From: Clostridiaceae bacterium | GTDB lineage: Bacteria > Bacillota > Clostridia > DSM-8532 | DNA length: 42,929 nt | Direction: 5' to 3' | NCBI GenBank assembly: GCA_012523705.1 | Contig: JAAYTU010000074.1 | Span: 1 to 42,929 of the forward strand | Part shown: one piece after another, positions 1 to 42,929 of the stretch | Layout: every line of letters starts with the position of its first letter | Numbering within the stretch: the stretch's first letter is position 1 | Program-made: the position numbers and the translations under genes | The notes under the pieces: generated by a model | What the model saw: the letters and a program-made list of their open reading frames with translations, nothing else | Database searches by the model: none | Told to the model about the DNA's origin: nothing

Positions 1-198
1 AGAGGAGCTACCAGTATTGCCCCATACTCGTTAAGGGCAAGAAAAGGTGGTAAAGTTTCAATGCCAATTTTCTGGGATGAGCTTGACACTGTAGCCCCCG
101 ATGGGATTGATATCTTTGACGCTCTGTCAAGAATTGAAGGCGCCGACCCTTGGGAGGATTTTTTCAATAATTCTCAGACACTTAAAGCCTTTACCTAG
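1..198 (+). CDS. LigD-type polymerase domain protein, C-terminal end (partial)
   Basis: Frame 1 is open from the first base to the TAG at 196-198 and gives 65 residues of a protein whose start lies outside the window. The peptide contains APYSLRARKGGKVSMP followed by FWDEL. This is the characteristic C-terminal pattern of the LigD polymerase (archaeo-eukaryotic primase-like) domain used in bacterial non-homologous end joining, usually written APYSxRAxxxxxVSxPxxWdEL. Whether the gene also carries ligase or phosphoesterase domains cannot be seen. The ending soon after this motif fits a stand-alone polymerase domain or a protein with that domain last. The family call is fairly safe on motif grounds; the full architecture is unknown. 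Confidence 0.75.
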   Translation, partial: RGATSIAPYSLRARKGGKVSMPIFWDELDTVAPDGIDIFDALSRIEGADPWEDFFNNSQTLKAFT

Positions 199-302
199 AT
201 TTTATTGTTATTTTTACAAATGCATAGCATAAGGTTTTATGTTATTATATATGTTAATAATTTCATTTATTCAGGCAATAATATTTAGGATGGTTATAAA
301 TT

Positions 303-1172
303 ATGAAGACAGCAGATCTTTTTAAGAAAAAAACAGTATTTTCCTTTGAGGTTTTTCCTCCGAAAAAGACCAGCTCCATTGATACTATTTACAGTACGGT
401 TGAGCAACTGAAGGAGTTAAAACCTGACTTTATCAGCGTAACATACGGAGCGGGAGGCAGTGAAAACAACAAAAAAACCCTTGATATAGCATCAAACATA
501 AAGAATCATTACGGGATAGAGAGCGTAGCCCATCTGACATGTATTTATCTTACTAAGCAGGATGTGCTTAAGATGCTTGGGGAATTTAATGCGGCAGGAA
601 TTAAAAATATTATGGCCCTCAGGGGAGATATTAACCCTGATTATACCCCGAAGGATGATTTTAAATATGCCAGCGATTTAGTCTCCTTTATTAAGGAAAA
701 CGGAGATTTTGGCGTTTTAGGCGGCTGTTATCCTGAAGGTCATTTTGAATCGGCTTCAATCGTAGATGACATTCATAACCTGAAGAAAAAGGTTGATGCA
801 GGGGTAAGCCATCTGGTAACACAACTGTTCTTTGACAATGCTCATTTTTATAGATTCAGGGAAAGGGCGGCCATAGCAGGAATTAATGTTCCTATTGAGG
901 CTGGAATAATGCCTGTTACCAACAAGAAGCAGATAGAGCGCATGGTGACTCTTTGCAAGGTTGAGCTTCCTCATAAATTTTTGACCATGATGAACAGGTA
1001 CGAAAACAGTCCCGAGGCTATGCGGGATGCAGGGATAGCCTATGCTATAGATCAGATTGTGGATCTGATAACCCAAGGAGTTGACGGAATCCATCTTTAC
1101 ACAATGAACAATCCATATATTGCCCACAGAATTCATGAGGCAGTAAGATCATTAATAGAGTATAAAGGCTAG
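303..1172 (+). CDS. metF: 5,10-methylenetetrahydrofolate reductase
   Basis: This 289-residue protein has the MetF TIM-barrel pattern: FSFEVFPPK near residue 15, where the Glu is the conserved catalytic acid, then SVTYGAGGS, the folate and FAD-binding segment ALRGD, and LVTQLFFDN. It reduces 5,10-methylene-THF to 5-methyl-THF for methionine synthesis, or acts in the methyl branch of C1 metabolism. Length matches the bacterial family (about 290). The ATG follows AGGATGG with suitable spacing. It appears to be transcribed alone; the 104 bases upstream are too short for a SAM riboswitch. Clostridial MetF may pair with MetV or an electron carrier, but no such partner is adjacent. Confidence 0.95.
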   Translation: MKTADLFKKKTVFSFEVFPPKKTSSIDTIYSTVEQLKELKPDFISVTYGAGGSENNKKTLDIASNIKNHYGIESVAHLTCIYLTKQDVLKMLGEFNAAGIKNIMALRGDINPDYTPKDDFKYASDLVSFIKENGDFGVLGGCYPEGHFESASIVDDIHNLKKKVDAGVSHLVTQLFFDNAHFYRFRERAAIAGINVPIEAGIMPVTNKKQIERMVTLCKVELPHKFLTMMNRYENSPEAMRDAGIAYAIDQIVDLITQGVDGIHLYTMNNPYIAHRIHEAVRSLIEYKG

Positions 1173-1212
1173 AATAAATTAGCTAGAATATTAATAGGCT
1201 AGAAGTAATTGA

Positions 1213-1258
1213 TAAGAGGCAGGAGGTCAGAGCATATTGTTCTAAATCCAGCCTCTTA
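1213..1258 (+). terminator. possible weak terminator hairpin after metF
   Basis: TAAGAGGC at 1213-1220 is exactly complementary to GCCTCTTA at 1251-1258, giving an 8-bp stem with a loop of 30 bases. The bases that follow (CCTTTATTAG) are only moderately T-rich, so this is at best a weak intrinsic terminator for metF. Confidence 0.3.
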
Positions 1259-1284
1259 CCTTTATTAGAAAAAGCGTCTCCTGG

Positions 1285-1430
1285 CTTACCATTTTATTAG
1301 GGCTCAGAACCGCCTCCCGACTTGCTGTTTTAGGGCTCATAATAATCTCTCTTGCTGTTTTATTATGACTCCGAACCATCCTAGTTTTTGTTGTCTAAGG
1401 ACACAGAACCTCCCCTATCTTGCGCCCCTG
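1285..1430. repeat. degenerate tandem repeat, relics of GGGGACGG hairpin elements
   Basis: Four imperfect units of about 30-36 bases start near 1285, 1321, 1351 and 1385. They share CTTGCTGTTTTA-like beginnings (1321 and 1351) and endings of the form CAGAACCGYCTCC (1304-1317), CCGAACCATCC (1371-1381) and CACAGAACCTCCCC (1402-1415). Read on the minus strand the last is GGGGAGGTTCTGTG, one base short of the GGGGACGGTTCT core of the intact hairpin at 14946-14989. No open frame or SD site is visible in this stretch. It accounts for most of the non-coding interval between metF and pflB. Confidence 0.55.
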
Positions 1431-1438
1431 CTTTACTC

Positions 1439-1467
1439 TTGATTAAGTATAAAAAATAGGGTATAAT
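1439..1467 (+). promoter_or_regulatory. pflB promoter
   Basis: TTGATT at 1439-1444 and a perfect TATAAT at 1462-1467 are separated by 17 bases, a textbook sigma-A promoter. The predicted transcript start near 1474 leaves an untranslated leader of about 105 bases before pflB. Confidence 0.8.
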
Positions 1468-1474
1468 AAAAATA

Positions 1475-1499
1475 AATAATGTATACAGTATACATTATT
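1475..1499. promoter_or_regulatory. perfect palindromic operator at the pflB transcription start
   Basis: AATAATGTATAC (1475-1486) and GTATACATTATT (1488-1499) are exact reverse complements around one central A. The site begins about where the predicted transcript starts, so a bound dimer would block RNA polymerase. The GTATAC half-site core resembles operators of some GntR-family repressors, but the regulator is not identifiable here. It is unlike a Rex site. The leader also has a 7-bp hairpin, AATCCAG (1519-1525) with CTGGATT (1543-1549), before the ribosome site. Confidence 0.7.
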
Positions 1500-1579
1500 G
1501 GCTTAAATAAAAAAACTTAATCCAGTGATACGTTTAAACTTTCTGGATTTGTATATTATTAATGAATGGAGGCTTAATT

Positions 1580-3799
1580 ATGCAAAAGATTTTTAATAAA
1601 GGAAAATGGAATTCAACCATAGATGTAAGAGATTTCATTCAGAAAAACTATACTCCATATGATGGAGATGATAGCTTTTTAGCCGCACCTACCAATAAAA
1701 CATTGGGGCTATGGGACAATGTTAAGAAACTAATGAAAAAGGAACGTGATAACGGTGGTGTGCTGGATATAGATAGTCATACAATATCTACTATTACATC
1801 ACATAAGCCGGGATATATTGACAGGGAAAATGAAGAAATAGTAGGACTTCAAACAGATACACCACTGAAAAGAGCCATTATGCCCTTCGGTGGTATCAGA
1901 ATGGTCAGGACCTCTTTGAAAGCATATAACAAAGAGATGGATCCCAATGTGGAGAATGTATTTAAATACAAAAAAACTCATAACGATGGTGTTTTTGATG
2001 CTTATACCGATGAAATGAGAAGAGCCAGACATACGGGCATAATCACTGGATTACCTGATGCATACGGAAGAGGAAGAATAATTGGTGACTATAGAAGGGT
2101 TCCTCTCTATGGTATGGATTATCTCATCAATCTAAAAAAGGAAGCGTTGAAAAACTATGTTTTAGACATTATGAACTCTCCTGTAATCAGGCAGCGCGAA
2201 GAATTAAGCGAGCAGATCAGGGCCCTTGAGGAGCTCAAGGAAATGGCTCAAAGCTACGGGATCGATATTAGCAAGCCTGCAACCGATACAAAGGAAGCTA
2301 TTCAATGGTTGTATTTTGCATATCTGGCAGCTGTGAAGGAACAGAACGGCGCAGCAATGAGCCTTGGAAGGGTTTCAACATTTCTTGATGTTTACGCTGA
2401 AAAGGATTTGGCTGAAGGAAAATATACAGAGAGCGAAATTCAGGAATTTGTCGATCATTTTGTAATGAAGCTCAGGATGGTCAGATTCTTAAGAACACCT
2501 GCATATGACGAACTATTCTCAGGAGATCCCACTTGGGTCACGGAAGCCCTTGGCGGTATTGGTGTTGACGGCAGGCATATGGTCACAAAGATGACATACA
2601 GGTTCCTGCATACCCTTACAAATTTAGGTCCTGCACCGGAACCGAATATGACGGTACTATGGTCAACCAGTCTCCCTGAAAATTTCAAGAAATACTGTGC
2701 CAGGCTTTCAGTGGAAACCTCATCCATTCAATACGAGAATGATGATATGATGAGAGAAAAGTTTGGTGACGATTATGGCATAGCATGCTGTGTATCTGCA
2801 ATGAGGATAGGCAAGCAGATGCAGTTCTTCGGAGCGAGAGCAAATCTCGGAAAGGCTCTGTTATATGCCATAAACGGTGGTAAGGATGAAATAAGTGGAG
2901 AACAGGTCAGTCCGGCATTTGCACCTATAACTTCAGAATATCTTGATTATGATGAGGTTATGGAGCGCTTCAACACCATCTTGGACTGGTTATCAAAGCT
3001 ATATATAAACACATTGAATGTTATTCATTATATGCATGATAAATACTGCTACGAGAGAATAGAAATGGCTCTCCATGACGAAGAAGTTTTCAGAACCTCA
3101 GCATGCGGTATAGCCGGACTTTCAGTAGTGGCCGACTCTTTATCTGCTATTAAATTTGCTAAGGTCAAGCCTGTAAGAAATGAGAATGGCCTTGTTGTAG
3201 ACTACGAGATCGAGGGTGGATTCCCGATGTTCGGCAACAATGATGACAGGGTTGATGCCATTGCTGTTGATGTGGTAAAGAAATTTATGGGTAAGTTAAG
3301 CAGGCATAAGACATACAGGACCAGTAAGCCTACTTTATCAATATTGACAATTACATCGAATGTAGTTTATGGAAAGAAAACCGGAAGCACTCCGGATGGA
3401 AGAAAACTTGGTGAGCCCTTTGCGCCTGGTGCAAATCCTATGCATAAAAGGGATACTAAGGGTTGCATCGCTTCCATGGCATCTGTTGCAAAGCTGCCCT
3501 ATGATTACAGTGAGGATGGAATATCCTATACATTCTCCATTGTTCCTGGGGCATTAGGAAAAACAGAGAGCGAAAAATATGATAATCTTGTTAATCTTCT
3601 GGATGGTTATTTTACAGAAGGTGGGCACCATATAAATGTCAATGTATTAGACAAGGATATTCTGCTTGATGCAATGGATCATCCTGAAAAGTATCCGCAG
3701 CTTACCATAAGAGTTTCAGGATATGCCGTTAATTTTGTAAAGCTAACAAGAGAGCAGCAGCTTGATGTAATTAGCAGAACATTCCACGAGAGGTTTTAA
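1580..3799 (+). CDS. pflB: formate C-acetyltransferase (pyruvate formate-lyase)
   Basis: The enzyme converts pyruvate and CoA to acetyl-CoA and formate by a glycyl-radical mechanism in the cytoplasm of anaerobes. With the start at 1580 it has 739 residues, close to E. coli PflB (760). The catalytic Cys pair is at residues 403-404 in IACCVSAMR, and the radical Gly is G714 in RVSGYAVNF. The frame could open at an ATG at 1562, but GGAGG at 1568-1572 lies inside that extension and is spaced 7 bases from the ATG at 1580, so 1580 is preferred. pflA follows 91 bases downstream. The DNA upstream carries a strong promoter and a palindromic operator. It is true PFL rather than a glycerol dehydratase-type relative, judging by the Cys pair and the adjacent pyruvate formate-lyase activase. 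Confidence 0.97.
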
Positions 3800-3890
3800 T
3801 TAAAGAAATTTTGTATTATAGTAGATAAGAAATGAACAAAGATATAACTGAATTTAGTTGTTTTATTATAAGTGAAGGGAGTGTGGCAAT

Positions 3891-4610
3891 ATGGAAGGAT
3901 ATATACATTCGGTTGAGACCTATGGAACCCTTGATGGACCGGGTATACGTTATGTTGTGTTTATGCAGGGCTGTGCCTTAAGATGCAAATATTGCCATAA
4001 TCCTGATACATGGCAGCTTCAGGCTGGAAATAAAACTACAGTTCAAGAGCTGATGGAGGATATCCTGAAGTACAAAAACTTCATAAAGAGTGGAGGAGTT
4101 ACACTGTCAGGGGGTGAGCCTCTTTTGCAGCCGGATTATGCTGCTGAGGTTTTAAAAGAATGCAGGAAACATGGTATTCATACTGCAATAGATACATCAG
4201 GAGAATTGCCCTTGATTACATGCCGGCATGCCATCGATGAAGCTGACCTTGTTTTATTGGATATTAAGTCCATTGATTCAGCCAAGGCTCTTTGCTTTAC
4301 GGGAAAAGGTAATGAGAATGTCTTAAGGCTTCTGGATTATCTGGAGGAAAGCAAAAAGGAAGTATGGATACGCCATGTAATAGTTCCAGGTCTTACTGAT
4401 GATTATGAAGATATTGAAAAACTGGCAGAGCATCTTTCCCATTATACCGTTATCAGTCGTGTTGATATTCTTCCCTTTCACAAGCTTGGTGAATATAAGT
4501 GGGAGGAGCTTGGCTTGATGTATGAGCTGGGCTCAACTCAGCCCCCTGAAAAAGAATCCATAGCCAAAATAAAGACCATCTTTAGAAAGTACAAGCTGAA
4601 TGTTGTATAA
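3891..4610 (+). CDS. pflA: pyruvate formate-lyase activating enzyme (radical SAM)
   Basis: The 239-residue protein has the radical SAM cluster motif CALRCKYC (C28, C32, C35), followed by the SAM-binding glycine-rich segment GGVTLSGGEPLLQ. It uses S-adenosylmethionine and a [4Fe-4S] cluster to abstract hydrogen from the active-site glycine of PflB. The length matches the canonical PflA (about 245) and there is no extra ferredoxin insert, unlike activases of other glycyl-radical enzymes. A GGGAG ribosome site precedes the ATG. It sits directly downstream of pflB and is presumably co-transcribed with it. Confidence 0.96.
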   Translation: MEGYIHSVETYGTLDGPGIRYVVFMQGCALRCKYCHNPDTWQLQAGNKTTVQELMEDILKYKNFIKSGGVTLSGGEPLLQPDYAAEVLKECRKHGIHTAIDTSGELPLITCRHAIDEADLVLLDIKSIDSAKALCFTGKGNENVLRLLDYLEESKKEVWIRHVIVPGLTDDYEDIEKLAEHLSHYTVISRVDILPFHKLGEYKWEELGLMYELGSTQPPEKESIAKIKTIFRKYKLNVV

Positions 4611-4618
4611 TAGTACTT

Positions 4619-7285
4619 ATGAATAAAGTAGTTATTGGAATACTAGCCCATGTAGATGCCGGAAAAACAACATTATCAGAGGGCTTGCTTTATGTAAGCG
4701 GCAATATACGCAAGCTTGGAAGAGTGGATAACAAGGATGCCTATCTGGATAATTATGATCTTGAAAGGGCAAGAGGGATTACCATCTTTTCAAAGCAGGC
4801 TATACTAAAGGATAACGAAATTCAAATAACTCTTCTTGATACTCCGGGACATGTAGACTTTTCAAGCGAAATGGAAAGAACCCTGCAGGTCCTGGATTAT
4901 GCTATCTTAATAATTAATGGAGCAGACGGTGTACAGGGGCATACAAAGACTCTGTGGCGTCTGCTTTCTATTTATAATATCCCGGTTTTTATCTTTGTTA
5001 ACAAGATGGATATGTTAACTGCCAATAAAGGAAAGCTTATCAGGGACATAAAAAAACAACTTAGCGACAGATGTATTGATTTCAGCCAGGGTATCAATGA
5101 AGAGGTTAATGACCAGCTTGCAATGACTGATGAAGCTTTGATGGAGACCTTTCTAGAAAAGGGAGGAATCACATCCGGCCAAATTAAAGATGCAGTTAAA
5201 TCCTCTAAGGTTTTCCCCTGCTATTTCGGGTCAGCACTGAAGCTAGAAGGGATAAGCGAGCTTTTGGAAGGTATTAAGAAATATACTATACATCCTGCTT
5301 ATCCCGATGAATTCGGCGCGAGGATATTTAAAATTGGAAGGGACGAACAGGGCAACCGTCTTACTTATATGAAGGTTACAGGCGGCAACCTAAAAGCCAG
5401 GGCGCTTTTGACAAATGGAGTCTGGGAGGAAAAGGTTAATCAGATTCGAATTTATTCAGGTGAGAAGTATGAAGCCGTGAATGAATGTGAAGCGGGTGAA
5501 ATCTGTGCCGTAACAGGTCTTAACCAAACAAGACCTGGAGAGGGGCTGGGATTTGAAAAAGCATCTCCTCTTCCTTTAATTGAGCCCGTTATGACATATC
5601 AGATTTTATTGCCTGATGGTATGGATCCCCGTGCTATGCTGCCTAAGCTTCGGGAACTGGAGGAGGAAAATCCTGAACTAAGTATTGTTTGGAGTGAGGT
5701 TCTAAGAGAAATACAAGTAAAGGTGATGGGGCAGGTTCAGATAGAAATTTTGCAAAGCCTTATCCAATCACGCTTTGGTGTTGAAGTAGCCTTTGGGCCG
5801 GGCAAAATTGTATATAAAGAAACAATTGCAAATACTGTTGAGGGTGTTGGGCATTTTGAACCCCTAAGACATTATGCTGAGGTTCATTTATTGTTAGAGC
5901 CTGCTGAGCGGGGGAGCGGCATAAGCTTTTATGATAATTGCAGTGAGGATACTCTGGGGAAAAGCTGGAAGAACCTTATAATGTCGCATCTTAAAGAGAA
6001 GGAGCATAAGGGCGTACTCACTGGTTCATCAATTACAGATATTAATATTACATTGGTATCAGGAAAAGCACATAATAAGCATACTGAAGGGGGCGACTTC
6101 AGAGAGGCTACCTACAGAGCTGTACGCCAGGGGCTCAAGGAGGCTGAGTCTGTACTGCTTGAGCCTTGTTATTCCTTTCATTTGGAGCTGCCAGAAAAAA
6201 TGCTTGGACGGGCTATGAATGATATAGAAAATATGCGCGGGACAAGCCAGATTCTGAGTACTGATGGAGAAACTGCAATTCTTACAGGAAGTGCCCCTGT
6301 TGTCTATTTAAGAGATTATCAGAATGATGTGAATGCGTATACCAGAGGTCAGGGGAAGCTCTTCTTAAGCATGAAGGGTTATGAGCCCTGTCATAATGCT
6401 GATGAGGTAATAGAACAATCTGGATATGATTCTGAGCGGGATGTTGAGAACCCCACGGGATCAGTTTTTTGCTCAGGTGGAACAGGTTTTATTGTTCCAT
6501 GGTATGAAGTAAAGAACCATATGCATTTAGAAAGCTATCTGAAGCAGAAGGACAATTATTCAGACGAAATAGCTTTAGTGAAAGCACAGACTACAAATGA
6601 AAGATGGCTTGAACCAGAAGAGGTAGATCGGATTTTAAACAAGACCTTTTTTGCTAATCAGGGGAAAAAGTCTGTTTGGAAAAAAAGAAAATCGGCAAAG
6701 GACAGCTTCTACAGATCCCAAAGTTTAAGAGGGGATACTTCCGATGATCTCGCGGCCACTGTCACAGCAGTTGAAAAAAAGGATGAGTATTTGCTTGTGG
6801 ATGGCTACAATGTAATATTTGCATGGCCCGAGTTAAAAGAACTTGCGGAAGAAAGTATGGACGCTTCGAGAAACAGCTTACTTGATTCATTAAGCAAATA
6901 TCAGAGCCTGCAAAAGTGCAATATAATTGTAGTCTTTGATGCATATCGTGTTCAGAGACACAGAGAGGAAATAATCAAATACCATAATATAAATGTGGTA
7001 TATACCAAAGAGGCTCAGACTGCTGATCTATATATTGAGAAGTTTGCTTATGACAATAAGAAAAGGTACGACATAACTGTTGCCACCTCAGATGCCCTTG
7101 AGCAGATTATTATAAGGGGTACGGGAAGTGCAGTAATTTCAGCCCGGGAATTAAAGCTTGAAATAGAAAGAGTCAATGAAAGCATAAATCAGACACTTCA
7201 GGAAAAGCAGACAAAATCCCGCAACTTTTTAGGTGAATCCATCTCAGCTAATACAAAGAAGCAGATTGAAGATTTTTACTCTTAG
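4619..7285 (+). CDS. TetM/EF-G-like ribosomal GTPase fused to a YacP/Rae1-type NYN nuclease domain
   Basis: This 888-residue protein has two parts. Residues 1 to about 650 form a translational GTPase of the TetM/TetO type: G1 AHVDAGKTT (10-18), the G2 threonine in RGITIF (T55), G3 DTPGH (74-78), G4 NKMD (128-131), then EF-G-like domains. Residues 724 to about 870 match YacP/Rae1, the ribosome-dependent mRNA endonuclease of Bacillus: LLVDGYNVI, then VVFDAY, TADLYIE and ATSDALEQ supply the acidic residues typical of PIN/NYN nucleases. A low-complexity linker joins them. In the domain IV loop where TetM has the drug-displacing SPVSTPADF, this protein has HNKHTEGGDF (485-494), so a tetracycline-resistance role is doubtful. 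The ATG lies 8 bases after pflA stops and lacks a clear SD; the alignment of MNKVVIGILAHVDAGK with TetM supports this start. The function is inferred: a ribosome-binding factor that may cleave mRNA. Confidence 0.88.
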   Translation: MNKVVIGILAHVDAGKTTLSEGLLYVSGNIRKLGRVDNKDAYLDNYDLERARGITIFSKQAILKDNEIQITLLDTPGHVDFSSEMERTLQVLDYAILIINGADGVQGHTKTLWRLLSIYNIPVFIFVNKMDMLTANKGKLIRDIKKQLSDRCIDFSQGINEEVNDQLAMTDEALMETFLEKGGITSGQIKDAVKSSKVFPCYFGSALKLEGISELLEGIKKYTIHPAYPDEFGARIFKIGRDEQGNRLTYMKVTGGNLKARALLTNGVWEEKVNQIRIYSGEKYEAVNECEAGEICAVTGLNQTRPGEGLGFEKASPLPLIEPVMTYQILLPDGMDPRAMLPKLRELEEENPELSIVWSEVLREIQVKVMGQVQIEILQSLIQSRFGVEVAFGPGKIVYKETIANTVEGVGHFEPLRHYAEVHLLLEPAERGSGISFYDNCSEDTLGKSWKNLIMSHLKEKEHKGVLTGSSITDINITLVSGKAHNKHTEGGDFREATYRAVRQGLKEAESVLLEPCYSFHLELPEKMLGRAMNDIENMRGTSQILSTDGETAILTGSAPVVYLRDYQNDVNAYTRGQGKLFLSMKGYEPCHNADEVIEQSGYDSERDVENPTGSVFCSGGTGFIVPWYEVKNHMHLESYLKQKDNYSDEIALVKAQTTNERWLEPEEVDRILNKTFFANQGKKSVWKKRKSAKDSFYRSQSLRGDTSDDLAATVTAVEKKDEYLLVDGYNVIFAWPELKELAEESMDASRNSLLDSLSKYQSLQKCNIIVVFDAYRVQRHREEIIKYHNINVVYTKEAQTADLYIEKFAYDNKKRYDITVATSDALEQIIIRGTGSAVISARELKLEIERVNESINQTLQEKQTKSRNFLGESISANTKKQIEDFYS

Positions 7286-7422
7286 GATGCATTCCTTCTA
7301 ACAGGATATATTTTCAATTTTTTTACATACCTGATTTGATTATTGTGATACTATCTGTTATTATTAATAATTGAACTAAATTGTTTTATAATACATTAAT
7401 ATAGATATTGGAGGAGAAGAAT

Positions 7423-8061
7423 ATGAGTAAAAAAGTAACGATAGCTATAGAAAAAAGGGAAAACCCTAATAGCAGATCAAGTAAGCAGCTAAGGAAACAA
7501 GGATTTCTCCCTGCTTCAATCAGTTCAAAAGGAAAGGATTCAATTTCGGTTGCAGTAAAGCGTGATGAAATTGTGAAGAGCCTTTCAAAATACGGCAGGA
7601 ACTATTTATTTAATCTTGACCTGGAGGGAAAAGAAAATATTACTGCCATGGTCAAGAATATGTATTATTCACCTATAAATCGCGACCTCATTACCATTGA
7701 CTTCCAACAGATTTCTTTAGATGAAGAGATAAAAATTAATTTAGATGTTAGATTAGTGGGAAGAGAGGCAGTGGAATTTAAAAAGATGTTAGTAATGCTT
7801 CAAATGGACCAGATTCCTGTAAGTGGTTTACCACAAAATATTCCTGACTATTTAGAAATAGATGTTACAGATCTGGATGCCGATGATAGAATCACCATTG
7901 CAGATGTAAAATTCCCTGAGGGTATAACCCCTGAGGAAGAGGCCGATAAGATTGTATTGACAATTTCAAGGCCTAAGGGCGGGGCTGGACAAGCAGAAGG
8001 CGCTGAAGCAGAGTCAGACTCAGAATCAGAAGAAGGCGAAGCAGAGGCTTCTGCTGAATAA
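7423..8061 (+). CDS. rplY: 50S ribosomal protein L25/general stress protein Ctc
   Basis: The product is 212 residues with the L25 N-terminal beta-barrel that binds 5S rRNA, then the CTC-type C-terminal domain found in the long bacterial form. It ends in a strongly acidic Glu/Ser/Ala-rich tail (about the last 30 residues), common in long-form L25. A TTG at 7408 extends the frame, but GGAGG (7410-7414) overlaps that codon and is spaced 8 bases from the ATG at 7423, which I take as the start. It stands alone between the GTPase gene and a strong terminator. Confidence 0.93.
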   Translation: MSKKVTIAIEKRENPNSRSSKQLRKQGFLPASISSKGKDSISVAVKRDEIVKSLSKYGRNYLFNLDLEGKENITAMVKNMYYSPINRDLITIDFQQISLDEEIKINLDVRLVGREAVEFKKMLVMLQMDQIPVSGLPQNIPDYLEIDVTDLDADDRITIADVKFPEGITPEEEADKIVLTISRPKGGAGQAEGAEAESDSESEEGEAEASAE

Positions 8062-8137
8062 CTTTGAATACAGCTTACTCTTTTTTAAATAGTGAAGCAA
8101 TTATAACCGGTTTTGATAACGGTAAGATAGTGTAAAC

Positions 8138-8176
8138 AACAGGTTCCTTAAGATAAAAAAGGAACCTGTTTTCTTT
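8138..8176 (+). terminator. intrinsic terminator after the L25 gene
   Basis: AACAGGTTCCTT (8138-8149) pairs perfectly with AAGGAACCTGTT (8159-8170), a 12-bp stem with a loop of 9 bases, followed by TTCTTTT. It separates L25 from the hydrogenase promoter. Confidence 0.9.
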
Positions 8177-8232
8177 TGATTAGATAGTGTATACAAAAAA
8201 CAAAGAAATCCCCATGAAATGCTTAAATTATA

Positions 8233-8261
8233 TTGAAAACAAGCATTTGTTGTGGTACAAT
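8233..8261 (+). promoter_or_regulatory. hydrogenase operon promoter
   Basis: TTGAAA at 8233-8238 and TACAAT at 8256-8261 are spaced 17 bases apart. The expected transcript start is near 8268, just upstream of the Rex-type palindrome and about 75 bases before hndA. Confidence 0.75.
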
Positions 8262-8272
8262 TATCACGAAAA

Positions 8273-8290
8273 TTGTTAAGCTATTAACAA
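8273..8290. promoter_or_regulatory. Rex (NADH/NAD+ sensor) operator
   Basis: TTGTTAA and TTAACAA flank a 4-base centre (GCTA), exactly matching the clostridial Rex consensus TTGTTAANNNNTTAACAA. It lies a few bases downstream of the predicted transcript start, a position where Rex would block initiation or early elongation. Rex releases DNA when NADH/NAD+ is high, so the NADH-consuming hydrogenase would be induced when reductant accumulates. The match is direct observation; regulation by Rex is inferred from the family. Confidence 0.85.
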
Positions 8291-8342
8291 TCAAACCATT
8301 ATTTATTTTTCAGATTATAAAATAATATAGGAGGTTGTCAAT

Positions 8343-8843
8343 ATGAGTTGCGGTTGTTGCAGTACAGACAATAAGGTTCAAGAGTTAGACAAAATAATCG
8401 CCAAGTATAAGGATACGCGCGGAGCATTAATCCCAGTTTTGCATGATGCTCAAGAACTTTATGGCTATTTACCTATGAGCGTTCAGAAAAGGATTGCTGA
8501 AGGCTTGGGTGTCTCTCTTGCTGAGGTATATGGTGTGGTCACATTTTATACCCAGTTCTATCTTAATCCTAAAGGAAAATATAAAATAAGCGTATGTTTG
8601 GGAACAGCTTGCTATGTTAAGGGAGCTGGAGAAATCTATGACAAGATATCAGAAATTCTAAATATTAAGAGTGGAGAATGCACTTCTGACGGTCTCTTCT
8701 CGTTAGATGCCTGCAGATGTATAGGTGCTTGTGGGTTAGCCCCGGTAATAATGATTAACGATGATGTATATGGAAGACTTACTGCAGACGATATTCCAGA
8801 CATTATTCGAAAGTATCAAGAGGCCGAAGCAGCTGCCGTTTAG
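8343..8843 (+). CDS. hndA: NADH-dependent [FeFe] hydrogenase, NuoE-like [2Fe-2S] subunit
   Basis: The 166-residue protein is a homologue of the complex I 24-kDa subunit (NuoE; HydC in Thermotoga, HndA in Desulfovibrio). The four [2Fe-2S] ligands are visible as CLGTAC (C85, C90) and CIGAC (C126, C130). The N-terminal part is the usual helical NuoE domain that precedes a thioredoxin-like fold. It passes electrons between the flavin subunit HndC and the rest of the complex. An AGGAGGT site lies just before the ATG. It is the first gene of a five-gene operon with a Rex-type operator. An additional Cys-rich start (CGCC, residues 3-6) is unusual but may be only peripheral. Confidence 0.92.
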   Translation: MSCGCCSTDNKVQELDKIIAKYKDTRGALIPVLHDAQELYGYLPMSVQKRIAEGLGVSLAEVYGVVTFYTQFYLNPKGKYKISVCLGTACYVKGAGEIYDKISEILNIKSGECTSDGLFSLDACRCIGACGLAPVIMINDDVYGRLTADDIPDIIRKYQEAEAAAV

Positions 8844-8846
8844 ACT

Positions 8847-9410
8847 ATGAAAGATATATCAATGCATTTAATGGATATAGCTCAGAACTCAATTGTGGCA
8901 GGTGCCAGTAAGATAAGTATAATTATTCAAGTATGTGATATTCGACAAATGCTGTACTTTGAAGTCATTGATAATGGTAAGGGGATGGAAAAGGACTTTT
9001 TGAGAAAGGTTACAGATCCGTTTAAAACCACTAGAACTACCAGAAGGGTGGGACTTGGAATTCCCTTATTGAAGCAGTCAGCTGAAATGGCGGGAGGCGA
9101 GCTTAGACTCGATTCAGAGCCCGGTAAAGGAACAAAGATACAGGCCAGCTTCAAGGTGGATCATATAGACAGAATTCCTATAGGTGATATACCGGGAACC
9201 CTGACATTATTAATATCAGCTAATAAAAGCATAACCTGGATAGTCGAGTTTAAATATAAAAATGCAGACTTTTTATTGGATACTGACCAGATTAATGAAG
9301 TATTGGACGGGGTTCAAATAGACAATAAGAATGTACTTGAATGGATACAAAATACAATTAGTCAAGGTATTAATTCAGTTTTCGGAGGTGTATTAAGTGA
9401 AGTCGATTGA
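8847..9410 (+). CDS. GHKL-family ATPase embedded in the hydrogenase operon
   Basis: This 187-residue protein has the ATP-binding fold of histidine kinases and related ATPases: N box DIAQNSI (N14), G1 box IDNGKGM (41-47), and a G2 box VGLGIPLLKQ (68-77). It has no dimerisation/phosphoacceptor His domain, no sensor and no membrane segment. About 75 residues of C-terminal extension after residue 110 match nothing I recognise. It lies 3 bases after hndA and overlaps hndB by 14 bases, so it is translationally coupled to the hydrogenase. Similar orphan ATPases occur in other clostridial hydrogenase operons, from general knowledge, and their role is not settled. A regulatory or assembly role is inference. 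Confidence 0.8.
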   Translation: MKDISMHLMDIAQNSIVAGASKISIIIQVCDIRQMLYFEVIDNGKGMEKDFLRKVTDPFKTTRTTRRVGLGIPLLKQSAEMAGGELRLDSEPGKGTKIQASFKVDHIDRIPIGDIPGTLTLLISANKSITWIVEFKYKNADFLLDTDQINEVLDGVQIDNKNVLEWIQNTISQGINSVFGGVLSEVD

Positions 9411-9765
9411 AGAATTAAAAGCTATTCGTGATAAAGCGTTAAAGGAAATGTCAATTCGTGATAATGAGGATAAAATCAGAATAGTGGTTGGTATGGCCAC
9501 CTGTGGTATAGCCGCTGGCGCCAAGAAAGTAATGAACGCGTTTATCGAAGAAATTGAAAAGCGTAAAATTAATAATGTAAGTGTATCAATGACAGGATGC
9601 ATAGGAGTATGTCGTTTAGAACCGGTTGCAGAGATAATCGAGGCAAATGGTGAAAAAACAACATATGTTGAGCTGGATGCCGAAAAAGTCAGAAGAATTG
9701 TTGCAGAGCATTTAGTTAACCAAAAGCCTGTTACTGAATTCACTGTTGGCGCAGCAGAAAGGTAG
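9397..9765 (+). CDS. hndB: hydrogenase accessory thioredoxin-like [2Fe-2S]-type protein
   Basis: The 122-residue protein resembles HndB, the small thioredoxin-like ferredoxin subunit of tetrameric NAD(P)-dependent hydrogenases. It starts at GTG with GGAGGTG placed just before it, and overlaps the end of the GHKL ATPase gene. Cysteines occur only at residues 36 (TCGIAAGA), 68 and 72 (GCIGVC), three in all, whereas a thioredoxin-like ferredoxin cluster needs four ligands. The related N-terminal domain of HndC has all four. It may hold an unusual cluster, share a ligand, or be structural. Gene order hndA-X-hndB-hndC-hndD fits the four-subunit Hnd type rather than the three-subunit Thermotoga HydABC. 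Confidence 0.88.
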   Translation: MKSIEELKAIRDKALKEMSIRDNEDKIRIVVGMATCGIAAGAKKVMNAFIEEIEKRKINNVSVSMTGCIGVCRLEPVAEIIEANGEKTTYVELDAEKVRRIVAEHLVNQKPVTEFTVGAAER

Positions 9766-9775
9766 GGGGATGATT

Positions 9776-11566
9776 ATGGTTTACAGATCACATGTCTTGA
9801 TTTGTAATGGTACAGGCTGTACAGCTTCTAAGGCTCCAGATTTAATGGACAGATTGGAAAAGGAGCTCAAGGCCAATGGCATAGAAAATGAAGTTAAGAT
9901 TGTTAAAACCGGATGCTTTGGACTTTGTGAAAAGGGCCCGATATTGGTAATCTATCCTGAGGGTGCTACATATTGCCATGTTACTGTTGATGATGTAGAA
10001 AAAATAGTAAGCGAGCATCTGGTAAAAGGTCGTATTGTAAAGGACCTATTATTAGGTGATGCAGAGGCGGAGGATATTACCAAGTCCCTTGACAATGTAG
10101 ATTTCTTCTCGCGTCAGCATAGAATTGCTCTTCGTAATTGCGGCGTTATTAATCCTGAGGTTATTGATGAGTACATAGCCAAGGATGGTTATCAGGCTCT
10201 TGCAAAGGTTCTCACAGAAATGACGCCTCAAGAGGTAATAGATCTATTAAAGGCATCAAACCTTCGTGGCCGTGGTGGCGCAGGTTTCCCGACAGGTCTG
10301 AAATGGCAATTTGCAGCTAAAGAGGTTAATGAGCAAAAATATGTTTGCTGTAATGCCGACGAAGGTGACCCGGGAGCATTCATGGACAGATCTATTTTAG
10401 AGGGTGACCCCCACTCCTTAATAGAGGCAATGACCATTGCAGGTTATGCAATCGGAGCTAATCAGGGATATGTATATGTAAGAGCAGAATATCCCATAGC
10501 TGTTAACCGCTTGAACATTGCGTTGGAACAAGCTCGTGAATATGGATTATTAGGAAAGAATATTTTTGGAACAGACTTTTCATTTGATATAGGTTTAAGA
10601 CTAGGTGCTGGTGCATTTGTTTGTGGAGAAGAAACCGCACTCATGACATCCATTGAGGGTAAGCGCGGAGAGCCAAGAACCCGTCCTCCGTTCCCTGCAG
10701 TTAAAGGACTTTTTGGCAAACCTACAATTCTTAATAATGTTGAGACCTATGCAAATATACCTCCAATAATATTAAATGGTTCAGAGTGGTTTAATTCAAT
10801 AGGTACAGAAAAGAGCAAGGGTACAAAGGTGTTTGCTATTGGTGGAAAAATCAATAATACTGGTCTTGTAGAGATACCTATGGGAACGACCCTTCGTGAA
10901 GTTGTTTATGATATCGGTGGCGGTATTCCAAACAATAAGAAGTTTAAAGCTGCCCAGACAGGTGGACCATCGGGCGGATGTATTCCATTTGAGCATATTG
11001 ATACTCCTATTGACTATGATAATCTGATTAATATTGGCTCAATGATGGGCTCAGGCGGATTAATTGTTATGGATGAGGACAACTGTATGGTTGACATAGC
11101 TAAGTTCTTCTTAGAGTTTACAGTTGATGAATCCTGTGGTAAATGCCCACCTTGTCGTATAGGTACAAAGCGCATGTATGAGATCCTTGACCGTATCACA
11201 AAGGGTAAAGGTGAAGAAGGGGATATTGAAAAGCTTGAGACCTTAGCAGAGAGCATTAGACAGGCATCTCTTTGCGGTCTTGGCCAGACTGCTCCAAACC
11301 CTGTACTGAGCACCTTAAGATATTTCCGTGATGAATATGAGGCTCATGTAAAAGAACACAGATGTCCTGCCGGCGTTTGTAAGGCAATGGTCAAGTATAC
11401 TATTATCGCTGATAAGTGTAAGGGATGTAGCTTATGTGCCAGAAAATGTCCTGTAAATGCTATTTCTGGTGAGATTAAGAACCCATACGTTATAGATCAA
11501 GAAAAATGTATTAAGTGCGGAGTTTGTATGGATTCATGTAAATTTGCCGCCATTGAAAAGAAATAA
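9776..11566 (+). CDS. hndC: NADH-dependent [FeFe] hydrogenase, NuoF-like flavin subunit
   Basis: The 596-residue subunit (HydB/HndC) binds NADH, FMN and several FeS clusters. In order: an N-terminal thioredoxin-like [2Fe-2S] domain (C10, C15, C47, C51); the NuoF core with NADH/FMN motifs GRGGAGFPTGLKW and ADEGDPGAFMDR; an SLBB segment; the [4Fe-4S] motif CGKCPPCRIGTKR; and a C-terminal two-cluster ferredoxin domain, CKGCSLCARKCP and CIKCGVCMDSCK. This is the long form seen in bifurcating or NAD-linked hydrogenases. The frame opens at TTG 9746, inside hndB, but the AGGGGG site (9764-9769) is correctly spaced for the ATG at 9776; an ATG at 9770 is too close. It is the probable site where NADH and ferredoxin electrons meet. 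Confidence 0.94.
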   Translation: MVYRSHVLICNGTGCTASKAPDLMDRLEKELKANGIENEVKIVKTGCFGLCEKGPILVIYPEGATYCHVTVDDVEKIVSEHLVKGRIVKDLLLGDAEAEDITKSLDNVDFFSRQHRIALRNCGVINPEVIDEYIAKDGYQALAKVLTEMTPQEVIDLLKASNLRGRGGAGFPTGLKWQFAAKEVNEQKYVCCNADEGDPGAFMDRSILEGDPHSLIEAMTIAGYAIGANQGYVYVRAEYPIAVNRLNIALEQAREYGLLGKNIFGTDFSFDIGLRLGAGAFVCGEETALMTSIEGKRGEPRTRPPFPAVKGLFGKPTILNNVETYANIPPIILNGSEWFNSIGTEKSKGTKVFAIGGKINNTGLVEIPMGTTLREVVYDIGGGIPNNKKFKAAQTGGPSGGCIPFEHIDTPIDYDNLINIGSMMGSGGLIVMDEDNCMVDIAKFFLEFTVDESCGKCPPCRIGTKRMYEILDRITKGKGEEGDIEKLETLAESIRQASLCGLGQTAPNPVLSTLRYFRDEYEAHVKEHRCPAGVCKAMVKYTIIADKCKGCSLCARKCPVNAISGEIKNPYVIDQEKCIKCGVCMDSCKFAAIEKK

Positions 11567-11584
11567 GAGGGGAGTGTGAAAAGT

Positions 11585-13345
11585 ATGTCTGAATTTGTTA
11601 CCCTAACAATAGACGGTAAAGAAGTAAAGGCCCCGGTAGGGTCAACCGTGCTTGAGGCTGCAAAGAGCGCCGGGATAAATATACCCACTCTCTGTTATCT
11701 CAAGGACATAAATGAAATCGGCGCATGCCGTATGTGTATTGTAGACGTAGGTGCCAGAAGCTTTCAGGCAGCTTGTATGTATCCTGTATCAGAAGGATTA
11801 AAGGTTATTACAAATAGTCCTAAGATTCGTGAAACCCGTAAGGTTACTCTAGAATTGATTCTGTCAGCCCATGAGAGGACTTGCCTCAGCTGTGTAAGGA
11901 GCTTAAACTGTGAGCTGCAAAAGCTTGCTCAGGAATTGAATGTACAGGATATCAGATATGAGGGGGAAACACAGCACTATCCTATAGATGATTTATCACA
12001 TTCTATAGTTCGTGACCCAAATAAATGTATCTTATGTCGCCGTTGTGTAAGCGTTTGTAAAGAAGTGCAGACTGTATCTGCTATTGAAACAATTGACAGA
12101 GGTTACAAAACAATAGTTGCATCACCTTTCAATATGCCACTGAAGGATACTCCATGTGTAAACTGTGGTCAGTGTATCGTGGTTTGCCCGGTTGGTGCTC
12201 TTCGTGAAAAGAGTTCAATCGAGAAGGTTTGGGATGCATTAAGCAATGAGGATCTTCATGTTGTAGTTCAGACTGCACCTGCAGTTCGTGCTGCTATTGG
12301 AGAAGAGTTCGGATATCCTATCGGAACACCTGTTACTGGCAAGATGGTAGCCTCACTAAAGAAGTTAGGCTTTGCCAAAGTCTTTGACACTGATACAGCT
12401 GCTGACCTAACCATTATGGAAGAAGGAACTGAGCTGGTTAACAGAATTAAAAATAACGGCACTCTTCCACTGATTACATCATGTAGCCCTGGATGGATTA
12501 AGTTCTGCGAACATTTCTATCCTGATTTGCTGGATAATTTGTCAACATGTAAATCACCACAAAACATGTTTGGATCAGTTCTTAAATCTTATTATGCTGA
12601 TAAGATGGGTATTGATCGTGAAAAAATGTTTGTCGTATCAGTAATGCCATGTACAGCTAAAAAGTATGAGGCAGAAAGGCCAGAATTGGCCTCAACAGGT
12701 TTCCCTGATGTTGATGAGGTTATTACTACCCGCGAACTTGCCCAGATGATTAAAGAGGCTGGTATCGACTTCAGAAGACTTGAAGATGAAGAGTTTGACG
12801 ATCCAATGGGTGAAGCAACTGGCGCAGGTGTTATCTTCGGTGCTACTGGTGGCGTTATGGAGGCTGCATTAAGAAGTGTTCCTTATCTGCTTACCGGCAA
12901 GGATGATGACAATGTTGATATCAATGTCGTTAGAGGTGTTGAGGATATTAAGGAAGCCGAAGTTGAAGTGGCTGGAGTGAAGATTAAGGCAGCTGTTGCC
13001 CATGGCCTTGGAAATGCCAGAAAGATTATGGATAAGGTTAGAGCAGGAGAAGCTGATTATCAGTTTATCGAGATTATGGCTTGCCCTGGTGGATGCGTAT
13101 GCGGAGGCGGACAACCTATTCAGCCTGCTAGTGTAAGAAGTGACATGGATCTTAGGGTTGAAAGAGCAAAGGCTCTTTACCAGGAGGATCAAAATCTTAC
13201 ATTGAGAAGATCTCACCAGAATCCTAAGGTCTTGAAAATGTATGAGGAATACTTTGAGACACCGGGTGGGGAAAAGGCTCACAAGCTATTACACACACAT
13301 TATGTGGCTCGTGAAAACTATCCTGAGGACAAAGCTCAGAAATAA
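11585..13345 (+). CDS. hndD: NADH-dependent [FeFe] hydrogenase, catalytic subunit
   Basis: The 586-residue catalytic subunit (also called hydA) has an N-terminal [2Fe-2S] domain, a His-Cys3 [4Fe-4S] site (HERTCLSC...C), two ferredoxin-type [4Fe-4S] motifs (CILCRRCVSVC and CVNCGQCIVVCP), and the H-cluster domain. The H-cluster motifs are L1 TSCSPGW (298-304), L2 MPCTAKKYE (C356) and L3 with C500 and C504 followed by VCGGGQP. A short small-subunit-like segment ends the protein. L1 reads TSCSP rather than TSCCP. ATG 11585 is chosen over the in-frame GTG at 11576 because GGGGAG (11569-11574) is only 1 base from the GTG and 10 from the ATG. HydE, HydF and HydG maturases are not in the window. It fits the group often named NADH-dependent group A hydrogenases. 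Confidence 0.95.
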   Translation: MSEFVTLTIDGKEVKAPVGSTVLEAAKSAGINIPTLCYLKDINEIGACRMCIVDVGARSFQAACMYPVSEGLKVITNSPKIRETRKVTLELILSAHERTCLSCVRSLNCELQKLAQELNVQDIRYEGETQHYPIDDLSHSIVRDPNKCILCRRCVSVCKEVQTVSAIETIDRGYKTIVASPFNMPLKDTPCVNCGQCIVVCPVGALREKSSIEKVWDALSNEDLHVVVQTAPAVRAAIGEEFGYPIGTPVTGKMVASLKKLGFAKVFDTDTAADLTIMEEGTELVNRIKNNGTLPLITSCSPGWIKFCEHFYPDLLDNLSTCKSPQNMFGSVLKSYYADKMGIDREKMFVVSVMPCTAKKYEAERPELASTGFPDVDEVITTRELAQMIKEAGIDFRRLEDEEFDDPMGEATGAGVIFGATGGVMEAALRSVPYLLTGKDDDNVDINVVRGVEDIKEAEVEVAGVKIKAAVAHGLGNARKIMDKVRAGEADYQFIEIMACPGGCVCGGGQPIQPASVRSDMDLRVERAKALYQEDQNLTLRRSHQNPKVLKMYEEYFETPGGEKAHKLLHTHYVARENYPEDKAQK

Positions 13346-13364
13346 ATATTCCTGAATATTATGT

Positions 13365-13395
13365 GGGCCACCCATAGCATTTGGGTGGCCCCTTC
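13365..13395 (+). terminator. terminator hairpin after the hydrogenase operon
   Basis: GGGCCACCCA (13365-13374) pairs perfectly with TGGGTGGCCC (13382-13391) around a loop of 7 bases. The following bases are CTTCAATATC, so the T tract is poor, but the GC-rich stem directly after hndD is a likely end of the operon. Confidence 0.75.
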
Positions 13396-13453
13396 AATAT
13401 CAAGGGGGTAATATCGCGGGGACGTATCTTTTGATATACGTCCCCTTGATATT
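13396..13453. repeat. GGGGACG hairpin element with an interrupted left arm
   Basis: AATATCAAGGGG (13396-13407) is complementary to CCCCTTGATATT (13442-13453), and GGGGACGTAT (13418-13427) is complementary to ATACGTCCCC (13436-13445). Taken together they would make one 18-bp perfect stem, AATATCAAGGGGACGTAT against its complement, if about 10 bases in the left arm (around 13408-13417) were bulged out. The loop has TTGATAT, a second copy of the distal outer arm. It shares its AAGGGGACG core and plan with the element at 14946-14989. Confidence 0.75.
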
Positions 13454-13552
13454 TCTTGTTACAAGAATAATATCTGTGCTATTATCTGATTAGGGATATA
13501 ATAATTGAGACAATAATTAATAATGCATTATAACGGATGGAGCTGATATTGT

Positions 13553-14944
13553 ATGAAAAGAATAGAAATAAAACATCTAAACGAGACCTATAAGGATCTT
13601 ACCGGTACAGAGGTTCAAATATGCGGATGGGTCCGTACAATCAGAGACAACAAAAACTTTGGATTTATTGAAATAAATGATGGATCCTTCTTTAAGAATC
13701 TTCAGGTTGTTTTTGATAAGAGTCTTGATAATTATTCTGAGATTTCCCACTTGAATATAGGAAGTGCTTTAAGGGTGAAAGGGCGTGTGGTTGAGACACC
13801 CCAGGCTAAACAGCCTTATGAGATTAAAGCAACTGAGATTGTTATTGAGGGCAAATCAACCCCGGACTATCCCTTGCAGAAGAAACGCCATACCTTTGAA
13901 TACTTGCGTACAATTGCTCATTTAAGACCAAGAACAAATACATTTTCTGCAGTATTTAAGGTTCGTTCGGTTTTGTCTTATGCCATACATCGCTTTTTCG
14001 AGGAAAGGGGCTTTGTTTATGTTCATACTCCCATAATTACCTCAAGCGATTGTGAGGGCGCAGGGGAGATGTTCCAGGTTACAACACTTGATATGAACAA
14101 TATACCTAGAAATGAAAAGAATGAAATAGATTATGGTGAGGATTTCTTCGGCAAATACACCGCTCTTACGGTTAGTGGTCAACTAGCAGTTGAGCCTTAC
14201 GCCATGGCCTTTGGAAAGGTTTATACCTTTGGACCAACCTTTCGCGCAGAAAACAGCAATACTACTAGGCACGCTGCCGAGTTTTGGATGATAGAGCCTG
14301 AAATCGCATTTGCCGATCTTCAAGATGATATGGAGCTTGCTGAGGATATGATTAAATATATCATTAAGTATGTTATGGAGAATGCCAGAGAAGAGATGGA
14401 TTTCTTCAATAGTTTCATAGACAAGGGTCTTTATGAGAGGCTTGAAGGTATATTAAACTCAGAATTTGCCTGTATAACCTATACAGAGGCTATAGACCTG
14501 CTATTGAAAAGCGGCCATGATTTCCAATACCCTGTTAAATGGGGAGCAGATCTGCAAACAGAGCATGAACGCTATTTAACAGAACAGATCATGAAAAAGC
14601 CATTGTTTGTTATTGATTATCCTAAAGAAATCAAAGCCTTCTACATGAAACTGAATGACGATGGCAAGACTGTAGCCGCTATGGACCTTCTGGTTCCGGG
14701 AGTTGGCGAGATTATTGGGGGCAGCCAAAGAGAAGAGCGCCTTGATGTGCTTGAAAAGCGCATGGAAGAGATGGGCCTTGAAAAGCAGGCTTATGACTGG
14801 TATTTGGACACGCGCCGGTTTGGAACTGCAAAGCATGCCGGATTTGGTCTTGGCTTCGAAAGAATGCTTATGTACATGACTGGAATGCAAAACATCAGGG
14901 ACGTACTTCCATACCCGAGAACAGTCAATAATGCTGATTTTTAA
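13553..14944 (+). CDS. asnS: asparaginyl-tRNA synthetase
   Basis: The 463-residue class II synthetase charges tRNA-Asn. An N-terminal OB-fold anticodon-binding domain (residues 1 to about 110, with [24 protein letters not shown]) is followed by the catalytic core. Motif 2 is [21 protein letters not shown] and motif 3 ends in [15 protein letters not shown]. Length matches bacterial AsnRS (about 465), and TRHAAEFWM is the AsnRS rather than AspRS version of motif 2. The ATG follows GGATGGAG with about 10 bases spacing. A TATAAT at 13497-13502 lacks a good -35. There is no room for a T-box leader between the hndD terminators and the gene. The gene ends at a hairpin shared with gatD. Confidence 0.96.
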
Positions 14945-14945
14945 C

Positions 14946-14989
14946 AACACAAGGGGACGGTTCTTCTGTGTTAACCGTCTCCTTGTGTT
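14946..14989. terminator. bidirectional hairpin element between asnS and gatD
   Basis: AACACAAGGGGACGGTT (14946-14962) pairs with AACCGTCTCCTTGTGTT (14973-14989), a 17-bp stem with one G-U or A-C pair and a 10-base loop CTTCTGTGTT. It lies between convergent genes asnS and gatD and could stop transcription from both sides, although no long T tract follows. The loop repeats TGTGTT of the distal arm. On the minus strand the right arm encodes the last five codons and stop of gatD. Confidence 0.75.
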
Positions 14990-15699
14990 CTTGCACGGTT
15001 TTCTAATTCATTGTTCAAGGGTGTGAGGCCCTGAAAGTCAGGATATTTATTCAACAGGGAAAGCATGATTAAATGATCTGTAAATGCGGGGTTTGTCGGC
15101 AGAAGGCTGCCATGGGAATTTGTGCAAAAAGTGTTTTTATACCTGGCACCCTCATGGCCATCCTGGCCGTTATTTCCATGACCAGTTACTATCTGGCCTA
15201 AAGGCTTAACCCCTTTACCAAGGTAGATTTTTCCTGAGTGGTTTTCAAAACCTCTAAGGCTTTTATCCTGTTCGCTTAAAAAGTCAACTTCAAACACAAG
15301 ATTCCCTACAAGACGCGTATCACACTCATGGGTCCATATATCCAGAGCACCGATGCACTCTGTTTCTTGGTCCGAGGAGTTTCTGTAGTATTTACCGAGC
15401 AATTGAAAGCCTCCGCATACAGCAAAAAAAATCTTGTGTGCTTCGATGGCTTCAATGATTTCGTGCTTTTTTCCTTCATTAAGGTCTTCCTTAATAATAG
15501 ACTGCTCGAAGGCTTGTCCGCCTCCAATGAAAAAAATATCATAATCATTATAATTAAGAGGATCGTTTATAGATATATTACTGACCCTTACCTCGATACC
15601 CCTCCATTGGCAGCGCTTATATAAGGCGATTAGACTTCCTCTGTCACCGGAGGATCTCATCAAATCAGGATATAAATGACATATTTTAAGCTCGTACAT
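14971..15699 (-). CDS. gatD: lipid II isoglutaminyl synthase, glutamine amidotransferase subunit
   Basis: The 242-residue protein is a CobB/CobQ-like class I amidotransferase. The nucleophile Cys is C95 in FAVCGGFQLLG and the catalytic His is H196 in TNSHGSLLP, close to the positions in characterised GatD proteins. It releases ammonia from glutamine for MurT, which amidates the alpha-carboxyl of D-Glu in lipid II. It starts 6 bases after murT with GGGAG before the ATG, so the two are coupled. The last residues, TQGDG and the stop, are encoded by one arm of the repeat hairpin at 14946-14989, which suggests the repeat inserted at or replaced the original 3' end. The functional assignment is strong because murT is adjacent. 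Confidence 0.94.
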   Translation of the reverse strand: MYELKICHLYPDLMRSSGDRGSLIALYKRCQWRGIEVRVSNISINDPLNYNDYDIFFIGGGQAFEQSIIKEDLNEGKKHEIIEAIEAHKIFFAVCGGFQLLGKYYRNSSDQETECIGALDIWTHECDTRLVGNLVFEVDFLSEQDKSLRGFENHSGKIYLGKGVKPLGQIVTGHGNNGQDGHEGARYKNTFCTNSHGSLLPTNPAFTDHLIMLSLLNKYPDFQGLTPLNNELENRARTQGDG

Positions 15700-15705
15700 A
15701 TTATC

Positions 15706-17103
15706 TTACTCCCAAAATTCTTTTAGGTTATAGCGTTCCTTGAGGACTTTCCTAATCTCCAGCATAGCTGTATAAGTAGGAAGCAGATAAAGAGTGTCAT
15801 TCTCTTTAGAGGCCTCAATCATTGAGTTAATAAGCTCTTGCATATTCTTTTCGATAGTAATATTCTTTTCAGGAATCCCGGCATACTTCAATCTTACGGC
15901 CATATCCACGGCTCTGGTGCCGGAGGCGTAAAAGCTTTTTATTGTATCCTGCATTGCAGGAAGGATTTCGAAATTTACATCCCAAAGCCAGGAAATATCA
16001 GTACCGTCACCTAATTTGTTGTTAATCAGAAAAGCTACAGTACAACTAGTTTTTTGAGTAAGAAGATATTCCAGCACTTGGTTAAATCCGGTTGGGTTTT
16101 TCACTAAAATCATCTTAAGGGTGCGACCCTCAACATTTATAGATTCCATTCTGCCAAATCCCGATTCAATGTCGGCTAAAACCTTTACAATATCGTCTTC
16201 CTTTAATTCAAAAAGGTGACCTGCAGCAGCACCCGCCAGAGCATTATAGATATTGTAAAGTCCGGGCAGAGCAAGCTTTACAGCAATCTTCTGGTCTTTT
16301 ATCATTATTTCTATTGTGGAGCTTAGATTATCATATTCAAGGACCTGTGTACATTCGATTTGAGCCTGAGGCCTCTCATTTCCACAATTAGGACATTTAT
16401 AATGACCCAGATGGCCAAAGGAATTAGATGAATAATCATAACGGGATCTACAATTAGAACAATAGGCAATATCAGAGCTAGCCTTTATATAATCCTCGGG
16501 ATAGACATCGTCGGCAAGGCCAAAATAATCAACGGAATTTGGCAAGGTCTGGCCTAAAGATGCACAGAGTGGATCATCGGCATTCAGAATTAGTTTAGAT
16601 TCTGGAGTGCCTAAAATGCCCTCCTTTACACTATTCAGAGTAGCATAAACATGTCCGAAGCGATCTAGCTGATCCTCGAAGAAATTCGTTACTATGATAA
16701 TCTCTGGCTTTAGCTTTGGGGCAAGGATTTTAAAAGCGCCTTCATCGGTTTCAAGTAGTGCTGTTCTTACAAGGGATTTACCGGTTAAGGACAGCGAACT
16801 TACAAGAGTAGTAGCAATTCCACTAGATAAATTTGCCCCCGATTTATTAGTGATAAAGTTGATGCCAGCTTGATTCAACATACCAGAAATAATGCGTGCC
16901 GTGGTTGTCTTTCCGTTGGTACCCGTAATCATAATGATACGAAATCTGTCTGACAAGTCAGAAAAAAGGCTAGGACATATTTTAAGGGCTATTTTACCTG
17001 GTAGAGTAGTGGCTCCTCTGCCAAATAGCCTTAAGAAAAATATGGTAAGCTTTGTAATAAGTATAGCCATACCTATTCGAAAATTGTGAAGTAAAATTTT
17101 CAT
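15706..17103 (-). CDS. murT: lipid II isoglutaminyl synthase, Mur ligase-like subunit
   Basis: The 465-residue ATP-dependent ligase has the Mur P-loop GTNGKTT (61-67), the central ligase domain, and a Cys4 zinc ribbon inserted in it (C215, C218, C237, C240) that is diagnostic for MurT. The C-terminal DUF1727 domain ends the protein. With GatD it converts the D-Glu of peptidoglycan stem peptides to D-isoglutamine, a modification typical of Gram-positive bacteria. The ATG follows GGAGAAGG. A hydrophobic segment near residues 10-26 could tether it to the membrane, close to its lipid II substrate. It is transcribed divergently from polA across a 292-base gap in which no strong paired promoter is evident on either strand. 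Confidence 0.96.
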   Translation of the reverse strand: MKILLHNFRIGMAILITKLTIFFLRLFGRGATTLPGKIALKICPSLFSDLSDRFRIIMITGTNGKTTTARIISGMLNQAGINFITNKSGANLSSGIATTLVSSLSLTGKSLVRTALLETDEGAFKILAPKLKPEIIIVTNFFEDQLDRFGHVYATLNSVKEGILGTPESKLILNADDPLCASLGQTLPNSVDYFGLADDVYPEDYIKASSDIAYCSNCRSRYDYSSNSFGHLGHYKCPNCGNERPQAQIECTQVLEYDNLSSTIEIMIKDQKIAVKLALPGLYNIYNALAGAAAGHLFELKEDDIVKVLADIESGFGRMESINVEGRTLKMILVKNPTGFNQVLEYLLTQKTSCTVAFLINNKLGDGTDISWLWDVNFEILPAMQDTIKSFYASGTRAVDMAVRLKYAGIPEKNITIEKNMQELINSMIEASKENDTLYLLPTYTAMLEIRKVLKERYNLKEFWE

Positions 17104-17395
17104 ATTCCTTCTCCGGGTATATACTGTTGGTCTGTCAACTCAATATAAATGGTAGCTTCTTGTTAGTTAACTAAGCCCATATTATATATTCTAGTATATC
17201 CTTTTTCATACGCAATCAAAACCAAGAATTAAATCTGCCAATCCTAGTAGTCATAGATGTAAAATCAAATCAGAAACTTTACATACATTAATGGATTAAT
17301 AGTCTTCATTATTATACAATAAGTAAAGAATCATGTACAATATAATCAGCATGCTAGTTTAAATCAAAACACAACAAACCCTTGGGAGGAATATT

Positions 17396-20077
17396 ATGAG
17401 CGAAAAACTACTTATACTTGACGGAAACAGCATATTGAACCGTGCTTTTTATGCTATTAAGGGTCCGAGGATGCTGACAAAGTCTGATGGAACTCCTACC
17501 AATGCGGTTTATGGGTTTCTTAATATTCTGCATAAATATGTAGAAGAAGAAGCCCCTGATTATTTGGCTGTCGCTTTTGATCTTAAGGCCAAGACATTCC
17601 GTCATGAAATGTTTGAGGATTATAAGGCAAACAGAAAGGGGATGCCAGATGAGCTGGCACAACAATTGCCCATTGTTAAGGAGATCTTAAGGGCAATGAA
17701 TATAGTGATTGCTGAACAAGAGGGCTATGAGGCCGATGATCTTATCGGGATATATTCAAAAGTGGCAGAAGAAAAAGGTCTGGACGTTACAATTCTCACC
17801 GGAGACAGGGATGCCCTTCAATTGGTCAGTCCTAAGGTTACGGTTGTAATTCCCAGTACAAGCAAAGGAAAGACTTCTACCTCCAGGTACACCCCGAAGG
17901 AGGTAATTGAAAAATACGGGGTAGAGCCGTTGGCATTGATTGAGGTTAAAGGCCTAATGGGAGATTCTTCGGACAATATCCCCGGAGTAAAAGGGGTTGG
18001 AGAAAAAACCGCAGTTGATCTAATCAAGGAATATGGTTCGATAGAAAATATATATAATCATCTTGATGAAATAAAGAGGCCCAAGCTAAGGTCTAATCTT
18101 GAGGAGGGGCGCGAAATGGCGTTTCTCAGTAGGAAGCTTGGTACAATAATCAGAGAAAAGGACATAGCCGATGATATTTCCAAATTCGACAGAAAGGAAT
18201 ATAACAGGGAAGAATTATTAGCCATCTTTACAGAACTCGAATTTAACTCCTTTATAAAGAAAATGGGTCTTGAGGAAGGTGGAAAAGAAGAGAGGTTTTC
18301 AACCGACGCGGTTTGCTTTGAAGAACTTGAGAATATTGATGATTTGAATAAATCTATAAATGAGCTTAAGGATAAAAGCCATATAGCAATGCTGCCCATT
18401 ATTTCGAAATCCGATAGAGTAGGTGGTTGTTTAGAGGCTGTGGCCATAGGAACTCAGGACAAATATTATTATGCAAGTGCTGATAAGATTGAGGAAAAGT
18501 TACTGTTTCAGGCATTAAAACCTGTTTTCAATGATACAAAATTAACACTCATAACACACAATATTAAGGAGCTCTATTTATGGGTGTTGTCTTTTAATAC
18601 TCATATTAATTGTAATCTTTTTGATATGATGATTGCAGAATATTTAATAGACGCTCTTTCACCCGATTATTCAATCATCAATTTGGCAAGAAAGTACCTG
18701 GGAATTGAATTAGAGATGCCAAAGGCAGAAAAGGGAAAAGGAAAACAAGTGCATATAATTGTCGAGGACGACAAAGCGCCAGAGCTAATATGCAGGGCCC
18801 TCTATACCTTTAAAGATATATATAAACAGCAAAAGGCTATTATTGATAAAAGCAGTCAAAACAGCTTGTTCTATGATGTGGAATTGCCTCTTTCCATAGT
18901 GTTGGCCAATATGGAGTACTATGGGTTCAGGGTGGACAAGGATTATCTTGAGAGCTTCGGAAAGAGGCTTGATCAGCGGATTAATTCCTTAGTACAGACA
19001 ATTCATATTATGGCTGGGGAAATATTTAATATAAATTCTCCTAAACAGCTTGGCGCAGTCTTATTTGAAAGAATGGGCCTTAGAGCTGTAAAAAAGACCA
19101 AGACAGGCTACTCAACAGATGCCGAATCATTGAATGAGATAATTGAAGATCATGAAATAATTCCTTGCATTCTCGAATACAGACAGCTTACAAAACTTAA
19201 ATCCACCTATGCCGATGGGTTGGTTAAGGAAATCCACCCTCAAACAGGAAGGATACACTCCAGCTTTAATCAGACAGTGACGGCGACGGGCCGAATCTCC
19301 AGTACTGAGCCCAATCTTCAGAATATTCCGATCCGTACTGATCTGGGCAGAGAAATTAGACTCGCCTTTATTCCAAAGGATGGTTTTGTATTCGTAGATG
19401 CAGACTATTCCCAGATTGAATTAAGAGTATTGGCTCATATAACGCAGGATGAGGTTCTAATTAAGGCCTTTGAGGAAGGGGTTGATATCCATTCTTTAAC
19501 AGCATCACAGGTATTTAATGTGTCTATAGATCAGGTAACCGAGGATATGAGAAGAAGCGCGAAGGCTGTAAATTTCGGCATTATATACGGAATTGGTGAT
19601 TTCTCGCTTGCTAGGGATATTGGAGTCACAAGAAGGGAAGCCGCCAGGTATATAGAAGGATATCTCTCAACATACCCTAAGGTTAAGGAGTATATGTCTA
19701 ATACAGTTGAATATGCAAAAAAGACTGGTTATGTGGAGACAATGTTCCATAGAAAGAGGTATATACCCGAGTTGAAGTCCTCGAATTACCAGGTCAGAGA
19801 ATTCGGGAAAAGAGTTGCTCTGAATACTCCAATTCAGGGCAGTGCTGCTGATATTATAAAGATTGCCATGGTTAAGGTTTTTAGAGAGCTTAAAGAGAAG
19901 AAGCTTAAATCAAGGCTCATACTTCAGGTTCATGACGAGCTCATTGTTGAGACGGCCATCGAAGAGCTTGAAGAGGTTAAGGATATAGTAAAAAGAAACA
20001 TGGAAAGCGCTGCAGAGCTGGCCACTCCGCTGATAGCGGAACTTTCGACTGGATCAACCTGGTTTGAAGCGAAATAG
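17396..20077 (+). CDS. polA: DNA polymerase I
   Basis: The 893-residue protein carries an N-terminal 5'-3' exonuclease (flap nuclease) domain (residues 1 to about 290, with LILDGNSILNRAFYA and DSSDNIPGVKGVGEKTA), a middle 3'-5' exonuclease-like domain, and the family A polymerase. Polymerase motifs are DADYSQIELR (668-677), RRSAKAVNFGIIYG and QVHDELIVE. The middle domain lacks the DxE acidic pair of active proofreading domains, so proofreading is probably lost, as in many Firmicutes. It repairs DNA and removes Okazaki primers. The ATG follows GGGAGG. coaE starts 11 bases after it, so the two form an operon. Confidence 0.96.
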   Translation: MSEKLLILDGNSILNRAFYAIKGPRMLTKSDGTPTNAVYGFLNILHKYVEEEAPDYLAVAFDLKAKTFRHEMFEDYKANRKGMPDELAQQLPIVKEILRAMNIVIAEQEGYEADDLIGIYSKVAEEKGLDVTILTGDRDALQLVSPKVTVVIPSTSKGKTSTSRYTPKEVIEKYGVEPLALIEVKGLMGDSSDNIPGVKGVGEKTAVDLIKEYGSIENIYNHLDEIKRPKLRSNLEEGREMAFLSRKLGTIIREKDIADDISKFDRKEYNREELLAIFTELEFNSFIKKMGLEEGGKEERFSTDAVCFEELENIDDLNKSINELKDKSHIAMLPIISKSDRVGGCLEAVAIGTQDKYYYASADKIEEKLLFQALKPVFNDTKLTLITHNIKELYLWVLSFNTHINCNLFDMMIAEYLIDALSPDYSIINLARKYLGIELEMPKAEKGKGKQVHIIVEDDKAPELICRALYTFKDIYKQQKAIIDKSSQNSLFYDVELPLSIVLANMEYYGFRVDKDYLESFGKRLDQRINSLVQTIHIMAGEIFNINSPKQLGAVLFERMGLRAVKKTKTGYSTDAESLNEIIEDHEIIPCILEYRQLTKLKSTYADGLVKEIHPQTGRIHSSFNQTVTATGRISSTEPNLQNIPIRTDLGREIRLAFIPKDGFVFVDADYSQIELRVLAHITQDEVLIKAFEEGVDIHSLTASQVFNVSIDQVTEDMRRSAKAVNFGIIYGIGDFSLARDIGVTRREAARYIEGYLSTYPKVKEYMSNTVEYAKKTGYVETMFHRKRYIPELKSSNYQVREFGKRVALNTPIQGSAADIIKIAMVKVFRELKEKKLKSRLILQVHDELIVETAIEELEEVKDIVKRNMESAAELATPLIAELSTGSTWFEAK

Positions 20078-20088
20078 GGGAGAGTAAA

Positions 20089-20727
20089 ATGATTGTTATT
20101 GGTGTAACAGGGGGAATTGGTTCCGGTAAATCAACGGTTTCATCTATTTTAGAAGAACTAGGCGCCATACTGATTGATGCAGATTCAATATCAAAGCAAG
20201 TTGTAGAGCCGGAAGAAAGGGCTTATTTTGAGGTGATTAAAACCTTTGGTGAAAGTATCCTGAATGAGGATAAAAGCATAGATCGTAAAAAGCTGGCTGA
20301 AATTGTATTTACATCGGATGAAAAAAAAAGACTTCTTGAGGGTATTATTCACAAAGAGGTTATCAGAGTTATTAAAGAAAGAATCGAGCTTTTCCACGAA
20401 TATGGATTCAATGGTACTGTTGTACTTGATGTTCCCATCCCTGTTGAAGATGGTTTCTTAAATGTTGTAGATAAAGTGTGGGTTGTAGTAAGTGAGGATA
20501 AAAAAAGGATTTCACGAGTAATCAAGAGGGGAGGCATATCTCTTGAAGATGCTCAAAATCGTATAAACTCACAACTTTCCCAGGAAGAATATATGAAACT
20601 GGCCGATGTAGTACTTGAGAATAATGGAGATTTATTGGAGCTCAGAGAAAAAGTGAAAAACTTACATTCAAGTCTGATGCTGGAGGTTTATAAAAACAAG
20701 AATCTTAATGACGGCAAGGATGAGTAG
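20089..20727 (+). CDS. coaE: dephospho-CoA kinase
   Basis: The 212-residue kinase has the P-loop GGIGSGKST (8-16) and the DADxISK segment (LIDADSISKQVV) that binds dephospho-CoA. It catalyses the last step of coenzyme A synthesis. The ATG lies 11 bases after polA and follows GGGGAGAG. The polA-coaE pairing is common in Firmicutes. Length is typical (about 200). After its stop a short palindrome (GACTGT-TGT-ACAGTC, 20735-20749) could be a weak terminator. Confidence 0.94.
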   Translation: MIVIGVTGGIGSGKSTVSSILEELGAILIDADSISKQVVEPEERAYFEVIKTFGESILNEDKSIDRKKLAEIVFTSDEKKRLLEGIIHKEVIRVIKERIELFHEYGFNGTVVLDVPIPVEDGFLNVVDKVWVVVSEDKKRISRVIKRGGISLEDAQNRINSQLSQEEYMKLADVVLENNGDLLELREKVKNLHSSLMLEVYKNKNLNDGKDE

Positions 20728-20834
20728 GCAGCTTGACTGTTGTACAGTCCTTATAAAATACTTGTTTCAATTCATCAATTAATGTAAACTAGTTAATAAA
20801 GGTTACAAAATTGGTCAAAGTAGGGGGAAATAGT

Positions 20835-21173
20835 ATGCAGAAAGCTATGTTTGAGAAGGATATATTATACCCGACAGAAAACCATCTAGAGCCAGGTAGT
20901 GTCCATATAAAAGTATGTTCACCTGGAAATACTGGTGAGATTCCGGTAGTTATTAAAGGAAAGACTACTCATAATCCGACTGACTATTTGCTTGAAATTG
21001 TAGAAATACTGCAGACTGATGTGTTTGATCGGATCAGGATCAACATTAAGGAAAATGGTGTACTATATTTTGTAACCCTTGATGATAAATCTGTATTAAA
21101 GGTTAAATTCACAGACAAAAATAAATATGTCTCAGAAGAAGTCTCTAATACAGATACAAAAAACATAAACTAA
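20835..21173 (+). CDS. hypothetical protein of 112 residues
   Basis: I do not recognise this protein. The frame could begin at TTG 20811, but TAGGGGG (20821-20827) is correctly placed for the ATG at 20835. The product has no signal peptide or membrane segment, a central stretch predicted as alternating beta-strands (VHIKVCSP, EIPVVIKGK, RIRINIKENG, YFVTLDDKSVLKVKF), one cysteine and a polar tail rich in Asp, Asn and Thr. It is probably a small soluble beta-rich domain. It sits alone between coaE and fba and has codon use like its neighbours, so it is likely a real, lineage-specific gene. Confidence 0.7.
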   Translation: MQKAMFEKDILYPTENHLEPGSVHIKVCSPGNTGEIPVVIKGKTTHNPTDYLLEIVEILQTDVFDRIRINIKENGVLYFVTLDDKSVLKVKFTDKNKYVSEEVSNTDTKNIN

Positions 21174-21207
21174 GATAGGTTTTAATAAAAGAATCTAGAA
21201 TTTTATC

Positions 21208-21235
21208 TTGATTTATCTACTGGTTCTGATACAAT
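21208..21235 (+). promoter_or_regulatory. fba promoter
   Basis: TTGATT (21208-21213) and TACAAT (21230-21235) are separated by 16 bases, leaving a leader of about 55 bases before fba. Confidence 0.6.
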
Positions 21236-21295
21236 TAATTTGGCATGATGTGATTTTTTTCACAAAAATATTTATACAAAAGGAGTTGACTCAAT

Positions 21296-22225
21296 ATGCC
21301 ACTAGTTAATACTGTTGATATGTTTAAAAAAGCATATGAAGGCGGATATGCAATAGGTGCCTTCAATGTAAATAACATGGAAATCATACAAGGTATAACC
21401 GAAGCAGCAAAGGAAGTAAATGCTCCTCTGATTTTGCAGGTTTCCGCCGGTGCTAGAAAGTATGCAAACCATACTTATCTTATGAAGCTGATTGAAGCTG
21501 CTATGATAGAGACAGATCTTCCAATAGCTGTTCACCTTGACCATGGTGATAGCTTTGAGCTTTGTAAATCATGCATAGATGGTGGTTTTACATCTGTTAT
21601 GATAGACGGTTCACATCTCCCCTTTGAAGAGAACATTGCTCTTACAAAGCAGGTTGTTGAATATGCTCATGCTCATGGAGTAACAGTTGAAGGTGAGCTT
21701 GGACGTCTTGCTGGTGTTGAGGACGATATTAAAGTATCAGCTGAAGATTCCTGTTATACAAAGCCAGAAGAGGTTGAGGAATTTGTAAGCCGTACAGGCG
21801 TAGATTCTCTGGCTATTGCAATCGGAACAAGCCATGGAGCATTCAAGTTTACTGGTGAAGCTAAACTTCGCTTCGATATTCTCGAAGAGGTTGGGAAGAG
21901 ACTTCCAGGATTCCCTATCGTTCTTCATGGTGCATCCTCAGTTATTCCTGAGTATGTTGACACTATTAATAAATTTGGTGGCAGCATGCCTGGTGCGAAG
22001 GGTGTTCCTGAGGAAATGTTAAGAAAGGCTGCTTCAATGGCAGTATGTAAAATAAACATTGACTCTGACTTACGTCTTGCTATGACAGCAACAGTGCGTA
22101 AGGTCTTCTCAGAAAGTCCTGCAGAATTTGACCCAAGAAAATATTTAGGACCTGCTCGTGAAGAAATTAAGAAGCTGGTTAAGAACAAGATAGTTAATGT
22201 TCTTGGCTGTGATGGCAAAGCATAA
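21296..22225 (+). CDS. fba: class II fructose-1,6-bisphosphate aldolase
   Basis: The 309-residue zinc-dependent aldolase splits fructose-1,6-bisphosphate into dihydroxyacetone phosphate and glyceraldehyde 3-phosphate. Visible sites are HLDHGD (H80, D82 and H83, zinc and catalysis), the IGTSHGAFK segment with another zinc histidine, and LHGASSV. The N-terminal start MPLVNTVDMFKKAYEGGYAIGAFNVNN is typical. AAAGGAG lies before the ATG. It has its own promoter and a strong shared terminator. Class IIA/IIB subtype was not resolved, but length and the YxxR-free N-terminus fit the common Firmicute form. Confidence 0.95.
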   Translation: MPLVNTVDMFKKAYEGGYAIGAFNVNNMEIIQGITEAAKEVNAPLILQVSAGARKYANHTYLMKLIEAAMIETDLPIAVHLDHGDSFELCKSCIDGGFTSVMIDGSHLPFEENIALTKQVVEYAHAHGVTVEGELGRLAGVEDDIKVSAEDSCYTKPEEVEEFVSRTGVDSLAIAIGTSHGAFKFTGEAKLRFDILEEVGKRLPGFPIVLHGASSVIPEYVDTINKFGGSMPGAKGVPEEMLRKAASMAVCKINIDSDLRLAMTATVRKVFSESPAEFDPRKYLGPAREEIKKLVKNKIVNVLGCDGKA

Positions 22226-22253
22226 GAAAGCATAATAATTGAAGATATTATTA

Positions 22254-22289
22254 AAAGAGTTGCCATAAATTTTATGGCACTCTTTTTTT
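22254..22289. terminator. bidirectional terminator between fba and cca
   Basis: AAAGAGTTGCCATAA pairs with TTATGGCACTCTTT (one bulge) and is followed by TTTTT on the plus strand. On the minus strand the same hairpin contains the last codons and stop of cca, so the gene end and the terminator overlap. Confidence 0.88.
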
Positions 22290-23495
22290 CGAGAATTTGA
22301 TGGATTTAATATCTCTTACCAGATTCATTAAGATTTCATGATTATTTATGTCCGGATTTTCATAGATGCAAATCCAGAGAATATCCAACATGTTCTTTAT
22401 ATCTCTGCCTAATAGTCCTGTACTTTTGAGATCCTCCCCAGTAACTGCAAGCTTTTTAGGAACGCCTTGTCCTATACTAGTATTATAGGATTCTTCTTCG
22501 AAGGCAGATAAGTCATCTAATGCCCTAAGGATTCCTATAACATTACCGGTTACAACCAAACCGTGCTCAATAGCATTTTTTCTGACATTTCTCGGTGTCA
22601 GGGGCTTAATAGCCTCAAGACATTTTATGTGTGACTTTACGTTTCTTCGAGTTCTATTGTCATATTTGTAGGTGCTTAAGTATTCGCTGGCACATGTCAG
22701 TGGATTTTCAATACAGGATGTGTAGAATAATAATGCTAATAGAATATCTTTTTGGTTTTCAGAATGCATAAAGTGGATTAAAGCTTTATTCCAACCGGGA
22801 GAAAGAGCCTTAATTTTCGGGAAAACAATACTATTTATGTTTGTTTCCCAGAGAAGATTAAGCATTTGAGGATTGTCGGACAGAAGTATTTTATTTATTT
22901 CTGCCTGTATTCTTTCCTTGCTTATATGGAGTATATCCCTGTATAGTTCCTTAATTGCCTGGAGAGTTTTTTCCTCAATCTTGAAATCTAATTGGGCAGA
23001 GAAACGAATAGCTCGAAGAATTCGCAAAGCATCCTCTGAGAATCTAGCTTGGGGACTTCCCACACAACGGATCAATTTGCTTTTCAGATCTGTTAGTCCG
23101 TCAAAGGGATCAACTAAGCCTTCCTCGGGATGATATGCCATAGCGTTAACAGTAAAATCTCTTCTGGACAGGTCTTCTTCTAGGGAATTTGTAGGTATTA
23201 CAGCATCGGGCCTTCGATGGTCGGAATAGGTTGAATCCTTTCGCCATGTAGTAACCTCAACGGCGAAATTATCGTATAATACTGTTACAGTGCCATGCTT
23301 GATTCCTGTATCAAAGGTTCGCTTAAATAGTCCCTTAATTGTGCCTGGACTGGCATTTGTGGTAATATCCCAGTCTGTGGGTTCTTTATTTATAAGTATA
23401 TCTCGCAGACAGCCACCGACTATATGTGCTTTATAGCCAGCATTATTAATCTGTGATAATATATTAAGTATACTTTCGGGTATAATATAATTCAT
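22272..23495 (-). CDS. cca: CCA tRNA nucleotidyltransferase
   Basis: The enzyme adds or repairs the 3' CCA of tRNAs. It is a class II nucleotidyltransferase: GGCLRDILINKEPTDWDIT carries the GGxxR motif and the DxD-type acids, followed by EEDLSRRDFTVNAMA and the RIxRAIRF-type neck motif (ILRAIRFSAQ). The frame reaches upstream to 23594, but the extra 33 residues have no domain pattern and TGGAG lies just before the ATG at 23493-23495, so I start there (407 residues). Whether it adds CCA or only CC or A cannot be told; a single such gene in the window is taken as the full enzyme. Confidence 0.92.
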   Translation of the reverse strand: MNYIIPESILNILSQINNAGYKAHIVGGCLRDILINKEPTDWDITTNASPGTIKGLFKRTFDTGIKHGTVTVLYDNFAVEVTTWRKDSTYSDHRRPDAVIPTNSLEEDLSRRDFTVNAMAYHPEEGLVDPFDGLTDLKSKLIRCVGSPQARFSEDALRILRAIRFSAQLDFKIEEKTLQAIKELYRDILHISKERIQAEINKILLSDNPQMLNLLWETNINSIVFPKIKALSPGWNKALIHFMHSENQKDILLALLFYTSCIENPLTCASEYLSTYKYDNRTRRNVKSHIKCLEAIKPLTPRNVRKNAIEHGLVVTGNVIGILRALDDLSAFEEESYNTSIGQGVPKKLAVTGEDLKSTGLLGRDIKNMLDILWICIYENPDINNHEILMNLVRDIKSIKFSKKRVP

Positions 23496-23564
23496 AATAT
23501 AGTCTCCATTAAACTTAATACTAGCGTATCCATACAGTTTATGGTATAAATATGTATTAAGGTT

Positions 23565-23594
23565 ATTATACTTTATATAATGGATTATTAACAA
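23565..23594 (-). promoter_or_regulatory. cca promoter
   Basis: On the minus strand TTGTTA (23589-23594) and TATAAT (23565-23570) are 18 bases apart. The transcript would start near 23558, about 60 bases before the chosen ATG, which also argues against the longer cca frame that would begin inside this promoter. Confidence 0.65.
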
Positions 23595-23644
23595 TTAAAT
23601 GATGATTTTTAAGGGTTAATCCCTTTTTATTAGATTACAATATA

Positions 23645-23653
23645 TGCTATAAT
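23645..23653 (+). promoter_or_regulatory. extended -10 promoter for rnj
   Basis: TGCTATAAT is a perfect extended -10 element. No good -35 is seen 17 bases upstream, which extended -10 promoters tolerate. The leader to rnj would be about 160 bases and includes a short orphan reading frame. Confidence 0.55.
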
Positions 23654-23696
23654 TTTTTACTCTAGTATTATTCATCCTATAGAATTCCTTTGGGGA

Positions 23697-23786
23697 GTAG
23701 ATGGGCAGATTCTTACAGAGGATTTGACACCTGAACAGCCAGGCGTAATTAGGAAGATAATATCAACGGGTGATGGATTAATTTAG
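23697..23786 (+). pseudogene. short orphan reading frame or gene relic in the rnj leader
   Basis: A frame with coding-like composition runs to the TAG at 23784-23786. Its final residues read LTPEQPGVIRKIISTGDGLI. It has no in-frame ATG, GTG or TTG with a ribosome site upstream: GGGGAG at about 23692-23697 leads only to an out-of-frame ATG at 23701. It may be a decayed gene or a start-less chance frame; I do not recognise the peptide. Confidence 0.3.
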
Positions 23787-23819
23787 CAAAAATATAAAAA
23801 ATGAAAGGCGAAATGTAAT

Positions 23820-25514
23820 TTGCATTTCGATGGTTTTAACGTGTCAGCAAAAAAGAGAAATAAACTAAAGGTCATACCTTTGGGGGGTATGGGCGAAATC
23901 GGAAAAAATATGACCGTATTTGAGTACGGTGATAACATAATAGTTGTTGATTGTGGGATGGCTTTTCCAGAGGATGAGATGCTAGGTATTGATTTAGTTA
24001 TACCTGATATCACATACTTGGAGAAAAACAAGGACAAGATTCACGCTATTCTTGTTACCCATGGGCATGAGGACCATATAGGAGCTATTCCTTATGTTCT
24101 AAAAAAAATGAACGTACCCGTATATGGAACCGAACTAACCCTTGCTCTAATAGGAAATAAACTAGCAGAGCATCAGTTGGAAGAGCCTGCAGACCTGAGA
24201 AAGATTCAAGCAGGTCAGACAATACAGCTTGGTCCCTTTAAGATTGAGTTCGTCCATATTAACCACAGTATTGCCGATGCAGTGGCTCTGGCAATAAGTA
24301 CTCCCTTGGGGATGGTATTCCATACGGGAGATTTCAAAATAGACCATGTTCCTATTGAAGGCAAGCCCATAGACTTAGCCAGAATAGCTGAAATAGGAAA
24401 GAAAGGCATTCTTCTGCTTATATCAGACAGCACAAATGTTGAAAGACCTGGATATACTGCGTCAGAGAGAACAGTAGGGGATACTTTTGACAGTATCTTC
24501 AGAGGTGCTAAGGGCAGAATTATTGTGGCCAGCTTTGCGTCACATGTTCACAGGGTGCAGCAGATAATCAGCTCAGCCGTTAAATATGGACGAAAGGTAG
24601 CCTTAGTGGGAAGGAGTATGCTCAATGTAGTTAATACTGCTACCAGAATTGGATATCTGTCATTTCCCGAGGATACTATCATTGATATAGATAAAATAAA
24701 AACTCTAAGGCCGAATGAAGTAGTTATTATTACAACAGGCAGCCAGGGAGAGCCAATGTCAGCATTGGCCCGTATGGCATCTTCAACCCATAGAAAGGTT
24801 GAAATAATGCCGGGTGATCAGGTTGTTATTTCGGCAAGTCCCATCCCGGGAAATGAAAAACTTGTATACAGGGTTATTGATGATTTGTTTAAGCAAGGTG
24901 CTGAGGTTATTTACGACAGTCTTGCAGAAACCCATGTATCGGGGCATGCCAAACAGGAAGAACTAAAGATTATGTTTCATTTGACCAAGCCCAAATTCTT
25001 TGTTCCCGGTCACGGTGAATACAGGATGCTTAAAAAGCATGCTAAGCTTGCCATGTCCCTTGGCATAAACGAAAAAGATATCTTTATTATGCAAAATGGA
25101 AATGTTCTTGAATTAACCAGCAAATCAGCTTCACTTAACGGGAATGTACCTTCTGCCGATGTTCTTGTAGATGGACTCGGCGTGGGGGATGTAGGTGATA
25201 TAGTATTAAGGGACAGGAAAATTCTTTCTGAGGATGGTCTGATAATCATTGCTGCCTCATTAGACAGGAACAGTAATCTCGTAGCAGATGTGGAAATCGT
25301 TTCACGAGGATTTGTATATGTAAAACAATCAGAGGAGCTTATGAATGAAGTAAAGAGCATTGCTACAGAGGCCATATTAAAGAATGCCAAGAAGGGTAAT
25401 AATTACGGTGTAACGAAAAGTGCCATAAAGGACGCACTAAGTAATTTCATTTATCGTAAGACCAGGAGAAGGCCAATGATTATTCCCATAATAACAGAAA
25501 TAAAAGGCCAATAA
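23820..25514 (+). CDS. rnj: ribonuclease J
   Basis: The 564-residue protein is a metallo-beta-lactamase/beta-CASP RNase. The zinc motif is HGHEDHIGAIPY, with the later HTGDFKID and the beta-CASP region, and a C-terminal dimerisation domain ends the protein. It provides 5'-3' exonuclease and endonuclease activity in mRNA decay and rRNA maturation of Firmicutes. The start is uncertain: TTG 23820 is preceded by GAAAGGCG at about 10 bases, while an in-frame GTG at 23841 has only a poor ribosome site. The TTG sits in the 7-base loop of a hairpin, CGAAATG (23809-23815) with CATTTCG (23823-23829), which could control translation. Confidence 0.94.
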   Translation: MHFDGFNVSAKKRNKLKVIPLGGMGEIGKNMTVFEYGDNIIVVDCGMAFPEDEMLGIDLVIPDITYLEKNKDKIHAILVTHGHEDHIGAIPYVLKKMNVPVYGTELTLALIGNKLAEHQLEEPADLRKIQAGQTIQLGPFKIEFVHINHSIADAVALAISTPLGMVFHTGDFKIDHVPIEGKPIDLARIAEIGKKGILLLISDSTNVERPGYTASERTVGDTFDSIFRGAKGRIIVASFASHVHRVQQIISSAVKYGRKVALVGRSMLNVVNTATRIGYLSFPEDTIIDIDKIKTLRPNEVVIITTGSQGEPMSALARMASSTHRKVEIMPGDQVVISASPIPGNEKLVYRVIDDLFKQGAEVIYDSLAETHVSGHAKQEELKIMFHLTKPKFFVPGHGEYRMLKKHAKLAMSLGINEKDIFIMQNGNVLELTSKSASLNGNVPSADVLVDGLGVGDVGDIVLRDRKILSEDGLIIIAASLDRNSNLVADVEIVSRGFVYVKQSEELMNEVKSIATEAILKNAKKGNNYGVTKSAIKDALSNFIYRKTRRRPMIIPIITEIKGQ

Positions 25515-25567
25515 TATAAAGCCGGTTTCTTAGCATAGAGTTTAATAGAGAGTAAAAGGACTAAAAA

Positions 25568-25612
25568 GCGTGAGTTAAGAATATTTATTCTTTATCTCAC
25601 GCCCTGTTTTTT
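25568..25612. terminator. bidirectional terminator between rnj and dacF
   Basis: GCGTGAG (25568-25574) pairs with CTCACGC (25596-25602), with further internal pairing TAAGAATA/TATTCTT. TTTTTT follows on the plus strand and CTTTTTAG follows on the minus strand, so it can serve both convergent genes. Confidence 0.88.
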
Positions 25613-25628
25613 GTCCGGATTAAATGCA

Positions 25629-26996
25629 TTATCTGAATCTCTTGGATCTATATTTTCTACGTTTGCTTTTATATGGGTAATAGCTTCCATAGCGTCTTTT
25701 GCGGCGTCTGTTCACGAGGCGCAGGATAAAGATAAGGATTAGAATTACCAAAATGGCGCCTGCGGCAGCTTTAACTCCAAATATAAAGCGCTTATCACTG
25801 ATTATTTGCCTGTATTTATCACGCAGAATAGCAATTGTTGTTTTCTCAATTGAATCTTTAGCAACTAGCTCCACTGATCCTATGGATTTTCCTTTATAAA
25901 AATACTCTTTTTTGCCTAATACCTGTCCGGCTTCAATAGGAGCTTTAAAGGGGGATTCAAAGTAGGTTATCTCATCTGTAAGATCATTTTCTCTTTCTTC
26001 CTGATCCTCGGGAAGAATATAACTAAGCTCCCCATTTGTTTCAATTTCAACCTTTTTACCGTCAACGGCGTCTTCAACCTCTTCTCTGGCAACATACTCG
26101 CCCTTTTGGACGAGTTGCTGCTTCCTAAAGTTTTTAAAACCATGTTCCAAAAGTGCTTGAGAATCACCGAATTGATACTTCTCGCTTTGTGCACCTAATA
26201 CTACTGAAATAAGCTCAAGACCGTCAGGATTCACGGCTGATGAAACAAGGCATAATCCTGCTAAATCAGTATATCCTGTCTTGATACCTGTCACCTCAGA
26301 GTAGTGTGTTGAGCGTGAAATAAGAAGCTTGTTGGTAAAGGCTAGATGCCCCACCTGCCATTCTGAACTTTTTCTCAGATTAGTATCTGGCATGGTAAAC
26401 TCGGTTCTTTTAACAACCTCACGAAAAATATCATTTTGCATAGCTGCTCTTGATATTATTGCCAAATCTCTGGCGGTGGTATAATGGGTTTCCTCCTCTA
26501 ATCCTGATGAATTGGTAAAGTGTGTACTCTCAGATTTTAGCCCCAGATCAGCCGCTTTCTGGTTCATAAGATCTGTAAAACCCTGCATTGTGCCGTCAGG
26601 GGAAATATTCTCGGCAATGATATTACTTGCCTCGTTAGCTGAGGTGATGAGCATAAGATCAAGAAGCGTACTGAATTTCATGGTTTCGCCAATTTTTATC
26701 CCTGCTCTTACATAATCATAGGGTACGCTATTAATTGCATCTGCAGATGCAGTCATCTCATCCTCTAAGGACGCATTTTCAAGCGCAACCAACGCAGTCA
26801 TTATTTTTGTTGTACTAGCTGGCGAACGCCTGGCATCAGCATTTTTTTCTGCCAGAACCTGCCCGGTTTCCATATCTATAAGGATATATGCCTCTGCTGA
26901 TAGCTCGGGGGGCGCTGCGGCAAATGCTGAAACCGGAAGACAAAGAAATAAAAAAACTAAAATAAGTGTATATAATGTAAATTTTTGTGCTTTCAA
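25629..26996 (-). CDS. dacF: D-alanyl-D-alanine carboxypeptidase (penicillin-binding protein, DacF/DacA type)
   Basis: The 455-residue serine peptidase (family S11) trims the terminal D-Ala of peptidoglycan. It has a signal peptide (1 to about 27, ending AFA-AAP), the S61-T-T-K64 nucleophile motif, S117-A-N, and K237-T-G. A beta-rich PBP5-like domain follows, then a true membrane helix (about residues 400-420) and a strongly basic tail with many Arg, Lys and Tyr. The start is TTG with AGGAG 8 bases upstream. Classical DacA enzymes end with an amphipathic helix instead, so the transmembrane end with a cationic cytoplasmic tail is a little unusual. Confidence 0.92.
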   Translation of the reverse strand: MKAQKFTLYTLILVFLFLCLPVSAFAAAPPELSAEAYILIDMETGQVLAEKNADARRSPASTTKIMTALVALENASLEDEMTASADAINSVPYDYVRAGIKIGETMKFSTLLDLMLITSANEASNIIAENISPDGTMQGFTDLMNQKAADLGLKSESTHFTNSSGLEEETHYTTARDLAIISRAAMQNDIFREVVKRTEFTMPDTNLRKSSEWQVGHLAFTNKLLISRSTHYSEVTGIKTGYTDLAGLCLVSSAVNPDGLELISVVLGAQSEKYQFGDSQALLEHGFKNFRKQQLVQKGEYVAREEVEDAVDGKKVEIETNGELSYILPEDQEERENDLTDEITYFESPFKAPIEAGQVLGKKEYFYKGKSIGSVELVAKDSIEKTTIAILRDKYRQIISDKRFIFGVKAAAGAILVILILIFILRLVNRRRKRRYGSYYPYKSKRRKYRSKRFR

Positions 26997-27130
26997 ACAA
27001 CCATCTCCTATTTTTTCTTATGTGCTAATGAATATGGTATCTATAAATAATACAAAACTTAGCAAAGTAATAAATTCTTTTATATAAAATTATAGAATAC
27101 TGTAGTGTGAAACTCAAGTACTCAGATGAA

Positions 27131-27174
27131 CCAATAATATGCAAATTAAAGCATATGACTATATTGATTATTGG
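27131..27174. promoter_or_regulatory. nested palindromes overlapping the comEA promoter
   Basis: CCAATAAT (27131-27138) is complementary to ATTATTGG (27167-27174), and inside it ATATGC (27137-27142) is complementary to GCATAT (27151-27156). The right outer arm overlaps the -35 of the comEA promoter, so it may be an operator between dacF and comEA. Confidence 0.4.
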
Positions 27175-27192
27175 AATATTATGTAATATTAT
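27164..27192 (+). promoter_or_regulatory. comEA promoter
   Basis: TTGATT (27164-27169) and TATTAT (27187-27192) are 17 bases apart, about 30 bases before the gene. It lies in the divergent dacF-comEA gap (226 bases). Confidence 0.55.
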
Positions 27193-27222
27193 ATAATTAG
27201 CTTATGGTACAAGGAGTAACTA

Positions 27223-27705
27223 ATGGATATTAATGTTAAAGGCAAGACATATAAAATATCCTGGGAATATCTTGTGATACCCTGCTTAATTCTATTACTC
27301 ATTATAGTATTAATAATATCAAATTTCTCATCCATAAGGCGTATATGGGTATCATATTCAGAAGAAATAACTGCGCAGGATAGTGAAGCTGCTAAAGATA
27401 TTTCACCCTCTGCCTTATCAGAGCCGCCTGTTAACAATAAACAAAACAAAGAACCAAGTCAGGAAACCAGAAACAATACAAAGTCACAATCTACTCAAGA
27501 ACCAGTTCAGCAGGAGAAAATAAATATTAATACTGCTAGCAAGGATGATCTTTTATCCCTTCCATACATAGGAGATGTTAAAGCTCAGGCTATTATTGAT
27601 TATAGAACAGCAAACGGTCCCTTTGCAACAGTTGATGATTTGGTAAATGTCAAGGGAATCGGCCCGAAAACATTGGAAAAGCTGCGTCCTTTTATTACAG
27701 TCTGA
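27223..27705 (+). CDS. comEA: ComEA-like helix-hairpin-helix DNA-binding protein
   Basis: The 160-residue protein has one membrane helix near the N-terminus (about residues 15-33), a Gln/Ser/Pro/Asn-rich spacer, and a C-terminal ComEA domain: INTASKDDLLSLPYIGDVKA and NVKGIGPKTLEKLRPF form two helix-hairpin-helix motifs. ComEA is the extracellular double-stranded DNA receptor for natural transformation, held outside by its N-terminal anchor. The SLBB domain present in long ComEA proteins is missing. No comEB or comEC is adjacent, so a competence role is inferred from the family. The ATG follows AAGGAG. Confidence 0.88.
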   Translation: MDINVKGKTYKISWEYLVIPCLILLLIIVLIISNFSSIRRIWVSYSEEITAQDSEAAKDISPSALSEPPVNNKQNKEPSQETRNNTKSQSTQEPVQQEKININTASKDDLLSLPYIGDVKAQAIIDYRTANGPFATVDDLVNVKGIGPKTLEKLRPFITV

Positions 27706-27736
27706 CAGATAGGTTAATCATTTCCTGTTCTTTCAT

Positions 27737-27765
27737 TTGACGATGTTCTGTTAATAATGTAAAAT
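27737..27765 (+). promoter_or_regulatory. rnpB promoter
   Basis: TTGACG (27737-27742) and TAAAAT (27760-27765) are 17 bases apart. The predicted start is about 10 bases before the RNase P RNA 5' end. Confidence 0.65.
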
Positions 27766-27782
27766 AACTTGATACAGATAAT

Positions 27783-28170
27783 ATGAGTAGGTCGGATGGT
27801 CGCGGACGCAATGCCTAAAGGCTGCGTACGAGGAAAGTCCGGGCTCCATAGGGCAAAGGTGCCGGGTAACACCCGGTGAAGGCGACTTCAAGGATAGTGC
27901 AACAGAAATAAACCGCCATGCTTCAGGTTGGAGATGAAAGGTCTTTCTTTTCACCTCCGACCCGGGCATGGTAAGGATGGAAAGGTGAGGTAAGAGCTCA
28001 CCGACCCTACGGCGACGATGGGTGCTATGTAAACCCCACCTGGAGCAACACCGTGACAAGGAACGATAAGGCTGCCCGTCTGTTCCTTAGAGGTGGCTAA
28101 AGCCTTGTAGTAATACAAGGCATAGACAGATGATCATTCAAGACAGAACCCGGCTTACAGATCTGCTCAT
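27783..28170 (+). ncRNA. rnpB: RNase P RNA, bacterial class A
   Basis: The catalytic RNA that trims the 5' leader of tRNAs. The signature GAGGAAAGTCCGGGCTCC starts at 27830, ACAGAAATAAACCGCC lies near 27902, and the conserved 3' part AGACAGAACCCGGCTTA starts at 28141. The ends pair: ATGAGTAGGTC at 27783 with GATCTGCTCAT at the 3' end, closing P1. Total length is about 388 bases, normal for the class, and TTTTTATCC follows. Exact ends are set by the P1 pairing and could differ by a few bases. Confidence 0.95.
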
Positions 28171-28269
28171 TTTTATCCTAATGAACTTGTATGAATTGGC
28201 ATGCAAGTTTTATCTATCTGTTTGAAAAGAATCTAATTTAAAGTGCATATTAAAATTGAGGTTAACGAA

Positions 28270-29628
28270 ATGTTTGATTTAATCATAATTGGAGGAGGCC
28301 CAGCCGGCTATTTTGCCGCAGAGCGAGCAGGCCAGGAAGGCCTTAATGTACTTCTTATAGAGAAAAGCTCATTAGGTGGGGTGTGCCTTAACGAAGGCTG
28401 TATTCCGTCAAAGACTCTTCTTTACTCTGCTAAGCTTTATGACAATGCAAAGCAGGGTGAAAGGTATGGAGTAAGGGCTGATAATGTATCATTTGATCAC
28501 TCTGCGGTATTAAGAAGAAAAAATAAGGTTGTAAGAATCCTTACAGCAGGCATCAAGGCCAAGCTTACAGCAAATAATGTGAAGATAGTAAATGAAAAAG
28601 CTAAAATACTTGGGAAGACCGGAGATTCCTTCAATATTAAGGCGGGAGATATGACCTATCAAGGAAAACAAATCTTGATAGCTACAGGATCTGTTCCTGT
28701 TATCCCACCAATTCCGGGAGTGCAGGAGGGGCTTGATGCAGGATATATACTGACAAACCGGAGTATTCTGGATTTGGCGGAGGTACCGGCTTCTCTGGTG
28801 ATAATAGGTGGAGGGGTAATCGGCCTAGAAATGGCCTCCTATTATAATTCAGCCGGAAGTAAGGTTACTGTTATTGAGATGTTGGATTATATAGGCGGTT
28901 TTATTGACAGAGAAATCGGTGATTTTCTCTTAAAGGAATATCAGAAAAAGGGTATCCAATTCAAGCTAAGCTCAAGAGTAACGAAGGTTGAGCCGGGCTC
29001 AGTCACATATGAGTCAGACGGTGAATTATTCACAATTGAGGCAGATAAGGCTCTTCTTTCAATTGGCAGAAGACCTGCTACCTGCGAGCTTGGCCTTGAA
29101 GCAATCGGAGTGGAGCTTGAAAAAGGCAGAATTAAGACTGATAGCTGCGGCAGAACAAATATCCCAGGCATATTTGCTGCAGGTGATGTTAACGGTGTAT
29201 CCATGCTGGCTCACACAGCATACAGAGAGGCAAAGGCCTGTATAAACACTATTCTGGGTAATGAAGACATAATAAATTATGATGCAGTTCCTTCAGTTAT
29301 CTATACTAATCCTGAGGTGGCAGGTGTGGGAGAAACTGAAGAGTCTGCAAAGAAAAAGGGTCTGGATTATTCGGTCAAGAAGCTTTCCATGCGGTATAAT
29401 GGCAGGTTTATGGCTGAAAATGAAGGCCGGGACGGAATATGCAAGGTTCTTTATGATAATCAATCTCAAAGAATTCTTGGGATACATATAATAAGCAGCT
29501 ATGCTTCTGAGATTATTCATAGTGCAGCAATGATGATTGAATCTAAAATGACAATAATGGATACAGACAGATTTGTATTTCCCCATCCCACAGTAAGTGA
29601 GATAATATCTGATACTATACTCAGCTAA
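28270..29628 (+). CDS. lpdA: dihydrolipoyl dehydrogenase
   Basis: The 452-residue flavoprotein oxidises dihydrolipoamide with NAD+. It has the FAD motif IIGGGPAGYFAAERA, the redox disulphide GGVCLNEGCIPSKTLL (C39, C44), the NAD motif IIGGGVIGLEMAS, and the C-terminal HPTVSEII with the catalytic His. The frame opens at GTG 28243, but GAGG at about 28258 is spaced correctly for the ATG at 28270. No lipoate-dependent E1, E2 or glycine cleavage genes are nearby, so its partner complex is not visible. It is followed 61 bases later by metA. Confidence 0.93.
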   Translation: MFDLIIIGGGPAGYFAAERAGQEGLNVLLIEKSSLGGVCLNEGCIPSKTLLYSAKLYDNAKQGERYGVRADNVSFDHSAVLRRKNKVVRILTAGIKAKLTANNVKIVNEKAKILGKTGDSFNIKAGDMTYQGKQILIATGSVPVIPPIPGVQEGLDAGYILTNRSILDLAEVPASLVIIGGGVIGLEMASYYNSAGSKVTVIEMLDYIGGFIDREIGDFLLKEYQKKGIQFKLSSRVTKVEPGSVTYESDGELFTIEADKALLSIGRRPATCELGLEAIGVELEKGRIKTDSCGRTNIPGIFAAGDVNGVSMLAHTAYREAKACINTILGNEDIINYDAVPSVIYTNPEVAGVGETEESAKKKGLDYSVKKLSMRYNGRFMAENEGRDGICKVLYDNQSQRILGIHIISSYASEIIHSAAMMIESKMTIMDTDRFVFPHPTVSEIISDTILS

Positions 29629-29689
29629 TTGAAGCCATCGTATAATACGCAATATGTGAAATCTGAAAAGCATTAAAGGAGTAGAACAC

Positions 29690-30610
29690 ATGCCCATAAA
29701 TATACCAAATAATCTTCCTGCTTATGAAACCCTTCAAAATGAGAATATATTTGTTATGAGTGAAGAAAGGGCGAAATCACAGGATATACGACCTTTAAAG
29801 ATAGCTATAATGAATCTGATGCCTACCAAAATAATTACTGAGACTCAGATTCTCAGGCTAATAGGAAATAGCCCACTGCAGGTTGATGTTGAGCTGCTTC
29901 ATCCTGCAACCTACAAATCAAAAAATACTCCTAAGGAGCATCTTAGGCTATTTTATAAGACCTTCGACGATGTTAAGGATCAGAGATTTGACGGCTTGAT
30001 AATTACTGGTGCGCCAGTTGAAACAATGGAGTTTGAAGAGGTAGCTTATTGGGATGAGCTTGAACAGTTAATGGACTGGAGTGTAACCCATACCTTTTCA
30101 ACATTTCACATCTGCTGGGGTGCTCAGGCAGGACTTTACCATCATTATGGAATAAAGAAGCATCCATTGCCAAGAAAGATATCCGGAGTATTTCCCCACA
30201 CAGTAAATGAGAAGTATTTTAAACTGTTCAGAGGGTTTGACGATGTTTTTTATGTTCCTCATTCCCGATATACCGAGGTCAGAAAAGAGGACATAGAGAA
30301 AATACCTGATTTGAAAATTCTGTCCGAATCGCCAGAAACGGGAGTATATATTGTCGCATCCAAAAATGGCCGACAGATATTTGTAACAGGTCATTCAGAA
30401 TATGATCCCGAGACATTAAAAAATGAATATGAACGTGACATAGCAAAAGGTTTAGATATAGATGTCCCTGCGAATTATTTCCCGGAAAATAATCCTGAGA
30501 ATGATCCCATTGTAAAGTGGAGAAGTCATGCAAATCTGTTGTTTGCAAACTGGTTAAACTACTATGTATATCAGGAGACTCCGTACGATTTAGATACCAT
30601 GAGCATGTGA
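29690..30610 (+). CDS. metA: homoserine O-acetyltransferase, MetA family
   Basis: The 306-residue enzyme acylates homoserine for methionine synthesis. The nucleophilic Cys is in [16 protein letters not shown], and the partner His is in the HSEYDPE segment. The family includes succinyl- and acetyltransferases; residue 111 is Glu ([14 protein letters not shown]), the residue linked to acetyl-CoA use in Bacillus MetA, whereas Gly is found in the E. coli succinyl enzyme. An acetyltransferase is therefore predicted. AAAGGAG lies before the ATG. The leader is short and holds no SAM riboswitch or T-box. Confidence 0.95.
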
Positions 30611-30735
30611 CAGCTGCTTTTTTCTTAAGCATTAATCTATTGTGGTATAATTCTATGAAAAGAGTATTAAATCAGAGACATCGAAGCTGAAATTCTCATA
30701 ATAAAAACACATATAATAATGTCGGAGGTTGAATC

Positions 30736-31521
30736 ATGATTTTTTTACAATGCAGTTTTAAATCAGAAGCATTGCAGATGATGCAGGGGCTCAACATTCT
30801 TCTTCCCAAAACATCCATGGGGGATGAAATCCGAAAAAATGAACTAAAGATGCAAGGCTTTCCGGTTCTTTACCTGCTTCATGGACTTTCTGACGATCAT
30901 TCGGGATGGATGCGCCGAACCAGCATTGAACGATATTGCGAGAAATATAATCTGGCAGTTGTAATGCCAAATGTTAACAGAAGCTTCTATGCAGATATGA
31001 AATATGGTCTTGATTATTATACATATGTGTCCAAGGAAATTCCTGATTTCGTTACCACCAATTTTCCCATCTCCTCAAAAAGAGAGGATAGTTATATAGC
31101 AGGGCTTTCAATGGGAGGATACGGTGCATTTATGATCGCCTTAAGAAATCCCCATATGTTTTCTGCTGCTGCAAGTCTGTCGGGAGCCCTCGACTTATCC
31201 TGTAATCTTGATGATATCTCTGATTCAGATTTTGAACTAATGACGAAATCAATCTTTGGCTCTAAGGAAGAATTCCTTGATTCCGATTATAATCTTATAG
31301 GACTTATGGAAAAACTTCAGAACAGAAAAAATGAACTTCCTCGACTATTTCAGTGCTGTGGCACCGAGGACTATATATATCCTTTAAATCAAAGCTTTAA
31401 GGCCGCTGCTGAAAAATATGGCATTGAATTGACCTATGAGGAGGGCCCGGGCCAGCATGACTGGGAATACTGGGATGCCAACATCCAAAGAGCTCTTAAA
31501 TGGTTCTTTAATGAGATTTAG
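30736..31521 (+). CDS. alpha/beta-hydrolase esterase (esterase D/tributyrin esterase family)
   Basis: The 261-residue hydrolase has the nucleophile elbow GLSMGGYGAF (S125) and a C-terminal GPGQHDWEYWD with the likely catalytic His. LYLLHGLSDDHSGW provides the oxyanion region. It belongs to the putative esterase family (esterase D, S-formylglutathione hydrolase, tributyrin esterase, feruloyl esterase-like). There is no signal peptide, so it acts in the cytoplasm. The substrate cannot be inferred; acetyl-xylan or feruloyl esters are possible. The ATG follows GGAGG. Confidence 0.9.
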   Translation: MIFLQCSFKSEALQMMQGLNILLPKTSMGDEIRKNELKMQGFPVLYLLHGLSDDHSGWMRRTSIERYCEKYNLAVVMPNVNRSFYADMKYGLDYYTYVSKEIPDFVTTNFPISSKREDSYIAGLSMGGYGAFMIALRNPHMFSAAASLSGALDLSCNLDDISDSDFELMTKSIFGSKEEFLDSDYNLIGLMEKLQNRKNELPRLFQCCGTEDYIYPLNQSFKAAAEKYGIELTYEEGPGQHDWEYWDANIQRALKWFFNEI

Positions 31522-31543
31522 CTAGAAGCTTGAAGTATATAAA

Positions 31544-31582
31544 CGCCTAAACATTTTATCAAGAATGTTTGGGTGTTTTTTT
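31544..31582 (+). terminator. intrinsic terminator after the esterase gene
   Basis: CGCCTAAACATT (31544-31555) pairs with AATGTTTGGGTG (31564-31575), followed by TTTTTTT. It separates the esterase from the Tad locus. Confidence 0.9.
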
Positions 31583-31636
31583 ATTATTCGCAATTACCGC
31601 TCATATATTACGAATCAAGGATATACCAAAAATTAG

Positions 31637-31665
31637 TAGACAATAAGTTTAATTTATAGTAAAAT
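31637..31665 (+). promoter_or_regulatory. Tad locus promoter
   Basis: TAGACA (31637-31642) and TAAAAT (31660-31665) are 17 bases apart, about 40 bases before the tadZ-like gene. It could drive the whole locus to 42720, in which gaps are short or absent. Confidence 0.55.
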
Positions 31666-31706
31666 ATGTAATATAAAGAAAATAAAAACATATACGGAGT
31701 GATAAT

Positions 31707-32777
31707 ATGGCACAGGTTAGCCTGGCTTTGGCCGATGCAGATACATTATTTCTTAAAAAGTTAAGTGCATATTTACATAAGAGCATACCCCATCTTTCGC
31801 TGGAGCTATTTACAGAGCCGCAGGCCTTTAAAAAGTGGGTTAATAAAATGGGGGACGCTGATTTAGTAGTTATCTCTGCACAATTTTACCGCCAGCTTGG
31901 CAGTATTGAATCAAATAATAGTATTCTGCTTTTAAGAGACTGTGCAGGAAGCTTTTTGCCTGAGAAGGTAAAAAGCATCAATAAGTATATTCCTGCAGAA
32001 AGCATACTCAAAGAAATTCTCTCAGTATGTGCTGAAAAAATTCCCGGATATTTATATCATGAGAAAGGGTCAGGGAAGATAACAACAGTGTTTTATGCTG
32101 ATGGTAGCGATGCATTTAATCCATTTGCCCAGGCTCTGGCTTATTATAAGGCTTCAGAGGGCGATAAGATAATCTATCTTAATCTGGATGAATTCTCAAA
32201 TACCGATTTATTCTTTTCCGGCAATAATGACAGAGGATTAAGTGAATTACTCTATTACATAAAGTCTAAAAAAGACAATTTATATTTAAAGACCGAAGCA
32301 TGCTTTTCAACTGATATGACCACCGGCATTTCTTTTATGAAAGGTCATAATAATCCGGATGATATTAAGAAGCTGTCGCAAGAGGAAATATCTACGCTGG
32401 TCAATATATTCAAGAATCAGTATTCATCATGGCAGACAATTATTTCTAAGGCTTTTACCTATGATTTAATTACCTCTTTTCTTCTAAAGGAGGCAAGTAA
32501 GGTATATATTACCGGCTTGAACTATCCAACATCTATAGAAAGGTTGAAAAGAATCAGTGCTGTTATTATTGGCTATGAAGAAGATGAAAAGATTGCACTA
32601 AAGGATAAAGTGGTATTCTGTATATCTCCGGCAGCAAATGGACAAAGGCATGCAAACAACTGTATTGAGGGTTTTAGCACCTTAACCTTACCATATTGGG
32701 ATTTTGAAAGCTCCGGGCTTTTCCCGCCTTCACAGTATTATATTTCACAGCTTAAAGAGGCTATTGGTAATTGCTAA
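31707..32777 (+). CDS. tadZ: TadZ/CpaE-like protein with degenerate ATPase domain
   Basis: The 356-residue protein has the plan of TadZ/CpaE: an N-terminal receiver-like domain (about 1-110, VSLALADADTLFLKKL, then DLVVISAQFY) and a C-terminal MinD/ParA-like domain. Where a MinD-type ATPase has GKGGVGKTT, here residues about 120-145 read ITTVFYADGSDAFNPFAQAL, so the Walker A Lys and Thr are missing. ATP binding is probably lost. TadZ localises the Tad machine at the cell pole or membrane. The ATG follows GGAG. The call rests on the fold plan and its place directly before tadA. Confidence 0.7.
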   Translation: MAQVSLALADADTLFLKKLSAYLHKSIPHLSLELFTEPQAFKKWVNKMGDADLVVISAQFYRQLGSIESNNSILLLRDCAGSFLPEKVKSINKYIPAESILKEILSVCAEKIPGYLYHEKGSGKITTVFYADGSDAFNPFAQALAYYKASEGDKIIYLNLDEFSNTDLFFSGNNDRGLSELLYYIKSKKDNLYLKTEACFSTDMTTGISFMKGHNNPDDIKKLSQEEISTLVNIFKNQYSSWQTIISKAFTYDLITSFLLKEASKVYITGLNYPTSIERLKRISAVIIGYEEDEKIALKDKVVFCISPAANGQRHANNCIEGFSTLTLPYWDFESSGLFPPSQYYISQLKEAIGNC

Positions 32778-32889
32778 GGGTACGATATGTCTTGCTATTT
32801 AAGTGCTATATAAGGGTATCGCATGAAACAGGTGACTTCAAGGAAAGTTAACAGTTTGAAAGTATACTACAAAATGATGAGGAAGAAAA

Positions 32890-34146
32890 ATGGCAGATAT
32901 TAATCAGGTGATTAAAGAAGTTAGAAAAGAAATTGCACTGTGCCTAGATTCCACATTGAATTACAATGCAGAGAATTTTGATGAAAAACTATTGGAACAG
33001 ATTGAGCAAATATGCTTTTCTAAAAAATTGACAAGCTGCTTTAGCGTCTCAGAAATAAAAACTATTATTGATACCATATTTAATCAGATGCGCCGAAATG
33101 ATGTTCTAGAGCCTCTTATAAAAGATCCGGACATTACTGAAATAATGGTAAACGGACCTGACAAAATATTTGTAGAAAGAAACGGAGTCATTGAAGAGAC
33201 AGAGATAGTATTTGAAAGCCCAGAAAGGCTTGATGATCTTATTCAGAATATGGTAGCCCGGGTAAATCGGAGTGTAAATGAAGCTAATCCGGTAGTGGAT
33301 GCCAGGCTCGAGGATGGCTCCCGGGTGAATGTGGTATTGTCACCAATAGCACTGAACGGACCTTTGATCACTATAAGAAAATTCCCTGAGAACCCGATGA
33401 CGATTGAGGATCTGATACGATATGAGTCCATAACACCAGAAGTGGCTTCTTTCTTAGAGAAGCTGGTAAAGGCAAAATACAATATTTTTATATGTGGTGG
33501 CACAGGAAGCGGGAAAACTTCATTTTTAAACGCACTTTCATCACTTATTCCCAAAGATGAAAGAATTATTACAATTGAGGATTCGGCCGAGCTGCAACTA
33601 CATTCCATAAAAAACATTGCCCGGATGGAGACTCGTAATGCAAATACTGAAGGTAAGGGTGAAATAGGCATTAATGCTCTGATAAAAACATCACTTCGTA
33701 TGCGCCCTGAAAGAGTAATTGTCGGGGAGGTTCGTGGCAAGGAGGCATTAGATATGCTACAGGCAATGAATACAGGACATGATGGTTCTATGTCAACCGG
33801 GCACGCTAACTCGACACGGGATATGCTGTCAAGGCTTGAAACCATGGTTCTTATGGCAGCTCCAATTCCCCTTGAGGCAATTAAGAAGCAGATTGCTTCA
33901 GCCATAGACATAATTATCTTTCTGTCCAGGCTGAGGGATCACAGCAGGAGAGTCTTAGAAATCTCTGAGGTTCTGGAATATAAGAATGGAGAGATAGAAT
34001 TAAACCGGATCTTTGAATTTGAAGAAACAGGAGAAGATGAGAATGGCAGGGTTTCAGGTTGTCTTCAGCGTACAAAAAACCAAATAGTAAACACTATAAA
34101 GTCAAAAAGGAGAGGAATTAGCCTTGAAGAAGGAGAATGTTATTAG
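32890..34146 (+). CDS. tadA: Tad/type IV secretion ATPase TadA (CpaF family)
   Basis: The 418-residue motor protein is a GspE/PilT-like ATPase of the CpaF/TadA group. It has the N-terminal helical domain, the DITEIMVNGPDKIFVERNG segment typical of the family, Walker A GGTGSGKTS, the Asp box IITIEDSAELQL, Walker B RVIVGEVRGKEA, and the His box STGHANS. It powers assembly of Flp-type fibres. A GAGGAAG site precedes the ATG. A 112-base gap separates it from the tadZ-like gene; a 26-codon frame there is not a pilin. Confidence 0.95.
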   Translation: MADINQVIKEVRKEIALCLDSTLNYNAENFDEKLLEQIEQICFSKKLTSCFSVSEIKTIIDTIFNQMRRNDVLEPLIKDPDITEIMVNGPDKIFVERNGVIEETEIVFESPERLDDLIQNMVARVNRSVNEANPVVDARLEDGSRVNVVLSPIALNGPLITIRKFPENPMTIEDLIRYESITPEVASFLEKLVKAKYNIFICGGTGSGKTSFLNALSSLIPKDERIITIEDSAELQLHSIKNIARMETRNANTEGKGEIGINALIKTSLRMRPERVIVGEVRGKEALDMLQAMNTGHDGSMSTGHANSTRDMLSRLETMVLMAAPIPLEAIKKQIASAIDIIIFLSRLRDHSRRVLEISEVLEYKNGEIELNRIFEFEETGEDENGRVSGCLQRTKNQIVNTIKSKRRGISLEEGECY

Positions 34147-34960
34147 TATTAAAAATTATATCACTTCTAAACCGGCAGAAGCTGTACTGCCTTTTAGTAA
34201 TGAGAAAAATGTGAATCTCCCGCAGTACCAGGTCTATGTCATGAAGCCTGATGAGCTTGCCCTGACACTTCTTCTTGCTATGGGAGTCTTCTTTGCAATA
34301 GGCATGCTCTTTTATGAAAATGTAGTTTTGTCAGCCATATTTTCCTTAGCTGGTTTTTCATATATTCCCATCAGAAAACGGGAATTACTTCGAAAGAAAA
34401 AGGAGGATCTGAGTCTTCAGTTTAAAGATATGCTTTATTTTCTGTCAGTGTCTTTGTCAGTGGGAAAATCCTTTGAGACGGCTCTTATAGAAACTCAAAA
34501 ATCCATGGCAGTAATATATCCTGACAATAGCTGTGATATCATGCTTGAAATAGAAATTATGAATCAAAGGGTATTAATGAACGAACCGGTGGAGAAGGCT
34601 TTCTATGATTTAGCCCTGCGCTCTGAAATTGAAGATATAAAAAACTTTGCTGATGTAATAATGATTTCAAAACGTGCAGGAGTAAATCTTGTAGAGGTAA
34701 TAAAAAATTCTACCGAAATCATTCGTGAAAAGATCGAAATGAGACAGGAAATAGATAACCTTCTTGCGGCAAAAAAGCTGGAAAATAAGATTTTAAGTGT
34801 CATGCCCTTCGCTATGGTGATTATGCTCAAGGAAACCGGGTCAGGCTTTATGGATCCACTTATGACAACCTTATATGGAAGAGTGGTTATGACCATAGCT
34901 TTGATTTTAGTTTTTTCGGGGCTTATAATTGCACGAAAAATAATGGATATTGAGGTGTAA
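34124..34960 (+). CDS. tadB: Tad platform protein TadB-like
   Basis: The 278-residue membrane protein belongs to the type II secretion F/TadB family: two N-terminal membrane helices (about 38-55 and 60-80), a cytoplasmic segment with LQFKDMLYFLSVSLSVGKSFETALIET, and two C-terminal helices (about 220-236 and 254-270). It makes the inner-membrane platform with TadC. It starts at TTG with GGAGAGGA just upstream and overlaps tadA by 23 bases, so it is coupled. A later start cannot be excluded, but none has a ribosome site. Confidence 0.85.
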   Translation: MKKENVISIKNYITSKPAEAVLPFSNEKNVNLPQYQVYVMKPDELALTLLLAMGVFFAIGMLFYENVVLSAIFSLAGFSYIPIRKRELLRKKKEDLSLQFKDMLYFLSVSLSVGKSFETALIETQKSMAVIYPDNSCDIMLEIEIMNQRVLMNEPVEKAFYDLALRSEIEDIKNFADVIMISKRAGVNLVEVIKNSTEIIREKIEMRQEIDNLLAAKKLENKILSVMPFAMVIMLKETGSGFMDPLMTTLYGRVVMTIALILVFSGLIIARKIMDIEV

Positions 34961-34961
34961 T

Positions 34962-35837
34962 ATGACTTATATCTGCGGGTTTATTTTGCTTCTCAATATA
35001 TCGATATATGCAGTTTTTCAGGCCATAAGCTCGAAAAAATACCAGGGCTTTTTTGATGATTTGGATAATAAAGACTATTCCTACAAAGCTTTTCTGCCAG
35101 GATGCTTAGGAATAGTTGAGACGTTGAAACTTTCAGGTGGAGGAAAGTACCAAACAAAACTTAATCAAAAGCTTGTAATGCTTCATGGTAGTAAGTATAT
35201 AGCCTATTATACAAAGGTTCACTGGTCATCAAAAGTATTTCACATGTTTCTGGGAATAATAGTCGGTTCAATAATTTGCATGCTAGGAGATTTTGATTAC
35301 AGTGCTTTTATTCTGATACCCATATCGGCTATAGGAATGATCTTCTTAGCTGATCAAAGCATTGACAGTCAGTATAAAAAAAGAAAATTTCAGTTAGAAA
35401 GAGACTTTCCGGGCTTTTTAAGCAAGCTGGTACTTTTAATTAATGCAGGCTTAACAGTAAGACAGGCAATAGAGCGCATTACAAAGGAGGGGGACTGTAA
35501 CTCCGCCTTATATCAGGAGCTGCGTACGGTAATGACAGATATTAATGCCGGAGAGTTTGAACATGAGGCCTATGCAGCTTTTGCAGAGCGTTGTAAAGTT
35601 AAGCAGATTACAAACTTTGTCAGCATCCTGCGTCAGAATATGAAACTGGGCGGAGGTCAAATGTTGTTTGAATTAAAAAGAATGGGCACTGAATGCTGGG
35701 AGATGCGAAAGAGTACAGCCAAGCAATTAGGTGAAACCGCTTCCTCCAAGTTAATGCTACCACTTGCAATAATGCTGATAGCTGTAATTTTGATATGTGT
35801 TGCTCCGGTTATTGTGGAGCTGGGAAGAGTAATGTAG
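34962..35837 (+). CDS. tadC: Tad platform protein TadC-like
   Basis: The 291-residue protein is the second GspF/TadC family platform component: an N-terminal membrane helix (about 1-20), two helices near 95-125, the conserved cytoplasmic GspF segment RDFPGFLSKLVLLINAGLTV, and a C-terminal helix near 265-285. The frame begins at TTG 34950, but GAGG (34952-34955) is placed for the ATG at 34962, one base after tadB ends. The TadB-TadC pair is characteristic of Tad loci and supports the other Tad calls. Confidence 0.86.
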   Translation: MTYICGFILLLNISIYAVFQAISSKKYQGFFDDLDNKDYSYKAFLPGCLGIVETLKLSGGGKYQTKLNQKLVMLHGSKYIAYYTKVHWSSKVFHMFLGIIVGSIICMLGDFDYSAFILIPISAIGMIFLADQSIDSQYKKRKFQLERDFPGFLSKLVLLINAGLTVRQAIERITKEGDCNSALYQELRTVMTDINAGEFEHEAYAAFAERCKVKQITNFVSILRQNMKLGGGQMLFELKRMGTECWEMRKSTAKQLGETASSKLMLPLAIMLIAVILICVAPVIVELGRVM

Positions 35838-35854
35838 TTAAATGGAGTAACGAA

Positions 35855-36511
35855 ATGAAGAAATTCTTAAATTCAGACAAAGGAAGCTCAACGGTTGAAT
35901 GTGCCATATTAATACCTGTAATTCTTGCCAGTGTTCTGTTATGTGTATTTATATTTATAATTCTTTACGAAAAAACTCTGCTGCAAAGCTATGCCGACGA
36001 AATGGCCATGAGTCTGGCAAGGGAGTGGGGATATAAAGCTCTTCCAGTTGATGAGCTTGAAAGTGGAGTCTATAAAAAAGAAACATATGAGAATCGCGAA
36101 ATATACTGGCACCTGAAGTTATGGGAAAACAGTCAGAAGGAATTAACAGCTTTCGGTTACATAAAGGATAATGCTAAGTCAACCGGGATTCTAAAACCAT
36201 ACAAGGATCATACAGGAAAAGAGGAAGAAAAAGAAATCATTGTAGATTTCAGACCCGGGATACCTTCTGTTATTCATATCACCATCACAGGAAAGTACAC
36301 TACTCCTGCGGAGCCATTATTAAAGCTTATAGGCTTGAATGATTATCTTATCCTCGAGGCTAAAGCAAAATCTAATGTCTATGATACAAAAGATATGATC
36401 AACACAACCGATTATGTATATCAGTTGGTGAGGGAGACAGAAACCTTTAAGAAGTTTACAGAAAAAATAAAGCCTTTAAAAGAAAAATTAGATGATTTGG
36501 TAAAGGAATAA
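35855..36511 (+). CDS. TadE-like pseudopilin
   Basis: The 218-residue protein has a type IVb prepilin-like N-terminus: KGSSTVE followed by a hydrophobic helix (ILIPVILASVLLCVFIFI). The presumed cleavage follows G10 with Glu at +5, the recognition pattern for the Tad prepilin peptidase. The rest is a soluble beta-rich domain. The frame starts at 35795 inside tadC, but TGGAG places the start at ATG 35855. TadE/TadF proteins are minor pilins of the Flp fibre. Its exact member (E or F) cannot be decided. Confidence 0.8.
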   Translation: MKKFLNSDKGSSTVECAILIPVILASVLLCVFIFIILYEKTLLQSYADEMAMSLAREWGYKALPVDELESGVYKKETYENREIYWHLKLWENSQKELTAFGYIKDNAKSTGILKPYKDHTGKEEEKEIIVDFRPGIPSVIHITITGKYTTPAEPLLKLIGLNDYLILEAKAKSNVYDTKDMINTTDYVYQLVRETETFKKFTEKIKPLKEKLDDLVKE

Positions 36512-36517
36512 AGGATT

Positions 36518-39500
36518 ATGTTTTTAAAGTCTAGAGGCAGTGTTACCGTATTTATCTGTATAATACTTGCGGTTCTTATTCCATTTAGTTGTATTATGGT
36601 TGATCTTGCCAGAATTTCCTGGGCGAAAGCTCAGGCTAAGGCGGCCTTGAAAACCTGCATCGAATCCATGCTAGCAGGTTATGACAGACAGCTGAAGGAG
36701 CAATATGGCCTGTTTTCAATATACCCTCAGAGCACTGAAGCAATGGAAGAAGAAATATATGAACTTATGAGCCGTAACTTGAATGCAAATGCATCAGTTG
36801 ATGGGGTAACAGATCTATACAGGTTTCAGGTTAAGAGCGTACAGGCCATCCCCTTTTATAACTACAGTGAGCCCTTTGTACTTCAGCAGCAGGTAGCAGA
36901 GTTTATGAAGTACCGTGCCCCGGTAGCAGCTATTACAGAACTAGTGGAAAAACTAAAGGTTATTGATGGCCTTATTAAGGAAGGGGATTTGATTGAGCAA
37001 AAGATTACGGTTGATAAGCTTATGAATGATATCCGGAATAATCTGGTTAATATAAGCTGCATGATAAATGGAGTGATAAATGAATTTAATCCCATGCAAT
37101 CCAACAAACAAACATTAAAGGAGAAAAAACTGAAAGAAGCTCAGTCACATATATCAAAAGCAGAGAGTCATATCGGTAATGCAAATACTAATCTTAATTT
37201 GGTTGACAGTGCCAGGTCAGACTATTTATCCTTATATGATTCCATAGCTGATACTAAGGAGACCTACGATAAATTAGCAGCCCAGAGAGATGAGGTTAAA
37301 AAAAAGCTGGATGAGAAACGGGAAATGCTTGATAAAGGCAAAGGAAACCAGGGAAATATTTCTTCTGAGATTTCAGCATTGGAAATAGAATATAACGCTC
37401 TGGAAAAATCATGTACAGAGCTATTTGATTCTTTTTCGCCTATGTTAGAAAGCTTGAATGCCTGTAAATCAGACTATGAAGAAGCATTGGGATCAGTTTC
37501 TTCAAGCCTCACAGCTGCCATTAATTCCTTTCAGAATGCAATTGATCAGCTAAACAGCTTAATGGATCATATATCCCAGTACATAATATACCATGAGGAT
37601 ATTCTTAAATTAATTGATGAAATATATCCTAAGCTTGATGATCTTGAAAACAAGGCAAAAAGGCTTGGAGATGACGCTGAAAAGGAAGAGGGGGCAATCT
37701 CAGGAACTGTCGGAGGAGATCTTGAGAAACAAATGAAATTAATTAAGGCAGGTACCTTTGATACAGTAAAGCTTAAACTGAATAATAACCTGATAAAACT
37801 GAAGGCGTGGGAGCAATCAGTAAAAAATAGCTTAGATTTACTAAATGCCGAGAGAGATAAGCTTGAAGATGAACTAGAATACATGAAGTCCATTGAAACA
37901 AATATTCAGAATCAGACCAAGCCATATAGCGCCTTTTCGGGTTATGAGAAAATGGCAGAAGAAATAAAGAATCTGAAATCTTCATTATATGACTTAAAAG
38001 AGATTAGTGAGATGAAAGGCATCTACGAAGTCCCTGTATATGTCCTGGAGCCTGAGGCAAACAATACTGAAAAAGCTGCCTTTGATAGTTGGTTTGAAAA
38101 TAAGTATGAAAACAAAAAATCAGACAAGTCTCCAAAGAAGGATGATAAGGATTTAAAAAAAGTTAGAAAAGGGGCAGGGGATATAGCCCAAAATGCAGCT
38201 GCGGATGAGAAGGTTAAAGACAAATATGAGGGAATCAATGCTGACAAAAATACCATCGAAGATAGGTTTAAAATCATTCCGTCAATAAAAGGGATCACCC
38301 ATTCTGATGGCGTATTAGAACAAATAGGAAGGGCTATAGAAACAATTCAGGGTACTCAGACAGCTAATAATAATCCATTTGAAAAGCCTGTGGAGGGTAT
38401 ATCAAATATAAATGAAGAAGAGAAGAACTACTATGATTTTGAAATGGAACGCATGAAAGAGTTTTCAACAAATATTGAAGATTCTATATCCAGTAACATG
38501 GAAAGCCTTTTAGAATCATTGTATATGAATGAATACATAGTTTCAGCCTTTAAGTGCGAAACAACTAAAAATGGTTTAGAGCATGACATCGGGTACAACA
38601 GGCCTTTAGATAAAACATTTTATGAGAAGGCAGAAGCTGAGTACATATTATTCGGCAATAAAGAGGCGAAGTCAAATGTGAATGCCATGAAGAGAAGCTT
38701 GTTTGCAGCCCGGCTATTATTTAATCTGTTGCATATTTACACTTCTCCAGAAAAAGTATCTACAGCACTCACTCTAGCAACAGCTATTTCTGGATGGACT
38801 ATATTTGGTATACCAATTGTAAAAAACCTGATTATTATTGCCTGGGCCGGGGCTGAGTCCTATCTGGATGTGGATCTCCTGCTGAAAGGAAAACCTGTGC
38901 CCCTGGTAAAAACTAAGAGCTCCTGGCAGCTTGATTCATCGGGTATAATGGAAAAGTTAATGGAGTTTCTTACTACTGATGTTAAGGATTTTCTTACCGA
39001 TAAGGTCGACGAAACAATTCAACAAACATCTGAGGCCATTGAAGAGTCAGTGACAGGGATAATCAATGGCTATATTGACCAAACTTTTGCTAAGTTGGAG
39101 GATAAAATCGACCAATTCCCTGGGCAGACAGAGGAAGATACTTCTGCCGATGTAAAATCAATATTATCAAATGCTGGTACCGATTTTATCAGCTCTCTGA
39201 GCTTCGAAGATTTCGACAGCTTCAAGTCCAGCCTGAAGTCAAGCGTTGAAAACCTAATCAATAGTATTTCAGGAAAAATAAAGAGTTTTAGTCAGGAAAA
39301 ACTGCAGAATTTTAAAAGCGAACTTAAAAAAGAAATAAGAAAGCTTATCTTCGAATCATCGGGATATAAGAAGCTTGAGAAAAGCTTAAAGAATCTTGGC
39401 AATGATATTGTCAAGATGGGCATAGATTCTGTTGGCGGGCAAATAGAAGAAGTCTTCGGTAAAGACGAGGAAAGTGGAAAAAACAATATTACAGCAAGAT

Positions 39501-39760
39501 TAATAATGATGGATTATGTAGATTATCTTCGTCTTTTTCTGTTAGCGGTACCGGCTGAAACAAAAGCTTTGAGAACTGCTGACCTTATTCAGTTAAATCT
39601 GCAGGAAGCAGCTAAAAAATATGATCTAACTATTGATGATTATAATACCTATCTTTTTATAAAGGTTGAGTTGGACATTAATACCTGGTTTATACCCAAG
39701 AAGCTATTAACAACGAATAATGCGGGGATGATTACAGTTGAATGGTGCCAAGGATACTAA
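36518..39760 (+). CDS. giant Tad-locus protein with prepilin-like N-terminus and long coiled coils
   Basis: The 1080-residue protein begins GSVTVFICIILAVLIPFSC, a pseudopilin-like hydrophobic helix after G7, but with Phe where Glu +5 should be. Next come long alpha-helical, Lys/Glu-rich stretches predicted as coiled coil (about 195-320, 360-480, and 880-990), a highly charged linker at 525-570, a hydrophobic stretch near 745-775 (ATAISGWTIFGIPIVKNLII) that could be a second membrane segment, and a C-terminal domain. It resembles TadG-like or DUF5702-type proteins of Lachnospiraceae as I remember them. It lies between two TadE/F-like genes, so it is probably a surface or machine component of the Tad system. 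Function is unknown. Confidence 0.8.
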   Translation: MFLKSRGSVTVFICIILAVLIPFSCIMVDLARISWAKAQAKAALKTCIESMLAGYDRQLKEQYGLFSIYPQSTEAMEEEIYELMSRNLNANASVDGVTDLYRFQVKSVQAIPFYNYSEPFVLQQQVAEFMKYRAPVAAITELVEKLKVIDGLIKEGDLIEQKITVDKLMNDIRNNLVNISCMINGVINEFNPMQSNKQTLKEKKLKEAQSHISKAESHIGNANTNLNLVDSARSDYLSLYDSIADTKETYDKLAAQRDEVKKKLDEKREMLDKGKGNQGNISSEISALEIEYNALEKSCTELFDSFSPMLESLNACKSDYEEALGSVSSSLTAAINSFQNAIDQLNSLMDHISQYIIYHEDILKLIDEIYPKLDDLENKAKRLGDDAEKEEGAISGTVGGDLEKQMKLIKAGTFDTVKLKLNNNLIKLKAWEQSVKNSLDLLNAERDKLEDELEYMKSIETNIQNQTKPYSAFSGYEKMAEEIKNLKSSLYDLKEISEMKGIYEVPVYVLEPEANNTEKAAFDSWFENKYENKKSDKSPKKDDKDLKKVRKGAGDIAQNAAADEKVKDKYEGINADKNTIEDRFKIIPSIKGITHSDGVLEQIGRAIETIQGTQTANNNPFEKPVEGISNINEEEKNYYDFEMERMKEFSTNIEDSISSNMESLLESLYMNEYIVSAFKCETTKNGLEHDIGYNRPLDKTFYEKAEAEYILFGNKEAKSNVNAMKRSLFAARLLFNLLHIYTSPEKVSTALTLATAISGWTIFGIPIVKNLIIIAWAGAESYLDVDLLLKGKPVPLVKTKSSWQLDSSGIMEKLMEFLTTDVKDFLTDKVDETIQQTSEAIEESVTGIINGYIDQTFAKLEDKIDQFPGQTEEDTSADVKSILSNAGTDFISSLSFEDFDSFKSSLKSSVENLINSISGKIKSFSQEKLQNFKSELKKEIRKLIFESSGYKKLEKSLKNLGNDIVKMGIDSVGGQIEEVFGKDEESGKNNITARLIMMDYVDYLRLFLLAVPAETKALRTADLIQLNLQEAAKKYDLTIDDYNTYLFIKVELDINTWFIPKKLLTTNNAGMITVEWCQGY

Positions 39761-41027
39761 TAATAGAACCAAGAAAAATAAGGGGAGTATAACTGTCGAG
39801 ACAGCAATTGTCCTGCCGGTATTTATACTTGTTGTTTTCTTCATAGCCTATTTTATAAGGATATTTTATATCTATAATACAATGCAGAGTTCTCTTATTG
39901 AGGCTACAAGAAAAATTGGGAATATGAGTTATTTCTATCATCTTTCCGGTCTCAAGGATTATTCTGAAGAAATAAATGAGGCATCAAAGGAAGCACAGGA
40001 TAAGCTATCAACACAATTTGATACTTTTAAAAATGCGCTTACCTCATTTAATGAAACAGTGTCGGGGATATCTAGCCAGGGTCTTGACGTTAATACTCTA
40101 GACAACATAGAACAGGGAGTGGATAAGTTTAAAGATAATCTCTCTGAAGTTTCTGAGGTAATCGAAAAAATCGCATCGGATCCGAAGGCTGAAATTCAAC
40201 TGTTCTGTACTATTTTCGCTCAAAAGCTTAACTATGAGATAAATAACAAGCTAATCTGTCAAATTGCCAAAGGATTATTAAGTACGGAGTTGGACATCAG
40301 AACAGGTTCCGGTAAAGGTGAAGGGGCAACCAAGCTTGGCATTAAGAATGGAACTAAAGGAATAGATTTTAAGGATTCAAGTGTTTTCGGAGATGATGAA
40401 ACCTTAGAATTTGTGGTCTATTACTCCATTAAAGTTCCTTTGATATCAGAGATAAGATTATCGAATAGGGTCAAATATACAGCATGGACAGGGGGCAGGG
40501 GTGAATCTGGGAAGAATAAAGATGATAAAAAAGAAACAGAAAGTCTGTGGACAAGGTGTGATAACAATAAGCAATATTGGGAAAGAGGCAAAACCATTGA
40601 AAAAAGCGAGGTGGAAAAGATTATTAAACAAGCACAAAAAGGATGTACAGCAGCTGCTACCCCAAGCAAATATCCGGCAATTGATGCCTATGTCTATAAT
40701 AAAACTGACAGATCCATTGAATACTATGATGTCTTCAGCTTGAATCCTTTTCTCAAGACATTCTCTCAACGACCAGGTTCAATAAGTAAGGAGATAAAAA
40801 AACATGGAGCTAGCTTACTGAATTTTGAGGCTGTAAATAATCTTCAGAATGCCGAGATAAAAAAAGAAAAACGAGTCCTTGTGGTAGTAATACCTGAAAA
40901 TACCGGGGAATCTGCCATCAATGAGTGTAACAGTGCTAAATCTGAATTAGAAAAGATGAATATTGAGGTTAGGTTAATCAAGGGATATGGGGAATATGAA
41001 TCCCCCAAAAATGAGAAAACTGACTAA
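39738..41027 (+). CDS. TadE/TadF-like pseudopilin, long form
   Basis: The 429-residue protein has a prepilin-like N-terminus, NKGSITVETAIVLPVFILVV, with cleavage expected after G16 and Glu at +5, followed by a long soluble region with helical segments (residues 70-150) and a C-terminal part with a WxR-type motif and several Cys. It starts at TTG 39738 with GGGGATG upstream and overlaps the giant gene by 23 bases, so translation is coupled. It is twice the length of a typical TadE. The neighbourhood supports a minor pilin or a pilus-tip protein. Confidence 0.75.
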   Translation: MNGAKDTNNRTKKNKGSITVETAIVLPVFILVVFFIAYFIRIFYIYNTMQSSLIEATRKIGNMSYFYHLSGLKDYSEEINEASKEAQDKLSTQFDTFKNALTSFNETVSGISSQGLDVNTLDNIEQGVDKFKDNLSEVSEVIEKIASDPKAEIQLFCTIFAQKLNYEINNKLICQIAKGLLSTELDIRTGSGKGEGATKLGIKNGTKGIDFKDSSVFGDDETLEFVVYYSIKVPLISEIRLSNRVKYTAWTGGRGESGKNKDDKKETESLWTRCDNNKQYWERGKTIEKSEVEKIIKQAQKGCTAAATPSKYPAIDAYVYNKTDRSIEYYDVFSLNPFLKTFSQRPGSISKEIKKHGASLLNFEAVNNLQNAEIKKEKRVLVVVIPENTGESAINECNSAKSELEKMNIEVRLIKGYGEYESPKNEKTD

Positions 41028-41049
41028 GTCTGAGAAAGGAGACCTACAA

Positions 41050-42720
41050 ATGTATAATATAATTGAAATGAAGGAAGAAACAGAAGGCGCGGCATTAAAG
41101 AGTTCTTCAGCATTTGAATCAGTCAATTCTGCACAAATGCCAGACAGCATTGAAACAACAGATGTCGCCCCCTTTGTGCCCGATTATAAGCATTTAATGA
41201 GCAGGAATCTCATGATTTACACCTTCTCAAATGAAGATGATTTGATTAATTATCAGGTAGAAATGATATCCAATAATCAGATAAGAGGTCTTTTAAAGGT
41301 GGATTATACTAGGATAAACGGCAAGGTTTGTCTACAGTACGATGTAACCTCACTTGTTCCGCTGCGAAAGCTTTTTGAAAGAAGAAAGATAAATAGAGAT
41401 GACTTCATCTTTATAATAAAGCAGATAGTTGACTTAATAGATAATCTTGAACAGTACCTGTTGGACAGTGGCGGAATAGTATTTGACAGTCAGCTTGTTT
41501 TTGCTGATCCTCAGGATTTAAAGCTTGGGTTTACATATCTTCCGACTATGAAAATGTCATATGGGCTGAAGGGTTTAAAAGCATTTCTTCTGAAGCTTGT
41601 GGTAAATGATATCAACTTTGCAGATGAACCCTCTGATAATTATGTTAGAAAGCTAATAGAGGCGTTAAAGGCAAAAGGCTTTACCCTGTCTTCATTAAAG
41701 GATTATTTGGCTCAGATAAACAATATTGAGAGTGTATCACAGGGAGAGACTAAAAAATTACGAACCGGCAACAGGAGCGGCCGCATTTTATCATCTACAC
41801 AAATGGATGATATTAAGCTTGCACAAAAGGAGTTTGATACTTCTTTGTTTCCTGAAAGAAGCAAAGAGCCCAGAACAAACATTCATCCTGATAATAATGC
41901 AAATAAAAAACAAAACCTATTATCAGAGGGATTAACACAGAAATCAATAGAAAACCAAAGTGAGTTGAAGACTGCAACGAAGCTATGCTACCCTCCAAAA
42001 TCATACATAATACTATTCTCGGCTATCGGGGTATTAATTATATTTGGTGTGGTATTAATTGTCTCAGGGGTTTTATCTCCTGCAAACCCGGATTTTTTAT
42101 TATCACTATTTGGATTTGTTCTAATTGGTGGGGCAATTATCTATTTAATATATTCAAAGCTATTTACCTTTGACAATAAGGTTGAACGGACCATTGTAAA
42201 AAAACGGGTAAATGTAACGCCATCAGAAGATAATTTTGCATATAAGGGGTTCTCAGTCCCCATAAGGCCTCAAAATAGAAATGTTCAAAGGGGCATACCT
42301 GAAGTACGGGAAGGTAAAGTACATAGAACTAACAATAATTACCCTACCAGAAATCTTTGTGAGAAAAAAAGAGATGCAACGCCCCAAGAGGGTACTGTTC
42401 TGCTTAATGCTGGATCATTGAAGGTTCCTCACTTAAAAAGAATTGTTGATAACGCAAGCGAAACAATACTTTTAAAAAGCTTCCCCTTTATGATTGGAAG
42501 ACTTGAAGGGCAAGTTGACTATTGCCTCAAGAATCCTGCTATAGGAAAGCTCCATGCCGAAGTTTTAAAGACATCAGAGGGTTACTTTATATGTGATATA
42601 AATTCTAAGAACGGCACATTTATTAACGGCGAAAGGATATGCCCGGGTAAAGAAAATATAGTCCAAAATGAAGACCACATAACTCTAGGAAATGAGGAGT
42701 TCATCTTTTGCGAAGGATAG
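41050..42720 (+). CDS. FHA-domain membrane protein of the Tad locus
   Basis: The 556-residue protein has an N-terminal domain (about 30-200) that I do not assign to a known function (it looks like the region called DUF6382 in this family), a low-complexity linker, two membrane helices (about 317-370), and a C-terminal FHA domain (about 475-556). The FHA motifs are FPFMIGR, then GKLHAEV in place of the usual SRxHAxI, and NSKNGTFING. The frame opens at ATG 40987 but AAAGGAGACC puts the start at 41050. FHA domains bind phosphothreonine, so this may link the Tad machine to Ser/Thr kinase signalling, though the missing Ser may weaken binding. Confidence 0.85.
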   Translation: MYNIIEMKEETEGAALKSSSAFESVNSAQMPDSIETTDVAPFVPDYKHLMSRNLMIYTFSNEDDLINYQVEMISNNQIRGLLKVDYTRINGKVCLQYDVTSLVPLRKLFERRKINRDDFIFIIKQIVDLIDNLEQYLLDSGGIVFDSQLVFADPQDLKLGFTYLPTMKMSYGLKGLKAFLLKLVVNDINFADEPSDNYVRKLIEALKAKGFTLSSLKDYLAQINNIESVSQGETKKLRTGNRSGRILSSTQMDDIKLAQKEFDTSLFPERSKEPRTNIHPDNNANKKQNLLSEGLTQKSIENQSELKTATKLCYPPKSYIILFSAIGVLIIFGVVLIVSGVLSPANPDFLLSLFGFVLIGGAIIYLIYSKLFTFDNKVERTIVKKRVNVTPSEDNFAYKGFSVPIRPQNRNVQRGIPEVREGKVHRTNNNYPTRNLCEKKRDATPQEGTVLLNAGSLKVPHLKRIVDNASETILLKSFPFMIGRLEGQVDYCLKNPAIGKLHAEVLKTSEGYFICDINSKNGTFINGERICPGKENIVQNEDHITLGNEEFIFCEG

Positions 42721-42805
42721 TTCAGTTAGTGTAGAATAATTCCTGGACGGTCGGGTACATAGTAGTATATAAATGTTATATAACAGAAAAAAGTCCAGCG
42801 GTTAA

Positions 42806-42929
42806 ATGTCAAGAGCTAAATTGGAAATGATCTTTGAAAATTTCATAAGATATTGCCTAAAAACCACTAAAAATGAGTACAACAAACTAAACCTGCTCCT
42901 ATTTGCTGGAAACAAGATTTTAAGCACCT
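42806..42929 (+). CDS. possible start of a downstream gene (partial)
   Basis: From ATG 42806 a frame stays open to the end of the window (41 codons, beginning MSRAKLEMIFENFIRYCLKT). There is no clear SD: AGCGGTT lies before it. It is a lysine- and asparagine-containing, helix-like peptide I do not recognise. Before it, CTGGAC (42744-42749) pairs with GTCCAG (42793-42798), a 6-bp stem with a long loop. The 85 bases after the FHA gene otherwise show nothing clear. Confidence 0.3.
   Translation, partial: MSRAKLEMIFENFIRYCLKTTKNEYNKLNLLLFAGNKILST

Follow-up and report, generated by a model that had tools for sequence, protein, structure and literature searches.

The GTPase-nuclease gene and its surroundings

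The stretch of clostridial DNA analyzed here (the window, 42,929 nucleotides) carries on its forward strand, at positions 4619–7285, a single uninterrupted frame of 888 codons followed by a stop. According to Pfam, its translation contains in one chain, and in this order, a GTP_EFTU domain, EF-G domains II–V and a NYN_YacP domain. Based on the open frame, the Pfam matches and the full-length relatives, we describe it as a fused gene that encodes a translational GTPase and a Rae1/YacP-type NYN endoribonuclease within 888 amino acids. The fusion put forward in the original prediction, which was made from the sequence alone, is therefore real.

The G domain (residues 4–222, positions 4628–5284; Pfam GTP_EFTU) contains the motifs G1 AHVDAGKTT, G2 RGITI, G3 DTPGH, whose histidine is H78, G4 NKMD and G5 SAL, and these five motifs together with domains II–V place the protein in the translational GTPase superfamily (EF2 family). 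On the same strand, it is followed by EF-G-like domains II and III (residues 232–393, positions 5312–5797), which are supported by the structure model and by Pfam EF-G_D2 at residues 232–305 and EFG_III at residues 322–393, the latter match being slightly sub-threshold (25.8 versus a cut-off of 27). Next come EF-G-like domain IV (residues 395–509, positions 5801–6145; Pfam EFG_IV) and domain V (residues 512–593, positions 6152–6397; Pfam EFG_C). The tip loop of domain IV, HNKHTEGGDF (residues 485–494, positions 6071–6100), was located by alignment with Tet(M), Tet(O), EF-G and unfused relatives. The GTPase part closes with a C-terminal extension (residues 594–640, positions 6398–6538) of pattern EVIE..GYD..SVFC..G.GF.V.W..V..MH, which is confidently modelled. 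This extension is common to unfused relatives that end just past it, so the fusion can be described as a GTPase of the unfused type plus a tether and a nuclease.

The flexible tether (residues 641–722, positions 6539–6784) is poorly conserved and varies from 67 to 116 residues in length across relatives. The NYN_YacP/Rae1 ribonuclease domain (residues 723–870, positions 6785–7228) is recognized by Pfam PF05991 at residues 725–886 (E 1.6e-52, 178 bits versus a cut-off of 24.6), and its nearest solved structure is B. subtilis YacP/Rae1, PDB 5mq8 (E 4e-25). With the Rae1 residue numbering worked out from the alignment to this structure, D728 (6800–6802), D774 (6938–6940), D803 (7025–7027) and D825 (7091–7093) align with Rae1 D7, position 53, D81 and D104, respectively. 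All four aspartates are invariant in 56 aligned full-length relatives, which bears out the earlier claim of a Rae1-type nuclease with its acidic residues kept. In the same alignment, G1–G4, the DTPGH histidine, H485 and G491–F494 are invariant or nearly so, and the GTPase motifs are intact, as had been predicted. Mean column conservation is 0.77–0.86 in the GTPase domains, with domain IV highest at 0.86, compared with 0.74 in the NYN domain and 0.44 in the linker.

A structure model built from 56 sequences (mean pLDDT 78.5) shows the EF-G-like domains, an extension folded to about residue 640 and a folded NYN domain, separated by a disordered stretch at about residues 644–719 that forms a tether of some 75 residues; within it, residues 644–665 and 672–719 have pLDDT below 50. 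The top Foldseek matches of this model are EF-G structures, many of them ribosome-bound, and the best solved relatives of residues 4–591 are Tet(O), EF-G and Tet(M).

Upstream of the fused gene lie pflB and pflA, the latter separated from it by a gap of 8 bases. No clear Shine-Dalgarno sequence was found at positions 4600–4618, before an ATG that is backed by relatives with an identical start position; given the 8-base gap, translation of pflA and the fused gene may be coupled in this genome. The original prediction considered the position next to pflBA worth noting, and this did not hold up: among the genomes examined, the arrangement occurs only here, flanks of up to 5 kb in about 100 other loci turned up no pflA next to the fusion, nor was any found ahead of it in eleven genomes from the same genus or family. 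A functional link with pflBA was consequently rejected, as it is not shared even within the genus or family. Directly downstream, positions 7408–8061 hold what we take to be an L25/Ctc-type ribosomal protein gene, and no such gene turned up next to the fusion in the relatives examined. Positions 8343–13345 presumably hold an electron-bifurcating [FeFe]-hydrogenase-type operon, with NuoE-, NuoF- and HydA-like frames and a histidine-kinase-type ATPase frame. Farther along the window, a class A bacterial RNase P RNA is recognized at positions 27784–28173 (Rfam, 289 bits). Across 101 loci no conserved operon partner was found, the commonest neighbour family appearing in 12 of them, which would fit a factor working without partners.

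Distribution of the fusion and its relation to Tet proteins

A scan of genome contigs returned 417 relatives, from which 80 were kept, a few of them truncated where a contig stops, all with GTPase and nuclease in one stretch. They represent 80 independent loci with the same architecture, and their best segments are 56–69% identical. The concern, raised with the original prediction, that a frameshift or an assembly join might have brought the two domains together could be excluded, since the architecture recurs in these 80 loci and in about 100 of 291 clostridial genomes, with about 100 independent full-length relatives. The fusion is mostly single-copy per genome, is spread across many families of the class, and is also found outside class Clostridia within the phylum. 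One scan of viral contigs with patterns from close relatives found no phage carriage. In genome G133, which is 61% complete, two fused copies lie on contigs C16 and C48 (L133 and L143) and represent either paralogues or contamination.

The architecture itself is not new. Atkinson 2015 (BMC Genomics 16:78, PMC4342817) describes it in ten Clostridiales, publishes these proteins within the Tet subfamily, and proposes that they confer tetracycline resistance based on an RNase. The protein described here, a clostridial EF-G/Tet-type GTPase with a YacP-like NYN domain at its C-terminal end, shares both architecture and lineage with them and is a further member of that published architecture. Rae1 was discovered only after the 2015 report (Leroy 2017, as cited in PMC10100781). 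No other report of the fusion was found in the literature searched; Condon 2018, which deals with Rae1 distribution, may mention it.

Placement within the Tet proteins has some basis, as the domain plan is that of Tet(M) and Tet(O), with about 30% identity over 590 residues of the five-domain EF-G-like GTPase, the best NCBIfam match is tet_protect, and some relatives are automatically annotated as TetM family. However, the tet_protect match reaches 434 bits against a cut-off of 775, and the TetM/W/O/S model reaches 286 bits against 1100, both far below the curated cut-offs. The EF-G equivalog is not attained either (295 bits versus a cut-off of 659), and the genome carries two further EF-G-type genes. 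In a tree of Tet(M), Tet(O), Otr(A)-like, tet(36)-like and EF-G rows, a small sample in which two Tet rows are long-branched, the fused and unfused proteins cluster together (100/100), and the Tet rows fall separately (100/99). The fusion further differs from Tet(M) and Tet(O) in its C-terminal extension, its added nuclease and its domain IV tip: the SPVSTPADF loop of both resistance proteins is replaced by HNKHTEGGDF, as had been noticed from the sequence, and this loop is kept in the family, its first histidine aligning with the tip histidine of EF-G domain IV. We therefore reject identity with a Tet resistance protein on the cut-offs, the tip loop and the tree, in agreement with the original prediction, and the automatic annotation of fused genes as tetracycline-resistance proteins is probably wrong.

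Closer to the fusion stand the unfused proteins annotated as 'translation factor GTPase family protein', for example from a Ligilactobacillus salivarius megaplasmid and from Paenibacillus, which are 44–54% identical to it and have a related tip and the same extension, but stop near residue 650 and lack both the tether and the nuclease. On the L. salivarius megaplasmid (L087:2529–4920), the gene lies divergently next to a plasmid copy of rpsN, which encodes ribosomal protein S14, and a gene for a putative metal homeostasis protein, a cluster that is perhaps a stress-linked ribosome set.

Replacement of the separate Rae1/YacP gene

Among the 291 clostridial genomes sampled, NYN_YacP scored above cut-off in 188 and the GTPase in 122. 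Chains carrying both GTP_EFTU and NYN_YacP, the spread of which had been left to be counted by the original prediction, occur in about 105 genomes and a separate YacP/Rae1 in 83, with no genome having both (Fisher p 1.5e-20, not corrected for kinship); this mutual exclusion is partly due to shared ancestry. In these counts, some frames truncated at a contig end or broken by a frameshift (G051, G139, G180, G215 and G221) were scored as fusions from their position, and for unlisted YacP matches the fused state was deduced from the length of the GTPase frame. Three genomes of a single genus seemed at first to have a separate YacP besides the fusion; this was rejected, as the matches concerned are sub-cut-off, at about 21 bits. 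Five genomes of one genus (G025, G059, G136, G201 and G242) encode a separate protein of about 165 amino acids with a sub-cut-off NYN_YacP match to the first third of the profile only.

The separate gene has the neighbourhood cysS-mrnC-rlmB-yacP-sigH, and rlmB adjoins it in 18 of 21 loci. In this genome the slot after rlmB is empty of yacP, the order being mrnC, rlmB and then an unrelated gene; no separate Rae1/YacP gene stands in that neighbourhood, and the fusion carries the only YacP domain of the genome. B. subtilis Rae1/YacP (5mq8) shares the NYN_YacP family and the four aspartates with the fusion, but it stands alone, with about 170 residues, and is encoded beside rlmB, whereas the domain described here ends an 888-residue GTPase encoded elsewhere. 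In a tree, the fused NYN domains group together (99/97), and two separate ones fall among them; a topology with all fused domains in one clade is not rejected (p-AU 0.36), so that one origin of the fusion is possible. In about a third of the sampled clostridial genomes, the fusion seems to take the place of the customary free-standing Rae1. As far as the literature searched goes, what is new here is this strict replacement of free Rae1, together with a GTPase part set apart from the Tet resistance proteins sampled.

Proposed function and alternative explanations

Strict replacement of Rae1 and separation of the GTPase from the Tet proteins together favour an mRNA endonuclease over a resistance protein. 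We consider it reasonably likely that the fused protein is a chromosomal translation factor that serves as the Rae1 equivalent of this lineage, that is, a tethered mRNA endonuclease targeted to the ribosome. The EF-G/TetM-like part would bind the factor site of the ribosome with domain IV reaching toward the A site, most likely on paused ribosomes with an empty A site. Tet-type factors bind at the A site and occupy or overlap it by cryo-EM (reviewed in PMC8161019), and Rae1 has also been proposed to act there; in B. subtilis, mRNA is the target of Rae1, whose action depends on translation (PMC10100781). We infer ribosome binding, mRNA as the substrate and cleavage at the A site by the fusion. 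Since domain IV and the nuclease cannot share the A site, they would have to act in turn, presumably domain IV first and the NYN domain second: the latter, on its flexible tether, would gain access after the departure of domain IV, perhaps upon GTP hydrolysis, and cut the mRNA at or beside the A site. Hydrolysis appears to be needed for Tet-type factors to leave the ribosome (PMC8161019). Rescue of the truncated complex by tmRNA could follow, along with degradation of the mRNA.

Delivery of the nuclease by GTP hydrolysis, which the original prediction cast as a timer, would be plausible, while hydrolysis as the switch between domain IV and the NYN domain is speculative. Only tentatively, then, do we advance the more specific model of a GTP-switched ribosomal mRNA endonuclease, in which the EF-G-like part recognizes stalled ribosomes and hydrolysis hands the A site to the Rae1 domain, which cuts the codon.

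The alternative that survives best, although we regard it as unlikely, is that the GTPase and the Rae1 nuclease merely share a chain, gaining proximity to ribosomes or a fixed dosage, with no control of cleavage by the GTPase. A tether that is long, poorly conserved and disordered is compatible with this explanation, as is the occurrence of each part alone elsewhere. Of the 291 genomes, about 18 have an unfused GTPase. Ten of these also carry a separate YacP; the other eight do not, and in two of them a contig end may have cut the frame. Co-occurrence of the unfused GTPase with a separate YacP is not above chance (10 of 83 genomes versus 8 of the 103 without YacP, p 0.46), and we discarded it as proof of a partnership because it is not significant. 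Six to eight genomes have the GTPase without any YacP, from which it follows that each part can work alone. Genome G243 carries a lone NYN gene of the fused type (173 amino acids, L120:2287–2808) and an unfused GTPase on another contig (L135:1498–3447), a possible natural fission of the fusion; together with the chance-level co-occurrence, this pair indicates that the two parts can function separately. The Rae1-equivalent reading also has to accommodate two genomes of the same genus with neither GTPase nor YacP, which show that the function is dispensable. Against mere sharing, many families have retained the fusion and secondary splitting is very rare, suggesting that the joint arrangement matters.

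Two further explanations fare worse. A nuclease that matures or degrades rRNA or tRNA on ribosomes, with the GTPase serving in assembly or recycling, would suit the position of the separate YacP beside rlmB and mrnC, both rRNA-processing genes, and Anantharaman and Aravind originally proposed such a role for YacP (cited in PMC4342817). We consider it improbable, given the translation-dependent action of B. subtilis Rae1 on mRNA and the fact that the fused gene is no longer in the rlmB operon. Least probable of all, and very much so, is a tetracycline-resistance ribosome protection protein with an added RNase mode, as in the 2015 proposal: besides the scores, clade and tip loop given above, its mostly single-copy presence across many families looks like that of a lineage gene and not of a mobile resistance gene.

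The Rae1-equivalent reading also touches the broader question of how Rae1 reaches paused ribosomes and spares normal ones: the natural occurrence of an EF-G-like fusion in the place of Rae1 in many clostridia suggests that access to the ribosome may be factor-controlled. If the GTP-switched model is true, a factor-delivered cleavage pathway would replace free Rae1 in a large part of Clostridia and feed tmRNA rescue.
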